Source: Microbacterium sp. Marseille-Q6648
Lineage (GTDB): Bacteria; Actinomycetota; Actinomycetes; Actinomycetales; Microbacteriaceae
NCBI RefSeq assembly: GCF_943181415.1
Contig: NZ_CALPBZ010000002.1
Span: 62,001-126,000, forward strand
Direction of reading: 5' to 3'
Length of the DNA: 64,000 nt
Position numbers and translations under genes: made by a program. Below, in pieces: positions 1 to 64,000 of the stretch. The stretch's first letter is position 1. The number at the start of each line of letters is the position of its first letter. The notes under the pieces were generated by a model. That model saw only the letters and a list, made by a program, of their open reading frames with translations, searched no databases and was not told where the DNA came from.

Positions 1-636
1 CCACAGCAGGCAGGTGAGGAGCGTTCCCGCCCCTATGGCGGTCTCGACGGGCGCGTACAGGACGACAGAGCCCACTCTCAGCGGGTCGCTCACGGTGGCG
101 GCGCCGAACAGCAGACCGAACGAGACCATGCCGATCGCGACGGGCACCGCGGCGTAGGCGGCGTGGTCGGCACGCCACGCCAGCCGCAGCAGGACGACGA
201 TGCCGACGAGGAAGACGAGGAACGCCGGGACGAGGAGGTTGCGGTACACGCCGACGGGGAGGTCGACGGTCACGAGATCCTTGGGTCCGGTGACGACCCC
301 CGACGCGAGTTCCGCGAGCCCGCGGGCGAAGGATGCCGGATCCCCTGTCCGGGTGGGGACGGCCAGCGGCACTCCGAGGAGAAGGAAGGCGCCGGCGACG
401 ACGGCGGCGGTGGGCCAGCCGGTCCAGCCGCGGCGGGCGCTGACGGCCGCGATCAGGATCGCTGCGAGGACCGCGCCACCAGCGGTGACGGCGAGCCAGG
501 GTGTTCGGTACACCGGCCAGGCCGCGGCGAGCGCGAGTGCCGCGACGGCCGCCCCGAACACCAGTCCCGCGGCGACGCGCGCGAAGGCGCCGCCCCGCGC
601 CGGCGTGCGGGGTGCGGCATCCGTTCGCCGGCTCAC
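1..636 (-). CDS. Transglutaminase-like membrane protein, N-terminal part (cut by window start)
   Basis: I translated this from the minus strand. A GTG at 636-634 overlaps the stop of the upstream DUF58 gene (GTGA), and the frame stays open to base 1. The visible 212 residues are mostly hydrophobic helices (about 20-42, 47-68, 74-93, 135-152 and 160-182) with short loops. That is the usual N-terminal membrane half of TgpA/DUF3488 transglutaminase-like proteins, whose Cys-His-Asp transglutaminase core lies further on, outside this window. The identification rests on the membrane pattern and on the order kinase, FN3, MoxR, DUF58, which in other actinobacteria is followed by such a gene. The catalytic domain cannot be seen, so activity is inferred. 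Confidence 0.7.
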   Translation of the reverse strand, partial: MSRRTDAAPRTPARGGAFARVAAGLVFGAAVAALALAAAWPVYRTPWLAVTAGGAVLAAILIAAVSARRGWTGWPTAAVVAGAFLLLGVPLAVPTRTGDPASFARGLAELASGVVTGPKDLVTVDLPVGVYRNLLVPAFLVFLVGIVVLLRLAWRADHAAYAAVPVAIGMVSFGLLFGAATVSDPLRVGSVVLYAPVETAIGAGTLLTCLLW

Positions 637-2012
637 GACGCGGCCCCGCGCAGAAGCAGCCCGGAGAGGTCGTCGAGGGTGCCGACGGTGAGGACGTTCA
701 TGCCCGACACCGCGCGCATGCGGGGGTGGGCGCGCTCATCGCAGACGACGCCGACGACGACCGTGTCGGAGCCGAAAGCCAGCGCCGCCTGCTGCAGTCG
801 GGTGAGACCCACCGTGGAGCCGACCACGACGAAGGCGATCGACAGGTTCCGCGCCGACTCCGCCGCCAGGCGGCACACATCCGCCACGGACATCGTGCTC
901 TCGAGCAGATCGACACCGCTGAAACCGTCGAGGAGCGCGCGGGGGGAAGCCGAGGGGAGGTGGCGGATCGCGCGTACCCGCCCGCGCACCACGCGCGGGA
1001 TGCGGGAGCCGGTGACGACGGCGACCTCGCGCGCGTCGCGCACGGCCCGCAGCCCGAGCGAGGCCGCGCACGAGACGGCGAGCTCGTACTCCTCGCCGTC
1101 GAGGTACTCCGACTGGGCGGCGGCGAGCACCACGGCCATGCGGGAGCGACGGGACTCCTCGTACTGGCGGACCATCAGGCGCCCGGTCTTGGCGGTGGAC
1201 CTCCAGTGGATCTGACGGCGCGAGTCTCCCGGTGCGTACTCGCGGATGGCGTGGAACGACATGTCGGCGTCGACGAGCCGACGTGTGGGGCTGCCCTCGA
1301 GGTCGCGGATCAGCCCGGCGCTGGTGGTGGGGATCTCGACCGTGCGGGGGTGGACGTACAGCTCGTGCACGTCCTCGAACGATCGCTCCCGGCGCAGCAG
1401 CCCGACGGGGTCGCCGCGCACCGTCGTGGCGGGCCCGATCCGCACCACCCCTCGGCGCAGCGCGGGGATCTCGAGGGGCTCGACGACCCGATGACCGGGC
1501 CGCAGCAGCGGCACCCCGAACTCCACCAGCCCCGCCCCCACCGGGATGTCGATGCGGCCGGGAAGCGCAGCCCGGGGGCCGTGGTTGCGCACGACGATCT
1601 CGCCGACGACGTCGTCACCCGCGGTGACGCGCTCGTGCTGCAGGGTCAGGTCGACGTCGTACGCGCGTGCGCCGAAGAGGAAGGGGACCGCGGCGACCAG
1701 CAGGAGCAGCGCCGCCGCCCCCGCGGTCATCCATTCCACCCAGCCGAACGAGATCCCCAGCACCAGGCCCACGGTCGCGACGAGCGCGATCAGCGCACCG
1801 GCGGGACGGACGGTGCTCAGGGCGGCGCGCGCGGCGGCGTGGAGGGCGATGTCGACGGCCGCCGACGCCCGCGTCCACTGCACGACCGCGCGCAGGGCCG
1901 CGCGTGCCACGGGGCCCTCGCGGCGCGCGGCCGCGGTGGCCGTGAGCTCGGTGCCCCCGGCGCTGCCGGTGACCGCGGACGTGCGGGTGAGACGGGATTC
2001 GGTGAGGCTCAT
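633..2012 (-). CDS. DUF58 domain protein, membrane anchored
   Basis: 459 residues. Two hydrophobic helices at about 70-110 (GALIALVATVGLVLGISFGW and the next stretch) follow a basic N-terminus. The DUF58 signature YAPGDSRRQIHWRSTAKTG lies near residues 255-275, and a von Willebrand A-like fold is expected after it. DUF58 proteins accompany MoxR ATPases and are thought to act with them in assembling or maturing envelope complexes; no enzymatic activity is established. The ATG overlaps the MoxR stop (ATGA at 2009-2012) and the stop overlaps the transglutaminase start, so the three are translationally coupled. Function here is inferred from family and operon. Confidence 0.9.
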   Translation of the reverse strand: MSLTESRLTRTSAVTGSAGGTELTATAAARREGPVARAALRAVVQWTRASAAVDIALHAAARAALSTVRPAGALIALVATVGLVLGISFGWVEWMTAGAAALLLLVAAVPFLFGARAYDVDLTLQHERVTAGDDVVGEIVVRNHGPRAALPGRIDIPVGAGLVEFGVPLLRPGHRVVEPLEIPALRRGVVRIGPATTVRGDPVGLLRRERSFEDVHELYVHPRTVEIPTTSAGLIRDLEGSPTRRLVDADMSFHAIREYAPGDSRRQIHWRSTAKTGRLMVRQYEESRRSRMAVVLAAAQSEYLDGEEYELAVSCAASLGLRAVRDAREVAVVTGSRIPRVVRGRVRAIRHLPSASPRALLDGFSGVDLLESTMSVADVCRLAAESARNLSIAFVVVGSTVGLTRLQQAALAFGSDTVVVGVVCDERAHPRMRAVSGMNVLTVGTLDDLSGLLLRGAAS

Positions 2013-2974
2013 ACGGCCTCTCGGCGGCTGGGCGGGTCGACGTCGAGCAGCACCTGGCCGATGACGGCCTCCTGCGTCACCCCGTCGAACTCGGCCTCGG
2101 GGTGGAGAATGAGGCGGTGCGAGAGCACCGCCACGGCGAGCGCCTTGACATCGTCGGGGGTCGCGTAGGTCCGCCCCTGCGCTGCTGCGCGGGTGCGGAC
2201 GGCGCGGGTCAGCGCCAGGGCGCCGCGGATGCTGACGCCGAGCCGCACCTCGTCGGCCGAGCGCGTCGCGTCGACGAGGCGGGCGATGTAGTCCAGGACG
2301 AGGGCATCGACGTAGACCTGCCCGGCGACGTCCGCCATGCCGATGAGTGTCTGCGGAGTGATGATGGCCGGCAGATCGGCGGTTGCGACGGCGGCCCCGT
2401 CGAGGATCCGCACCGTGGCGGCGTGGTCGGGGTACCCGAGCGAGGTGCGCATCATGAAGCGGTCCAGCTGCGCCTCGGGCAGCCGGTACGTTCCCGCCTG
2501 TTCGACGGGGTTCTGGGTGGCAAGCACCAGGAACGGCACGCCCACCTTGCGGGTGACCCCGTCGATCGTCACCCGCCCCTCCTCCATGACCTCCAGCAGC
2601 GCCGCCTGCGTCTTCGGGCTGGCGCGGTTGATCTCGTCCGCGAGCACGATGTTGGCGAAGATCGGGCCGGCGTGGAACTCGAAGACGCCCTCTTTCTGGT
2701 CGTACACGCTGACGCCCGTGATGTCACCGGGAAGGAGGTCGGGGGTGAACTGGATGCGGGTGTTGGTCCCCTGCACCGACTGGCCCATCGCGCGGGCCAG
2801 TGAGGTCTTGCCCGTGCCGGGCACGTCTTCGAGGAGGACGTGCCCCTCGCTGAGCATCGCCGTGAGGACGAGCTCGACCACGTGGCGCTTGCCGAGCACC
2901 GCCCGCTCGACGTTGTCGGCGAGCTGCCCGAAGGTACGGGCGAACCAGGCGGCCTGCTCTGCGGTGACGGTCAT
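2009..2974 (-). CDS. MoxR family AAA+ ATPase
   Basis: 321 residues. Walker A is EDVPGTGKTSLA (49-60), Walker B is LADEINRASPKTQ (from about 111), and sensor-1-like LATQNP comes near 150. The length is normal for MoxR. These chaperone-like ATPases act with DUF58 or VWA partners to activate other proteins; here the DUF58 partner is the next, overlapping gene. The ATG is preceded by AGGAACAC, a modest ribosome binding site. 54 bases separate it from the end of the giant FN3 gene upstream, so it probably belongs to the same transcript as the kinase and FN3 genes. Confidence 0.95.
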   Translation of the reverse strand: MTVTAEQAAWFARTFGQLADNVERAVLGKRHVVELVLTAMLSEGHVLLEDVPGTGKTSLARAMGQSVQGTNTRIQFTPDLLPGDITGVSVYDQKEGVFEFHAGPIFANIVLADEINRASPKTQAALLEVMEEGRVTIDGVTRKVGVPFLVLATQNPVEQAGTYRLPEAQLDRFMMRTSLGYPDHAATVRILDGAAVATADLPAIITPQTLIGMADVAGQVYVDALVLDYIARLVDATRSADEVRLGVSIRGALALTRAVRTRAAAQGRTYATPDDVKALAVAVLSHRLILHPEAEFDGVTQEAVIGQVLLDVDPPSRREAV

Positions 2975-3028
2975 GTGTTCCTCGTGTCGTGAGTCGGCCG
3001 GATGCCCGGCGGAGATGTCGGTGGGATG

Positions 3029-6000
3029 TCAGGGCTGGGGGTCGGCCGGCGGACCGGGCTCGTCGAGCGGCAGATTCGGCGTGCAGGAGGCCGAGAACGA
3101 CGTCGCGACCGGGGCGAGGCCCCAGCCCTGCGCGCTCCAGTTCGCCGTCACGGCGATGCCCTCCACGCTCGCGGCGCCCACGGGCACGGTCCAGGTGTCG
3201 GGTGTGTGCGGCAGCAGCGCACCGGAGGCGTCGTAGTACCTCAGCGCGGCGTTGCCGAACGTCACGGACGCTTTCGCCCCCGTGGGGTCGTTCGACGAGT
3301 CGGCCCGCGGAAGCAGCTGGCCTCCGCCCACGCAGGACTCCACCCACCACCGGGCCTGCACCTGATAAGGCGCGCTCCCCGCAGCCGGCACGACGGTCGC
3401 CCACGGCGTCGCCCGACTCCAGAATCGGTGGACGTAGCGGACCCGGATCCCGGGGTCGGTGCCGAAGACGGTGGTGGGCGGGCCGCCGGAGATCTCGACC
3501 TCGTTGTTGTTGGGGATGCGCTCGGTGGTCGTGGGCTGGGCGCGGATGACCCACTCGGCGCGATCGGGCGCCACGTTCGGCACGGAGTCGACCACGAACG
3601 TCCATCCCCGCGGGGCACGGCCGGACTGCTGCGCCTGCACGGTGGCGGTCGTGGTGGCGCGGCCGAAGGACGTGCCGTCGGCGTGGGACTCCACGCACAT
3701 CGCGTAGCGGTACTCCTCGCCGTCGGGCAGACTCGCGAACGTCGCGGTCTCACCGTCCGGCGAGGTGAGGCAGGGCAGCCCGTCGCGGACGATCCCGTAC
3801 CGCAGCGACGACCCGTCCCCGTTCAGGGTCGCCGTACCGCGCGCGGTCACCGTGGAGGTGCCGTCGCCGTTGGAGACGGAGCTCAGCGTCAGCTGGGGGT
3901 TCAGGGGGCGTCCGATGCCGTTGGTCTGGACCTCGGCACCGGCACCGGCCACCGTCCCTGCGAGTCCGGGCGGGACGGTGAAGCGCGAGACCGGCGTCAC
4001 GGTGACCGTCGTCCGGGAGTTCGTGCCCACGCGGTACGCGGGCACGTCGAGCCGTGAATCTCCGCGGCCGACCGGCACCGACACCGTCTCTCCGGTGGCA
4101 CTGGTGATCTCGACGCTTCCCGTCTGCGCGGTATCGATCCCCTCGATCCGCAGCGCGACGATCCCGCCGTCTCCCGAGGACGTCACGACGGCCCGCGCGG
4201 TGACCGCTGTCGGCGAGGCCGGCGGGTCGTAGGCCCAGCCGGTCGTCCGGACGACGGATCGGGAATCGCCCACCGCGTTCACGGCGACGGCGGTGTACTC
4301 CCGTTCCTCGCCGTTCGGGGCGCTCACCGTCGGGCAGGAGCCGTCCGACGCGCACCGCGCGACCACGTCGCCGCGCGATCGCACGACGAAGCCGGTGAGT
4401 GCGGGGTAGGCCTCGCGGGCGGGACCCGGGTCCACCCGCAGGGTGAGGGTGCCGTCGCCGTATCCGGTCTGTGCGATGCTCGCCGGAGCCTTGGGGAATC
4501 CGAGCAGGTCGAGCGTGACCCGGCCGTCACGCTCGCCGTTGGTGCGGCGCTGCTGCGCGTCGCGGACCGAGAACGCGGCGGTGCACGATGCACCCGGGGC
4601 GTCGGCCTCCCACGACGCGGCGACGGCGGTCGGTGAGGCGACCCTGAAGCTCACCCCGACGCACGAGCCCGTCGCGCGCACGTCGGCGAGCTCGAGCGGG
4701 GTCCCCGGCAGCGGGTTGACCTCTCCGGCGGCGCCGACCACCTCGATGACGCACGAGGATCCGGCCGCCTGCGAGCACTGCCGCTCCACGGTGCCTCCGC
4801 GCGGGAGCACCGAGGGCGCGGCCCCGACCCGCAGGATGAGGCGCGCGGACGCGGCGTCCGGGTGGCTGGTCACCGAGACCGTCGCCAGCTCTTCGGCTCC
4901 CGGCAGCGCACGGTCCGCGCCCGTGACGGTGACGGCGGACCCGCGCTGGGTGACCTCGAAGGCCGTGCCCTCGTACGAGACGGCGTAGGACACGGCATCC
5001 CAGTCGGAACGCAGCTGCCAGCGCGTCATGTCGCGCAGATCGTAGGTGGCGGTCTCGCCGGGCCCGACCGTCAGCGACGCCGCCCGCAGTTCGGGCTGGG
5101 GGTCGAGGGCCCGGATCAGGATCGGCACCGACAGGTAGGTCCAGTCCTCCTGGCCCGCCAGGCGCACCGGGACCCGGCAGGAGTCGGTCCACGGCGCACC
5201 CGCGCCCGCGTCGTACCGGACGGTCGTGGCCGTCACCACCGCGCACGTGCCTTCGGCACGGGCACCGGAGGCCACCGGGTCCGGCCCCACCTCGATCGTG
5301 CTGCCCCGTGGGGCGGCGACCAGAGCGGCCATGTCGATGTCCACAGACTCCAGCTCGGTCACCTCGGGCATCTCCGCGTCGGAGCGCAGGGCCAACGCGA
5401 GGTCCTCGTCGCCGGGGATGCGGAGGAAGGCGTAGGTCGTCACCTCTCCCGAGGACGCCTCGCCGGTCACGGCGAACGGCACGATCCGCGTGGTCTCGGG
5501 AAGCGGTCCGCTGAGCTCCACGCCGTCCACGGCGACGTCGTCGGGCTCTCCCCACAGCGAGACGCGCAGATCCGCCGGATCACCGCCCGACCAGGACACA
5601 TGGCCGTCGAGCACGTCCACCCCCGACGGGAACTGCTCACGGGTCTCCGCGGTGAGAACCGTGTCTGTCACCACCGGATGATCGGGCACGCTCTCGCGCA
5701 CGACTCTCACCACGATGAGACCGCGACCGGTGTTCCCCGACGACGATTCCACGTCGTACAGGAACGACATCGTGCCCGGCTGCTCGCCGGCCGCGATCAC
5801 CGCCATCGTGTCGTCGACGCTGCGGATGCGGGCGGCCAATCGGGTGTGCTCGGGATTCGGGGAGCCGTCCTCGAGGGCGGCGGGCAGGTCGGGCCGGACG
5901 TCGGTGAGGACCAGCTCGCCCATGGTGGGATCGACGTCGTTGGCCAGCGGGCTGACCCGGATGACGCTCTCGGCGCCCGCCTGCACCTGGACGTAGTCGG

Positions 6001-9000
6001 TGTAGGTGACCGGACTCGGGTTGGACTGCGCGTCGAGCACGCCGATGCGGACCGTGCCCTCGCCCGTGGCGCCGAGCGCATCGACGACGCGATAGCGGAA
6101 CGAGACCTGTCCGCTGGCTCCGGGCACCCCCGTGTAGAGGATGGAACCGCCGTCGGCGGAGATCGTGGCCGCTCCCTGATCGGGTTGCGAGACGATGCGG
6201 TCGAGCGCCACCACGTCGCCGTCGGGGTCGGCGCCGTAGCCGTCGAACTCGATGAGGGTGGACTGCCCGCTGAGAACCCGTCCCTCGAGGGTGTCGGGCA
6301 GGGGGGCGCGATTGGCCTCGTCGTCGAGCACGGTGATCCGCACCGTCGCGGTGTCGACCAGACTCGGGGACCCGACCGTCGAGATGGCGTACTCGACGGT
6401 GTAGTCCCCCGGCTCGCTGGGGGCCAGGTAGCGCAGCATGCCGCCGGAGCCGAAGGCGAGGGCGTCCGACGAGGAGGACGCCACCGAGGCGGGGTCCAGG
6501 AGCGGGGTGCCCCCGGCGGGCGCGATGTCGTTGTCGAGGACGGGGATGTCGATCTGCGCCCCCGCGCGCACGAGCGCCCGGTCGTCCACCGCGATCGGCG
6601 CGAGCTCGGGGGCGGGCGGGAGCAGGTACACGGTCGCCTCGCCCTCGACCCGGGCTCCGGCGTCCTCCGTGCCGTCGCCCACTGCATAGGTGACGGTGCC
6701 CAGCCGTCCGGCGGCCCCCGACGCGGTGGATCCGGACACGCGCAGGTGGTTCTGGGCGACCGCGTCGACGGACAGCGTCGCTCCGGCATCCGGATGCGCC
6801 ACCACGTCGCTCAGGAGCAGGACCCGCCGGGTCGGGTTGGACACCGCGGCGAAGACGTCGAGGGTGGCGTCCTGCTGCGGGTGCACGAAGGCGACGACCG
6901 GAGACGTGGCCAGCTGTGCCGGCGCGTCGGCGTCGAGGATCGTGATCCGGACCGTGCCGGAGGCATCCGCCGTGCCGTCCGTCACGGTGAAGCCGACCCG
7001 ATAGCTGCCGGGCTCGCGGGCCACGACGTCGAAGGCGGTGGAACCGCCGACGACCGTCGCCGTGACCGCGGCGTCGTCGAGCACCCGGACCGACTCCAGC
7101 GACAGCGTGCCCGCCGTGCCGGTGACGTGCGCGGCGACATCGACCGTGAGCCCGGAATCGACCGTGTCGACGACGGCGAACGACTGCACCGCCAGGGCCG
7201 GTTCGGGCGAGACACGGATCACGAGGGGCTTCACCGCGGTCGCCCCGGCGGTGTCGGCCACCGTCACCGCGAGCTCGACGAGCTGCTCGCCGCCGCCGCC
7301 GTCGTCGCTGTGCTGATAGACGACGTCGCCCGCCGGCGAGGCGGCGACGCTGCCGATCCCGGAAGGGTTGTCGACCGCGAGGAGCAGAAGGGGGTCGCCG
7401 TCCGGATCGACCCACCCCGGCAGCACCGGCACGGTCACGGTGCCGCCGCGCGCGACCTCGGGCTCGGGCCACTGCACCAGGCATCGCTCCACCCCGCACC
7501 ACTCGGGAGCCGCGTTCGCTTCGCCGCCCGACACCGCGAGGGTCACCCTCGCCGGTTCCGAGCGCAGACCCTCCGCCGAGGTGCCGTCGGTCACGGCGTA
7601 CGAGAAGCTCGCCGATCCGCTCGCGCCGGGCAGCACCCGCACCGCCAGCCGCTGGCCGTCGTCGGTGATCGTGACGACACCGAAACCGGGGTCCAGGCCG
7701 GTGACGGACTCCGGGTCGATCGCGAGCACGTCCTCGTTGGGATCGTGGTCGTTCATCAGCACCGGGAGCGAGGCGAGAGCGCCCGCGCGCACCCCGAACG
7801 CGTCCGGCTCGGCGATCGGCTGCTTGGGGTCGATCACGACGCTCAGCTGCTCGTCGCTCGGCACCGCCTCGGGGTCGGTCCGGTCATCGAGCGACCAGTC
7901 CTGGCTCGAGGGGACGAGCGCACCGTCGGGCACCGTCCACACCCAGCCGGTGCGGGTCTCGTTGAGGATGACTGCAGACCCGCTCTCGACGAACACCGGC
8001 CGTCGGTCGTCGGGCAGCTCCTCGTCCCCGTAGTCCAGCGCCGACGGCCCGGTGCGCGAGGACCACAGCACGCCGCCCAGGGCTCCCTGCGCGACCCACG
8101 CGGCGAACACCTCTCCGTCGTGCACGATCGGGCGGGCGGGGGTGCCGAGCACCGTGGTCCCGGTGCCGGTCACGATCTCGGCACCGGACCCGTCGGTCGC
8201 CACGCGCACGAGCGAGGTCTCGTCGGCCAGGTACACCGCGTCGCCCCCGGTGGCCGGTTCGCTGACCACGACCGTGCCGGTCGACGGGACCGCGACCGCG
8301 GCATCCGAGCCCGCCGTCCACACGTCGCCGTCGTCGGTGTCGACGAGCACCCACGCCGCGCCCGCGCCGGTGACCGCCGGCGCCGTGAGTCCCGAGGCTG
8401 CGACCGCATCGCGCTCGATGAGGGCGCCGCCGGGGATGTCGTAGCGGATCACCGAGCCGTCCGCGCTCGAGTACGCCAGCAGAACGCCGCGCTCGTCCAC
8501 CGCGATGGCATCGGCGACGTACGCCGGCGCGTCCTCGTCCGACTCGGGGAACGGCTCGACCTGCACCGCGCCGCCGTCGGCGAGGCGTCCGGCGAAGACC
8601 GTCCCGGCGTCGGTGCGGTACGCCACGAAGTCTCCGGCGACGACGACGTCGGTCGTCCCAGCGGGTGTGGATGCGGCATCCCGCAGCGCCTCGTCGTCGA
8701 GGTCGACGGGAAGGGCCGGGTCGATCTCGACGAGCTTGCTGAAGCTGTCGCTGAAGAGGAACGCGCCGTCGGCGCCGTGGACCACCTGGCTCGGATTGCT
8801 GATGCTGCGGACGGTGTCGAGCTCGCCGATCGCGGTGTTCACCCGCGCGTATCGCCGGCCGTCGCCGGTCTGCAGCGCCCACACCGCCGTGTCGACGTCG
8901 GGGGTCTCGCGGGCGTCGAGCCCCGGCCACACCACACCGGCGACGATGACCACGGCGAGGGCGGCGGTGCCGGCGACGACGCCGGCGAGCGTGCGCCGCC

Positions 9001-9004
9001 GCAT
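3029..9004 (-). CDS. Giant membrane-anchored Ig-like/fibronectin type III surface protein
   Basis: 1991 residues. I place the start at the ATG at 9004-9002, which overlaps the kinase stop (ATGA) and begins MRRRTLAG, directly followed by one hydrophobic helix (about 6-27). An upstream in-frame start would add a basic, non-hydrophobic tail with no ribosome site. Residues about 30-400 look like WD/propeller-type beta repeats. Then come cadherin/Ig-like units with linker motifs such as NDHDPNED (near 415), LDNDIAP (near 821) and ANDVDPTMG (near 1020). FN3-like modules lie from about 1500 to 1850 with paired cysteines. The C-terminus (PPADPQP) has no LPXTG sorting signal, so the N-terminal helix is the likely anchor. 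By position it matches the FN3 protein of the Bifidobacterium PFNA cluster. Ligand unknown. Confidence 0.85.
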   Translation of the reverse strand: MRRRTLAGVVAGTAALAVVIVAGVVWPGLDARETPDVDTAVWALQTGDGRRYARVNTAIGELDTVRSISNPSQVVHGADGAFLFSDSFSKLVEIDPALPVDLDDEALRDAASTPAGTTDVVVAGDFVAYRTDAGTVFAGRLADGGAVQVEPFPESDEDAPAYVADAIAVDERGVLLAYSSADGSVIRYDIPGGALIERDAVAASGLTAPAVTGAGAAWVLVDTDDGDVWTAGSDAAVAVPSTGTVVVSEPATGGDAVYLADETSLVRVATDGSGAEIVTGTGTTVLGTPARPIVHDGEVFAAWVAQGALGGVLWSSRTGPSALDYGDEELPDDRRPVFVESGSAVILNETRTGWVWTVPDGALVPSSQDWSLDDRTDPEAVPSDEQLSVVIDPKQPIAEPDAFGVRAGALASLPVLMNDHDPNEDVLAIDPESVTGLDPGFGVVTITDDGQRLAVRVLPGASGSASFSYAVTDGTSAEGLRSEPARVTLAVSGGEANAAPEWCGVERCLVQWPEPEVARGGTVTVPVLPGWVDPDGDPLLLLAVDNPSGIGSVAASPAGDVVYQHSDDGGGGEQLVELAVTVADTAGATAVKPLVIRVSPEPALAVQSFAVVDTVDSGLTVDVAAHVTGTAGTLSLESVRVLDDAAVTATVVGGSTAFDVVAREPGSYRVGFTVTDGTADASGTVRITILDADAPAQLATSPVVAFVHPQQDATLDVFAAVSNPTRRVLLLSDVVAHPDAGATLSVDAVAQNHLRVSGSTASGAAGRLGTVTYAVGDGTEDAGARVEGEATVYLLPPAPELAPIAVDDRALVRAGAQIDIPVLDNDIAPAGGTPLLDPASVASSSSDALAFGSGGMLRYLAPSEPGDYTVEYAISTVGSPSLVDTATVRITVLDDEANRAPLPDTLEGRVLSGQSTLIEFDGYGADPDGDVVALDRIVSQPDQGAATISADGGSILYTGVPGASGQVSFRYRVVDALGATGEGTVRIGVLDAQSNPSPVTYTDYVQVQAGAESVIRVSPLANDVDPTMGELVLTDVRPDLPAALEDGSPNPEHTRLAARIRSVDDTMAVIAAGEQPGTMSFLYDVESSSGNTGRGLIVVRVVRESVPDHPVVTDTVLTAETREQFPSGVDVLDGHVSWSGGDPADLRVSLWGEPDDVAVDGVELSGPLPETTRIVPFAVTGEASSGEVTTYAFLRIPGDEDLALALRSDAEMPEVTELESVDIDMAALVAAPRGSTIEVGPDPVASGARAEGTCAVVTATTVRYDAGAGAPWTDSCRVPVRLAGQEDWTYLSVPILIRALDPQPELRAASLTVGPGETATYDLRDMTRWQLRSDWDAVSYAVSYEGTAFEVTQRGSAVTVTGADRALPGAEELATVSVTSHPDAASARLILRVGAAPSVLPRGGTVERQCSQAAGSSCVIEVVGAAGEVNPLPGTPLELADVRATGSCVGVSFRVASPTAVAASWEADAPGASCTAAFSVRDAQQRRTNGERDGRVTLDLLGFPKAPASIAQTGYGDGTLTLRVDPGPAREAYPALTGFVVRSRGDVVARCASDGSCPTVSAPNGEEREYTAVAVNAVGDSRSVVRTTGWAYDPPASPTAVTARAVVTSSGDGGIVALRIEGIDTAQTGSVEITSATGETVSVPVGRGDSRLDVPAYRVGTNSRTTVTVTPVSRFTVPPGLAGTVAGAGAEVQTNGIGRPLNPQLTLSSVSNGDGTSTVTARGTATLNGDGSSLRYGIVRDGLPCLTSPDGETATFASLPDGEEYRYAMCVESHADGTSFGRATTTATVQAQQSGRAPRGWTFVVDSVPNVAPDRAEWVIRAQPTTTERIPNNNEVEISGGPPTTVFGTDPGIRVRYVHRFWSRATPWATVVPAAGSAPYQVQARWWVESCVGGGQLLPRADSSNDPTGAKASVTFGNAALRYYDASGALLPHTPDTWTVPVGAASVEGIAVTANWSAQGWGLAPVATSFSASCTPNLPLDEPGPPADPQP

Positions 9005-10137
9005 CACCAGGCGCCCGTCAGGAGGAGCGTTCCGACCACGCCCGCCCCGGCGATGCCCACGACCGCGGCAGCGACCCCCCACGGCAGAAGCCGGCGACGG
9101 GGGCGGTCGGGTGCCGAGATCTCGGTGTCCTCATCGCGCGCGTACGACGTGACGTCGACGCCCGGCCGCAGCTTCCGCCGCACGTCGCGCTCGATGCGGC
9201 TGCGGGCGGGGCCGCGCAGGTCGCTGTCGTCGAAGTCGACACCGCGGGCCGCCGGGGCCCAGCCGTCGGTCGGCACCTCCACCGGCGTGCGCGCCAGACC
9301 GAGCTCGGCCTGCACATCGCGCAGCGCGTCGGCGAACGCCAGCGCCGAGGCGTGCCGACGGGCGGGGTCGCGGCTCATCGCGGTGGCGAGCACGGTCTGC
9401 AGCGATGGCGGCACGTCGGACCGAGCGATCTCGGTGTAGGTCGCGCGGGCGATGCGGCGGCGCAGCTGGTCGCGGGAGTTCTGTCCGCGCTCACGCCGTT
9501 CGAACGGGCTGTGCCCGGCCAGAAGGGAGTACACCGTGGCCCCCAGGCTCCACACCTCGCTGGCGACCGTGCCCGACGTCTGCTCGGCGATCACCTCGGG
9601 CGCGCTCCACGGGATCGACATCGCCAGCACCTCGCCCGATCCCGCGCGGGCCAGCGACGACGAGATGCCGAAATCCGCGAGCACCGGGGCGCCGAACGTG
9701 GTGATCAGGATGTTGCTCGGCTTGACGTCGCGGTGGATGAGACCGGCCCGGTGCGCCGACTCCAGGGCGCTCGCCATGCGCACGCCGATCGCGAGCACCT
9801 CTTCCACCGGCATCCGCTCGATGCGGTAGCGCTGGGCGAGCGAGCCCGGGCAGAACTCCATCGAGATGTACGGCCGACCGTCGGCCGATATCCCCGCCTG
9901 GTACACCGTGACGATCGCGGGGTGCGCCGACAGGTGCGCCAGGACGTCGGCCTCGGCGTTGAACATGCGGCGAAGCTCGGGATCGCCGATGTCGCTCGGG
10001 AGCACCTTCACCGCGACGTCGCGACGGGGCATGTCCTGCTCGTAGAGGAAGACGTCGGCGAATCCGCCGGAGCCGAGGGGGCGGATGTAGGCCAGGCCGG
10101 GCAGGATCGGCGGAGAAGACGGCAGTCGAGTCGCCAC
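9004..10137 (-). CDS. Membrane Ser/Thr protein kinase (Pkb2/PknB-like)
   Basis: 377 residues. Hanks-type kinase: glycine loop LGSGGFADV (21-29), catalytic lysine K44 (VAVK), HRDVKPSN (135-142), DFG at 155-157, and APE at 179-181. A juxtamembrane linker rich in acidic and basic residues leads to one C-terminal helix (about 350-372). Only about four residues lie beyond the helix, so there is no extracellular sensor. The next gene, overlapping by ATGA, encodes a huge extracellular protein that could serve as one. The start is GTG at 10137, preceded by GGGGGGAGGA. A TAGCAT box at 10207-10212 (minus strand) is a possible -10. A perfect GC hairpin (10177-10196) lies in the leader. Likely head of the kinase-FN3-MoxR-DUF58-transglutaminase operon. 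Confidence 0.95.
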   Translation of the reverse strand: MATRLPSSPPILPGLAYIRPLGSGGFADVFLYEQDMPRRDVAVKVLPSDIGDPELRRMFNAEADVLAHLSAHPAIVTVYQAGISADGRPYISMEFCPGSLAQRYRIERMPVEEVLAIGVRMASALESAHRAGLIHRDVKPSNILITTFGAPVLADFGISSSLARAGSGEVLAMSIPWSAPEVIAEQTSGTVASEVWSLGATVYSLLAGHSPFERRERGQNSRDQLRRRIARATYTEIARSDVPPSLQTVLATAMSRDPARRHASALAFADALRDVQAELGLARTPVEVPTDGWAPAARGVDFDDSDLRGPARSRIERDVRRKLRPGVDVTSYARDEDTEISAPDRPRRRLLPWGVAAAVVGIAGAGVVGTLLLTGAW

Positions 10138-10265
10138 CCATCCTCCCCCCGGGAACGCCGCCGAGAGTCGACGGGCGCGGGCGCGTGCGCGCCCGCGAGC
10201 CCGCCCATGCTAACAAAGCGCGGAGCCCCGGCAGGGTCTGTCCACAGCGGTTCGGCCGACCGCCC

Positions 10266-10922
10266 TCAGATCTCGGGTGGTTCGTTCGGGTCGAAGGGCG
10301 CATCGAGGGAGCGCGTCAGCTCGGCGAGCATCGCCTCGATCTGCGGTTCGACGTACGTCGCGACCGCGGCCTGGATGCGCAGGCGATGGTGCAGCAGCAC
10401 CGCGCACACCTCGCGGCCCACCATGTTGGCGTAGTCGTCGGCGAGGCCGACCTCCTGCCGCAGCGCCGCCTTCGCCTCGTCGCTGAGCGGCGGCAGGTCG
10501 GGAAGCCGGCCGTCGACCTCTTCGGCCAGGCCCGAGATGGTGAACAGGAACGGAGCTCCGGGGACCGGGTCGGGATCCAGCGGCAGACCCTCGAACTCCG
10601 GCTCGAGGCCCTCCCCCGGAAGATAGCTGCGTGACCGGTTGCGGGCGGCCTGCTGGTCGAGTTCGGCTTGCAGCCTCGGAAGGTTCCGCGCCGTGTAGTC
10701 GGCCACCGCATGATCGACGATCGTCTTCACCCTGGTCGACAGTCCGTGCTGCACGCCGTGCGGCACGTCGGCTCCGAGGCCGGCCGCCGAAAGCACGGGC
10801 GAGCCGAAGCAGCGGCGACACGGAGCGACGCGACCGCGGTGGGTGGCGGGCTGCCAGCGGGGAAGCCAGCGCAGCCAGGCGTCCACGGCCTGGCTCACCT
10901 GCGTCTCGAGCGAGCGCTCCAC
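10266..10922 (-). CDS. Conserved-looking hypothetical protein with CxxCF motif
   Basis: 218 residues from GTG 10922; I do not recognise the family. There is no membrane segment or signal peptide. A short basic-aromatic N-terminus (LRWLPRWQPATHRGRVAPCRRC) holds a CRRCF pair, which could bind metal but is only one pair. The rest is helical and acidic, ending in proline-rich DPNEPPEI. The start is favoured because TACCGT (10934-10929) lies six bases ahead of the GTG, a leaderless arrangement seen repeatedly here; an upstream extension in the same frame is arginine-rich and out-of-frame in character. It is transcribed toward the kinase gene, with 128 bases between. Confidence 0.65.
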   Translation of the reverse strand: MERSLETQVSQAVDAWLRWLPRWQPATHRGRVAPCRRCFGSPVLSAAGLGADVPHGVQHGLSTRVKTIVDHAVADYTARNLPRLQAELDQQAARNRSRSYLPGEGLEPEFEGLPLDPDPVPGAPFLFTISGLAEEVDGRLPDLPPLSDEAKAALRQEVGLADDYANMVGREVCAVLLHHRLRIQAAVATYVEPQIEAMLAELTRSLDAPFDPNEPPEI

Positions 10923-11001
10923 ACCCCCACGGTAGCGCCGATGCTCCTCCGTCGCCGGGATTCGCGGTGATCGTTCTCCCGCGGATGCCGCGACGGACGC
11001 C

Positions 11002-11490
11002 TCACTCGTCGGCGTCGTCCTCCCACGGCCACCGAGGACGCCGCGCCCGCGTGCGCACGAGCGCGATCCCGCCCCATCCGCACACCAGCCCGACCACCGC
11101 GACGACGACGCCGAACCACGACGTCGCGACGCCGCCCGCGGCGCCGACGGCGGTCGCGAGTCCCGCACCGCCGAGGAGGGCGCCGAACCACACCCCGGCG
11201 AGGTAGCCGAGGAAGCTCGCCACGGCGCACCACCCCGCCGCCCCGCACGAGGGCCGCGTCATCCGCACCCCGGCCCACAGCCCCGCCGCGAATGCGAGGG
11301 TCGCCAGAGTCGTGGCGGCGACGCCGGGGGCCAGGCCAAGCCCGCGCGTGGCGATGACGTCCTCGTCCATGCCGAGGCTCAGCATCCCGAGACCGAAGAT
11401 GAGGAGCGCGACGAACGACACGGTCGCCAATGCCAGAGCGACCCCGGGTCGCACGGACCCGGGGTCGCCGTCGGCGCGTTGCGACGTCAC
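11002..11490 (-). CDS. Small integral membrane protein, hypothetical
   Basis: 162 residues. The GTG start at 11490 overlaps the stop of the upstream gene (GTGA). Four hydrophobic helices are visible: ALALATVSFVALLIFGLGML, GVAATTLATLAFAAGLWAGV, AVASFLGYLAGVWFGALL and SWFGVVVAVVGLVCGWGGIAL. A basic then acidic tail follows (RRPRWPWEDDADE). No family is recognised. Coupling to the preceding four-helix protein suggests that the two work together in the membrane. Nothing in the sequence points to a substrate. Confidence 0.65.
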   Translation of the reverse strand: MTSQRADGDPGSVRPGVALALATVSFVALLIFGLGMLSLGMDEDVIATRGLGLAPGVAATTLATLAFAAGLWAGVRMTRPSCGAAGWCAVASFLGYLAGVWFGALLGGAGLATAVGAAGGVATSWFGVVVAVVGLVCGWGGIALVRTRARRPRWPWEDDADE

Positions 11491-12566
11491 GGACGGACCA
11501 GCTGGGGCCCCGCCTCGAGCGTGCGCTCGTACTCCCGCTGCGCGGCGATGTTCAATTCGGTCACGCGCTTGCCGCGCGAGGCGACCCACGCGCCGAACCA
11601 GATCGTGAGCTCACGGGCGAAGACGAAGGCCGCGATCGCCAGCGGCGCCAGCAGCTGACCCTCCAGCAGGTCCGAGGCCTCGGACGCGGTCAGCATCCAG
11701 AAGGGGGCCTGGAAGAGCTGTCCCAGCAGGTGTCCGCCGTACGCGGCGAGTCCGACGAGGAGGCCGAGGATCACCCACAGACCCCAGCGGCCGCGGTTGA
11801 TCGCTGCGCCGAGCAGCCAGAAGGCGAGGAAGAAGACCACGACCGGCACCCAGAGCGAGAAGGTGCCGAGCGCCGCGAGCGCCGTGGCGCCGACGTTCGC
11901 GGCATCGACGTCGCCTTCGAGCGCGCCGATCCCGAGCCAGGCACCGAGGTAGAGGAGGCCGAACACCAGGGCAGCGAGCAGGCCGATCCCGGCCGCCGCC
12001 GCACGGTTGCCGCGCGGACGCGGCGCCTCGGGCGCCTGCACGAAGATGGGCTGGCCGCCGTACGACGCGGTCGCGGCGCCGGCGGTCGCGGCGCCGGCAG
12101 CGGTTCCGCCGGCGAGGGCGGCGTCATCGGCCGGTGCCGGCGCGGGGTGCGCGTCGCGCCGGTCGTACGCGTCGTGCTCGTGGTGCTCGCCCGAGGGCTC
12201 GCTCGCGGTGACGGCGGGCGCGTCCCATGAGCGATCGGAGCCGGACGCGTCGTGGGCCGAGGCGGCGGGCGCGTCGTAGGCGGAGGTGTGGACCGAGGAT
12301 GCCGGCTCGTCGGCCTGCGGGGCATACGCGTCTGGGGTGGAGGCGCTGTACGCGTCGTCCGGGTGGGTGGATGCCGCACCGGCGGTGTCGGGCGTGTGGT
12401 GGGTCTCGTCGGCGGGTGCGGAATCGACGGCGGCCTGGTCGGTCGCGGCGTCGCGGCGGGCGGCTTCGGCGTCCGCCAGGCCCTGGTTGGCCCGACCGAC
12501 GACGTCCTCGTCCGCAGGCGTGGGCTCTTCGACCGGCTCGCCGTACGACGACTTCGGGTCACTCAT
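11487..12566 (-). CDS. Membrane protein with long disordered N-terminal region, hypothetical
   Basis: 359 residues from ATG 12566, chosen because GAGGAG lies 8-9 bases upstream; a GTG nine bases earlier is the alternative. Residues 1-170 are Ala/Asp/Pro/Ser/His-rich, low complexity and acidic, with no hydrophobic stretch. The C-terminal half has four helices: AAAGIGLLAALVFGLLYLGA, SLWVPVVVFFLAFWLLGAAI, GLWVILGLLVGLAAYGG and PLAIAAFVFARELTIWFG. Such tails occur in actinobacterial membrane proteins of unknown role. It is translationally coupled to the small membrane protein downstream. Confidence 0.7.
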   Translation of the reverse strand: MSDPKSSYGEPVEEPTPADEDVVGRANQGLADAEAARRDAATDQAAVDSAPADETHHTPDTAGAASTHPDDAYSASTPDAYAPQADEPASSVHTSAYDAPAASAHDASGSDRSWDAPAVTASEPSGEHHEHDAYDRRDAHPAPAPADDAALAGGTAAGAATAGAATASYGGQPIFVQAPEAPRPRGNRAAAAGIGLLAALVFGLLYLGAWLGIGALEGDVDAANVGATALAALGTFSLWVPVVVFFLAFWLLGAAINRGRWGLWVILGLLVGLAAYGGHLLGQLFQAPFWMLTASEASDLLEGQLLAPLAIAAFVFARELTIWFGAWVASRGKRVTELNIAAQREYERTLEAGPQLVRP

Positions 12567-12703
12567 CGGATGCACTCCTCACGCAGGGGCCCTCCCCGCA
12601 GTGCGAGGGTAGCCGCCGGAAGGGCTCGGACCGCGCAGGCGTGCCGCAGGATTCCCAGGCGGGGCGCGTGATTCGCCGCGCCGAGGTGACTATCGTGTGC
12701 ACC

Positions 12704-13315
12704 ATGACGTCGCTGTCGACTCCGATCACGGCGCGCGCCGCGGTGATCGCGGCGGCGGCCGTGCTCGCCGGCATCCTGCTCGCGGGATGTGCCCCCGAGG
12801 AGTCCGGCGGGAGCGCGGCGACGGCGTCGCCCCCCGCGCCCGAGCCGACTCCGATCGCCACGGTGGCCGCGGACCCGTCGGCGTCGCCCGAGGCGGCCGT
12901 GCGCATCCCCACCGACTGCCGCGCGATCCTGAGCGCCGAGGTGCTGGCGCAGCTGGAGGACGTCCCGCTGAACGACCCGGCGTTCGGCCCCTCGGGCCCC
13001 CAGCCGGACGGAAGCCTCGTGTGCGTCTGGGCCGACCCCGCCGCCGACACGACCCATCTCACGACCACGATCAGCCGGATGTCGCGCGGGCCCGCGCTGG
13101 ACCTGCTCAACGCTCTGGCCGACGACGAGGACTTCACCTGCTACACGCCCGACGGCGGCACGAGGTGCGAGAAGTCCTGGGAGAACGAGACCTATCCCGT
13201 CGTCGACGGACGGACGCTGTTCTGGCGCGACGATCTCCTCATCGACACGAGCTACTCCAACCTCGCCCCGGCCGGGTACACCGACGCCGTCGTGGCGAGC
13301 CTGTTCGCGTCCTGA
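12704..13315 (+). CDS. Secreted lipoprotein with four conserved-looking cysteines
   Basis: 203 residues. The lipoprotein signal runs AAAAVLAGILLAGC, with the lipobox cysteine at residue 29, followed by a Ser/Pro/Ala linker. The mature part holds DCRAI, CVWAD and a C-x8-C pair (CYTPDGGTRC), which suggests two disulfides. TATCGT at 12691-12696 lies seven bases before the ATG and no Shine-Dalgarno is present, so a leaderless mRNA is likely. The gene converges on another 203-residue protein with the same cysteine layout, 18 bases away. No known domain can be named with confidence; DUF3558-type lipoproteins are a possible relative. Confidence 0.75.
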   Translation: MTSLSTPITARAAVIAAAAVLAGILLAGCAPEESGGSAATASPPAPEPTPIATVAADPSASPEAAVRIPTDCRAILSAEVLAQLEDVPLNDPAFGPSGPQPDGSLVCVWADPAADTTHLTTTISRMSRGPALDLLNALADDEDFTCYTPDGGTRCEKSWENETYPVVDGRTLFWRDDLLIDTSYSNLAPAGYTDAVVASLFAS

Positions 13316-13333
13316 CCGCCGGGCCGCGGGTTC

Positions 13334-13945
13334 TCACCCGAAGATGTGCGCGTCCAGTCGCGCACCGTAGTCCTCCGGCATCCACCGTGTCTCGACGCTC
13401 GACAGCCACAGCCCGTCGATGAGCGTGTGCTCTTCGCGCACGCGGCCCTGCTCGCGCGTGCAGGTGAGTGCCACGGAGGACGACTCGCACGCGAAACCCT
13501 GCGAACCCAGCGCCGCCTCGGCGATCGGCGTCACGGCGGGATCGACCGAGGCCAGGGTCGTCACGATCGAGCCCGGCTGCTCGCGGGTCCACCGGCAGGT
13601 CACCCGCACCTGCGGCGCCAGCGCCTCGGCGACCGAGCCGGCCGCGGTCTCGGGCACCCCGCGGTCCTGGCGGAGGATCACCCCCGACGTCCAGGTGAGC
13701 TCGGACCAGAGCGCGTCCGGATACAGCCCGCGGCAGTCGACGGCATCCAGGTCGAGGATCTGCGAGGCCGGTGGCTCCGGCGCCTGCGCGGCCCGTTCGC
13801 TGGCGCCGCGCAGGCTGTCGCCCACCCACGCCGCCGCCACGGGGAACATCGGCATCGCGAGCCACCCGAGCACGCCCACGACCGCGAAGCACGCCAGGAT
13901 CGCGGGCACCGCGATCCACGTGCTGCGTCCGCCCGTGCGAGCCAT
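13334..13945 (-). CDS. Membrane-anchored exported protein, hypothetical
   Basis: 203 residues from ATG 13945, preceded by GGAGGTGGGG; an in-frame ATG six codons earlier has no ribosome site. One N-terminal helix (about 12-33, IAVPAILACFAVVGVLGWLA) acts as anchor or uncleaved signal. The outer part has DCRGL, CRWTRE and a C-x8-C pair (CESSSVALTC), then GLWLSS. That is the same cysteine order as in the convergent lipoprotein next door, so the two may share a fold. No known family is recognised. Confidence 0.65.
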   Translation of the reverse strand: MARTGGRSTWIAVPAILACFAVVGVLGWLAMPMFPVAAAWVGDSLRGASERAAQAPEPPASQILDLDAVDCRGLYPDALWSELTWTSGVILRQDRGVPETAAGSVAEALAPQVRVTCRWTREQPGSIVTTLASVDPAVTPIAEAALGSQGFACESSSVALTCTREQGRVREEHTLIDGLWLSSVETRWMPEDYGARLDAHIFG

Positions 13946-14007
13946 CCCCACCTCCCCTTCCACGGTAAGCGGGACCGCATCGGATGCCGCGACACGGCGC
14001 GCAGGAC

Positions 14008-14045
14008 GACGCAGGGCCCCGGTCGTGAAACCGGGGCCCTGCGTC
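14008..14045 (-). terminator. Strong rpoC terminator hairpin
   Basis: A perfect 16-bp stem (GACGCAGGGCCCCGGT at 14008-14023 with its complement at 14030-14045) closes a six-base loop. It sits 22 bases after the rpoC stop. No U-tract follows on the minus strand, which is common for actinobacterial terminators. Confidence 0.85.
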
Positions 14046-14067
14046 TATGGACTTCTGGGGGGCGGAC

Positions 14068-17940
<3,873 letters not shown>

Positions 17941-18011
17941 TGGTTCTCCTGTGTCGGAAATTCTTTAGAAAGATCGGTGAGAGGGCCGCCCGCGGAACGG
18001 GCGTGCCGACA

Positions 18012-21506
<3,495 letters not shown>

Positions 21507-21670
21507 GGGGATTACCTCCGTGGGCCCGGGTGGGGCTCGTTTCCTTGTCGTCAGGTGGAGTGCTCGATCGTCCCCGAAGCCCGCACGTCACGCACCGCTT
21601 TTCAACGGGGACATACGGACACAGCCGACCACCATATGAGGGCAGGGGGAATCCAAGAGCGCAACTACCA

Positions 21671-21699
21671 ACTATACGTCTCCGGACGCGCCGTGTCCA
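21671..21699 (-). promoter_or_regulatory. rpoBC promoter
   Basis: Read on the minus strand, TGGACA (21699-21694), a 17-base spacer and TATAGT (21676-21671) match the housekeeping sigma consensus at 5 of 6 positions each. Transcription would begin near 21664, about 158 bases before the rpoB start codon. It is the best consensus promoter I found in the window, which fits a highly expressed gene. Confidence 0.8.
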
Positions 21700-21741
21700 C
21701 TCGATTCTTGAAAAGATCCGGATGCTGCGGTATAACCGCGA

Positions 21742-21774
21742 CGGCCGCCCCCCGCTTCGCGCGGGAGACGGCCG
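21742..21774 (-). terminator. Hairpin terminator after the small secreted protein gene
   Basis: CGGCCG...CCCGC (21742-21755) pairs with GCGGG...CGGCCG (21761-21774) with two internal mismatches. It begins 18 bases beyond the stop at 21792 and lies just ahead of the rpoB promoter, so it would insulate rpoBC. The adjacent GCGGTATAACCGC (21727-21739) is itself palindromic. Confidence 0.6.
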
Positions 21775-21791
21775 CTCGGTGCGGGTGCGAT

Positions 21792-22148
21792 CTACTCCTC
21801 GAAGACGGCGTTGCCGCGGCAGGCCATGCCCGGGTGGAGCCCCATCTCGATGAGGTCGCCGCTCGCGCCGAACTGCACGAAAGCGCCCCAGTTCTGGACG
21901 CCGTGATAGCGCTCCTCGCCGCCGGGCGCCTGATTCCCCCGCATGCCGACGGCGTCGTCGTCGAGCCCGGGAGGGTTGCCCTCGCCGGCGTCCGCGACGT
22001 CGAGGCCGGAGTAGTGACAGGCCGACCGCGCCTGCCCGTTGTTCTCGTTGTCGGTGCCGTTGCCGCGGGTCTCGCCCGCCATCGCGGCGCCGCCGCTGCC
22101 GAGGACCAGCCCCAGCGCCACGACGCACACGATCGATGCACGCTTCAT
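21792..22148 (-). CDS. Small secreted protein, hypothetical
   Basis: 118 residues with a classic signal peptide (MKRASIVCVVALGLVLGSGG, cleavage near AMA-GE). The mature 90-odd residues are acidic and Gly/Asn-rich, with two cysteines (SACHYSG and GMACRGN). Two adjacent ATGs exist (22151, 22148); I prefer 22148 because it lies seven bases from GGAG. Similar small exported proteins of the GETRGNG...NNGQARSAC type occur in actinobacteria without known function, from memory. Divergent from the STAND genes and followed by a hairpin. Confidence 0.7.
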   Translation of the reverse strand: MKRASIVCVVALGLVLGSGGAAMAGETRGNGTDNENNGQARSACHYSGLDVADAGEGNPPGLDDDAVGMRGNQAPGGEERYHGVQNWGAFVQFGASGDLIEMGLHPGMACRGNAVFEE

Positions 22149-22268
22149 CATCGTTCTCCACCTTTCGCCGAGGGCGGCCCCAGTGTCGCCTCGACCCAGC
22201 GGCTCCCGTGCCGCCAGCCCGCACAGTACTCCCGAGCACGGCCCGGCGTAAGGGGGGTCGGCGATCCG

Positions 22269-22302
22269 GGAGGACTGGTGCTGGAACCGCTTCCGGTCCT
22301 CC
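22269..22302 (+). promoter_or_regulatory. Dyad upstream of the first STAND gene
   Basis: GGAGGA (22269-22274) can pair with TCCTCC (22297-22302), and inside it CTGGAA (22281-22286) with TTCCGG (22291-22296). A six-base bulge lies on one side. The dyad ends two bases before CACAAT (22305-22310), a possible -10 of a leaderless transcript starting at 22318. An operator or an RNA hairpin is possible; the role is inferred. Confidence 0.4.
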
Positions 22303-22317
22303 GCCACAATGATGCTC

Positions 22318-24966
22318 ATGACCGGGGATCATCCGCCTGTGATCCGCACGCCCGACCAGCGGATCCGGGTCTTCGTCAGCTCGACCCTGCGCGAGCTCGA
22401 GGAGGACAGGCGCGCGGCGCGCACGGCGATCGAGCGGCTGCGCCTGGCGCCGGTCATGTTCGAGCTCGGCGCGAGGCCGCATCCGCCGCGGGCGCTGTAC
22501 CGGTCCTACCTCGAGCAGAGCGACGTGTTCGTCGGCATCTACGCGCACAACTACGGGTGGGTCGCGCCGGGCGAGACGATCTCGGGGCTCGAGGACGAGT
22601 ACGTGCTGGCCCCCGGCCGGATGCCCAAGCTCATCTACGTGAAGGCGATCGACGGCCCGCGCGAAGCGCGCCTCGACGACCTCATCCACCGCATCCAGTC
22701 CGACGACACGGCGTCGTACAAGAGCTTCGAGACGACGACCGAGCTCGCGGAGCTGATCGAGGCCGACCTGGCGACGCTGCTCGCCGAGCGCTTCGACGCC
22801 TCCCGCGCCCCGGCTGCGGCTCCGGCCGTCGCGGCGCGCATCCCCTCCGCCTACACCCGGCTGATCGGTCGCGAGGACGAGGTCGCCGCGGTGACAGCGC
22901 TGCTGGCCGACACGTCCAATCGCCTCGTCACCCTGCTCGGTCCCGGCGGCGTCGGCAAGAGCCGACTGGCCATCGAGATCGCCTCGGCCACGACCGGGAC
23001 GTTCCCGGACGGCGCGGCGTTCATCGCCCTCGAGAACGTGACCGAGCCGGCGCTCCTGCTGCCGAGCATCGCGTACGGACTCGGCATCCGCGACACCGGG
23101 GAGCAGTCCCTCGAGGACCGGCTCGCCGTGGCGCTGGACGGTCGGCGGATGCTGATCGTCCTCGACAACTTCGAACAGCTCGTCGACGCCGCCCCGACAC
23201 TGGTGGGCCTGTACTCCCTCGCCCCGACGATCACGTTCCTCGTCACGAGCCGCACCATCCTCCGCCTGCGCGGCGAGCGCGTCGTCGAGGTGCCGCCGCT
23301 GCTCACCTCCGATCCGGCCGACCCCGATTCCATGACGCGAGCCGCCGGGTCCGCCGCCGTCCGGCTGTTCGTCGAGCGCGCTCGCGCCGTGCGGCCGGAC
23401 TTCGCGCTCAGCGGGACCAACCTGCCCGCCGTGGTCGGCATCTGCCGCGAGCTCGAGGGCTTGCCGCTCGCGATCGAACTCGCCGCCGCGTGCGTCCGCG
23501 TCCTCACCCCGGCGAGCATCCTGCAGCGCCTGGGCGGGTCGCTCATGTCGCTGCTGGAAGCGCCGCGCGACCTGCCCGCCCGGCAGCGCACCCTGCGCTC
23601 GACGATCGAGTGGTCGACGCAGCTGCTCGACGCCCCCGTGCGCGACCTCCTGTTCGACCTGGCCGTGTTCTCGGCGGGCTTCACGCTCGAAGCGGTCGAG
23701 GCGGTCGGACGCGGTCGATCGTGGGACGGCTTCGCGATCGAGCGCCTGGGCGAGCTGATCGACAGCTCGCTCGTACGCCAGGAGGACGCCGACGGCCGGC
23801 CCGTGTTCTCCCTGTTGGCGACGGTGCGCGAATACGGCCTCGAGCAGCTCGCCGAGCACGGGCGGCTCGACCAGGTCCGCGACGCGCACGCGGGCTACTA
23901 CGCCGACCTGATCCGACGCCTGGCGCCCGAGCTGACGGGGCCCGGTCAGGGCGAAGCGACACGGCGGCTCACCCTCGAGCGCGCCAACCTGCGCGCCTCG
24001 ATGCGTCACCTCGTGGCGAAGCGGGATGCCGAGGAGGCCACCGAGCTGGCCTTCCCGATGTTCCTCTACTGGTGGCTGCGGGGATACTTCGCCGAACTCA
24101 GCCTGTGGATGACGGAGCTGCTGGAGCGCGCGCCGGAGGCGTCGACGCACGCGGTCGCCGTGGCGAGGTTCTACATCGCGTGGGCCGAGATGTGGAACAC
24201 GGCGGGCGCGGACCCCGTCGCGCGCTTCGAATCCGTCGCGGACCTGTTCGCGCAGACCGGCGATCGACTGGGCGTCGCCATCACGCTGGGTGGTTCCGGG
24301 CTCTCGCGTGCGGCTCGCCCGGATGCCGATGTCGCGCGCGCCGTCGAGGAGCTGACCCAGAGCGTCGCGGCCTTCAGGGAGGGAGGCCACCGGTGGGGAG
24401 AGGCGCTCTCGCTCGTGGCCCTCGGGCGCCTGTCCCTCGCCATGGGCGACGTGGACGCGGCGACCGCCCGTTTCAGCGAGGCCCTGTCCGCGGCGACGGC
24501 AGGAGGCGACAGCCTCACCGAGTCGATCGCGATGCACCACATCGGTCGCATGCAGCTGTTCTCGGGAGACACCGAGGGCGCGGCAGCCACGTTCACCGCG
24601 TCGCTGGGGCTTTCGCTCGGCCTCGCCCACGACGAGGGCGTGGCGTATGCGATCGAGGGACTGGGCGCCATCGCGGCCGTGGCAGGCGACCTCGACCGGG
24701 CCGGCGTCCTCGCCGGTGCCGCCGAGACGATCCGGCAGCGGGTGACGATGTTCGACCTGCCGGCCTTCGTCTACCACACCGGCTATCTCGAACGGGCGGC
24801 GCACGGCGAGGAGGACCGACGCCGACTCGCGGCGGCGCTCGCGCGAGGGCGCGAGTACTCCCTGCACGAGGTCGCGGACTACGCGGTCGGCGCGCGGAAG
24901 GCCGCCGGGAGCGCAGCCGGCGCGTCGGGTGGCCTGACGCAGGCGGTAGCGGCGCGCGATGCTTAG
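22318..24966 (+). CDS. STAND-type NTPase: DUF4062 + NB-ARC-like ATPase + TPR (copy 1)
   Basis: 882 residues from ATG 22318, chosen because its paralog begins with the same MTG.HPPVIRTPDQRIRVF; ATGs at 22309 and 22312 would add three residues. The N-terminal DUF4062 domain (about 15-155) has RIRVFVSSTLRELEEDRRAA and SDVFVGIYAHNYGW. Next is an NTPase with Walker A GPGGVGKSRL (208-217), Walker B LIVLDNFEQL (near 278) and VTSR sensor; GLPLAIELAAA marks the winged-helix part. About residues 560-870 are helical TPR-like repeats. No membrane segment or DNA-binding domain is present. STAND proteins switch on by nucleotide-dependent oligomerisation when the repeat region meets a ligand. What DUF4062 does as effector or adaptor is not settled. 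It sits 15 bases from its paralog. Confidence 0.85.
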   Translation: MTGDHPPVIRTPDQRIRVFVSSTLRELEEDRRAARTAIERLRLAPVMFELGARPHPPRALYRSYLEQSDVFVGIYAHNYGWVAPGETISGLEDEYVLAPGRMPKLIYVKAIDGPREARLDDLIHRIQSDDTASYKSFETTTELAELIEADLATLLAERFDASRAPAAAPAVAARIPSAYTRLIGREDEVAAVTALLADTSNRLVTLLGPGGVGKSRLAIEIASATTGTFPDGAAFIALENVTEPALLLPSIAYGLGIRDTGEQSLEDRLAVALDGRRMLIVLDNFEQLVDAAPTLVGLYSLAPTITFLVTSRTILRLRGERVVEVPPLLTSDPADPDSMTRAAGSAAVRLFVERARAVRPDFALSGTNLPAVVGICRELEGLPLAIELAAACVRVLTPASILQRLGGSLMSLLEAPRDLPARQRTLRSTIEWSTQLLDAPVRDLLFDLAVFSAGFTLEAVEAVGRGRSWDGFAIERLGELIDSSLVRQEDADGRPVFSLLATVREYGLEQLAEHGRLDQVRDAHAGYYADLIRRLAPELTGPGQGEATRRLTLERANLRASMRHLVAKRDAEEATELAFPMFLYWWLRGYFAELSLWMTELLERAPEASTHAVAVARFYIAWAEMWNTAGADPVARFESVADLFAQTGDRLGVAITLGGSGLSRAARPDADVARAVEELTQSVAAFREGGHRWGEALSLVALGRLSLAMGDVDAATARFSEALSAATAGGDSLTESIAMHHIGRMQLFSGDTEGAAATFTASLGLSLGLAHDEGVAYAIEGLGAIAAVAGDLDRAGVLAGAAETIRQRVTMFDLPAFVYHTGYLERAAHGEEDRRRLAAALARGREYSLHEVADYAVGARKAAGSAAGASGGLTQAVAARDA

Positions 24967-24981
24967 GGCCAGGATGTCTTC

Positions 24982-27612
24982 ATGACTGGGGCTCATCCGC
25001 CCGTGATCCGCACTCCCGACCAGCGGATCCGGGTGTTCGTCAGCTCGACCCTGCGCGAGCTGCAGGACGAGAGACGCGCAGCGCGCGCGGCGATCGAGCG
25101 GCTGCGCCTGGCCCCGGTCATGTTCGAGCTCGGCGCGAGGCCCCATCCGCCCCGCGAGCTGTACCGGTCCTATCTCGCCCAGAGCGACGTGTTCGTCGGC
25201 ATCTACGCCGCCAGCTACGGCTGGGTCGCGCCCGACGAAGCGGTGTCGGGCCTCGAAGACGAGTACAACCTCGCTCCCCGCGACATGCCCAAGCTCATCT
25301 ACATCAAGGCCGTCGACGCGCGCGACGAACGGCTCGAGGAGCTCATCGCGCGCATCCGCACCGACGACACCGCCGCCTACCTGCCGTTCCACGACGCCGA
25401 CCATCTCGAAGAGCAGGTGGCGGGGGATCTCGCCACCCTCCTGGCCGAGCGCTTCGACGAATCCAAGGTGACGCAGGATGCCGCAGCCGACCCCGCCGAG
25501 GCTGCGGCGCTGGCGACCCGACTGCCGACGCCGTACACGACCACCATCGGACGCGAGGGCGACATCGCCGCCCTCCGCGACCTGCTCGCCGCCGGAACCC
25601 ACCGTGTGATCAGCCTCATCGGGCCGGGCGGGATCGGCAAGAGCCGCCTCGCGATCGAGACCGCACTGGCGACGACGGACATCTTCCCCGACGGCACGTC
25701 GTTCGTGCCGCTGGAGGGCGTTCTCGAGGCGGGGCTCCTGCTTCCGACCATCGCGTACGGTCTCGGCATCCGCGACAACGGCGAAGCCGCGCTCGAGGAG
25801 CGCATATCGCGCGCCCTCGAAGGACGCCGGGTGCTGGTCGTGCTCGACAACTTCGAGCAGATCGTCGACGCCGCCCCGGTGCTGGTGCGCCTGTACGACG
25901 CCGCACCGACGGCCACCTTCCTCGTGACCAGCCGCATCGTGCTGCGCATCCGCGGGGAGCAGGTGTACGAGGTGCGCGGTCTCACCACGCCCGTCGACAA
26001 CCTGCCGGCGAGCGTCGACCCGGCGACGCGGTCGTCGGCGGTGGCCCTTTTCGTCGACCGTGCCCGCGCGGTCAAGCCCGGTTTCGAGGTGACGACCGAC
26101 AACGCCGGCGACGTGGCCGACATCTGCCGGCGACTGGAAGGGCTGCCCCTGGCGATCGAGCTCGCCGCGGCCAAGATGCGGGTGCTGACACCGCACGGCA
26201 TCGCCGAGCGTCTGCAGCGGAGCCTTCCGCTGCTGACGGCGGCCGTCCGCGACCTGCCCGAGCGGCACCGGACGATGCGGGCCACGATCGAGTGGAGCGT
26301 GGGCCTGCTGCCCGAGGTGCAGCGGTGCATGCTGCAGGACCTCGGGGTCTTCGCCACCCGGTTCACCCTCGAAGCGGTCGAGGCCATCGGCGCCGGCCGG
26401 CCGTGGGGCGGCGACGCCGTCGACACCCTCGCCGCCCTGGTGGACGGGTCGCTCGTGGCGCAGACCGACATCGAGGGGCGCGAGATCTACTCGCTGCTGG
26501 CGATCGTGCGCGAATACGCGATCGGCGCGCTCGAAGACAGCGGCGAGGCCGACCAGGTGCGCGCCGCGCACGCGGACTACTACGTCGGGCTCGTCGACGC
26601 CGTCGCCCCGGGGCTGCAGGGGCTCGGACAGGCCGAGGCGGTCGGCCGGCTCGGCCTGGAGCTGTCCAACCTGCGGGCCGCGGTGCGTCACCTCATCTAC
26701 ACCAACCGGCTGGACGACGCCGGCGCGTTCGCGTGGAGCCTGCTCATCTACTGGTGGATCTCGGGCTTCTTCGCCGAGGTGCGGCTGTGGATGCTGGAGC
26801 TGCTCGAGAAGCAGCAGCCGATCTCGCAGCACACCCGCGCCATCGCCTGGTTCTTCGTGCTGTGGGGCGAGATGTGGCAGCGACCGAGCGAGCAGGTGGT
26901 GGCCGGCCTCGGCGAGTGCATCCGGCTGTTCACCGAAGCAGGAGACGAGAACGCCGCCGCCATGGCGCTCGCGGCCCGCGCGACCGCGCGCGTGCAGCTG
27001 GCGGACATCGACGCCGGCAAGGCCGATGAGGAGCTGCGCGAGGCCGTCGAGAAGCTGCACGCCGCCGGCAACTCGTGGGCCGAGGCCATCACCGTGGTCT
27101 CGCTCGGCCGGCTCGCGTGGGTACGAGGCGACACCGCCGCCGCGCTCGAGCACTTCGACCGGGCGACCGCGGTGGCCTCGGCCAGCGGCGACCTGTTCAC
27201 GACATCGGTGGCCGGGAACATCCGCGCCCGGCTGAACTTCGTCCGCGGCGAGATCGACGCCGCGGAGCGGGAGTTCATCGAAACGCTGCTGCTGTCGATC
27301 CGCCTGCACTACGACGAGGGGGTCGCCTACGGGCTCGAAGGGGTGTGCGCGGTCGCTGCCGCCCGCGCGGACGCGTGGCGCGCAGCCGCGCTCGCCGTGG
27401 CGGCGGGCATGATCCGGCACCGCATCGGCGTCTTCGACGTCGAGGCGTTCACCGTCCACGTGCCCCACCTCGAGATCCTGCGCGCCCGGGATCCGCAGGC
27501 CGTGGCCGACGGCGAGCGGGCCGGAGCGCAGCTCAGCATGGCCGAGGCCGTCGAGCTGGCGCTGCCCGCGGACGCGTGGGCCGAGGTGGCCACTCGCATG
27601 CACCGCTGGTAG
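24982..27612 (+). CDS. STAND-type NTPase: DUF4062 + NB-ARC-like ATPase + TPR (copy 2)
   Basis: 876 residues. The domain order is that of copy 1: DUF4062 (RIRVFVSSTLRELQDERRAA, SDVFVGIYAASYGW), Walker A GPGGIGKSRL (about 213-222), Walker B VLVVLDNFEQI, GLPLAIELAAA, then TPR-like helices to the end. The first 80 residues are nearly identical to copy 1 even at DNA level, while the TPR half is much more divergent, as expected if the copies sense different ligands. CAGGAT (24970-24975) lies six bases before the ATG, so it may also have its own leaderless promoter. It ends 15 bases from the convergent pxpBC gene with no visible hairpin. Confidence 0.85.
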   Translation: MTGAHPPVIRTPDQRIRVFVSSTLRELQDERRAARAAIERLRLAPVMFELGARPHPPRELYRSYLAQSDVFVGIYAASYGWVAPDEAVSGLEDEYNLAPRDMPKLIYIKAVDARDERLEELIARIRTDDTAAYLPFHDADHLEEQVAGDLATLLAERFDESKVTQDAAADPAEAAALATRLPTPYTTTIGREGDIAALRDLLAAGTHRVISLIGPGGIGKSRLAIETALATTDIFPDGTSFVPLEGVLEAGLLLPTIAYGLGIRDNGEAALEERISRALEGRRVLVVLDNFEQIVDAAPVLVRLYDAAPTATFLVTSRIVLRIRGEQVYEVRGLTTPVDNLPASVDPATRSSAVALFVDRARAVKPGFEVTTDNAGDVADICRRLEGLPLAIELAAAKMRVLTPHGIAERLQRSLPLLTAAVRDLPERHRTMRATIEWSVGLLPEVQRCMLQDLGVFATRFTLEAVEAIGAGRPWGGDAVDTLAALVDGSLVAQTDIEGREIYSLLAIVREYAIGALEDSGEADQVRAAHADYYVGLVDAVAPGLQGLGQAEAVGRLGLELSNLRAAVRHLIYTNRLDDAGAFAWSLLIYWWISGFFAEVRLWMLELLEKQQPISQHTRAIAWFFVLWGEMWQRPSEQVVAGLGECIRLFTEAGDENAAAMALAARATARVQLADIDAGKADEELREAVEKLHAAGNSWAEAITVVSLGRLAWVRGDTAAALEHFDRATAVASASGDLFTTSVAGNIRARLNFVRGEIDAAEREFIETLLLSIRLHYDEGVAYGLEGVCAVAAARADAWRAAALAVAAGMIRHRIGVFDVEAFTVHVPHLEILRARDPQAVADGERAGAQLSMAEAVELALPADAWAEVATRMHRW

Positions 27613-27627
27613 ACGGCCTGGCGCAGC

Positions 27628-29193
27628 TCACACCGCCGGTCGCGCGTGGCGGAAGCGCACGCGCGTGCCCGGTCGCGCCTGCGCGAGCACGTCGAGCGAG
27701 GCCTCGATCGCCACGGCGATGACCGGGTACCCGCCCGTGACCGGTCCGTCGGCCATCAGCACCGTCGGTCGGCCGGTCGGCGGCACCTGCAGCGCACCGG
27801 GCACCATGCCTTCGCTGGGCAGCTCTCCCGTGCGCACGCGCGCAAGTTCGGGGCCGTCCAGCCGGATGCCGACACGATCGGCTTTGCTCGACACGGTCCA
27901 CACCGCCTCGAACAGCTGCTCGAGAGCGGATGCCGCGAACCAGTCGGCGCGCGGGCCGGGTGCCACCTCGAGCTCGACCTCGTCATCGGCGGGAGCGCTC
28001 CACGGCGCGATGTCGCCGGGAGGGATCGGACCCGTCGCCGCATCGCCCGAGAGGACGACATCGCCGGGACGCAACGGCGCCGGGCCGAGCCCGGCGAGGA
28101 GGTCGGTGGCTCGCGAGCCCAGCGCGGTCGTGCCGCCGAGGCCGCCGCGCACGGCGATGTAGGCGCGGGCGCCGTGCTCGAACCATCCGAGGTCCAGCTC
28201 TTCGCCGGCCGGCCACGGGTGCGCGACGTAGGGGTCGATCTCGACTCCGGCGAGCCGCACCGGTCCCCATGCGCCCGTCACGGCGAACCAGATGTCCGGC
28301 GCCGCTCCGACGGCCGGAGCGGCGACCGCGCGGAAGCCTCCCATCGTCACCTCCACCGCCGTCGCGTCCTCGGCGTTGCCCACGAGGCGGTTGGCGGTGC
28401 GAAGCGCGCGGCGGTCGAGGCCTCCTGATCTGGCGACACCGAGGGACGCCGCGCCCGGGCGGCCGAGATCCTGCAGCGTCGCCAGCAGCCCGGGCTCCAC
28501 CACCCGGAGCGCCGGAGCGCCGCTCGACGGGTGCGGGCCCGGCGCTGCCGTGACCGCGGTCGACGCGCGGTCGACGGGTCGGAATCGCACGCGCGATCCG
28601 GGCTCGAGAAGCGCCGGCGAGGCGGCATCCGCATCGAACAGCCGGGCGGCGGTGGTGCCGATGAGACGCCACCCGCCGGGCGTCTCGCGGGGATAGGCGC
28701 CGCTGAAGCCCGCCGCGAGGCCCACCGCTCCCGCGGGAACCCTCGTTCTCGGGGTGTCCAGGCGCGGGACGTCGAAAGGCCAGTCGGCGCTCACGAGGTA
28801 CCCGAATCCCGGCGCGAAGCCGGTGAAGGCGACGGTCCAGGCGGCGCTCGCGTGGCGGCGCACCAGCTCGTCGGGGCTGACACCGAGGAGCCGGGCGGTG
28901 TCGCCGAGGTCGTCGCCGTCGTACGCCACGTCGAGCTCGAAGGCGCGCGGGGCGGACGGGATCGCGCCCGTCTCGCCGGCCGCGCTCGCGCGGATCCACG
29001 AACGCGCGGCCGACAACGGCAGCCGGGCAGGGTCGAGGGTGACCAGCACGGTGCGGGCTGCCGGCACGAGGTCCTCGACGCCGTCGGGACGGGTCGCCGA
29101 CAGAGCGGCGTGCAGGCCGAGCACCTCCTCCAGCGTGTCGACCTCGGCGAGGACCGCGCGCTCCCCCATCGGCAGCAGCCGCGGCTCTACCAC
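27628..29193 (-). CDS. 5-oxoprolinase subunits B and C, fused (KipI-KipA type)
   Basis: 521 residues. The N-terminal third is the PxpB/KipI domain (MGERAVLAEV, AFTGFAPGFGYL, TPRTRVPAGAVGLA). From about residue 230 it is the PxpC/KipA domain (VVEPGLLATLQDLGRPG, RSGGLDRRALRTANRLVGN, ending with MADGPVTGGYPVIAV). With PxpA it forms the ATP-dependent enzyme that opens 5-oxoproline to glutamate in the cytoplasm. The start is GTG 29193, seven bases inside the end of pxpA and eight bases after GGAGGTG; a longer in-frame start would overlap pxpA by about 97 bases. B-C fusions are common. Convergent with the STAND genes. Confidence 0.92.
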   Translation of the reverse strand: MVEPRLLPMGERAVLAEVDTLEEVLGLHAALSATRPDGVEDLVPAARTVLVTLDPARLPLSAARSWIRASAAGETGAIPSAPRAFELDVAYDGDDLGDTARLLGVSPDELVRRHASAAWTVAFTGFAPGFGYLVSADWPFDVPRLDTPRTRVPAGAVGLAAGFSGAYPRETPGGWRLIGTTAARLFDADAASPALLEPGSRVRFRPVDRASTAVTAAPGPHPSSGAPALRVVEPGLLATLQDLGRPGAASLGVARSGGLDRRALRTANRLVGNAEDATAVEVTMGGFRAVAAPAVGAAPDIWFAVTGAWGPVRLAGVEIDPYVAHPWPAGEELDLGWFEHGARAYIAVRGGLGGTTALGSRATDLLAGLGPAPLRPGDVVLSGDAATGPIPPGDIAPWSAPADDEVELEVAPGPRADWFAASALEQLFEAVWTVSSKADRVGIRLDGPELARVRTGELPSEGMVPGALQVPPTGRPTVLMADGPVTGGYPVIAVAIEASLDVLAQARPGTRVRFRHARPAV

Positions 29194-29942
29194 GGTGCCC
29201 GCACCTCCACCCCGGCCTCGGTGAGTGCGCGACGCACCGCCCGCGCCATCGCGACCGCCGCAGGGGTGTCGCCGTGGACGCACAGCGAGGCCGCGTCCGC
29301 GGTGAGGATCGCACCGTTCACCGCGACGACCTCTCGCTCACGGGCCAGCCGCACGGCGCGGGCGGCGACCACGTCCGGGTGGTGGAGGAGGTCCCCCGGC
29401 TGGCCGCGCGGGACCAGCGTTCCGTCAGGCAGGTAGCCGCGATCGAGGAACGCCTCGTGGACGAACGGCAGCCCGCGGTCGGCGGCCGCGGCGGCGATCG
29501 CACCGCCGAGGCCCAGGACGGGCACGGCGCGTCCGACGGCATCCGCGAGCGCGGCGACGGCATCGGCGACGACGAGCGCCTGCTCGCGGTCGGCGACGAT
29601 CCGGTTGTACAGCGCGCCGTGGGGCTTGACGTACCGGATGTCGGCTCCCGCCGTCCGCAGCCGCTCGAGCTGCTCATCCAGCGTCGCCCGCAGCGCGTCG
29701 GCCGGAAGCGACATCGCGGTGCGGCCGAAGCCTACGGGATCCGGATACGACGGATGCGCGCCGATCGACACTCCGAATCGGGAGGCCCGGCCGATCGCCG
29801 CGGCGACGGAGGCGGCATCCCCCGCGTGCCCGCCGCAGGCGATGCTGGCGCTCGAGATGACCGCGAACATGGCCTCGTCGTCGGCGGTGGGCAGCCCGTC
29901 GACGGTCTCGCCGAGGTCGGCGTTCAGATCGATGACGGCCAC
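29187..29942 (-). CDS. pxpA: 5-oxoprolinase subunit A (LamB/YcsF family)
   Basis: 251 residues, normal length. Family signatures are DLNADLGE (5-12), SIACGGHAGD, IGAHPSYPD and VKPHGALYN, and the C-terminal VCVHGDTPAAV. It works with the fused PxpBC encoded immediately downstream (7-base overlap) to hydrolyse 5-oxoproline. The start is GTG 29942. GGAGG is too close to it to act as a ribosome site, but TACCGT (29954-29949) lies six bases upstream, so the mRNA is probably leaderless. It is divergent from the spermidine-synthase-like gene, with 60 bases between the two starts. Confidence 0.95.
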   Translation of the reverse strand: MAVIDLNADLGETVDGLPTADDEAMFAVISSASIACGGHAGDAASVAAAIGRASRFGVSIGAHPSYPDPVGFGRTAMSLPADALRATLDEQLERLRTAGADIRYVKPHGALYNRIVADREQALVVADAVAALADAVGRAVPVLGLGGAIAAAAADRGLPFVHEAFLDRGYLPDGTLVPRGQPGDLLHHPDVVAARAVRLAREREVVAVNGAILTADAASLCVHGDTPAAVAMARAVRRALTEAGVEVRAPW

Positions 29943-30002
29943 GCCTCCACGGTAGCCCCGCTCGCCGAGGTGTCACGAGGGCCACCGGTCTATCGTGGGT
30001 GC

Positions 30003-30866
30003 GTGGCGCGCACGAGGAGAGACGACGAAGCGCCCTCGGCGCGACTCTCGGACGGCACCATCGCCCGCGTCATCCCGTCCGCGTACGCGGGCGGGTGGGA
30101 GCTGGACGTCGACGGCACGCCGCAGTCCCACGTCGACCTCGACGACCCGACCCACCTGCACTTCGAGTACATCGCCCGCATGGGGGCGGTCATCGACCAG
30201 CTGCGGATGCCGGGGCAGCCGCTGACCGCGGTGCACCTGGGCGCGGGGGCGCTCACCCTGCCGCGCTACGTCGAGGCGACCCGGCCGGGTTCGCGCCAGC
30301 AGGTGGTCGAGATCGAGCCGGCCCTCATCGAGCTCGTCCGCGCGCACCTCCCGCTGCCTCGCGGAGCGTCCATCCGCACGCGGATCGGCGACGCGCGCGA
30401 GACGCTCGGCCGCTTTCCTGCCGGTCTCGTCGGCCATGTCGACCTTCTGGTGTCGGACGTCTACTCCGGCGCGCAGACACCCGCACACCTCACGACCGTG
30501 GAGTTCTACCGCGCCGCCGCCGCACTCCTCGCGCCGGACGGGGTGCTGCTGGTGAACGTGGCCGACGGCGCGGGCCTGGCCTTCGCCCGACGGCAGGTCG
30601 CGACGGTGCGCGCCGTCCTCGAGCACGTGATCGTCCTCGCCGAGGTGCAGACGCTGAAGGGGCGGCGATTCGGCAATCTGGTGATCGTCGGGTCGGCGGC
30701 CGCGTTGCCGACCGCGTGGCTCCCCCGCCTCATGGCCGCGGGACCGCATCCGGCCAAGGTGGCCCAGGGAGCTGAGCTGGACGACTTCGTGCGGGGTGCG
30801 CGCCTGGTGACCGACGCCGACGCGACGGCGTCGCCGAAGCCGTCGGCGTCGGTCTTCGACCGCTGA
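30003..30866 (+). CDS. Spermidine synthase-like SAM-dependent methyltransferase-fold protein
   Basis: 287 residues. A Rossmann-type nucleotide site is visible: VHLGAGALTLPRY (about 80-92), VVEIEP (about 101-106), GDARE and DLLVSDVYSG, which matches the active-site strand of spermidine synthases. There is no fused membrane domain and no SpeD partner nearby, so it is unclear whether it makes a polyamine or another aminopropyl or methyl product. The start is GTG 30003. TATCGT at 29991-29996 lies six bases upstream and no ribosome site is seen, so it is probably leaderless. A hairpin follows directly after the stop. Confidence 0.8.
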   Translation: MARTRRDDEAPSARLSDGTIARVIPSAYAGGWELDVDGTPQSHVDLDDPTHLHFEYIARMGAVIDQLRMPGQPLTAVHLGAGALTLPRYVEATRPGSRQQVVEIEPALIELVRAHLPLPRGASIRTRIGDARETLGRFPAGLVGHVDLLVSDVYSGAQTPAHLTTVEFYRAAAALLAPDGVLLVNVADGAGLAFARRQVATVRAVLEHVIVLAEVQTLKGRRFGNLVIVGSAAALPTAWLPRLMAAGPHPAKVAQGAELDDFVRGARLVTDADATASPKPSASVFDR

Positions 30867-30896
30867 CGATCCCGACCGGCGAGCCGCGCCGGATCG
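30867..30896 (+). terminator. Hairpin after the spermidine synthase-like gene
   Basis: CCGGCG (30876-30881) pairs with CGCCGG (30887-30892) over a five-base loop, extended by CGAT (30867-30870) with ATCG (30893-30896) across a five-base bulge. It starts at the base after the stop codon. Confidence 0.5.
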
Positions 30897-30952
30897 GGCG
30901 CGGGGCCGTTGCACACTGGAACGCGAGGCGGCCGCGCGCGGCGAAGGGAGAC

Positions 30953-31483
30953 ATGGTGAGCTACATCCTCGGGTACGACCCCGACACGCTGCGCGAGAAG
31001 GTCGATCCGCGACGCTGCCAGGAGCGGCTCGACGAGATCGGACCGCAGCGGAGCCTTCCCGCCCTGCTCGAGCGCGTATGGCTGCTGAAGGTCCTCGACC
31101 GTCTCGACGAGTCCCTCGTCCTGTCGGAGCAGTCCGTCCGCGTCGCGCGTATGGCGGGCACCCGCAAGGACCTCCTCCGCGCCCGCATCCTGCACGCATC
31201 GGTCATGCACTGGCGCGGCGCGTACGCCGCCGCCGAGCAGGAGCTCGCGACGTGCGCCGCCGAGGCGGAGGGCCAGGGCTGGTCGGCGATCGCCGCGTTC
31301 GCGTACCAGCATCGCGGCAAGTGCTTCTACTCCGCCGGCGACTACGACCTCGCCCGCGCGGACTTCAAGCGCGCCCTGTTCCTGCGGCAGGATGCCGGAG
31401 CGTCGGACGCCGAGCTGCAGGCGACCCTCATGGCCGTCGACGCCGCGGACCGGCGCCGGGTCGACGCCTCCGTCGCCAGCTGA
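30953..31483 (+). CDS. TPR-like helical protein, hypothetical
   Basis: 176 residues, soluble. The sequence reads as helical hairpins with TPR spacing (LLKVLDRLDESLVLSEQSV, RGAYAAAEQELATCAAEAEG, AGDYDLARADFKRALFLRQ). AGGGAG precedes the start region; the ATG at 30953 is very close to it, so the GTG at 30956 (giving MSYILGYDPD) is a serious alternative. TPR proteins mediate protein contacts. No partner is obvious, although the next gene, 30 bases on, is a SprT-like protease with its own apparent promoter. Confidence 0.75.
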   Translation: MVSYILGYDPDTLREKVDPRRCQERLDEIGPQRSLPALLERVWLLKVLDRLDESLVLSEQSVRVARMAGTRKDLLRARILHASVMHWRGAYAAAEQELATCAAEAEGQGWSAIAAFAYQHRGKCFYSAGDYDLARADFKRALFLRQDAGASDAELQATLMAVDAADRRRVDASVAS

Positions 31484-31513
31484 GTGTCGTAGGTACGTTC
31501 TACTCTTCCGGAC

Positions 31514-32002
31514 ATGTCGGAACTGCGTGACGTCCGCCGCTGGGCGGAAGCTCTCCTCACCCTCCACCTCGACGCGTCGTGGACCTTCGGGTTCGACAAC
31601 GCCAAGCGCCGTGCCGGACTGTGCGACTACCAGCGCAAGCGGATAAGCGTCTCGCGCTACCTCGCGGCCCGCTACGACGACGACACGAATCACCAGACGC
31701 TCCTGCACGAAGTGGCGCACGCCCTCGCCGGCGCCGCCGCCGGCCATGGTCCGCAGTGGAAGGCCCAGGCCCGCGAGCTCGGGTACGTCGGCGGCACCAC
31801 CCACAACGGCGAGACCGCGACCGAACTCGCGCCCTGGATCGGGGTGTGCCCGTCCGGACACGTGGCCTACCGCCACCGCAAGGTGTCGCGGGCGACGTCG
31901 TGCGCGAAGTGCGCGCCGCGCTTCGACGAGCGGTTCCTGTTCGCATGGACCCGTCGCGAGATCACCCCCGCCACACGTCTGGCGGCGCTGACACCCCGCT
32001 GA
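31514..32002 (+). CDS. SprT-like zinc metalloprotease domain protein
   Basis: 162 residues. The metalloprotease motif HEVAH lies at 65-69, followed by an Ala-rich stretch and GHGPQWKAQARELGY, as in SprT/Spartan domains. A CPSGH...SCAKC zinc ribbon lies near 117-137. Eukaryotic Spartan cuts DNA-protein crosslinks; the role of bacterial SprT-like proteins is less certain, so substrate is left open. TACTCT at 31501-31506 lies seven bases before the ATG without a ribosome site, pointing to a leaderless transcript. Confidence 0.85.
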   Translation: MSELRDVRRWAEALLTLHLDASWTFGFDNAKRRAGLCDYQRKRISVSRYLAARYDDDTNHQTLLHEVAHALAGAAAGHGPQWKAQARELGYVGGTTHNGETATELAPWIGVCPSGHVAYRHRKVSRATSCAKCAPRFDERFLFAWTRREITPATRLAALTPR

Positions 32003-32386
32003 GTCGCGGGTGCGCGCCGGTTCCGCGTCGCGGCGCCGCCCTCCAGGACTGCGCGACCCGCAGCGCAATCCCGCGGGGCGCTGAGGTGCAGCATCCTCCC
32101 CGCGGGGCGCTGAGATGCAGCATCCGGCCCTCGAGGCGCGGAGATGCAGCATCCTCCCCCCGGGGCGCTGACGTGCAGAGGCGCAGAGGCGCAGCATCCT
32201 CCCCTCGTCGCGACGACGACAGGCGGATGCCGCGAGCGGAGGTCCCTCGCGCGAGTTCCGGTCCTCCCTGGGCGACATCACCTCCGCCGACCGCGACGAG
32301 CGGAGGGCGAGCGGCGGGTGGGCGGCGGGCGGGGGGGGGGGCGCCATCGGACACCACGCTCCCCCGGGCCACCTGCACGCGTGGGG
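32003..32386. other. 384-bp intergenic region between convergent genes
   Basis: No convincing gene lies here; short open frames on both strands are Pro/Arg-rich and lack ribosome sites. It holds the 29-bp repeat array (32083-32212) and a run of 11 G (32331-32341). Both flanking genes point into it, so the left part may also hold terminators. Confidence 0.7.
32083..32212. repeat. Degenerate 29-bp tandem repeat with internal dyad
   Basis: Three head-to-tail 29-base units lie at 32083-32111, 32112-32140 and 32141-32169. Each begins GAGRTGCAGCATCC and the first and third end CGGGGCGCT. A rearranged fourth partial copy runs to about 32212. In units 2 and 3 the core GATGC-A-GCATC is a perfect dyad; in unit 1 one base differs. 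No spacers separate the units, so it is not a CRISPR array. Confidence 0.8.
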
Positions 32387-33046
32387 TCAGCGGGCGGTGA
32401 AGACACCGTCCTCGAGGACGGGAACGACACCGACGGCGTCGACCTCTGCGGCCGCGAGGACCTCGTCGCGGCGTCCGGCGGCGATGAGCTCCTGGCCGGA
32501 ACCGCTCGCGGTGACCAGGTGCCGCACCGCCCTGCCGAGCCCGCGGTACGACTCGCACGCGGCCGCGGCCTCGGGTGAGGTGTGGTCGATGCCGAGGTCG
32601 GTGAGCGCGGCGACGATCGCGCCGGCGCCCAGCAGATCCTCCACCGCGAAGCGCAGGTCGGCGTCGGGGTCGCGCGAGACCCGTTCGCCCGCGGCGATGA
32701 CCGCGACGCTGGTGCGCTCGCCCCGCCGTCGCTGTTCGGCGAGCACCTCCGCAGCGACCGCGGCCGCGTTCCGCAGGCACCCGAGCAGCACCCGCGCCCC
32801 GGCCGCAGCGGCCGCCTCGGCGACGGCGGCGCCGTTGATCGAAACAGCGTGCGCGGCGGCGTCCAGAGCGACCCGGTCGCCCCGCGCGACGGCGTCGGTG
32901 ACGGACGTCGAGAAGCGCAGCACGTCGACCACGACGACGAGGTCGCTCGGAGCCAGACGCGCGAGTCCCGACGCGCCCCACTCGAGGCGAACCTGGTAGC
33001 GGTGCTGATCGAACGGCGTCAGTTCCGTAGGGGTGGCGGACAGCAT
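32387..33046 (-). CDS. 2-phosphosulfolactate phosphatase family protein (ComB-like)
   Basis: 219 residues. ComB family features are visible: VVVVDVLRFSTSVTDAVARG (about 36-55), GCLRNAAAVA, AAGERVS and FAVEDLLGAGAIV. ComB dephosphorylates 2-phosphosulfolactate in coenzyme M synthesis in archaea. Many bacteria carry the family without the rest of that pathway, and no ComA or ComC lies here, so the true substrate is uncertain. TAGGCT (33058-33053) lies six bases before the ATG, a leaderless arrangement. It is divergent from the START-like gene and convergent with SprT. Confidence 0.85.
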   Translation of the reverse strand: MLSATPTELTPFDQHRYQVRLEWGASGLARLAPSDLVVVVDVLRFSTSVTDAVARGDRVALDAAAHAVSINGAAVAEAAAAAGARVLLGCLRNAAAVAAEVLAEQRRRGERTSVAVIAAGERVSRDPDADLRFAVEDLLGAGAIVAALTDLGIDHTSPEAAAACESYRGLGRAVRHLVTASGSGQELIAAGRRDEVLAAAEVDAVGVVPVLEDGVFTAR

Positions 33047-33093
33047 CCGTCAAGCCTAGAACCGCGCTTCGCGCTCGGTGCGACACTGTGAGC

Positions 33094-33624
33094 ATGCGCA
33101 TCATGCTGAAGTTCGTGATCGACTGCGACGCCGACGCGGCGTGGCGTGCCCTGCACTCCCCCCGCGCGGTCGCGGAGCTCTACGGGCCGCTGCTACAGAT
33201 GGACCCGCTGGCGGCGGAGGGCCTGCCGACGTCACTGGAGTCCGGCGCGGACGTCCCCGTCCAGCTCTCCATCGCCGGGGCCCTGCCGGTCGGCCGCCAG
33301 CTCATCCACGTGAGCGAGCGGCGGGTCGAGGAGGCGGACGGCGACGTGCGGATCCTCCGCGACTCCGGCATCCCTCTCACCGGCCCGCTCGCGGCCCTCG
33401 ACGTGTGGGATCACCAGATGGCCGTCTCGCCGGCCCCCGGCGACCCCACCCGCACGCTCTGGCGCGACCGCCTCGTGATCGGCGGCGCCGCCGCCCCCCC
33501 TGTGGCCCGGGCTGTGGGCGACCTGGCAGTGGCGGGGCGCCCGCATCCGCGCCCTGGCGCCGTCCTGGGCGCACGACCCCGCCCCGCCCCCGAACCCGAC
33601 CCGAATCCGCGAAAGTACATCTGA
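33094..33624 (+). CDS. START/SRPBCC-like protein, C-terminus possibly frameshifted
   Basis: 176 residues from ATG 33094 (GTG 33088 is the alternative). The first 130 residues resemble a START/SRPBCC lipid- or ligand-binding fold (MLKFVIDCDADAAWRALHSP, then LWRDRLVIGG). After a run of seven C (33494-33500) the reading frame turns into low-complexity Pro/Arg sequence ending RKYI. If one C is dropped, the continuation is LWPGLWATWQWRGARIRA, which looks like genuine protein, although that frame has no nearby stop. So an indel, or two, is suspected. The stop codon lies in one arm of a long inverted repeat. Confidence 0.55.
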   Translation: MRIMLKFVIDCDADAAWRALHSPRAVAELYGPLLQMDPLAAEGLPTSLESGADVPVQLSIAGALPVGRQLIHVSERRVEEADGDVRILRDSGIPLTGPLAALDVWDHQMAVSPAPGDPTRTLWRDRLVIGGAAAPPVARAVGDLAVAGRPHPRPGAVLGARPRPAPEPDPNPRKYI

Positions 33625-33680
33625 CGGACGAGGCGTAGGGCCGCACCCGCCCTCTCGGCGCGCAGATGTACTCTCGCGGA
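33606..33680. repeat. 18-bp inverted repeat between convergent genes
   Basis: TCCGCGAAAGTACATCTG (33606-33623) and CAGATGTACTCTCGCGGA (33663-33680) match at 17 of 18 positions, with 39 bases between. It contains the end of the START-like gene and lies 38 bases from the end of the FtsX-type gene. It could be a bidirectional terminator or a REP-like element. Confidence 0.65.
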
Positions 33681-33717
33681 CTCGACCGGGCCCGGAAGGA
33701 CCGGACCCGGGCGGGGG

Positions 33718-35250
33718 TCAGTCGATCGCGAGGGCCTCGACGGGTGACACGCGCGTGGCCAGACGGGTGGGGACGACGGCCGCGACGAGGGTGAGCACCG
33801 CGGTGGCGACGACGATCGCGACCACCGGTCCCGGCGGCACGGCCGGCCACACGAGCGAGAACGTCGACCCGGTCCCGTCCGGATCCACCTGCACCGAGCC
33901 GAGCACCGACTGCGCTCCGGCCCAGCCGTAGACGACGCCCAGCACGAGGCCGGCCAGCGTCGCGGACATGGTGATGTGCAGCGCCTCCAGCAGCACCATG
34001 CGTCGCACCTGGGTGTTCGACAGCCCGACCGCCCGCAGCAGGCCGAGCTCGCGCCGCCGCTGCACGACGCCGATCGTCAGCAGGTTCACCAGGCCGACGG
34101 CCGCGATGACCGCCGACACGGCGACCAGGCCCATCATGATCGCCGCGAAGGTGTCGATGATGGTGGTCATCTCCTCGGGGAGCTCGCCTCCGGCCGAGAC
34201 CGCCAGCACCCGCTCGACGGTCTCGAGCGCGACGGCGAACATCGTCACGAGGGTGACGCCCATCACCACCCCGATCGCCATGCGGCTCGATCGCTCCGGC
34301 TGGCGCAGCGCATTCTCGGCGGCCAGTCGCGCCGTCGCCCCGGACCCGAAAGCCCGGCCGACCAGGCGCAGCACGGGAGGCATGACCAGAACCGACCCGA
34401 TCGACAGGCCGGTGAAAGACAGGATGCCGCCGACGAAGGCCACGATGACACCCAACGGCGTGACCAGACCCATGACGACGCCCAGCGCGAGCAGAGCGGC
34501 CCCGGCCACCATGAGGGCGACGGCGGCGACGTGGCGGCCGCGACGACCGGACACCTCGGCATAGCCCCGCTCCTGCGAGCCCCCGAGCGCCTGCAGCGGA
34601 GTGACATCCAGCACGCGGCGCGAGCCCGCCCAGGCCGCCGCCCAGGTGGTGAGCACCACGATCGCCGCCGGCAGCAGCAGCTCACCGCGCACGAGATCGA
34701 AGTCGATGCCCTCCAGGCCGAGCGCGGCCTCGGCGACGCCGACTCCCGCCGCCGCGACGGCTGTGCCGCCCACCAGTCCCATCACGGCGCCGAGCACGCC
34801 GACCACCAGACCCTGCCGGGCGAGTTCGGCGCGCTGGGCCCGCGCGGACGACCCGATCAGGCGCAGCAGCGCGATCCGACGGGTGCGGCCGGCGACGACG
34901 GTGGCGAAGGTGTTCGCCGTCACGATCGCCGCGACGTACACCGCCACGCCGAGCAGCAGCGCGCCGAGGATCGCCAGCACGACCGAGAGGGTCCCGCTGT
35001 CGCCGATGTAGGGGTCGGCACGCAGCAGCGCGGACAGATAGGCGGTGGCCGCGAGGAGGATCACGCCGAACGCCGACGAGATCGCCGCCACCAGCACGCT
35101 CGCCCCCATGCCGCGCTCACGGAGCCACGCCAGACGTGCCGGGCCGGGTGTCTCGCGGGCGACCACGCGCGGCGGGTGCGATCCCGCTCGCGCCGCCCCC
35201 GGCATCCGGCTCTCGGTGCCGCTCACGGCGGCGCTCACGGTGCCGCTCAT
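33718..35250 (-). CDS. FtsX/MacB-type ABC transporter permease
   Basis: 510 residues, with two FtsX-like permease units. Hydrophobic helices occur at about 48-70, 83-110, 140-170, 190-210, 240-300, 385-410 and 450-500, with the typical GIVQRRRELGLLRAVG motif here as GVVQRRRELGLLRAVGLS. There is no large extracellular MacPCD-like domain. The ATG overlaps the stop of the ATPase gene (ATGA, 35247-35250). This type usually exports peptides or drugs, or acts as a mechanotransducer with a two-component system; the sensor kinase pair just upstream on the same strand supports that. Substrate unknown. Confidence 0.9.
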   Translation of the reverse strand: MSGTVSAAVSGTESRMPGAARAGSHPPRVVARETPGPARLAWLRERGMGASVLVAAISSAFGVILLAATAYLSALLRADPYIGDSGTLSVVLAILGALLLGVAVYVAAIVTANTFATVVAGRTRRIALLRLIGSSARAQRAELARQGLVVGVLGAVMGLVGGTAVAAAGVGVAEAALGLEGIDFDLVRGELLLPAAIVVLTTWAAAWAGSRRVLDVTPLQALGGSQERGYAEVSGRRGRHVAAVALMVAGAALLALGVVMGLVTPLGVIVAFVGGILSFTGLSIGSVLVMPPVLRLVGRAFGSGATARLAAENALRQPERSSRMAIGVVMGVTLVTMFAVALETVERVLAVSAGGELPEEMTTIIDTFAAIMMGLVAVSAVIAAVGLVNLLTIGVVQRRRELGLLRAVGLSNTQVRRMVLLEALHITMSATLAGLVLGVVYGWAGAQSVLGSVQVDPDGTGSTFSLVWPAVPPGPVVAIVVATAVLTLVAAVVPTRLATRVSPVEALAID

Positions 35251-36029
35251 GCCGCTGCCCCGGTCTGTGCGGCGCCGAGTTCTGCGGCGAGCATGTACGC
35301 CGAGATCTCTTCCGCGCTCTGCCGCGGCTTGTCGGCGACGATGCGACCGTCGCCGAGGAACAGCACGCGATCGGCGTGCGATGCGGCCAGCGGGTCGTGG
35401 GTGACCATCGCGATCGACTGTCCGTGCTCGCGACTCGCGGTGGCCAGCAGCGACAGCACCTCCCGGCCGGAGCGCGAGTCCAGGTTGCCCGTGGGCTCGT
35501 CGGCGAAGACGAGGTCGGGCCCCGTGGCGAGGGCGCGCGCGATCGCGACCCGCTGCTGCTGACCGCCCGACAGCTCATGGGGCCGGTGCCCGAGGCGCGG
35601 TGCGAGTCCGAGCGTGTCGACGAGGCCGTCGATGCGGGCACGCTCCAGCGCCGAGGGGCGACGACCATCGAGGTCGAAGGGCAGCAGGATGTTGCCCAGG
35701 GCGGTCAGGGTGGGCACGAGGTTGAACGACTGGAAGACGAACCCGACGCGCCGTCGGCGCAGGATCGTCAACTCGAGGTCGGACAGCCCCGTGATGTCGG
35801 TGTCGCCGATCCAGGCGCGTCCGGACGTCGGAGCGTCCAGCCCCGCCATGACGTGCATGAGCGTGGACTTGCCCGAGCCCGACGGCCCCATGATCGCGGT
35901 GAACTCGGAGCGTCGGATGCCGACGCTCACCCCCGCGAGAGCGTGAACGGCACTGTCTCCGGAGCCGTAGGTCTTGGTGAGCTGCTGCACCCGGGCAGCC
36001 AGGCCCAGGTCTGTGGTGGTGATCTCCAT
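35247..36029 (-). CDS. ABC transporter ATPase (LolD/MacB-type)
   Basis: 260 residues from ATG 36029. Walker A GPSGSGKST, Q-loop VFQSFNLVPTLT, signature LSGGQQQRVAIARAL, Walker B LVFADEPTGNLDS and switch THDP are all intact, and NLDS is characteristic of the MacB/LolD group. It pairs with the overlapping FtsX-type permease. TAGCGT (36042-36037) lies seven bases before the ATG, so it is probably leaderless; a longer start at 36092 lacks a ribosome site. The two-component genes end 131 bases upstream and may control it. Confidence 0.93.
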   Translation of the reverse strand: MEITTTDLGLAARVQQLTKTYGSGDSAVHALAGVSVGIRRSEFTAIMGPSGSGKSTLMHVMAGLDAPTSGRAWIGDTDITGLSDLELTILRRRRVGFVFQSFNLVPTLTALGNILLPFDLDGRRPSALERARIDGLVDTLGLAPRLGHRPHELSGGQQQRVAIARALATGPDLVFADEPTGNLDSRSGREVLSLLATASREHGQSIAMVTHDPLAASHADRVLFLGDGRIVADKPRQSAEEISAYMLAAELGAAQTGAAA

Positions 36030-36160
36030 GCCTTCGACGCTATGGATCACCTGCGCCGCCCCGCGTCGGCCGCAGGTCGCATCCGCGTACATCGCGAGGA
36101 TGATCCCGGGTCGGCCGCTCAGGCTGGGCGTCGGCGGCTCCCGCAGCCGGTGCGCCCGGC

Positions 36161-36799
36161 TCAGGCCAGTCCGTGGTCGAACGCGTAGACGACGAGCTGC
36201 ACGCGGTCGCGCAGCGCGAGCTTGGTGAGGATGCGGCTGATGTGGGTCTTGACCGTCGCCTCGGAGAGGAACTCGCGGGCGGCGATCTCGGCGTTGGACA
36301 GCCCCCTCGCGGCGAGCGCGAAGATCTCCCGCTCGCGCTCGGTCAGCTCGTCGAACGCCGCCGGCACCGGCGGCCGCGCGACCGGCGCCGAAGCGGCGAA
36401 CAGCTCGCGCGTGGCGGAGGCGGCGATCACCGCAGAACCGGAGTGGACGGTGCGGATGGCGGCGAGCAGGAACTCCGGGTCTGCGTCCTTCAGCAGGAAT
36501 CCGCTTGCTCCCTCGCGGATCGCGCGGGCGGCCGCCTCGTCGAGGTCGAAGGTCGTGAGCATCACGATGCGCGGCGGGTCGGGGTCCTTCAGCAGCTCGG
36601 CCGTCGCCGCCAGGCCGTCCATCACCGGCATCCGGATGTCCATGAGCACCACGTCCGGTCGCGCGGCGCGCACCGCCTCGACCCCGGCTCGACCGTCCGC
36701 GGCCTCGGCCACGACCTCAAGATCGGGCTGGGACTGGACGAGCATGCGGATGCCGGCGCGGAAGAGCGCCTGGTCGTCGACGAGCGCCACGCGGATCAC
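36161..36799 (-). CDS. NarL/LuxR-family response regulator
   Basis: 212 residues. The receiver domain has DD at 8-9, phosphoacceptor D54 (VLMDIRMP), a TTFD switch and K (LLKDAD near 104). A LuxR-type helix-turn-helix follows (LTEREREIFALAARGLSNAE, from about 147). The GTG start at 36799 overlaps the stop of the sensor kinase (GTGA). It is likely to bind DNA as a dimer and to regulate the adjacent ABC efflux genes, as such pairs often do; the target is inferred. Confidence 0.93.
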   Translation of the reverse strand: MIRVALVDDQALFRAGIRMLVQSQPDLEVVAEAADGRAGVEAVRAARPDVVLMDIRMPVMDGLAATAELLKDPDPPRIVMLTTFDLDEAAARAIREGASGFLLKDADPEFLLAAIRTVHSGSAVIAASATRELFAASAPVARPPVPAAFDELTEREREIFALAARGLSNAEIAAREFLSEATVKTHISRILTKLALRDRVQLVVYAFDHGLA

Positions 36800-38025
36800 G
36801 CCGGGGCTCCGATCGGCAGCGTCGCATCGACGACGAAGACACCCTCGCGCCGCTCCGCGCGAAGGATGCCGCCCACCAGGCTCGCCCGCTCCGCCATGCC
36901 GATGAGGCCGTGCCCGCGCGGGCCGGGCGCACCCGCTCCGGCGGCGCCGCTTCCGGCGGCGCCGGATCCCGTCACGCCGTGGGTGCCCGCCGTGGCGGGC
37001 AGGGGGTTGCGCACCTCGAGGTCGACGCGGTCCGGGTGCCAGCAGAGCCGGACCGACACCGACTCGCCGTCGCCGTGGCGCAGCGCGTTCGTCAGCGCCT
37101 CCTGCAGGATGCGATAGACCGCCAGCTGCACCGCCGCCGACGGCTCGGCGACCGGTGCGGGATCCACCTCGACGCGCACCGCCACCCCTGCCGCGCGCAC
37201 CTGCGCGTACAGCTGCTCGAGGTCGGCGAGAGCGGGCTGTGGCCCGTGGGTCTGGCTGTGGCGCAGCTGCGTGAGGAGCACCCGGACGTCGGCGAGGGCG
37301 GCGCGTGCGGTCGACGAGATCGTCTCGAGCGCCACGGTGGCCGCCGCGGGGTCGGATGCCGCGGCGTACCGCGCGCCGTCGGCCTGCGCGACCACGACCG
37401 TCAGCGAGTGGGCGACGACGTCGTGCATGTCGCGAGCGATGCGCACCCGCTCCTGCTCGGCGACGGCCTCGGACTCCGCGCGCTCCTGCGCCAGGCGGGT
37501 CGCTCGTGCCCGACGCGCCGTGCGCACCAGCGCGCCGATCGTCCACGACAGCGCAAGTGCGAACGCCGCCGCCGCGAGCATAACCAGTGCCAGGGGCAGC
37601 GTCTGCCAGGTCAAGGCGCCGCCCCCGCCGTAGAACTGGTCGAACGTCAGGTAGGCGGTGATGACGACAGCGCCGACGAGAGCAGACACGAGGCCCAGCC
37701 GCAGCACCAGGGTCGAGCCGTACGCGGCCGTGGCGTAGAGCACGCCGAAGATGGCGACGTCCGACACCGAGGGGGGTCGCCCCAGTCCCATCTGCACGAC
37801 TGCGCCGAGCCACGCCGTCGCCAGAGCAGGACCCGGAGCGAGTCGGCGCAGAGCGAGCGCCGCCGTGAAGACCACCGCCACCAGCACCCCGGCCGCGTCC
37901 GACGCGGCACCCGTGCTCCCGACGCCGCCCATGATGCTGAGCTCGGCCGGCGCGGCCACGACGAGGAAGAGGCCGGCGACGAGGAGGTCGACCACGACCT
38001 GGTGGGTGGTGAGGGGGCGGAGCAC
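36796..38025 (-). CDS. HisKA_3-type sensor histidine kinase
   Basis: 409 residues from GTG 38025. Five or six N-terminal helices with hardly any outer loop are followed by a dimerisation/phosphoacceptor helix (RIARDMHDVVAHSLTVVVAQ) and an ATPase domain with an N box (LTNALRHG) and a G box (GHGLIGM). A Gly/Ala-rich low-complexity insert (GSGAAGSGAAGAGAPG) lies just before the G box. TACCGT (38037-38032) lies six bases upstream of the GTG; no ribosome site is visible, so it is probably leaderless. Membrane-embedded sensing of lipid state or of the partner ABC transporter is plausible. Confidence 0.92.
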   Translation of the reverse strand: MLRPLTTHQVVVDLLVAGLFLVVAAPAELSIMGGVGSTGAASDAAGVLVAVVFTAALALRRLAPGPALATAWLGAVVQMGLGRPPSVSDVAIFGVLYATAAYGSTLVLRLGLVSALVGAVVITAYLTFDQFYGGGGALTWQTLPLALVMLAAAAFALALSWTIGALVRTARRARATRLAQERAESEAVAEQERVRIARDMHDVVAHSLTVVVAQADGARYAAASDPAAATVALETISSTARAALADVRVLLTQLRHSQTHGPQPALADLEQLYAQVRAAGVAVRVEVDPAPVAEPSAAVQLAVYRILQEALTNALRHGDGESVSVRLCWHPDRVDLEVRNPLPATAGTHGVTGSGAAGSGAAGAGAPGPRGHGLIGMAERASLVGGILRAERREGVFVVDATLPIGAPA

Positions 38026-38089
38026 CGTCTCACGGTACGGCAGAGCGCACGCGCCGGCATCCGTCTGGCGATGTATCCCGGGGTGCCCC

Positions 38090-38125
38090 TTGTCGCGCCC
38101 GCCCGCAGGCTTTACTGTCCGGACA
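38090..38125 (+). promoter_or_regulatory. Promoter of the pyrimidine/hydantoin operon with overlapping palindrome
   Basis: TTGTCG (38090-38095), a 17-base spacer and TACTGT (38113-38118) form a good promoter facing the ureidopropionase gene, with a leader of about 90 bases. The perfect palindrome TGTCCGGACA (38116-38125) overlaps the -10 and the expected start point, a position suited to a repressor. No regulator gene for it lies in the operon. Confidence 0.6.
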
Positions 38126-38214
38126 CAGGCCGAAACCGACGGGAAACGTCGAGGCAGAAGGATCGGGTCAGCCGGCAGCACCCGCCGAACCCGAGCGACA
38201 CGGACGGAGACACG

Positions 38215-39063
38215 ATGACGACGGTACGCGCGGCGATCTCGCAGACGACCTGGACCGGCGACAAGGAGTCCATGCTCGACAAGCACGAGGGCTTCGTGCG
38301 CGACGCGGCGGCGCAGGGCGCTCAGGTGATGTGCTTCCAGGAGCTGTTCTACGGGCCGTACTTCGGCATCACGCAGGACAAGAAGTACTACCGCTACGCC
38401 GAACCGGTCGACGGCCCGATCGTCACCCGCTTCGCCGCCGTCGCCAAGGAGCTCGGCGTCGTGATGGTGCTGCCGATCTACGAAGAGGCCGAGACCGGCG
38501 TCTACTACAACACCGCCGTGCTCGTCGACGCCGACGGCACGGTGCTCGGCACGTACCGCAAGCACCACCTGCCGCACCTCGACCGCTTCTGGGAGAAGTT
38601 CTACTTCCGGCCGGGCAACCTCGGCTACCCGGTGTTCGACACCGCGGTCGGCCGCATCGGCATGTACATCTGCTACGACCGCCACTTCCCGGAGGGGTGG
38701 CGGGAGCTCGGCTTGGCCGACGCGCACATGGTCTTCAACCCGAATGCGACCAAGCCCGGCCTGTCCAACCGACTGTGGGAGGTCGAGGGTCCTGCGGCTG
38801 CCGTCGCCAACGGGTACTTCGTGCTGCAGCCCAACCGCGTCGGTCGGGAAGACAACGAGTACGGCGAGCTGGCGGTGGACTTCTACGGCACGAGCCAGGT
38901 CATCGACCCGCGGGGGAACTTCGTCGGCGAGCGCGGCTCCAGCGAGCACGAAGAGCTGCTGGTGCGCGACCTCGACCTCGACATGGTGCGGCAGATGCGC
39001 GACGACTGGCAGTTCTACCGGGACCGCCGGCCCGATTCGTACACCCGGATCGCGAAGCCGTGA
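38215..39063 (+). CDS. Beta-ureidopropionase / N-carbamoyl amino acid amidohydrolase (nitrilase family)
   Basis: 282 residues. The nitrilase triad is visible as E43 (CFQELFYG), K116 (YRKHHLPH) and C153 (ICYDRHFPEG). The family hydrolyses N-carbamoyl compounds; with a dihydropyrimidinase next door the likely reaction is N-carbamoyl-beta-alanine to beta-alanine, CO2 and ammonia in the cytoplasm. The HLPHLDRFWEKFYF stretch is typical of the ureidopropionase group. GGAG precedes the ATG by five bases. It is the first gene of the catabolic operon, and its 137-base gap to the next gene holds a long hairpin. N-carbamoyl-D-amino acid hydrolase remains possible. Confidence 0.88.
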   Translation: MTTVRAAISQTTWTGDKESMLDKHEGFVRDAAAQGAQVMCFQELFYGPYFGITQDKKYYRYAEPVDGPIVTRFAAVAKELGVVMVLPIYEEAETGVYYNTAVLVDADGTVLGTYRKHHLPHLDRFWEKFYFRPGNLGYPVFDTAVGRIGMYICYDRHFPEGWRELGLADAHMVFNPNATKPGLSNRLWEVEGPAAAVANGYFVLQPNRVGREDNEYGELAVDFYGTSQVIDPRGNFVGERGSSEHEELLVRDLDLDMVRQMRDDWQFYRDRRPDSYTRIAKP

Positions 39064-39101
39064 GGGGGAGACGGATGCCGCAGCCGACGCCGACGCCGAG
39101 A

Positions 39102-39158
39102 CAGGGGATTTACGCCGAGCCCGGGGACGAGGCCACGGGTCTCGGCGCAGATCCCCTG
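39102..39158. repeat. Long imperfect inverted repeat between the ureidopropionase and hydantoinase genes
   Basis: CAGGGGAT (39102-39109) and CGCCGAG (39113-39119) pair with CTCGGCG (39141-39147) and ATCCCCTG (39151-39158) across a 3x3 internal loop, extended by CCC/GGG near the loop. In the mRNA this is a stable hairpin. It may tune expression of the downstream genes, stabilise an mRNA end, or be a REP-like element. Confidence 0.65.
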
Positions 39159-39199
39159 GTTCGCGGGTCGAGGAAGACCGAGAACGGAGAAATCGGATC

Positions 39200-40633
39200 A
39201 TGACCACCACACTCATCACCGGCGGAACCGTCGTGTCGGCCACGGGCCGCGGCCGAGCGGACGTCCTCATCGACGGCGAGACGATCGCCGCCGTCCTCTC
39301 ACCGGGCTCGCAGCTGCTCGGAACCGACCTCGCGGCATCCGTCGACACCGTCGTCGACGCGACCGGAAAGTACGTCATCCCCGGCGGCATCGACGCCCAC
39401 ACCCACATGGAGCTGCCCTTCGGCGGCACGAACGCATCGGACACGTTCGAGACCGGGACGCGGGCCGCGGCCTGGGGCGGCACGACGTCGATCATCGACT
39501 TCGCGGTGCAGCGGTACGGGGAGCGTGTGCAGGACGGACTCGCCGCCTGGCACGAGAAGGCCGCAGGCAACTGCGCCATCGACTACGGCTTCCACCAGAT
39601 CGTCGGCGGTGTCGACGAGGACTCCCTCGCCGCGATGCGCGGGCTCGTCGACGAGGGCGTCTCGAGCTTCAAGCTCTTCATGGCCTACCCGGGCGTGTTC
39701 TACTCCGACGACGCGCAGATCCTCCGCGCCATGCAGGTGTCGGCCGAGACCGGGATGCTCACGATGATGCACGCCGAGAACGGCCCCGCGATCGATGTGC
39801 TCGCCGCCCAGCTCGCCGACGCCGGCAAGAAGGCTCCGTACTATCACGGCATCGCCCGGGCCTGGCAGATGGAGGAGGAGGCCACGCATCGCGCGATGAT
39901 GCTCGCGAACCTCACCGGCGCACCGCTGTACGTCGTGCACGTGTCGGCCAAGCAGGCGGTGGAGCAGCTCGCGTGGGGTCGGGACCAGGGCTGGAACGTC
40001 TTCGGCGAGACCTGCCCGCAGTACCTGTACCTGTCGCTGGAGGAGCAGCTCGGCGCGTTCAGCGACGAATGGGGCCAGTTCGAGGGGGCGAAGTGGGTGT
40101 GCTCGACTCCGCTGCGCAGCCGGAGCGAGGGTCACCAGCACCACATGTGGCAGGCGCTGCGCACCAACGACATCCAGATGGTCTCGACCGACCACTGCCC
40201 GTTCTGCATGAAGGGGCAGAAGGAGCTCGGCGCCGACGACTTCCGTGCGATCCCGAACGGCATCGGCTCGGTGGAGCACCGCATGGACCTCATGTACCAG
40301 GGCGTCGTCACCGGCAAGATCACCCTCGAGCGCTGGGTGGAGCTGACCAGCACGACACCGGCCCGCATGTTCGGCCTGTACGGGCGCAAGGGTGTGATCC
40401 AGCCCGGCGCGGACGGCGACGTCGTCGTCTACGACCCGAACGGCCACACCACGATCTCGGCGGCGTCGCACCACATGAACATGGACCACTCGGCATGGGA
40501 GGGCTACGAGATCGACGGGCACGTCGACACCGTCATCTCACGCGGCAAGGTCGTCGTCGGCGACGGGCGGTACCTCGGCTCCAAGGGCGACGGACGCTTC
40601 CTCAAGCGCGGCCTGTCGCAGTATCTGATCTAA
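39200..40633 (+). CDS. Dihydropyrimidinase / hydantoinase
   Basis: 477 residues, full length. A cyclic amidohydrolase with metal ligands H67 and H69 (DAHTHMELPFGG), the carboxylated lysine K158 (SSFKLFMAYPG), a histidine in MHAEN and one in YVVHVS, and the aspartate in STDHCPF. It opens dihydrouracil, dihydrothymine or hydantoins to N-carbamoyl compounds, the substrates of the enzyme encoded just before it. GGAG lies ten bases before the ATG. Neighbouring importer, aminotransferase and dehydrogenase genes favour pyrimidine breakdown over simple hydantoin use, but specificity cannot be read from sequence alone. Confidence 0.93.
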   Translation: MTTTLITGGTVVSATGRGRADVLIDGETIAAVLSPGSQLLGTDLAASVDTVVDATGKYVIPGGIDAHTHMELPFGGTNASDTFETGTRAAAWGGTTSIIDFAVQRYGERVQDGLAAWHEKAAGNCAIDYGFHQIVGGVDEDSLAAMRGLVDEGVSSFKLFMAYPGVFYSDDAQILRAMQVSAETGMLTMMHAENGPAIDVLAAQLADAGKKAPYYHGIARAWQMEEEATHRAMMLANLTGAPLYVVHVSAKQAVEQLAWGRDQGWNVFGETCPQYLYLSLEEQLGAFSDEWGQFEGAKWVCSTPLRSRSEGHQHHMWQALRTNDIQMVSTDHCPFCMKGQKELGADDFRAIPNGIGSVEHRMDLMYQGVVTGKITLERWVELTSTTPARMFGLYGRKGVIQPGADGDVVVYDPNGHTTISAASHHMNMDHSAWEGYEIDGHVDTVISRGKVVVGDGRYLGSKGDGRFLKRGLSQYLI

Positions 40634-40643
40634 GGGGTCCCAG

Positions 40644-41663
40644 ATGGATTTCGGAGTCGTCCTCCAGACCAACCCGCCCGCGGCGCGCACCGTGCAGCTG
40701 GCCAAGCTCGCCGAGGCCCACGGCTTCAGCCACGTGTGGACCTTCGACTCGCACCTGCTGTGGCAGGAGCCGTACGTCATCCACTCGGCGATCCTCGCCG
40801 AGACCACGCGCATCACGGTGGGCCCGTTCGTCACCAACCCGGCGACGCGGGACTGGACGGTCACGGCCTCGGTCTTCGCCACCCTCAACGAGATGTACGG
40901 GAACCGCACGATCTGCGGGATCGGTCGCGGCGACTCGGCGGTGCGGGTCACGAACGGCAAGCCGACCACGATGGCCGAGCTGCGGGAGTCGATCCATGTC
41001 ATCCGCGAGCTGGCGAACTCGCGCCCCGCCGAATACCGCGGCGCGACCCTGCAGTTCCCGTGGAGCCGCGGGTCGACGCTCGACGTCTGGGTGGCCGCGT
41101 ACGGGCCGATGGCGCTCAAGCTCACCGGCGAAGTGGGCGACGGCTTCATCCTGCAGCTGGCCGACCTCGACATCGCGGCGTGGATGATCAAGACGGTGAA
41201 GGATGCCGCGGCCGCGGCCGGGCGCGATCCCGACGCGCTGGCCTTCTGCGTCGCCGCCCCGATGTACATCGGCGACGACGTCGCCCACATGCGCGACCAG
41301 TGCCGCTGGTTCGGGGGGATGGTGGGCAACCACGTCGCCGACATCGTGGCGAAGTACGGCCACCGGGGCGATGCCGTCCCGCAGGCGCTCACGGATTACA
41401 TCGCCGGGCGCACCGGATACGACTACAACACCCACGGCAAGGCCGACAACGACCACGTCGACTTCGTGCCCGACGAGATCGTCGACCGGTTCTGCATCCT
41501 CGGCACCGCGAAGGAGCACATCGCCAAGCTCGAGGCGCTCCGCGAGATCGGCGTCACGCAGTTCGCCGGCTACCTGCAGCACGACAACAAGGAGGAGACG
41601 ATGCGGGTGTACGGCGAGACCGTCATCCCCGCGCTCTCGCACCACGTCACGGCCAAGGCATGA
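40644..41663 (+). CDS. LLM-class, probably F420-dependent, oxidoreductase (TIGR03842-like)
   Basis: 339 residues, luciferase-like TIM barrel fold. MDFGVVLQTNPPAARTVQLA, GFSHVWTFDSHLLW, GPFVTNPATRDWTVTAS and GIGRGDSAVR are typical of F420-dependent members; the family assignment is from memory. It lies 10 bases after the hydantoinase and overlaps the importer permease start (ATGA), so it belongs to the same pathway. Because no PydA- or PreTA-like dihydropyrimidine dehydrogenase is present, it may act on the pyrimidine ring or a derivative. That is inference; FMN-dependent RutA of the Rut pathway is a distant fold relative. Confidence 0.82.
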   Translation: MDFGVVLQTNPPAARTVQLAKLAEAHGFSHVWTFDSHLLWQEPYVIHSAILAETTRITVGPFVTNPATRDWTVTASVFATLNEMYGNRTICGIGRGDSAVRVTNGKPTTMAELRESIHVIRELANSRPAEYRGATLQFPWSRGSTLDVWVAAYGPMALKLTGEVGDGFILQLADLDIAAWMIKTVKDAAAAAGRDPDALAFCVAAPMYIGDDVAHMRDQCRWFGGMVGNHVADIVAKYGHRGDAVPQALTDYIAGRTGYDYNTHGKADNDHVDFVPDEIVDRFCILGTAKEHIAKLEALREIGVTQFAGYLQHDNKEETMRVYGETVIPALSHHVTAKA

Positions 41664-42574
41664 GCGCACGAGCCGACGCCGACGCCCGCCGGTGGCGCGC
41701 CGTCGGCTGGGGCGCGCTGGGGGTCGTGTCGGTGCTGCTCCTGTGGGAGCTGTACAAGTTCCTGGGCCCCGCCGAGGGAGTCGTCATCGGCGCGACGGCC
41801 GGGCAGGCCGGCTCAGGGGTCATGATCCTCCCCCGCACTCACGATCGAGCCATGCCGCACGTGTGGGACATGGTCGCGCGCCTGTTCGCCCCGACCAGCG
41901 GCGGGCAGACCCCGCCGCTGTGGGTCTCGGTGGCCTCGGCCGCCGCCGTCACGCTCGGCATCGCCGCGGTGGGCTGGCTCATCGGCGTGGTCGTCGGCGC
42001 CGCCCTCGGCCTGGCGATGCAGCGGTGGCGTCTGGTGGAGTGGGGCCTGCTCCCCTGGATCGTCGTGAGTCAGATCGTTCCGCTCATCGCGTTCGCCCCC
42101 GTCGTCAACGCGATCGGGAATCAGATCGACCGCGGCGGCACGCCGTGGCCGCAGTGGCTGTCGGTGGCGGTCATCGCCTCCTACCTGGCCTTCTTCCCCG
42201 TCGCCGTCGGGGTGCTGCGCGGACTCGCCGCCCCCGATCGCATCCACCTCGACCTCATGCGCAGCTACGCGGCCGGCTACGGCACGACGCTGCTGCGCCT
42301 GCGGCTGCCCGCGGCGGTGCCCTATCTGCTGCCGGCGCTGCGCCTGGCCGCGGCGAACGCGGTGCTCGGGGCCGTGGTCGCCGAGGTGTCCATCGGCATG
42401 CGCGGCGGCATCGGCCGCATGCTCATCCAGCTGGCCGGGCAGGCCTCGTCCGACCCGGCCGCGCCGTGGGGGCCGACACTCGGATCCATCGTGCTCGGCC
42501 TCATCGCCGCCGGCTCGGTCGCCCTGATCGGGCTCGGCCTCAAGAACTACCGCAGAGGAGAAGCGACCGCATGA
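41660..42574 (+). CDS. ABC importer permease (NMT1/taurine-type)
   Basis: 304 residues. It has an N-terminal helix (ALGVVSVLLLWELYKF), a long outer loop with PPLWVSVASAAAVTL, then the permease core of five helices. The EAA-type cytoplasmic loop is seen as SYAAGYGTTLLRLRLPAAVPYLLPAL. It starts by ATGA overlap with the oxidoreductase and overlaps the ATPase in the same way. With the second permease it would form a heterodimeric channel for a small N-containing ring compound or its product. Confidence 0.88.
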   Translation: MSARADADARRWRAVGWGALGVVSVLLLWELYKFLGPAEGVVIGATAGQAGSGVMILPRTHDRAMPHVWDMVARLFAPTSGGQTPPLWVSVASAAAVTLGIAAVGWLIGVVVGAALGLAMQRWRLVEWGLLPWIVVSQIVPLIAFAPVVNAIGNQIDRGGTPWPQWLSVAVIASYLAFFPVAVGVLRGLAAPDRIHLDLMRSYAAGYGTTLLRLRLPAAVPYLLPALRLAAANAVLGAVVAEVSIGMRGGIGRMLIQLAGQASSDPAAPWGPTLGSIVLGLIAAGSVALIGLGLKNYRRGEATA

Positions 42575-43368
42575 GCACCGCCACGGCCGTCCGCGCGAGC
42601 GCCGTCGACAAGGTCTTCGGCACCGCCAAGGGCGAGGAGGTCACCGCCCTCACCGGTGTCGACCTCGACGTCCGGGCCGGCGAGTTCGTCTCGCTCATCG
42701 GGCCCTCGGGGTGCGGCAAGTCGACGCTGCTGCGTCTGATCGCCGATCTCGACACCCCGACATCGGGCACGCTCGAGATCTTCGGCAAGCCCGCGGCGAA
42801 GGCCCGTGTGGACCAGGACTACGGCATCGCGTTCCAGCAGGCCGGGCTCCTGCCGTGGCGCACGGTCGCCGCCAACATCGCCCTGCCCCTCGAGGTGCAC
42901 GGGGTCTCGCGCGGGGAGCGGAGCGCACGCGTGGCCGAGCTCGCCGAGCTGGTCGGGCTCTCGGACTTCATCGACCGCTACCCCGATCAGCTGTCGGGCG
43001 GCATGCAGCAGCGCGTCGCGATCGCCCGCGCGCTCGCCGCCCGGCCCCGGCTGCTCCTGATGGACGAGCCGTTCGGCGCGCTCGACGAGATGACGCGCGA
43101 GTACCTGCAGACCGAGCTGGCCCGCATCGCCGCCGAGACCGGGGCGGCGGTGGTGTTCGTCACCCACTCGATCCCCGAGGCGGTCTTCCTCTCGGATCGC
43201 GTGGTCGTCATGAGCCCCCGCCCCGGCCGCATCACCGACGTCATCGTGACCGATCTCGGCCCCGCACGCGAAGAGGGCCTCCGGGAGTCCCCGGCCTACT
43301 TCGACCGCGTCACGGCCGTCCGCGAGGCACTGCACGGAACACGCGTCGAACGGGCGGCCGAGCGATGA
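42571..43368 (+). CDS. ABC importer ATPase (SsuB/ThiZ-like)
   Basis: 265 residues. Walker A GPSGCGKST, Q-loop IAFQQAGLLPWRT, signature LSGGMQQRVAIARAL, Walker B LLLMDEPFGALDEMTR and switch VTHSIPEAVFLSDR are intact. The QQAGLLPWRTV and DEPFGALDEMTRE motifs are typical of nitrate/taurine/thiamine-precursor importers. Four-base ATGA overlaps join it to the permeases on both sides. Confidence 0.93.
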   Translation: MSTATAVRASAVDKVFGTAKGEEVTALTGVDLDVRAGEFVSLIGPSGCGKSTLLRLIADLDTPTSGTLEIFGKPAAKARVDQDYGIAFQQAGLLPWRTVAANIALPLEVHGVSRGERSARVAELAELVGLSDFIDRYPDQLSGGMQQRVAIARALAARPRLLLMDEPFGALDEMTREYLQTELARIAAETGAAVVFVTHSIPEAVFLSDRVVVMSPRPGRITDVIVTDLGPAREEGLRESPAYFDRVTAVREALHGTRVERAAER

Positions 43369-44183
43369 GCGCGACCGAGTCCCTCACCCGCGTCCGCCCG
43401 ACCCGGCGGGGGCCGTCCGAACGACCGCTGCCCGGCTGGCTGCGCTTCATCGCGCCGGTGGTGGTCGGGGCGCTCGGGCTCGCGGTGTGGGTGCTCTACG
43501 TCGACGTCCTCGGCGCCGCTCCCCGCATGCTGCCGAGCCCGATCACGATCGGGGCGGAGCTCGTCACCCGGTGGGGCATCATCTCGGAAGACATGGCGAT
43601 CACGGCCACCAACGCACTGATCGGCCTGACGTTCGGAGCGCTCATCGCGGTCGTGCTCGCCGGGCTCGCCGCCGCCGCGGGGCCGATCGACGGGATGCTG
43701 GCTCCCCTGGTCGCCGCGCTGGCGGTCATCCCGATCGTGGCCATCACCCCGATCCTGAACACGATGTTCGGCGCCTCCAGCCAGTTCGGCCGGCAGGCCG
43801 TCGCGATGATCGCGGCGTTCATCCCGGTCTTCGTCAACGTCCTGCGCGGACTCCGCCAGACCCGGCCGGTGCACCGCGATGTGCTGCGCGCCGCGGCGGC
43901 ATCGCCTCTCCAGACCTTTCGCCACCTCACGCTGCCCGCTGCCCTGCCGTATCTGATGACGGGCCTGCGGATCGCCGCCTCGCTCGCGGTCATCGCCGCC
44001 CTCGTCGCGGAGTACTTCGGCGGCCCGGCCGACGGGATCGGCACCGCCATCGCGACGTACGCCAAGTCCGGCCGCGCGGCCCTGGCGTGGGCCTACGTGG
44101 CCGGCGGCATCGGCATCGGACTCGCGTTCTTCCTCGGCACCTCGCTCCTGGAGCGCCTGGTGACGAGGCGCCCGCCGGCGTGA
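43365..44183 (+). CDS. ABC importer permease, second subunit
   Basis: 272 residues. Six helices with the EAA-type loop RAAAASPLQTFRHLTLPAAL. It differs from the first permease in length and sequence, so the importer is probably a heterodimer. It begins by ATGA overlap with the ATPase and is followed 37 bases later by the binding protein gene. Confidence 0.9.
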   Translation: MSATESLTRVRPTRRGPSERPLPGWLRFIAPVVVGALGLAVWVLYVDVLGAAPRMLPSPITIGAELVTRWGIISEDMAITATNALIGLTFGALIAVVLAGLAAAAGPIDGMLAPLVAALAVIPIVAITPILNTMFGASSQFGRQAVAMIAAFIPVFVNVLRGLRQTRPVHRDVLRAAAASPLQTFRHLTLPAALPYLMTGLRIAASLAVIAALVAEYFGGPADGIGTAIATYAKSGRAALAWAYVAGGIGIGLAFFLGTSLLERLVTRRPPA

Positions 44184-44220
44184 CACCGGCACCTCGCACC
44201 ACCAACCCGAAAGGAACAGC

Positions 44221-45402
44221 ATGAGACACAGCATCCGACGCGGCCTCCTCGCCGCGTCCACCGTCACGGCGACGGCCCTCGTCCTGGCGGCCTGTTCGTC
44301 GTCGGGGTCGTCCACCGACGGCGACGCCGACGCCGACAGCGGCGATTTCGAGCCGCTCACCGAGGTCTCGCTGCAGCTGCAGTGGCTGCCGCAGGCGCAG
44401 TTCGCGGGGTACTACGTCGCACTCGACCAGGGGTACTTCGAGGAGGAGGGGTTCGACTCGGTCGACATCCTCCCCTCGGGCGGCGACATCGTCCCCCAAG
44501 ACGCCCTCGTCGCGGGAGACGTCGACTTCGCCATCGCCTGGGTCCCGAAGGTGCTGGGCACCCTGGAGGCCACCGGTGTGGAGTTGACCGACATCGCCCA
44601 GGTGTTCCAGCGCTCGGGCACCATGCAGGTGTCCTGGGCGGAGGACGGCATCGAATCCGTCGCGGACTTCGAAGGCAAGCGCATCGGATCGTGGGGCTTC
44701 GGCAACGAGTGGGAGATCTTCGCGGCCATGGCCGCCGAGGGCCTCGACTCCACCACCGTCTCGATCACGACGCAGGACTTCAGCATGAACGCGCTGCTGG
44801 ACCGCGACGTGGACGCCGCCCAGGCGATGACGTACAACGAGTGGGCGCAGATCCTCGAGGTGGTCGACCCCGAGACCGGCGAGCTCTACCAGCCCGAGGA
44901 CTTCAACGTCGTCAGCTACGAAGACACCGAAGGGGCCATGCTCCAGGACGCGATCTGGGCCGACACGCAGCGCCTCGCGGACGACCCGGCCTACGCCGAC
45001 GCGGCTGTGCGGTTCCTCAAGGCGGTCACGAAGGGCTGGATCTTCGCGCGTGACAACCCCGAAGAGGCGGCGGCGATCACCTACGACGCCGCGATCAACG
45101 CCGAGGCGGCGTTCCCGGTCGGCCCCACGCACCAGTTGTGGCAGATGAACGAGGTCAACAAGCTCATCTGGGCCGGCGGTGACTTCGGGCTCATCGACTC
45201 GACGGCGTGGGACCAGACCGTCGCGGGCGCCCTGTCGGCGGTCAACCAGGACGGCCTCGAGCTCATCACCGCCGAGCCGATGGATTCGGCGTACTCCAAC
45301 GAGTACATCGAGCAGGCTCTGGCAGAGCTCGAAGAGGAGGGGGTCGAGGTCGGCGGCGAGTACACGCCGATCGACGTCACCCTCACCGAGGGCGGCCAGT
45401 AG
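44221..45402 (+). CDS. ABC importer substrate-binding lipoprotein (NMT1/THI5-like)
   Basis: 393 residues. Lipoprotein signal with the modified cysteine at residue 25 (VLAACSSSG), then an acidic linker. The NMT1 fold is marked by VSLQLQWLPQAQFAGYYVAL and GYFEEEGFDSVDILPSGGD. Members bind pyrimidines, thiamine precursors, sulfonates or similar small molecules. Placed in this operon, it probably captures uracil/thymine, a dihydropyrimidine, a hydantoin or a carbamoyl product. AAGGAACAGC precedes the ATG. A long hairpin follows 28 bases after the stop. Confidence 0.9.
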   Translation: MRHSIRRGLLAASTVTATALVLAACSSSGSSTDGDADADSGDFEPLTEVSLQLQWLPQAQFAGYYVALDQGYFEEEGFDSVDILPSGGDIVPQDALVAGDVDFAIAWVPKVLGTLEATGVELTDIAQVFQRSGTMQVSWAEDGIESVADFEGKRIGSWGFGNEWEIFAAMAAEGLDSTTVSITTQDFSMNALLDRDVDAAQAMTYNEWAQILEVVDPETGELYQPEDFNVVSYEDTEGAMLQDAIWADTQRLADDPAYADAAVRFLKAVTKGWIFARDNPEEAAAITYDAAINAEAAFPVGPTHQLWQMNEVNKLIWAGGDFGLIDSTAWDQTVAGALSAVNQDGLELITAEPMDSAYSNEYIEQALAELEEEGVEVGGEYTPIDVTLTEGGQ

Positions 45403-45429
45403 CGGCATCCGGACACTCCGTCCGCTTTC

Positions 45430-45479
45430 CGTCGCTCGACGACCGGGATCGTCCCTTGACCCCCGGTCGTCGAGCGACG
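45430..45479 (+). terminator. 18-bp perfect inverted repeat after the importer genes
   Basis: CGTCGCTCGACGACCGGG (45430-45447) is followed by its exact complement at 45462-45479 over a 14-base loop. No U-tract is present. It separates the importer from the aminotransferase and may end some transcripts, protect mRNA, or be a REP-like repeat. Confidence 0.55.
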
Positions 45480-45522
45480 AACGTTGCCTCAGACGACCCG
45501 TCCGACCCCCGCGGAGGCCCCC

Positions 45523-46833
45523 ATGACCGACGACCTCGACGCCCGCGCGCGCGAGCTGGACCGCACGCACGTCTTCCACTCCTGGCTCGCCCAGGCGAAC
45601 CTCGACCTGCCCGTCGTCGCCGGCGGATCCGGCAGCGTCGTGTGGGATCACGCCGGCCACCGGATGCTGGATTTCTCCAGCCAGCTGGTCAACGTCAACA
45701 TCGGGCATCAGCACCCGGCCGTCGTCGCCGCCATTCAGGAGCAAGCGGGACGGCTGGCCACCATCGGACCGGCGACCGCGCACCTCGCCCGCGGCGAGGC
45801 CGCCGCCCGCATCCTCGGCAAGGCCCCCGAAGGCTTCGCGAAGGTGTTCTTCACCAACGGCGGCGCCGACGCCATCGAGAACGCCATCCGCATGGCGCGC
45901 CTGCACACCGCACGCGACACGGTGCTCTCGACCTACCGCTCGTACCACGGCAACACCGGCGCGGCCATCGTCGCCACCGGCGACTGGCGACGGATGCCGA
46001 ACCAGTACGCCCGCGGACACGTGCACTTCTTCGGCCCCTACCTCTATCGCAGCGAGTTCTGGGCGACCACGCCCGAGGAAGAGGGCGCGCGCGCCCTCCG
46101 GCACCTGGAGCGCATGATCCAGTCCGAGGGCCCCGAGACCATCGCCGCCGTCCTGCTGGAGTCGGTTCCCGGCACCGCCGGCATCCTCATCCCTCCGCCC
46201 GGCTACCTCGCCGGCGTCCGCGCCCTGTGCGACCGCTACGGGATCGTGCTCATCCTCGACGAGGTCATGGCCGGATTCGGGCGCACCGGCCGCTGGTTCG
46301 CCTTCGAGGGCCACGACGTCGTGCCCGACCTCATCACCTTCGCCAAGGGGGTGAACTCCGGCTACGTGCCGGTGGGCGGCGTGATCATCTCGGCGGCGAT
46401 CGCGGCGACGTTCGACGAACGGGTCTTCCCGGGGGGACTGACCTACTCCGGGCACCCCCTGGCCGCGGCATCCATCGTCGCCGCCATCGACGCGATGGAA
46501 TCCGAGGGCATCGTCGACCACGCCGCGGCCATCGGCGAGAGCGACATCGGCCCGGGCCTCCGCGCACTCGCCGAGCGACATGACGTCATCGGCGAGGTGC
46601 GCGGCGAGGGCGTGTTCTGGGCGCTGGAGTTCGTCACCGACCGGCAGACCCGCGAGCCCGTCCCCGCGGCGTTCATCGGGCGACTCAAGGGCGAGCTCGT
46701 CGCGCGGGGCCTGCTGCCGTTCGTCGCCGAGAACCGGGTGCACGTCGTGCCCCCGTGCGTCGTCACCGCCGACGAGGTCGGTCAGGCGATGGAGATCTAC
46801 GAAGACGCGCTCACGGCGGTCGCGGCCGGATGA
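45523..46833 (+). CDS. Class III aminotransferase, probably beta-alanine:pyruvate-type
   Basis: 436 residues from ATG 45523, which has GGAGG five bases upstream; a TTG at 45484 is less likely. PLP lysine K275 (ITFAKGVNSGYVP), LILDEVMAGFGRTG with the ring-nitrogen aspartate, and the FFTNGGADAIENAIRMAR phosphate loop are all present. In the operon the likely job is transamination of beta-alanine (from uracil) or 3-aminoisobutyrate (from thymine) to the semialdehyde, the substrate of the MmsA-type enzyme that follows. Other omega-amino acid substrates are possible. Confidence 0.88.
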   Translation: MTDDLDARARELDRTHVFHSWLAQANLDLPVVAGGSGSVVWDHAGHRMLDFSSQLVNVNIGHQHPAVVAAIQEQAGRLATIGPATAHLARGEAAARILGKAPEGFAKVFFTNGGADAIENAIRMARLHTARDTVLSTYRSYHGNTGAAIVATGDWRRMPNQYARGHVHFFGPYLYRSEFWATTPEEEGARALRHLERMIQSEGPETIAAVLLESVPGTAGILIPPPGYLAGVRALCDRYGIVLILDEVMAGFGRTGRWFAFEGHDVVPDLITFAKGVNSGYVPVGGVIISAAIAATFDERVFPGGLTYSGHPLAAASIVAAIDAMESEGIVDHAAAIGESDIGPGLRALAERHDVIGEVRGEGVFWALEFVTDRQTREPVPAAFIGRLKGELVARGLLPFVAENRVHVVPPCVVTADEVGQAMEIYEDALTAVAAG

Positions 46834-46918
46834 GCCCGCCGCCCCGCTTGCGCCCGCCGCGCGCGGGCGCACACTGGTATGAGGCCCTCACGAGGGGCCT
46901 CCGATGGAGAGGACGAAG

Positions 46919-48451
46919 ATGACCGACACCACGACTCTGGAGCAGACCCCGCGGTCCGCCACCGCGATCGTCGACCACTGGGTGGGAGGTGCCGCCTGGG
47001 CGGGTGAATCCGACCGCACCGGCGAGGTGTTCAACCCGGCGCTCGGCTCGGTGCAGCGGGAAGTGCGCATGGCGACCGCCGGCGACGTCGAGCAGGCCGT
47101 CGCCGTCGCGGTGGACGCCGCCGCCGTGTGGGCGGACACGTCGATCGCGAAGCGCCAGCAGGTGATGTTCGCGTTCCGCGAGATCGTCAATCAGCGCAAG
47201 GACGAGCTCGCCCGGATCCTCACCAACGAGCACGGCAAAGTGCTCTCGGACGCGCACGGCGAGATCGCACGAGGTCTCGAAGTCGTCGAGTTCGCGTGCG
47301 GACTCGGCCACCTCACCAAGGGCGCGTACAGCGAGAACGTCTCGAGCGGCATCGACGTGTACACGCTGCGCCAGCCGCTCGGGGTCGTCGGCATCATCAG
47401 CCCGTTCAACTTCCCGGCCATGGTGCCGATGTGGTTCTTCTCCATCGCACTCGCCGCCGGCAACGCCGTGATCCTCAAGCCCAGCGAGAAGGACCCGTCG
47501 GCGGCGAACTGGATGGCCGCCGCGCTCACCGAAGCCGGGCTCCCCGACGGCGTCTTCAACGTCGTCCACGGCGACAAGGTGGCGGTGGACGGCCTTCTCG
47601 AGCACCCCGACGTCCGGGCGATCTCGTTCGTGGGCTCGACCCCGATCGCCCGCTACGTCTACGAGACCGGCACGCGCGCCGGAAAGCGGGTCCAGGCTCT
47701 GGGCGGCGCGAAGAACCACATGCTGGTCCTCCCCGACGCCGACCTCGATCTGGCAGCGGATGCCGCCGTCAACGCGGGCTTCGGATCGGCCGGTGAGCGC
47801 TGCATGGCCATCTCGGTCGTGCTCGCCGTCGACACGGTAGCCGACGCGCTGGTGGAGAAGATCGCCGATCGGATGTCGCGGCTGCGGACGGGCGACGGCA
47901 CGCGGGGCTGCGACATGGGCCCGCTCATCACCGGTGTCCACCGCGACAAGGTGGCCTCGTACGTCGATGTCGCCGCCGGCGACGGCGCCACGGTCGTGGT
48001 CGACGGTCGCGGCATCGAGGTCGACGGCGACCCCAACGGGTTCTGGGTCGGCCCCACCCTCATCGACCGGGTGCCGACCTCGTCTGCGGCCTACACGGAC
48101 GAGATCTTCGGACCGGTGCTGTCGGTCGTGCGCGTCGAGGGGTACCAGGAGGGTCTGGACCTCATCAACTCCGGCGCGTTCGGCAACGGCACGGCCATCT
48201 TCACCAACGACGGCGGCGCCGCCCGCCGGTTCCAGCGCGAGGTGCAGGTCGGCATGATCGGCATCAACGTGCCGATCCCGGTGCCGGTGGCCTACCACTC
48301 GTTCGGCGGCTGGAAGGCGTCGCTGTTCGGCGACGCCAAGGCGTACGGGCCCCACGGGTTCGACTTCTACACCGCCGAGAAGGCCGTCACCTCGCGATGG
48401 CTCGACCCGTCGCACGGCGGCATCAACCTGGGGTTCCCCCAGCACACCTGA
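46919..48451 (+). CDS. mmsA: Methylmalonate/malonate-semialdehyde dehydrogenase (CoA-acylating)
   Basis: 510 residues from ATG 46919, with GAGAGG six bases upstream; an ATG five codons earlier is weaker. Catalytic cysteine C295 (GSAGERCMAIS), NAD-binding SPFNFPAMVPMWFF and FVGSTPIARYVY are visible. GGAKNHMLVLPDAD replaces the general-base glutamate region of ordinary aldehyde dehydrogenases, which identifies the CoA-acylating MmsA/IolA group. It would turn malonate semialdehyde or methylmalonate semialdehyde into acetyl-CoA or propionyl-CoA, the last step of pyrimidine catabolism. Two hairpins follow the stop. Confidence 0.92.
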   Translation: MTDTTTLEQTPRSATAIVDHWVGGAAWAGESDRTGEVFNPALGSVQREVRMATAGDVEQAVAVAVDAAAVWADTSIAKRQQVMFAFREIVNQRKDELARILTNEHGKVLSDAHGEIARGLEVVEFACGLGHLTKGAYSENVSSGIDVYTLRQPLGVVGIISPFNFPAMVPMWFFSIALAAGNAVILKPSEKDPSAANWMAAALTEAGLPDGVFNVVHGDKVAVDGLLEHPDVRAISFVGSTPIARYVYETGTRAGKRVQALGGAKNHMLVLPDADLDLAADAAVNAGFGSAGERCMAISVVLAVDTVADALVEKIADRMSRLRTGDGTRGCDMGPLITGVHRDKVASYVDVAAGDGATVVVDGRGIEVDGDPNGFWVGPTLIDRVPTSSAAYTDEIFGPVLSVVRVEGYQEGLDLINSGAFGNGTAIFTNDGGAARRFQREVQVGMIGINVPIPVPVAYHSFGGWKASLFGDAKAYGPHGFDFYTAEKAVTSRWLDPSHGGINLGFPQHT

Positions 48452-48455
48452 TCCG

Positions 48456-48536
48456 GGGGCACCGGGCGCAGCGGCACCGCCTGAAGCGCCCGGTGCCCCA
48501 GAAAGCCCGGCGGCACCGGAGAGCGTGGTGCGCCGG
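48456..48536. terminator. Double bidirectional terminator between mmsA and the response regulator
   Basis: First hairpin: GGGGCACCGGGCGC (48456-48469) with its exact complement at 48486-48499. Second: CCCGGCGGCACC (about 48507-48518) with GGTGCGCCGGG (to about 48537), one base bulged. They sit between convergent genes and would serve both strands. Confidence 0.8.
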
Positions 48537-48541
48537 GGGCG

Positions 48542-49186
48542 CTAGATCCAGCCCTGCTCCCACGCCCTGTCGGCGGCCTCGCGCCGTGACGGCGCGTCCA
48601 GCTTGATCATCGCCGAGGACAGATAGTTCCGGACCGTTCCCGGTGCCAGGTGCAGCTGCGCCGCGATCTGCTGCACGCTGAGGGTCGAGCGGCTGTGGCG
48701 GAGGACATCCAGCTCGCGGTCGGTGAGCGGACTGCGTTCGGCGGTGAGGGCGACCGCGGCGATCTCGGGATCGATGTAGCGTCGCCCGGCGGCGACCGTG
48801 CGGATGACGTCGGCAAGATGCTCCGCCGGCGTGGACTTCGGCACGAAACCGGACACTCTGGCCGCCAGGGCCCGCCTCAGCACCCCGGGGCGCGCATGCC
48901 TCGTGACGATGATGACCCGCGAGGGCACCGAGGCGAGGATCCGCCCGGCCGCTTCCAGCCCATCGGCCTCGGGCATCTCGAGGTCGAGCAGGCACACGTC
49001 GGGGCGATGACGCCTCGCCTCCTCGACGGCTCGCACGCCGTTGTCCGCCGTGGCGACGACCTCGATGTCGGGCTCGAGCTGCAGCAGAGCGACCAGAGCA
49101 CCGCGGATGAGGTGCTCGTCATCGGCGACGAGCAGACGGATGCCGCCTTCCCCGCTGCCGGCCGGCGTCGGCTTCGCCGTGTTCAC
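48542..49186 (-). CDS. NarL/LuxR-family response regulator (DesR-like)
   Basis: 214 residues. Receiver domain with DDE at 22-24, phosphoacceptor D68 (LLDLEMP) and K (FVPKSTP). The C-terminal LuxR helix-turn-helix is LTDRELDVLRHSRSTLSVQQ. The sequence VPKSTPAEHLADVIRTVAAG is typical of DesR-type regulators. GTG 49186 overlaps the kinase stop (GTGA). It probably acts on the dyad in the kinase promoter and perhaps on the small membrane protein gene beyond it. Confidence 0.93.
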   Translation of the reverse strand: MNTAKPTPAGSGEGGIRLLVADDEHLIRGALVALLQLEPDIEVVATADNGVRAVEEARRHRPDVCLLDLEMPEADGLEAAGRILASVPSRVIIVTRHARPGVLRRALAARVSGFVPKSTPAEHLADVIRTVAAGRRYIDPEIAAVALTAERSPLTDRELDVLRHSRSTLSVQQIAAQLHLAPGTVRNYLSSAMIKLDAPSRREAADRAWEQGWI

Positions 49187-50424
49187 GACACGCCTTCCCC
49201 GGCGGAGACCGCCGCGCGCGCCTCTGGCGAGGCGGACTCCGGCACGACGGCCTGCAGCACGAATCTCCCACCCTCGATCCCCGCCTCGAGCGTCCCGCCC
49301 ATCGCCACGATGCGCTCCCCCAGCCCGGCGAGTCCCGTGCCCGCCGTCCTCGCCGACGGCGCGAGCGGCACCGAGGCGGGGTCGGTCACCCCGTCGTTGA
49401 CGATGCGAAGCAGCCAGCCGCCCGTCTGGCGGTCGCGTCCGGTGGCGATGACGACCTCGGCGGCGTCGCTGTGACGCAGGATGTTCGTCGTCGCCTCGCG
49501 GACGGTGAGGGCCAGGACGCTGCGGATGGCCTCGTCGGCGGGAAGGCCGTCGGATCGCAGCACGCACCGCGCTCCCGTCGCACCGAGGACCTCGCGGGCG
49601 TTGTGGAGTTCGTCATCGAGCGAGACCCGGCGGTAGCCGGCCACCAGGGAGCGGGTTTCGGCGAGCGCCCGATGCGCGATGGTGCGCACGTCGTGCAGGT
49701 TCTCGCGTGCCGCCTCGACGTCGACCGGGAGCAGTCGTTCGGCGAGCTCCGCCTTCAACGAGATCACCTGGAGATGATGCCCCTGTATGTCGTGCAGGTC
49801 GGAGGCGAATCGCAGTCGCTCACGCGCGACGGCGAGGGCGGCGGCGGCGCGCCGATGCTCGTCGAGCTCGACCACCACCTCCCAGAACCAGACGCTCGTC
49901 AGCAGCATGAAGGGCAGCATCGCGGCGTAGATCGCCGTCGGCCACGCACCGGACGAGGCGATGAAGGCGTGCGGGGGCGTCGTGATCGCTGCGGCGAGCG
50001 CGGCGTGTGCGACCAGGGCGACGGCAGCCACGGCCAGCAACGGCCATCTCCACCTGCGGTCGATCAGGCAGGCGACCAGGCACGACGCCGCCCACAGGGA
50101 AGCCGCCCCGAGGAAACCGGCGCCCGGCGTCGCGAGGGAGAGGATCCAGACCGCGGCGGCGAGCGCGACGAGCGCCACGGTCCATCCCGGCGCGGGCAGC
50201 CCCGCACCCCGGCCGCCGCGCAGATACCAGCAGAAGCGGATCTGCACCGCTCCCGCGGCCAGCTGAAGGACGATGATGGTCGCCATCAGAGCCTCGCTCT
50301 CCTGGCGGAACTCCTCGAGCATCATGAGCGCGACGAACACCGTGAAGAAGCCCATGAAGGCGACGATCGATCCGAGCGTGTAGAGCCATGTGGTGCGCAC
50401 GCTGCGAGTGTCATCGGGGACCAT
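49183..50424 (-). CDS. DesK-like sensor histidine kinase
   Basis: 413 residues from ATG 50424. About six N-terminal helices with short loops, then a HisKA_3 helix with RFASDLHDIQGHHLQVISLK and an ATPase domain with REATTNILRHS and GTGLAGLGERI. This resembles the membrane thermosensor/lipid sensor DesK. TACCCT (50437-50432) lies seven bases before the ATG, so it is probably leaderless; an upstream extension in frame is low-complexity. A perfect dyad lies just upstream of that box. Confidence 0.92.
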   Translation of the reverse strand: MVPDDTRSVRTTWLYTLGSIVAFMGFFTVFVALMMLEEFRQESEALMATIIVLQLAAGAVQIRFCWYLRGGRGAGLPAPGWTVALVALAAAVWILSLATPGAGFLGAASLWAASCLVACLIDRRWRWPLLAVAAVALVAHAALAAAITTPPHAFIASSGAWPTAIYAAMLPFMLLTSVWFWEVVVELDEHRRAAAALAVARERLRFASDLHDIQGHHLQVISLKAELAERLLPVDVEAARENLHDVRTIAHRALAETRSLVAGYRRVSLDDELHNAREVLGATGARCVLRSDGLPADEAIRSVLALTVREATTNILRHSDAAEVVIATGRDRQTGGWLLRIVNDGVTDPASVPLAPSARTAGTGLAGLGERIVAMGGTLEAGIEGGRFVLQAVVPESASPEARAAVSAGEGVS

Positions 50425-50442
50425 CCCCCCGAGGGTAGACCA

Positions 50443-50456
50443 GTGACATCTGTCAC
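50443..50456. promoter_or_regulatory. Perfect dyad GTGACA-N2-TGTCAC in the kinase promoter
   Basis: GTGACA (50443-50448) and TGTCAC (50451-50456) form a perfect inverted repeat, in the spacer just upstream of the putative -10 of the sensor kinase. It lies in the intergenic region shared with the divergent small membrane protein gene. An operator for the cognate response regulator is likely. Confidence 0.5.
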
Positions 50457-50566
50457 GGTCCGCGGTGCGATTCCACCCGCTCTCCGGTGACGCGACGACA
50501 CTGCCGCCGCCGCCGCCATGCGGCGCAGGATGGTCGTCGACCGTACCCGGACCCCGAGAGGAAACC

Positions 50567-51052
50567 ATGATCGCCGCCCTGCAGGACTTCGCCGCCTCCT
50601 TCCCCGACTACGTGCAATGGCTCGGGGTGCTGCTGGTGTCGGCCATCCCCTTCGTGGAGTCCTACTTCGGCTCCGTCATCGGGGTGCTCATCGGCCTGCC
50701 GACCCCGGTCGCGATCGGCGCGGCCGTCGTGGGCAACGTCGTCTCGATGCTCGCCTTCGTCCTGTCGGCGCACCGGGTGCGCTCGCGGGTGCTCGCCGGG
50801 CGCGGCGGCCCCGATGCCGACCCGGCGGAGTCGCCTCGTCGCCAGAAGCTGCGCCTCGCCTTCGACCGATACGGCGTGGCGGGAGTCAGCCTGCTGGGGC
50901 AGACGATCCTGCCGAGTCAGATCACGTCGGCCGCGATGGTGTCGTTCGGGGCCAGCAGGAACGCCGTGATCCTCTGGCAGATCGTCTCGATCGCACTGTG
51001 GGGCGTCGCGTTCGGCATCCTCGCCACCCTGGGCGTCGAGCTCACCCGTTGA
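50567..51052 (+). CDS. Small integral membrane protein, possible small-molecule exporter
   Basis: 161 residues from ATG 50567 (GAGAGG upstream). Four to five helices: YVQWLGVLLVSAIPFVESYF, GSVIGVLIGLPTPVAIGAAV, VVSMLAFVLSAH, and ILWQIVSIALWGVAFGILA. PFVESYFGSVIG resembles the small multidrug export protein group, a DedA-like fold; this is a weak match. It is divergent from the two-component genes with a shared operator candidate, and its last 11 bases overlap the end of the convergent lipid-kinase gene. Confidence 0.7.
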   Translation: MIAALQDFAASFPDYVQWLGVLLVSAIPFVESYFGSVIGVLIGLPTPVAIGAAVVGNVVSMLAFVLSAHRVRSRVLAGRGGPDADPAESPRRQKLRLAFDRYGVAGVSLLGQTILPSQITSAAMVSFGASRNAVILWQIVSIALWGVAFGILATLGVELTR

Positions 51053-52022
51053 CGGGCTCGGGGGCGAAGACGGTCACGGCGTGCGGGATCGCCGTGCAGC
51101 GCAGCGCGAAGTCGCCGTTCTGGGGCTCCAGCTCCCCGTCGTGCACATAGAGCGACGGATGGCCGGGACCGGGCCGAACCGTCATCTGGAATGTCGACAC
51201 CACCAGGCGCTCCACGTCCGACCGCGGCGGCATGAGCCGCAGCACGCGCAGCACCGCGGCGGTCCGGCGCCCGAACGCGAGCGCGGCGATCGCGCGCAAC
51301 CGTGATCCGCGGGCGTGATGGATGCGCACGTCGAGGGTGGCCTCCTCGAGGCTCTCGCGCTGCATCGACGCGACCCGTCGCGGATCGTTGCGTCCGACAC
51401 CCACGAAGACCGACCACACCCGGGCCCTCCGGCCGTCGCGCACGATCTCGATCGGCTCGGCGGTGCGCATCGACCGCCACGCGGCCACGATGCCGCCGAG
51501 CCACTTGCCGAGATGTGCGCGCCGGCGGTCGCGCTCGTCGATGAGCTCGGGGTAGACGCCCACAGAGACCGCGTTGAGCGCCAGCCGCGGCGCATCGTCG
51601 CCCGCGGCGACCTCGACGGCGCTGACGTGTCGTGTCGTTCCGGCCTCGAACGCGTCGAGGGCGGCGCCGACATCCTCCATACCCGCCGTGCGGGCGAAGT
51701 GGTTGAAGGTCCCCCCGGGGAGCACGAGGAGAGGCAGCCCGTGCGCGCGTGCGAGGTCCGCCATCCGCGCGACCGAGCCGTCACCGCCGTAGACGCCGAG
51801 CACCGTCGGAGCGGGATCGGTCCGCATCGCGGCATCCACCGCGTCGGCCATGTCCTCGGACGGACCGAGCTCGTGGACGCGGGCGCCGGGGAGCCGGTCC
51901 CCGAGGTCTTCCCCCCCGAAGCGGATGACGTCGGCCCCGGACCGCGCGTTGCGGACGACGAGCAGCCCGCGCCCGCGCTCGGGATCGGCGGGGCGCGCGC
52001 GGTCGTCGGCGGGCGTGGGCAT
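51042..52022 (-). CDS. Diacylglycerol/lipid kinase-like protein
   Basis: 326 residues. The catalytic nucleotide motif GGDGS lies at 79-83 and LPGGTFNHFA at 101-110, both hallmarks of DAGK_cat proteins. A beta-rich C-terminal domain follows (YVHDGELE). The family phosphorylates diacylglycerol or other lipids at the membrane; the exact lipid cannot be told. TAGCCT (52034-52029) lies six bases before the ATG and overlaps the stop codon of lrp upstream, so the gene may be leaderless. Confidence 0.88.
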   Translation of the reverse strand: MPTPADDRARPADPERGRGLLVVRNARSGADVIRFGGEDLGDRLPGARVHELGPSEDMADAVDAAMRTDPAPTVLGVYGGDGSVARMADLARAHGLPLLVLPGGTFNHFARTAGMEDVGAALDAFEAGTTRHVSAVEVAAGDDAPRLALNAVSVGVYPELIDERDRRRAHLGKWLGGIVAAWRSMRTAEPIEIVRDGRRARVWSVFVGVGRNDPRRVASMQRESLEEATLDVRIHHARGSRLRAIAALAFGRRTAAVLRVLRLMPPRSDVERLVVSTFQMTVRPGPGHPSLYVHDGELEPQNGDFALRCTAIPHAVTVFAPEPVNG

Positions 52023-52031
52023 CGACTGAGG

Positions 52032-52514
52032 CTAGCCCACCGCTGCCGGCAACAGGGGGCGGTTCTCGTAGAAGGTCTGCAGGACGACCGTCGTGCGGGT
52101 GCTGACGGCGGCCGACTGGCGGATGTCGCGGATGAGCGTCTCGAGATCGCGCGGCGTCGCCACGCGGACGAAGAGGATGTAGCTGGCGTTGCCGGCGATC
52201 GAGTGACAGGCCTCGATCTCGGTGAGGTGCGCCAGCTGCTCGGGGGCGGTGTCCGGTTGCGCGGGGTCGAGCGGGGTGATCTCGATGAAGGCCGCGAGCG
52301 GCTTGCCGACCGCTTCGGGGTCCACGACCGCGCGGTAGCCGGTGATGACGCCGCGGGTCTCCAGGCGCTTCAGTCGCGCCTGCACCGCAGACACCGACAG
52401 TCCCACCACCGTCGACAGGTCACCCAGCGTGGTGCGGGCGTTCTGCGACATCTCTCGCACGATGACGGCGTCGACGGGATCGTCGACGCGGGACGGGTCG
52501 GCAGCAGCGGTCAT
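52032..52514 (-). CDS. Lrp/AsnC-family transcriptional regulator
   Basis: 160 residues. N-terminal helix-turn-helix (TTLGDLSTVVGLSVSAVQAR, about 28-47) with RLETRGVITGY, then the RAM ligand-binding domain (AFIEITP, HSIAGNASYILFVRV). Such regulators respond to amino acids and often control the divergent gene. Here that is the DUF6421-SDR pair, 104 bases away. TACCCT (52527-52522) lies seven bases before the ATG, implying a leaderless mRNA. Confidence 0.93.
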   Translation of the reverse strand: MTAAADPSRVDDPVDAVIVREMSQNARTTLGDLSTVVGLSVSAVQARLKRLETRGVITGYRAVVDPEAVGKPLAAFIEITPLDPAQPDTAPEQLAHLTEIEACHSIAGNASYILFVRVATPRDLETLIRDIRQSAAVSTRTTVVLQTFYENRPLLPAAVG

Positions 52515-52618
52515 GACATCCAGGGTAAGCCCGAACCGTAAATTTTCCTGCGCGAGAGCGCCGCACCGGGATGATCTTTAGAATCGCAGGCGACCACCCG
52601 TTCCGTGATGGAGAGCAC

Positions 52619-54031
52619 ATGACGATCACCACCCCCACGTCGCCCGCGTCGGCCCCGTCGCCGGCGGTCGCCGCCGAGGAGACCCCCTCGTGGCGCGCCC
52701 TGAAGTCCGCGACGACGGCGCTGCAGGCCTTCCAGGTGAAGGACGGTTCGATCCCGGATGCCGCGCACCACGCCGCGGCCCGCACCCACGTCGAGGTGAT
52801 CACGACGGCGATCGACGACCTGCGGCCGCTCTTCCCGCATGACGGGGACTACCTCGCCGCGGCGATCCGCGATCTCGGACGGTGGGCCGGTGCCGGATTC
52901 GGTGTCCCCGACTTCCTCGACTCCCTGGTGGCGTTCCAGCCGCAGCAGCATCGCGTCGACGGCCTGCGCCACCTGGTGGTCTTCCCCATGTACACGCAGA
53001 ACGGCTCCACCGACCGCCGCCTCGAGGCCGTCCTCGTCGAGGTGATCTGGCCGGAGTTCATCGCACGGCTCGAATCCGAGTACACCAACGCGCTGTTCGT
53101 GTCGCTGCGCCTGGTGGATTTCACCCCCGGCTACGACACCAACTCCGCCGTGCTCTTCCCCGAGACCGTCGCCATGCGCGAGGTCCCGACCTTCACGTGG
53201 GGTGCGATCTTCCAGGACCGCGAGGCGGCCCGGTACCGCCGGGTCGTACGGGCCGCCGCCGAGATCACCAAGCTCGATCTGCCGGCGGACGCGGCACGCA
53301 TGCTCGATGACCAGGAGCTCACCGAGAAGACGTTCGTGATGTGGGACATCATCCACGACCGCACGCACATGCGCGGCGACCTGCCGTTCGATCCGTTCAT
53401 GATCAAGCAGCGCATGCCGTTCTTCCTGTACTCGCTCGAGGAGCTCCGCTGCGACCTGACGGCGTTCCGCGAGTGCGTGGCGATCCAGCGCCGGCTGCAG
53501 GGCCGCCTCGACGACGGTGCAGACCTCGACGACGCCGAGCGCCAGATGCGGGAGCACGCCGGCCTGGTGCAGTACGCCGTGCTCTTCGACCGCATCTTCC
53601 GGTTCGCCATCACCGGCACGCGCGTGCGCAACTACGACGGTGTGGGAGGACAGCTGCTGTTCGCGTGGCTGCACCAGCGCGGGGTGCTGCACTGGACCGA
53701 CACGGCGCTGACGGTCGACTGGGACGGCGTCCCGGACGCGGTCATGGCCCTCGGCGACGCCATCGACGAGCTGTACTGGCGCTCGATCGACCGACCCAAG
53801 ACCGCTCACTGGCTCGCCGCCTACGAGCTCGTCCGCGCAGTGCTCACTCCGCACCCCGCTTCCGCGTGGGCGCGAGGACTGCCCGACGACGTGCTCGCCG
53901 GGGCGCCGAAGGGCTTCACCGACGCGGTGCTGGACGACGAGTTCCCCCTGTCGATGTTCTACGAGGCGCTCGAGAAGAAGATGCGAGCCGTCATCGACTC
54001 CACCGCCGGCATCACGGGCCGCGACCGGTGA
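52619..54031 (+). CDS. DUF6421 family protein
   Basis: 470 residues from ATG 52619 with GGAG five bases upstream. Soluble, mostly helical, without signal or membrane segment. FVMWDIIHDRTHMRGDLPFD (about 239-258) contains HDRTHMRGD, a cluster of His and Asp that could bind metal. I match it from memory to DUF6421, a family of unknown function in actinobacteria. It overlaps the next gene, an SDR, by GTGA, and is divergent from an Lrp regulator, which suggests an amino acid-linked metabolic role. Confidence 0.75.
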   Translation: MTITTPTSPASAPSPAVAAEETPSWRALKSATTALQAFQVKDGSIPDAAHHAAARTHVEVITTAIDDLRPLFPHDGDYLAAAIRDLGRWAGAGFGVPDFLDSLVAFQPQQHRVDGLRHLVVFPMYTQNGSTDRRLEAVLVEVIWPEFIARLESEYTNALFVSLRLVDFTPGYDTNSAVLFPETVAMREVPTFTWGAIFQDREAARYRRVVRAAAEITKLDLPADAARMLDDQELTEKTFVMWDIIHDRTHMRGDLPFDPFMIKQRMPFFLYSLEELRCDLTAFRECVAIQRRLQGRLDDGADLDDAERQMREHAGLVQYAVLFDRIFRFAITGTRVRNYDGVGGQLLFAWLHQRGVLHWTDTALTVDWDGVPDAVMALGDAIDELYWRSIDRPKTAHWLAAYELVRAVLTPHPASAWARGLPDDVLAGAPKGFTDAVLDDEFPLSMFYEALEKKMRAVIDSTAGITGRDR

Positions 54032-54691
54032 CGGTCGCCGGACGCACGGTGCTCCTGGCGGGCGCGACCAGCGCGGTCGGGCTCGCCACCGCGCGCGCAC
54101 TCGCCCGGGCGGACGCGCGGGTCGTCGCCGTCGGCCGTGACCGGGGCAAGCTCGATGTGCTGGCCGAGGCCGTGCCCGACATCGTCACCGTGGCGTGCGA
54201 TCTCACGGATGAGGCCGATGTCGACCGACTCGCCACCCGTGTGCATGAGGGGCAGGACACCGTCGACGGGCTCGTGCATCTGGTGGGCGGCTGGCGGGGC
54301 GGGGGGGCTCGCGGGCCAGACGGAAGCGGACTACCGGTTCCTCGAGAGGTCGCTGACCGCCCTCCGGCATGTCTCCCGCGCCTTCGACGACGACCTGCGC
54401 CGGTCGGATGCGGGGCGATCGGCGATCGTCTCGTCGCCGGCGGTGTCGCGTCCCCTCGCGGGAGGCGCCAACTACGCGGCGGTCAAGGCCGCGAGCGAGG
54501 CCTGGGCCCGGGCCGTGGCGCAGGGGTTCGCGAAGGATGCGCGAGATCGCGCTGCGACGCCGAGCGCGGCGTCCGTCATCTTCCGTGTGAACTCCCTCGA
54601 CCCGCTCGTGGAGGAACTCGCCGATGCGGTCGTCGGGCTCTGGAGCACCGACGCCGCCGCGCTCAACGACACCGTGATCGAGCTGACCTGA
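54028..54691 (+). pseudogene. SDR-family oxidoreductase with single-base frameshift
   Basis: The gene starts at GTG 54028, overlapping the DUF6421 stop. The first part reads VLLAGATSAVGLATARALAR and ACDLTDEADV, a Rossmann short-chain dehydrogenase, up to LVHLVGGWRGG. At a run of seven G (54301-54307) the frame breaks. Removing one G restores a frame through FLERSLTALRHVSRAF and NYAAVKAASEAWARAVAQG to the stop at 54691, giving about 220 residues. YAAVK holds the catalytic Tyr-x3-Lys. It may be a sequencing error, a recent mutation or a phase-variable tract. It is probably a partner enzyme of DUF6421. Confidence 0.85.
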
Positions 54692-54701
54692 CCCGCGTGC
54701 G

Positions 54702-55658
54702 TCACGCCCGATAACGCAGACCCTGCGGTCGGGATCGCTGCGTCGCCTGCCAGCGGTCCGCATAGGCGTGGTCGGTGCGTGCGAGATACTCCCGCACCCC
54801 GTCGAACGCGACCGGATGCCGCCGCTCGAGCATCGACAGAAGGTGCGGTGTGCCGAGGCCGTACGGGTCATCGCGCAGCACCGAGAGCTTCACCGCCGGC
54901 AGCCGCGGACGTGCGCCGAGCGCGCGATCGGCCAGGGCCGCCGAGACGTTCCACTCGGGCTGCCGCGCGCGCTGCACCGTGCGCCGTACCCACCCCGCCA
55001 CTCGCCGCCACCTGCGGTCGCGGACGTGCGCGGCGACCTCGGCGCCGTGGGCCCGCGCGGCGCCGATCAGGCGGTCGCGGAGACCAGGTCGATAGAACGC
55101 CCCGATGGACAGGCCGCCGTCACGCATCGCGGTGCCGAGTCCGACCTCGGACGACGCGATGACCCGGTCGCGGTCCGCGTCGACCTCGACCGTGCGCCAG
55201 AACGCGGAGAAGGCGGGGGATGCCAGCGCCCGCGGGCCGAACACCAGGAAGTAGGACTGCAGGTGGGGCGCGAAACCGTAGCCCGGGGTGAGTCCCCACA
55301 CGTCCGCGTCGCGGCGCCCGAGGATCTCGTCGAAGGGGACCAGAGGCAGGACGGCGCTGTCGTTGACGACGATCAGCTCGCCCAGCGTCGAGAGGTCGAG
55401 CAGGTCGATCCCGGCGCGGTAGCCGGCGAAGTCATGGCCGGTGTTGGCGCGTTCGAGGACTTCGACGCCCACGGGCAGGCGGCCGCGCGTCTCGGCGTCG
55501 ATGCCGGACGTCGAGACCACGACCACGCGCGCCGCGACGACGGCCAGGGCATCGATGAGACGCACGACGTGGGGCGCGACGGCGCCGTCGGCGTCGAAGT
55601 GCGCGAGCACCGCAGCCCGGCGGTCGCGGCCGACGGGGCGCCGGTGAGCGGCGGTCAT
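54702..55658 (-). CDS. Rhamnan synthesis F-like protein (RgpF family)
   Basis: 318 residues. RgpF-type features: VLAHFDADG, ERANTGHDFAGYRAGIDLL, LIVVNDSAVLPL, DVWGLT and LQSYFLVFG. Such proteins are involved in rhamnose-containing cell wall or capsule polysaccharides; whether this one is a transferase is unclear. The start ATG overlaps the MFS transporter stop (ATGA at 55655-55658), so the pair is coupled. No other polysaccharide genes are nearby. Confidence 0.85.
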   Translation of the reverse strand: MTAAHRRPVGRDRRAAVLAHFDADGAVAPHVVRLIDALAVVAARVVVVSTSGIDAETRGRLPVGVEVLERANTGHDFAGYRAGIDLLDLSTLGELIVVNDSAVLPLVPFDEILGRRDADVWGLTPGYGFAPHLQSYFLVFGPRALASPAFSAFWRTVEVDADRDRVIASSEVGLGTAMRDGGLSIGAFYRPGLRDRLIGAARAHGAEVAAHVRDRRWRRVAGWVRRTVQRARQPEWNVSAALADRALGARPRLPAVKLSVLRDDPYGLGTPHLLSMLERRHPVAFDGVREYLARTDHAYADRWQATQRSRPQGLRYRA

Positions 55659-57175
55659 CCTCCGACGCGGTCCGGGGTGTCGGGTGCGCCCGCCGCCACC
55701 GCCCTCGCCGTCGTGCCGGCTGCGGGCTCGGTGCCCGCAGCCTCGTCAGGGCGCACGGACCCCGTCGTGCCCTGGAAGCTCTCGGACAGCAGGCGGTAGG
55801 ACCGCGTCGTGAAGGCCAGGAGGGCGAGGGCCACCATGATGAGGCCGGCGAAGAAGAACACCAGCGCGATCCCGCGGGCCTCGCCGTCGCCCAGGAGCCA
55901 TCCCCACGTCCGCTCCCCCTCATCCGTGCGCATGAACGGGATGATCATGAACTCGGCGATGGGAGCGATCAGGAAGGCCGTGACGGGCGCCGCGGCGGAC
56001 TCGACCGCAGCGGCGAAACCGAAGACGCGACCCTGGCGCCGGAACGGCACCACCTTCTGGATCACCGTCTGCTCGGCCGACTCGACCACCGGGATGATCA
56101 CCATGTACAGCCAGATCCCCACGGCGTACAGCCACCACCACTCGCGGATCGTGAAGAACGCACCGAGCAGGCCCATCACGATCACGATCCGCAGCATCGT
56201 GCGGATCGGGTTGCGCCCGAGCCCGAACTTGGCCACCAGCAGTCCGCCGATGATGAACCCGGTCGCGGTGACGCCGAGCACGATCCCCCAGATCTGCACC
56301 GGGAACAACGTGAGCCCGTAGGGATCCATGAGCGCCATGTAGACGCCGCCGATGAGGTTGTTGAACGTGGAGAAGATGATGAGCGCGAACAATCCCTGCA
56401 CGGCGCGGACGGCGGCGATGCTGCCCTTGAGGTCGATCGCCGACCTGCTGCCGTCGGCGATCGGCTGCTCCTCGGGGATCCGCAGCAGCAGCAGATGCCC
56501 GAGAGCGGCGGCGGTCAGCACGATCGAGATCAGCAGGGTCCAGCCCATCCCGAGGAAGCCGATCGCCAGGCCGGAGAAGACGCTCGTGACGATGAACGCC
56601 ACACCCTGCACGGTCCCGACGAGTCCGTTCGCGTTGGCATGGCGCTCGACCGGGACGAGGAGGGTCACGGTGGTCGACAAGGCGATGTTGCGCATGTGCT
56701 CGACGACCGAGCCGAACAGGATGATGCCCGCGAACGCCCAGAACCACGGCCCGCCCAGGTCGACGAGCGCGGACTCGGGCTGCAGCAGGTACACGACCCC
56801 CGCGACGAGGAACGACGCGAGACTGACGACGCTCGAGAGCACCATGACGGCGTGCTTGCGATGCCGGTCGACGATGGTGCCGAAGAGCATCGCGAAGAAG
56901 GCGATCAGCAGCATGTAGGCGCCGCCGATGATGCCGGTGGCCAGCACCGAGCGCGTCTCGAGGTACACCCAGAAGGTCAGCGCGAACCACAGGAAGCTCG
57001 TGGTGATGTTCGCGGCGGCGGTGTTGACCAGCACGTGCGCGAACGTGCGCATCCCACCCGGCGGCGGCTGCACGGCGCTCTGCGTCTCGGCGGTCGGCGC
57101 ATCGGCGCCGTCGGGCGCGGCGTTCTGCGGCGGTGGCGGCGACGCGTCGTCCGCAGCCGGAGGAGTTTCGGTCAC
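55655..57175 (-). CDS. MFS transporter
   Basis: 506 residues from GTG 57175. TACCCT (57188-57183) lies seven bases upstream; the longer in-frame start at 57205 would include this box in the coding region. A Pro/Ala-rich tail of about 40 residues comes before 12 helices. The MFS loop 2-3 motif is seen as GTIVDRHRKHAVMV. There is a long loop around 425-450 and a low-complexity C-terminal tail. It resembles the MFS group related to macrolide efflux proteins, but substrate cannot be assigned. Confidence 0.88.
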   Translation of the reverse strand: MTETPPAADDASPPPPQNAAPDGADAPTAETQSAVQPPPGGMRTFAHVLVNTAAANITTSFLWFALTFWVYLETRSVLATGIIGGAYMLLIAFFAMLFGTIVDRHRKHAVMVLSSVVSLASFLVAGVVYLLQPESALVDLGGPWFWAFAGIILFGSVVEHMRNIALSTTVTLLVPVERHANANGLVGTVQGVAFIVTSVFSGLAIGFLGMGWTLLISIVLTAAALGHLLLLRIPEEQPIADGSRSAIDLKGSIAAVRAVQGLFALIIFSTFNNLIGGVYMALMDPYGLTLFPVQIWGIVLGVTATGFIIGGLLVAKFGLGRNPIRTMLRIVIVMGLLGAFFTIREWWWLYAVGIWLYMVIIPVVESAEQTVIQKVVPFRRQGRVFGFAAAVESAAAPVTAFLIAPIAEFMIIPFMRTDEGERTWGWLLGDGEARGIALVFFFAGLIMVALALLAFTTRSYRLLSESFQGTTGSVRPDEAAGTEPAAGTTARAVAAGAPDTPDRVGG

Positions 57176-57250
57176 GATCGCGAGGGTACTCCCGCCCGGC
57201 GACATCCGCCTCGGTGCCCTCGGCCCGCGGGGGCCTTAGGCTGGGACGTC

Positions 57251-58321
57251 GTGACCACGATCCACGACCCGAACGTCCGCGGCTTCGCCTCGGACAACTA
57301 CTCCGGAATCCACCCCGAGGTGCTCTCCGCCATCGCAGCGGCCAATGACGGCCACCAGGTGGCGTACGGGGAAGACGACTACACCGCGCGGCTCCAGCAG
57401 GTGATGACCGGGCACTTCGGCGACGGCGTGACCGCCTTCCCCGTCTTCAACGGCACCGGGGCGAACGTGGTCGGTCTGCAGTCCATGCTGCCGCGATGGG
57501 GCGCGGTGATCGCCGCGGCATCCGCCCACATCAACGTGGACGAGGGCGGAGCCCCGGAGCGCGTGGCGGGCATCAAGCTGCTCACGGTGCCGACGACGGA
57601 CGGCAAGCTCACCCCCGACCTCATCGACCGCGAGGCCTGGGGCTGGGGTGACGAGCACCGCGCGCAGCCTCTCGTGGTGTCCATCACCCAGTCCACCGAG
57701 CTCGGCACGCTGTACACCGCCGACGAGATCCGCACGATCGCCGATCACGTCCACGCCCGCGGTATGCGACTGCACATGGACGGCGCCCGCATCTCCAACG
57801 CCGCCGCCGCGCTCGACCTGCCGCTGCGCGCCTTCACGCGCGACGCCGGCGTGGACGTGCTGAGCTTTGGCGGCACCAAGAACGGGGCGATGCTCGGCGA
57901 GGCGATCGTGGTGCTCGACCCCGCGGCGGCCGACGGCCTGGTGTTCCTGCGCAAGCTCAACATGCAGCTGTCGTCGAAGATGCGCTTCGTGTCGGCGCAG
58001 CTGGTGGCGCTGCTGGAGGGCGACCTGTGGCTGCGCAACGCGCGGCACGCCAACGCCATGGCCCAGCGCCTGCGCCAGGGCGTCGAGTCCGGCCTTCAGG
58101 ACGGGTCGATCCGGGGCGTCTCGTTCAGCCAGCCGACGCAGGCCAACGGCGTGTTCGCCGTCCTGCCCGCCGGCGTCGCCGACCGGCTGCGGGAGTCGTT
58201 CCGCTTCTACGATTGGGACGCGGCGCGCAACGAGGTGCGGTGGATGTGCTCGTTCGACACGACCGAGGCCGACATCGACGCGTTCGTCGCGGCGATCGCC
58301 CGCGAGACCTCCGCGGCCTGA
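57251..58321 (+). CDS. Low-specificity L-threonine aldolase
   Basis: 356 residues. The PLP lysine is K210 (LSFGGTKNGAMLGEA), with FASDNYSGIHPEVL at the N-terminus and RLHMDGARISNA before the lysine. It splits L-threonine or allo-threonine to glycine and acetaldehyde. The GTG start at 57251 has no ribosome site but has TAGGCT (57237-57242) eight bases upstream, so it is probably leaderless. It is divergent from the MFS gene, with 75 bases between. Confidence 0.93.
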   Translation: MTTIHDPNVRGFASDNYSGIHPEVLSAIAAANDGHQVAYGEDDYTARLQQVMTGHFGDGVTAFPVFNGTGANVVGLQSMLPRWGAVIAAASAHINVDEGGAPERVAGIKLLTVPTTDGKLTPDLIDREAWGWGDEHRAQPLVVSITQSTELGTLYTADEIRTIADHVHARGMRLHMDGARISNAAAALDLPLRAFTRDAGVDVLSFGGTKNGAMLGEAIVVLDPAAADGLVFLRKLNMQLSSKMRFVSAQLVALLEGDLWLRNARHANAMAQRLRQGVESGLQDGSIRGVSFSQPTQANGVFAVLPAGVADRLRESFRFYDWDAARNEVRWMCSFDTTEADIDAFVAAIARETSAA

Positions 58322-58331
58322 CCGCGGCGGG

Positions 58332-60248
58332 TCACTCCCCCGCGAGCCAGGCGCGGTACGCCTCGAACGACGTCGGACGGCCGAGGAACGACTCCACGAG
58401 GTCGCGGGCGTCGCGGCTGCCGCCGGGCTCGAGGATCTCGGCGCGGTACCGGGCCGCGGTGTCGGGGTTCATGAGGTCTCCCTCGAACGCCGACAGCAGG
58501 TCCCGGGCGATGACGAGGCTCCACTGGTACGTGTAGTAGCACGCGCCGTAGCCCGTGAGGTGTCCGAATCCGGCGTAGGAGTGCCGGCCGGCGAGCGGCT
58601 GGACCGGACTGGTCTCGGCGTAGATGCGCTCGGTCGCCGCCTGCAGGTCCGCGGGTCGCTGCACGTGCAGGCGGTACGAGACGCTCGCATGGCCGAGCTG
58701 CCGCCGCACCTCGAGCGCGCGACCGAAGGCGTCGGCGGTGCGCATGCGGGCGACGAGGTCGGCCGGGATCGGCTCCCCCGCTTCGTTCGAGGTGAAGCGC
58801 GCGAGGACGGCCGGATCCCACGCCCACTCCTCGAGCAGCTGGCTGGGCGCCTCGACGAAGTCCCACTCGGTCGCGACGCCGCTGAAGCGGGCCCACCGCT
58901 GGTCGCCGCCGAGGATCCCGTGCACGAGGTGGCCGAACTCGTGGAAGAAGGTCACGACCTCGTCGTGCGTCATGAGGCCCCGGGCGAAGTTGCACAGCAG
59001 CACCGACTCGGGAAGCTGCCGGCCGCGAACCCCGGGAACCAGCCCGAAGCACGCCGCGTGGCTGAACTTGCCCTCGCGCGGATGCATGTCGAGGTGGATG
59101 CGGCCCAATCGCACGCCGTCGCGCAGCACGTCGTACGAGTGGACGTCCTCGTGCCACGCGCCGGCGTCGACCGGCACGTACTCGACGTCCAGCAGCGCCG
59201 ACGTCGTCTCGAGCACACCCGGGAGCACCCGCTCGAAGCGGAAGTACGATCGCACCTCCTGCGCATCCACGCCGTGGCGCTCGTTCTTCAGCGCACCCAG
59301 CACGTACCAGAAGTCAGCGATCGTGACCGCCTGCGCAGTGGGGTCGTCCTGCCGCAGACGCGCGAGCAGCTCGGGATACTCCGCATCGGCCGCGGCGGCG
59401 GACGCGGCATCCAGCCGATCCAGGAACCTCGGGATCTCCGCACCGGCGCCGATCATGCGCGGCTCGGTCTCGTAATCGGCCCAGTCGGTGTAGCCGAGGA
59501 GGGCGGCGCGCTCGGCCCTCACGTCGAGGAGCTCGGTCAGGACGGGGTCGTTGTCCGGCCACGCGAGGTCGTTGTAGGCGCCGACGAGCGCGGCGCGCGT
59601 GGCTCGGTCGCTGGCATATTCCCGCACCGGCATGAGGTCGGGGTAATCCGTGGTGAGGGCGACGAGACCGTCGTCGCCGACCGGGTGGGACTCGACGAAG
59701 TCCCGGGGCAGCCCGGCCAGGGCCTCGGGTGAGACGCGGATCTCTCGCCGCCCCTCGCGGATGTTGCGCGAGAACGTGAGGCTCAGCGCGGTATCGCGCT
59801 CGGTGAGCTCGCGCACGCGCTCGCGGGAGGCGTCGTCGAGATCGACGCCGCCCCGGCGGAAGTCCCGCCGGATGAAGGCGAGCAGCCGCCGCGCATCCTC
59901 AGGCAGGCCGTCATCCGCGGCGTGTGCGAACGCCGCCCACAGCCGTCGGTCCACCAGGCGGCCGTTCGATACGGCTTCGGTCAGCTCCACCTGCGCCTCG
60001 GCGGTCGCGCGCACCGACGCGTCGGGGTGCGATTCGCTGATGAGATACGACTCGTGCAGCGCCTCGGCGAGCGCGAGCTCGGCGTCGTTCCACAGCTCGA
60101 GGAGGTCGAGCACGCCGCGATCGGCCGGCTCGCGCAGCGTCGCGTCGATCGTCTCGACGAGCGCGCGTCGCTCGGCGGGCCGATCGGCGGCGAAGGCGAG
60201 CCAGCCGTCGAGGTCGGCGGGGAAGGTCAGCGGTTCGAGGCCGGTCAT
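58332..60248 (-). CDS. M3 family metallopeptidase (oligopeptidase)
   Basis: 638 residues. Zinc motif HEFGH at 436-440, followed by VHGILGG and the downstream glutamate in FVEAPSQLLEEW, as in thimet-type oligopeptidases. There is no signal peptide, so it probably cuts short peptides in the cytoplasm. TAGGCT (60260-60255) lies six bases before the ATG, and GGAGG is immediately adjacent to the start, too close to act as a ribosome site. The gene converges on threonine aldolase with 10 bases between. Confidence 0.95.
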   Translation of the reverse strand: MTGLEPLTFPADLDGWLAFAADRPAERRALVETIDATLREPADRGVLDLLELWNDAELALAEALHESYLISESHPDASVRATAEAQVELTEAVSNGRLVDRRLWAAFAHAADDGLPEDARRLLAFIRRDFRRGGVDLDDASRERVRELTERDTALSLTFSRNIREGRREIRVSPEALAGLPRDFVESHPVGDDGLVALTTDYPDLMPVREYASDRATRAALVGAYNDLAWPDNDPVLTELLDVRAERAALLGYTDWADYETEPRMIGAGAEIPRFLDRLDAASAAAADAEYPELLARLRQDDPTAQAVTIADFWYVLGALKNERHGVDAQEVRSYFRFERVLPGVLETTSALLDVEYVPVDAGAWHEDVHSYDVLRDGVRLGRIHLDMHPREGKFSHAACFGLVPGVRGRQLPESVLLCNFARGLMTHDEVVTFFHEFGHLVHGILGGDQRWARFSGVATEWDFVEAPSQLLEEWAWDPAVLARFTSNEAGEPIPADLVARMRTADAFGRALEVRRQLGHASVSYRLHVQRPADLQAATERIYAETSPVQPLAGRHSYAGFGHLTGYGACYYTYQWSLVIARDLLSAFEGDLMNPDTAARYRAEILEPGGSRDARDLVESFLGRPTSFEAYRAWLAGE

Positions 60249-60274
60249 CCTCCGAGCCTATGCGGGCCGCGGTG

Positions 60275-60862
60275 TCAGCGCAGCGCGCCGACGCTGGCCA
60301 GCGCGAGCCGCACGAGCGTTCCGCGACCGCCCTCCATCTCGGAGGCAAGCGCGTCCGAGGACGCCTCCTCGGGCGACAGCCAGGTGACCTCGAGCGCGTC
60401 CTGTCGCGGTTCGCACGTGCCGGTGACCGGCACGACGAACGCCAGCGAGACCGCGTGCTGCCGGTCGTCGTGGAACGCGCTGACACCGGGGATGGGGAAG
60501 TACTCGGCGACGGTGAACGGCACCGGCTGCGGCGGCAGCATCGGGAACGCCATGGGACCGAGGTCGTTCTCGAGGTGGCGGAAGAGGGCGTCGCGCACCG
60601 TCTCGCCGTAGCGGATGCGACCCGACACGATGGTCCGGGTGATCTCGCCGACGGGGGTGGCCCGCAGCAGGATCCCGACCTGCGTCACCTGCCCCATGCC
60701 GTCGGTTCGCACCGGGATGCCTTCGACGTAGAGCATCGGCATCCGTCGGCGGGCCTCGGCGAGTTCGATGTCGCTCAGCCATGCCGGGTTGGACACGTTG
60801 CCCGGCGGCGGGCCGAAGGGCTCGTCGCCGGCGGGCTCGGGATCAGGGGTGCGCACCGACAT
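60275..60862 (-). CDS. NUDIX hydrolase family protein (DUF4916-like)
   Basis: 195 residues from ATG 60862. The region PMLYVEGIPVRTDGMGQVTQ and VGILLRATPVGEITRTIVSG leads to YGETVRDALFRHLENDLG. This sits where the Nudix box should be but lacks the full REUXEE pattern, which is typical of the DUF4916 subgroup and makes classical Nudix activity doubtful. AGAGG is adjacent to the ATG and TATACA lies six bases upstream. It sits 26 bases before the peptidase gene start, on the same strand. Confidence 0.78.
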   Translation of the reverse strand: MSVRTPDPEPAGDEPFGPPPGNVSNPAWLSDIELAEARRRMPMLYVEGIPVRTDGMGQVTQVGILLRATPVGEITRTIVSGRIRYGETVRDALFRHLENDLGPMAFPMLPPQPVPFTVAEYFPIPGVSAFHDDRQHAVSLAFVVPVTGTCEPRQDALEVTWLSPEEASSDALASEMEGGRGTLVRLALASVGALR

Positions 60863-60925
60863 GCCTCTTGTATACCCCCTCGGGGTCGGGATGCCGCGTC
60901 GTACCCCGGTGGCAGGATGGCAGGC

Positions 60926-61609
60926 ATGTCGGAACCGCTCTCCCTCGACACGGCAGCCGTGCTGTGGTCGCACGAACCCGCCGACCGTCCCGGGCGCCAC
61001 CTCCTGGTGCTCCTCCACGGCTACGGGGCGGACGAACACGACCTGTTCGGCCTCCGTCCCCACCTTCCCGACGATGTCGTCGTCGCCGCCCCGGCGGCCC
61101 CGCTCGCTCCGCCGTGGCCGTCTCCCGGACGGTCCTGGTATCCGATCGAGGGGCTCGACGGCCGCGACCCGGCACGCGTCACGGCGGCGGCCCACGCTCT
61201 GGTGGACTGGATCGACGCACAGGCGGCGGATGCGGCATCCGTCGGTCTGCTGGGATTCTCGCAGGGCGCCGCGGTGGCCCTGCAGGCTCTGCGACTCGCG
61301 CCCGCCCGCTTCGCCTATGCGGTGAACCTCAGCGGGTACGTCGCGCCCGGGCCGTTGCCGGGCGACGCCGAGCTCGCCGAGCGACGGCCGGCGGTGTTCT
61401 GGGGTCGGGGATCGCGCGACGACGTCATCCCCGCGGCCATGATCGCCCACTCGGTGGAGTGGCTTCCGGCCCACGCCGACCTGTCAGGACGCGTGTACGA
61501 GGGCCTCACGCACAGCGTGTCGGAGCAGGAGCTCGCCGACGTGCGGACCTTCCTCGACAAGCAGCTCGCCGCGGTGAGCGCCTCGACATCCCCGCCCGAC
61601 CCGCGCTAG
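60926..61609 (+). CDS. Alpha/beta hydrolase, phospholipase/carboxylesterase family
   Basis: 227 residues. Nucleophile serine in GFSQGAA, oxyanion region LVLLHGYGADEHDLFGLRPH, aspartate in WGRGSRDDVI and histidine in YEGLTHSV complete the triad. It acts on carboxylic esters or short lysophospholipids in the cytoplasm. CAGGAT (60913-60918) lies seven bases before the ATG and no strong ribosome site is present. The end of the gene holds the promoter of the ABC-F gene. Confidence 0.9.
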   Translation: MSEPLSLDTAAVLWSHEPADRPGRHLLVLLHGYGADEHDLFGLRPHLPDDVVVAAPAAPLAPPWPSPGRSWYPIEGLDGRDPARVTAAAHALVDWIDAQAADAASVGLLGFSQGAAVALQALRLAPARFAYAVNLSGYVAPGPLPGDAELAERRPAVFWGRGSRDDVIPAAMIAHSVEWLPAHADLSGRVYEGLTHSVSEQELADVRTFLDKQLAAVSASTSPPDPR

Positions 61610-61612
61610 AGT
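61583..61612 (+). promoter_or_regulatory. Promoter of the ABC-F leader
   Basis: TCGACA (61583-61588), an 18-base spacer and TAGAGT (61607-61612) each match the housekeeping consensus at 5 of 6 and 4-5 of 6 positions. The -10 overlaps the stop codon of the hydrolase. Transcription would start near 61619, about 26 bases before the leader ORF. The A/T-rich block expected for WhiB7 control is absent. Confidence 0.65.
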
Positions 61613-61644
61613 GTCTCGTCCTGTCCCCGACGTGAGGAAAGAAC

Positions 61645-61674
61645 GTGACAGAGATCGTCGCGACCGCGCTGTGA
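61645..61674 (+). CDS. Nine-residue leader peptide of the ABC-F gene (MTEIVATAL)
   Basis: A GTG at 61645 is preceded by AGGA six bases upstream and runs for nine codons, reading MTEIVATAL, to TGA at 61672-61674. It lies in an otherwise non-coding 244-base leader of an ABC-F gene, between a good promoter and a terminator-like structure. That is the layout of ribosome-stalling attenuators that induce antibiotic-resistance ABC-F genes. The peptide itself is too short for homology; the claim rests on position, ribosome site and downstream structure. Confidence 0.6.
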   Translation: MTEIVATAL

Positions 61675-61683
61675 CCACGCGCT

Positions 61684-61750
61684 GATCCGTCGATCCTTCG
61701 ACGTGCCGGCGCCCCGTTCCTGCGCTGACCGTCGATCCGGCCGCTCTTTT
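61684..61750 (+). promoter_or_regulatory. Putative attenuator with alternative hairpins and U-tract
   Basis: CGTCGA (61689-61694) can pair with TCGACG (61698-61703) in a tight hairpin close after the leader ORF. The same TCGACG can instead pair with a second copy of CGTCGA in CCGTCGATCC (61730-61739). GCCGG (61705-61709) can pair with CCGGC (61738-61742), directly before CGCTCTTTT, one of the few T-runs in the window. Mutually exclusive pairing plus a T-run fits a terminator/antiterminator pair. Inferred by eye, not folded. Confidence 0.5.
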
Positions 61751-61853
61751 CGAGCCCCCTCCACGTCCTCCGGGTTCTCCGGCACGCGTGCATGCGGGAA
61801 CCTCGTGCAGGCCGCCCCCGACACGTCAGCGCCCGCTGACCCCGGAGGCACTC

Positions 61854-63479
61854 ATGCCCGCACCCCTCGCTTCATCCCCCACGGTCGTCCTCGACCGGCT
61901 CTCGTACCGCTGGCCCGACGGCTCCCCCGCTCTCGACGACGTGTCGGGCGCCATCGGATCGGGCCGCACCGGCCTCGTCGGCCGGAACGGCTCGGGAAAG
62001 TCCACCCTGCTGCGCCTCATCGCCGGCGACCTCACCCCGACCTCGGGGCACGTCGCACACACCGGCGAGGTCGCCTGGCTGCCGCAGCAGGTGACGCTGG
62101 ACGTCGATCGCACCGTCGCCGATCTGCTCGGCGTCGGTACGGCCCTGCGCGCGCTCCGGCGCATCGAAGCCGGCGACCCCGACCCGCACAACTTCGACGA
62201 GGTCGGCACCGACTGGGACGTCCAGGCACGCGCCGAGGCAGCATTGGCCGACGCCGGCCTCGCCCCCGACATGCTCGACCGCCGCGCGGGAGAGCTCTCG
62301 GGCGGCGAGGTCGTCCTCGCCGCGATCACCGGGATCCGCTTGCGCGGGGCGCCCATCACCCTGCTGGACGAACCGACCAACAACCTCGATCGAGACGCGC
62401 GGACCCGGCTGTACGACCTCGTCACCCGCTGGCGCGGGGCCCTCGTCGTCGTCAGCCACGACGTCGCGCTGCTCGACCTGATGGACGAGACCGCCGAGCT
62501 CTACGGCGGCGGGCTGTCGGTGTTCGGCGGTCCGTACTCGCCGTGGCGCGCCTGGCTCGAAACCGAGCAGGATGCCGCACGGCAGGCCGAGCGCGCGGCG
62601 GCGCAGGTGGTGCGTCGCGAGAAGCGCGAACGCATCGAGGCCGAGACCAAGCTCGCCCGCCGGGCCGCGTACGGCCGGAAGGCGCAGCTCGACAAGCGCG
62701 TCCCGCCGATCGTCGCCGGCGGTCTCAAGCGCGCGGCCGAGGTGTCGGCGGGCAGGATGCGCACCGAGAAGAGTCAGCGCGAGGCGTCGGCGCGGTCTGT
62801 CCTGGATGCCGCGGAGCGCCGTGTCCGTGAGGACGACGCCGTGCGGATCGACCTGCCCGACCCCGGCGTCCCCGCCGCGCGGCGGCTGGCGACGCTGACG
62901 GACGGCGAGCGCACACACCTCGTGCAGGGCCCGGAGCGGGTCGCCCTGGTGGGCCCGAACGGGGTCGGCAAGACGACACTGCTCGAGCACCTCGTCGGAG
63001 CGGGGCGGGCCGGCGAGACGGCATCCGTTGCGCACCGCGCCACGGCCCACACCGACCGCATCGGCTATCTTCCGCAGCGGATCGACGGGCTGGATGACGA
63101 GTCGTCCGTCCTCGAGATCGTGCGAGCCGCCGCACCGGGCGTCGGCGATGTGGCGCTGCGCAACCGCCTCGCCCGCTTCCTCATCCGCGGCGCGGCGGTG
63201 GAGCGGCCGGTGGCCACGTTGTCCGGGGGTGAGCGGTTCCGTGTGGCGCTGGCCCGGCTGCTGCTCTCCGACCCTCCGCCGCAGCTGCTGGTGCTCGACG
63301 AGCCGACCAACAATCTGGACCTCGACACGGTGGATCAGCTGGTCGCAGCACTGTCGGCCTATCGGGGTGCCGTGGTGGTGGTCAGCCATGACGATGTGTT
63401 CCTCTCGCGGATCGGCGTCGACCGGATGCTGCACCTGCAGCCCGACGGAACGCTGACCGCGGCCATCCTGACCACCTGA
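61854..63479 (+). CDS. ABC-F family ribosome-associated ATPase (possible antibiotic resistance type)
   Basis: 541 residues from ATG 61854, with GGAGG six bases upstream. Two ABC domains in one chain without membrane segments: first Walker [10 protein letters not shown] (43-51) with LSGGE and [10 protein letters not shown], second GPNGVGKTT with [15 protein letters not shown] and [10 protein letters not shown]. Between them lies a basic, helical linker (about 250-340), the part that reaches into the ribosomal exit site in resistance ABC-F proteins. Members either displace antibiotics from the peptidyl-transferase region or act in translation. The inducible-looking leader favours a role in resistance to macrolide, lincosamide, streptogramin or pleuromutilin drugs, but the linker alone cannot decide the subgroup. 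Confidence 0.9.
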
Positions 63480-63510
63480 GGCGCGTCCACCTGAGGCGGG
63501 TGGCCTCAGG

Positions 63511-63541
63511 ACGGGGGCGCGCCTCGGGTGCGCGCCCCCGT
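63511..63541 (+). terminator. Terminator after the ABC-F gene
   Basis: ACGGGGGCGCGC (63511-63522) pairs perfectly with GCGCGCCCCCGT (63530-63541) over a seven-base loop. A smaller hairpin (CCTGAGG 63490-63496 with CCTCAGG 63504-63510) comes just before it. Confidence 0.8.
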
Positions 63542-63606
63542 GATCCGGCCGGCGGCTCCGCTGTCAATCCCGCCCCGCTGTCGGAGGCGGGGACCAAGAT
63601 GGAGGG

Positions 63607-64000
63607 ATGAGTGCGCCTCAGACGAGCGGCGGCGGGCCGGATGCGACCCACGCCGTGCTCGAGCGCTTCGGACCGGCGACCCGGGACTGGTTCCGCGGCG
63701 CGTTCCCGCGTCCCACCGACGCGCAGGTCGGCGCCTGGGAGGCGATCTCGGCGGGCCGGAATGCGCTCGTGGTCGCCCCGACCGGATCGGGCAAGACCCT
63801 GTCGGCCTTCCTGTGGGCGATCGACCGCGTCTTCCGCGAGCCGTACGACACCGGCGGGTCTCGCGCCCGCCGCGGCGGCGACAGCGGCACGACCCCTCGC
63901 GCGGGCCGCACGCGGGTGCTCTACATCTCGCCGCTCAAGGCGCTGGGCGTCGACGTCGAGCGGAACCTGCGCTCCCCCCTCGTGGGCATCGGCCAGGCCG
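63607..64000 (+). CDS. Lhr-type DEAD/DEAH-box ATP-dependent helicase, N-terminal part (cut by window end)
   Basis: 131 residues are visible and the frame is open at the window end. Q-like and Walker A motifs are present (FPRPTDAQVGAWEAISAGRN, then VVAPTGSGKTLSAFLWAIDR), followed by RVLYISPLKALGVDVERNL, the Ia motif of the Lhr family. Lhr helicases are large (about 1500 residues) and act in DNA repair. CAAGAT (63595-63600) lies six bases before the ATG; GGAGGG touches the start and cannot be spaced as a ribosome site, so it may be leaderless. Confidence 0.88.
   Translation, partial: MSAPQTSGGGPDATHAVLERFGPATRDWFRGAFPRPTDAQVGAWEAISAGRNALVVAPTGSGKTLSAFLWAIDRVFREPYDTGGSRARRGGDSGTTPRAGRTRVLYISPLKALGVDVERNLRSPLVGIGQA

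Follow-up and report, generated by a model that had tools for sequence, protein, structure and literature searches.

Introduction

Macrolide leaders of the ErmCL/MsrDL type consist of a leader ORF and mutually exclusive RNA helices, and they depend on the peptide in the tunnel. Short uORFs have also been described in front of ABC-F genes, and these are the systems closest to the one considered here. In Streptomyces coelicolor, are5sc (SCO6720) is preceded by a uORF that encodes MLV from a TTG start, and its control is reported as seemingly transcriptional, while tiaA (SCO0636) has a uORF encoding MVGDDDISG and is reported as apparently translational (PMC12421871). On both leaders, lincosamides, streptogramin A and pleuromutilin are reported to arrest the ribosome on the start codon, whereas erythromycin is reported not to (PMC12421871). 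The ARE5 ABC-F gene lmrC of Streptomyces lincolnensis is described as being under ribosome-mediated attenuation, with a mapped terminator and a uORF2 that is reported to be required for its formation (PMC8546547). Among the Firmicutes, the uORFs before cplR, vmlR, vmlR2 and lsaA are given as MR[I/M], MIN, MK[L/Q] and MAGN, and cplR is reported to combine a poly-U terminator with occlusion of the Shine-Dalgarno site (SD) (PMC10201436). Microbacterium is absent from the main text of PMC12421871, and in open-licence PMC text we found no paper joining ABC-F, leader peptide and Microbacterium.

Here we analyzed a 64,000-nucleotide stretch of DNA from Microbacterium sp. Marseille-Q6648 (hereafter the window), in which an ABC-F gene is preceded by a leader of this general kind. 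Our computations show that the leader ORF, the promoter, the helices and the exclusiveness of these helices are conserved. The leader is real and widely conserved, and it is probably a drug-responsive attenuator. With rather more confidence than doubt, we read it as an attenuator that is mediated by the ribosome and controls an ABC-F gene of the ARE5-like group of actinobacteria, one that would be turned ON by arrest of the ribosome on the first codons.

Layout of the locus

The stop codon of the upstream ORF (TAG, 61607-61609) and the ABC-F start codon (ATG, at 61854) enclose a gap of 244 bases, the same length as given in an earlier sequence-only reading of this DNA. That reading had also placed in the gap a consensus-like promoter and a nine-codon ORF with a ribosome site, and both are present (Table 1). 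The promoter pattern was found once, against a mean of 0.0 in 50 shuffles. All 140 orthologues have a TANNNT box that starts 38-43 nt 5' of the leader ORF, compared to 5 of 556 control windows farther upstream. The -10 box of the promoter overlaps the stop codon of the upstream ORF. Judging from the conserved 5' end in the leader alignments (L190 was excluded from A1), transcription would start near 61619..61628, and Streptomyces loci carry a similar stretch, TCCTGTTGCCG. The end of the leader ORF lies 179 bases from the start of the ABC-F gene. An Rfam search of 60800-62200 returned no family, its lone match being a chance snoRNA (E 4.1, far below the gathering score).

Table 1. Coordinates of the leader and ABC-F gene features in the window.
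Feature	Position	Strand	Basis
Promoter: TCGACA (61583-61588), 18 nt spacer, TAGAGT (61607-61612)	61583..61612	+	Pattern match; TANNNT box of orthologues
Conserved 5' end of the putative transcript, TCCTGTCCCC	61619..61628	+	Leader alignments (A1, A2)
Leader SD, GAGGAAAG	61634..61641	+	Sequence; class A majority GTGAGGAA
Leader ORF, GTG ACA GAG ATC GTC GCG ACC GCG CTG TGA, MTEIVATAL, nine codons	61645..61674	+	Sequence; leader present in 140/142 anchored loci
Arm L in the ORF: CGTCG at +11 to +15 relative to the start codon, plus CCGCGC	61656..61669	+	CG[ACT]CG position; L:R pairing
Arm R1, CGCGCTGATCCGTCGATCC, extra copy in long leaders	61678..61696	+	Folding and recurring arms
Arm AR1, pairs with R1 as an inserted hairpin	61698..61712	+	Folding and recurring arms
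Arm R (R2), TGCGCTGACCGTCGATCC, pairs with L or AR2	61721..61738	+	Constrained folding, partner swaps
T-run TTTT, not conserved, probably irrelevant	61747..61750	+	TTTT in 8/140 orthologous leaders
CCTCCGG, predicted partner of the CCGGAGG that spans the ABC-F SD	61767..61773	+	Minimum-energy fold, window only
Arm AR2, GTCAGCGC, pairs with R2 or 61835-61840	61825..61832	+	Folding, constrained folding, partner swaps
GCTGAC, AR2 partner beside the ABC-F SD	61835..61840	+	Fold and partner swaps
ABC-F SD, GGAGG	61844..61848	+	Sequence
ABC-F ATPase gene, 541 aa	61854..63479	+	NCBIfam and PDB sequence matches

The ABC-F protein and its described relatives

The window protein scored 304.2 bits against NCBIfam NF000355 (ribo_prot_ABC_F, ribosomal protection-like ABC-F), which is under the curated cut-off of 380, and its PDB sequence matches were PoxtA, EttA and other ABC-F proteins. 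We placed it in a protein tree of 125 rows, built by a quick method with SH-aLRT support and with the SCO6720, SCO0636 and LmrC references absent. The tree contained a clade of 97 rows that includes the window protein, a Streptomyces-type clade of 14 with MLV and similar leaders, and a clade of 12 with DDISG leaders. The window protein is a likely member of ARE5. Among 19 chosen Streptomyces-type loci, 11 have TTG CTC GTC TGA, which encodes MLV, the published are5sc leader, while leaders ending in ...DISG occur in Micromonospora, Amycolatopsis, Mycolicibacterium and others.

Like are5sc as it is reported, the window combines an ABC-F target, a short uORF with a TTG-type start and alternative RNA folds. 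By eye, Streptomyces MLV loci also resemble the window in their 5' end, TCCTGT, and in having a GGTGTC stretch ahead of the gene. The differences are that the are5sc uORF has three codons whereas that of the window has nine, and that are5sc is reported as transcriptional whereas no terminator was found in the window. From its published description, tiaA shares the nine-codon uORF and the ABC-F target, but its peptide is unrelated, and in our tree the genes with DDISG leaders make up an ABC-F clade of their own. The leaders of cplR, vmlR, vmlR2 and lsaA, as published, are alike in placing very short uORFs before ABC-F genes; they differ in belonging to Firmicutes and, for cplR, in the poly-U terminator, whereas one class of the Microbacterium leaders (class B, below) has a uORF of only two codons. 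In lmrC, the ARE5 ABC-F gene and the reported ribosome-mediated attenuation are shared, but its mapped terminator and the role described for uORF2 are unlike what we see in the window. The window leader probably works like the described ABC-F uORF leaders and is probably related to are5scL1.

A leader family conserved across Microbacterium

We searched 198 genomes of the genus for orthologues of the ABC-F protein, which was found at E up to 1e-120 in 168 of them (two genomes had two matches). The loci set comprised 149 of the 150 listed ABC-F places, with about 20 further matches outside the list; G091, whose ABC-F match starts at residue 79, was left out. Using tblastn, 142 of the 149 loci could be anchored (those without an anchor are L180, L181, L183, L189, L193, L219 and L234). 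Among the matches listed, the leader was present in 140 of the 142 anchored loci, while the same search recovered it on none of the 142 reverse strands and in 3 of 2840 dinucleotide shuffles. The two anchored loci that lack a leader are L159, where the start is misplaced, and L195, which resembles a paralogue.

The leaders fall into two classes. Class A, to which the window belongs, accounts for 86 of the 140 loci and has an SD followed by an ORF of 5-13 codons, with nine codons in 41 of them. Its start codons, searched for among TTG, GTG and ATG only, are TTG in 40, GTG in 38 and ATG in 8. Class B (54 of 140) reads GGAAGT-C/T-C-N-TTG ATC TGA and encodes the two-codon ORF Met-Ile, with the stop at codon 3. 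Because this class was defined by a fixed string including TTGATCTGA, its invariance there is partly definitional, and only two loci lie outside both classes. Other accounts of class B were ruled out: a reading as MSGSPLI in the GTG frame fails in L166, L223 and L233, which stop at codon 2 of that frame, and an origin by a one-base deletion fails on the position of arm L, which is equally spaced (+11) in both classes and points instead to a stop at codon 3.

The class A and class B leaders form one family. A covariance model trained on 49 leaders, all of class B, found the leader of the window (61619-61707) as the sole match in its genome (E 6.3e-6). At E up to 0.001, this model gave one match in each of 120 of the 198 genomes, and 106 of the 120 are followed on the same strand, at a distance of 56-211 nt, by a listed ABC-F match. 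Twelve of the other 14 have an ABC-F gene by tblastn, one lies on a contig that ends 17 codons into an apparent ABC-F gene, and one is false (G112, E 2.3e-4). Altogether, 118 of the 120 matches stand before an ABC-F gene, or 119 if the gene cut by the contig end is counted.

The protein tree includes 20 of the 54 class B genes, which form one clade (support 99) together with L238, a class B gene of another genus, and this clade is nested inside a second one, formed by Microbacterium class A genes (support 99). We also inspected by eye 28 loci from other genera of the bacterial family (L238-L265). A longer ORF, mostly ending in Arg-stop, was seen in 18 of them, and apart from the class B leader of L238 no leader of this type was seen in the remaining loci. 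Because the class B clade lies inside a class A clade and other genera have longer ORFs, the two-codon leader is most simply explained as a derived state, with many deep forks of the tree open.

Mutually exclusive pairing of the RNA arms

Four arms recur in the orthologues: L; R, the final copy of GCGCTGAC-CGTCG/CGACG; AR (GTGTCAGCGC); and the stretch beside the ABC-F SD with which AR pairs. The first occurrence of the L core, CG[ACT]CG, lies at +11 in 119 of 140 leaders (67 of 86 in class A and 52 of 54 in class B), and long class A leaders have an additional hairpin, R1:AR1, between L and R. In the window, CCGTCGATCC occurs twice, in R1 and in R2, and TTCGACG occurs at 61698-61704. The sequence-only reading had proposed that a repeated CGTCGA/TCGACG set allows two exclusive hairpins. 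The repeats and the exclusive helices are real, but the arms that matter most are L, R2, AR2 and the one on the SD side, and the CGTCGA repeats supply only the R1, AR1 and R2 part of the pairing set.

RNAalifold on MAFFT alignments of entire leaders gave a blurred picture because the leaders differ in length, and we therefore used element-wise partner swaps, in which the duplex energies of native arm pairs are compared with those of pairs exchanged between sequences. Arms R and AR were located by their likeness to the consensus and not by pairing, and the 17 of 140 sequences with a weak R or AR were excluded from the folding and swap counts; the swaps therefore drew on 123 sequences with duplicates removed, and swaps within classes control for relatedness only partly. 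The R:AR duplex had an energy of -19.24 for native pairs and -17.74 for swapped ones (n=87 distinct), with 0 of 1000 shuffles as good, and within long class A, short class A and class B the native value was reached by 0, 1 and 0 of 1000 shuffles, respectively. The duplex of AR with the downstream stretch had -15.01 native versus -12.49 swapped (n=111), with 0 of 1000 shuffles in every set. Swaps of L:R were significant only with all classes pooled (n=82, 0 of 1000 shuffles), and inside the classes they were not (161, 121 and 398 of 1000). As the swaps favour both native R:AR and native AR:downstream pairing, AR is held to two mutually exclusive partners, R and the stretch beside the ABC-F SD. 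The comparison of orthologues that the sequence-only reading had called for bears out its claim that a leader ORF with mutually exclusive helices stands upstream of the ABC-F gene: both the ORF and partner-specific pairing are conserved.

Ribosome position and the proposed switch

We modelled the effect of a ribosome by constrained folding, masking 31 nt around the P-site codon and counting R:AR as formed when it had more than 3 pairs; the sequences counted were 52 of 54 in class B, 25 of 27 in short class A and 46 of 59 in long class A. In class B, the base-pair sums for L:R, R:AR and AR:downstream were 11.2, 0.2 and 5.7 in the free RNA, 0.8, 10.3 and 0.7 with the P site on codon 3, and 0.0-0.2, 0.0 and 5.4 at codons 12-13. 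R:AR formed in 1 of the 52 class B leaders when free, in 39 with the ribosome at the start codon, in 51 at codon 3 and in 46-52 across codons 3-7, before falling to 32 at codon 8, 8 at codon 9 and 0 at codon 11. The counts for the 25 short class A leaders were 0 free, 9 at the start codon, 13, 16 and 16 at codons 3, 4 and 5 (12-16 across codons 3-7), 3 at codon 9 and 0 at codon 11. For the 46 long ones they were 0 free, 10 at the start codon, 19, 24 and 22 at codons 3, 4 and 5 (18-24 anywhere in codons 3-6), then 7 at codon 7 and 0 at codon 11, with a renewed rise to 9 at codon 15. With the P site at codon 4, AR:downstream pairing (more than 3 pairs) persisted in 23 of the 46 long class A leaders and in 13 of the 25 short ones. 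In these models, a ribosome near the beginning of the ORF favours R:AR, most of all on codons 3-6 and more weakly on the start codon. Switching is predicted to be clean in class B and only partial in about half of the class A leaders. The start codon is the expected arrest site, yet R:AR forms there in fewer sequences than at codons 3-6.

For the window itself, folding 61619-61860 with and without a ribosome on the leader had been suggested from the sequence. An early ribosome does favour R:AR there, the three sums being 9.4, 0.2 and 6.2 free, 3.3, 3.3 and 5.4 at the start codon and 0.1, 5.5 and 5.0 at codon 3. R:AR also appears at codons 9 (7.7) and 14 (9.8), which makes the window less clean than the family. 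The free fold of -98 kcal/mol is weak evidence, with a z of only -1.81 and 9 of 200 shuffles as good; it is the conservation of the leader across the anchored loci that counts as strong evidence.

In the mechanism that we favour, the promoter would yield a 5' leader carrying the short ORF, which would be translated. Without drug, arm L would pair with arm R, and AR would pair with the stretch beside the ABC-F SD, the OFF state. A ribosome arrested on the first codons would cover L and leave R free to take AR, breaking the SD-side hairpin and turning the switch ON, whereas arrest late in the ORF mostly fails to switch in the folding model. The inducers may be lincosamides, streptogramin A or pleuromutilins, by analogy with the start-codon arrest in studied relatives. 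We propose tentatively, and at somewhat less than even confidence, that the leader is a position-reading drug sensor: the ORF would be a parking place and the RNA would ask where the ribosome stands, so that first-codon arrest turns the switch ON and later, macrolide-like arrest does not.

Peptide or RNA as the sensed element

Codons 4-6 and 8 of MTEIVATAL coincide with arm L, and class B keeps the same letters behind its stop codon, where they read S/I/V/F-V-A-S-A in 41 of 54 leaders. For these reasons the letters of the peptide look mostly like an RNA constraint, which speaks against the peptide as the sensed element. Read most simply, the ORF serves to position a ribosome where it is required and the peptide goes unread, and the dependence on a peptide in the tunnel that marks ErmCL/MsrDL-type leaders is not indicated here.

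It is improbable, in our judgment, that the peptide is sensed after all, with a drug-bound ribosome arrested at a specific site in MTEIVATAL. Such a model could draw on class A (n=85), where codon 6 is Ala in 71, codon 8 is Ala in 74 and codon 7 is Thr or Ser in 54. An Ala-Thr/Ser-Ala context is an example of an arrest site for phenicols or oxazolidinones, with macrolide-type arrest as the alternative, and the stronger preference of modelled R:AR for codons 3-6 over the start codon would also suit it. However, codons 6 and 8 lie inside arm L, the class B letters persist where they are not translated in the Met-Ile ORF, codon 7 and the length of the ORF vary, and arrest near the end of the ORF mostly gives no R:AR.

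We see only a very slight chance that class B uses another frame, CTG-x-Arg-Arg-Leu-Arg..., as a macrolide-type Arg-X-Arg leader. The R-X-R motif is present in 48 of 54 class B leaders and a stop follows within 20 codons in 52 of 54, but the letters CGTCGCCTCCGCG are constrained by arm L as well, the frame begins with CTG, the motif is absent in 6 of 54, and the window, being class A, would be unaffected. Amino-acid attenuators likewise have a leader ORF with exclusive helices, and a leader sensing charged tRNA rather than a drug would share this layout. We give this practically no credence, as the window ORF has no run of one codon, the ORF is reduced to Met-Ile in class B, and the target is an ABC-F gene.

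Macrolides, which had been named among the possible inducers from the sequence, lose ground as well. MTEIVATAL lacks the Arg/Lys-X-Arg/Lys motif of macrolide arrest, and are5sc and tiaA are reported not to be arrested by erythromycin (PMC12421871). Because of the resemblance to the are5sc and tiaA leaders as described there, arrest by a lincosamide, streptogramin A or pleuromutilin is, by analogy, likelier than a macrolide-read peptide.

Possible outputs: release of the Shine-Dalgarno site or termination

We think that the output is mainly translational, through release of the ABC-F SD, and that it may be, or include, early termination of transcription. With the same sensor and arms, the AR:downstream hairpin or a Rho-dependent site could stop RNA polymerase, and R:AR would then be the antiterminator; we hold a transcriptional output of this kind to be unlikely, if the most substantial of the alternatives weighed here. 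Both are5sc and lmrC are reported to be controlled at transcription (PMC12421871, PMC8546547), and opening of the SD is not clearly predicted in our folds. Accessibility of the ABC-F SD showed no clear rise with a ribosome on the leader (means of 0.17-0.19 free versus 0.14-0.24 at codons 1-5), and a local fold that spanned the region between R and the gene likewise showed none. Pairing of the SD with the AR flank did fall between the free RNA and codon 4, from 0.46-0.49 to 0.25 in class A and from 0.14 to 0.02 in class B, but this loss was offset by other pairings, and in class A pairing with the gene start grew.

On the other side, no intrinsic-terminator-like site was found in 61400-62000 (0 found, 0.1 expected). 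The T-run in the sequence-only reading does exist, but a role as a terminator is not supported, as TTTT occurs in only 8 of 140 leaders. The AR:downstream hairpin adjoins the SD, and tiaA is reported as apparently translational (PMC12421871), both of which count against a transcriptional output.

Implications for Microbacterium

Drug-responsive ABC-F attenuators, described for Streptomyces and Firmicutes in the papers cited above, would by this analysis extend to Microbacterium. The occurrence of a long ORF and a two-codon ORF before related switches is a natural experiment that can separate sensing of the peptide from sensing of ribosome position. Class B has been cut to Met-Ile-stop with the letters of the arm kept behind the stop, and if our reading is true, this would amount to a proof, provided by nature, that the peptide goes unread. 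Such a switch would also account for the silence of an intrinsic ABC-F gene as long as it is not needed.

Leaders and ABC-F genes in related genomes

A different type of leader was observed upstream of the ABC-F genes of a separate Microbacteriaceae ABC-F clade, and, reading by eye, we found related short leaders preceding the ABC-F genes of Glycomyces, Amycolatopsis, and Streptomyces. In three genomes the ABC-F match lies within an unusually long open frame, and in two others (G100 and G322) it is interrupted by a single in-frame stop.

Leader peptides and long ABC-F frames in related genomes
Loci or genomes	Feature	Peptide or length	Remark
L018, L253, L016	leaders of the separate Microbacteriaceae ABC-F clade	MEIEVDRN, MEIEVDRL, MELIEVDIRA	
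L052 (Glycomyces), L030 (Amycolatopsis), L032 and L041 (Streptomyces)	short leaders 5' of ABC-F genes	MKL, MIF, MRI	by eye
G038, G312, G389	open frames enclosing the ABC-F match	942, 812, 771 aa	above usual length

Additional features of class B leaders

The class B leaders, which read TTG ATC TGA, are overlapped by a second frame (CTG-x-Arg-Arg-Leu-Arg...), and R-X-R occurs in this frame in 48 of the 54. In the subset with GACAGGAG, such as the locus L120, TCCTGTC at the 5' end is the complement of GACAGGA over the Shine-Dalgarno site of the ABC-F gene, but because this 5' end is conserved elsewhere too, the complementarity may be due to chance. At the class B loci inspected, including L145, L147, and L231, the promoters carry a box, CGACACGCCCGGG, that overlaps the -35 region or lies 5' of it and is present in repeat copies at some loci, and it is possible that this box is the site of a regulator.
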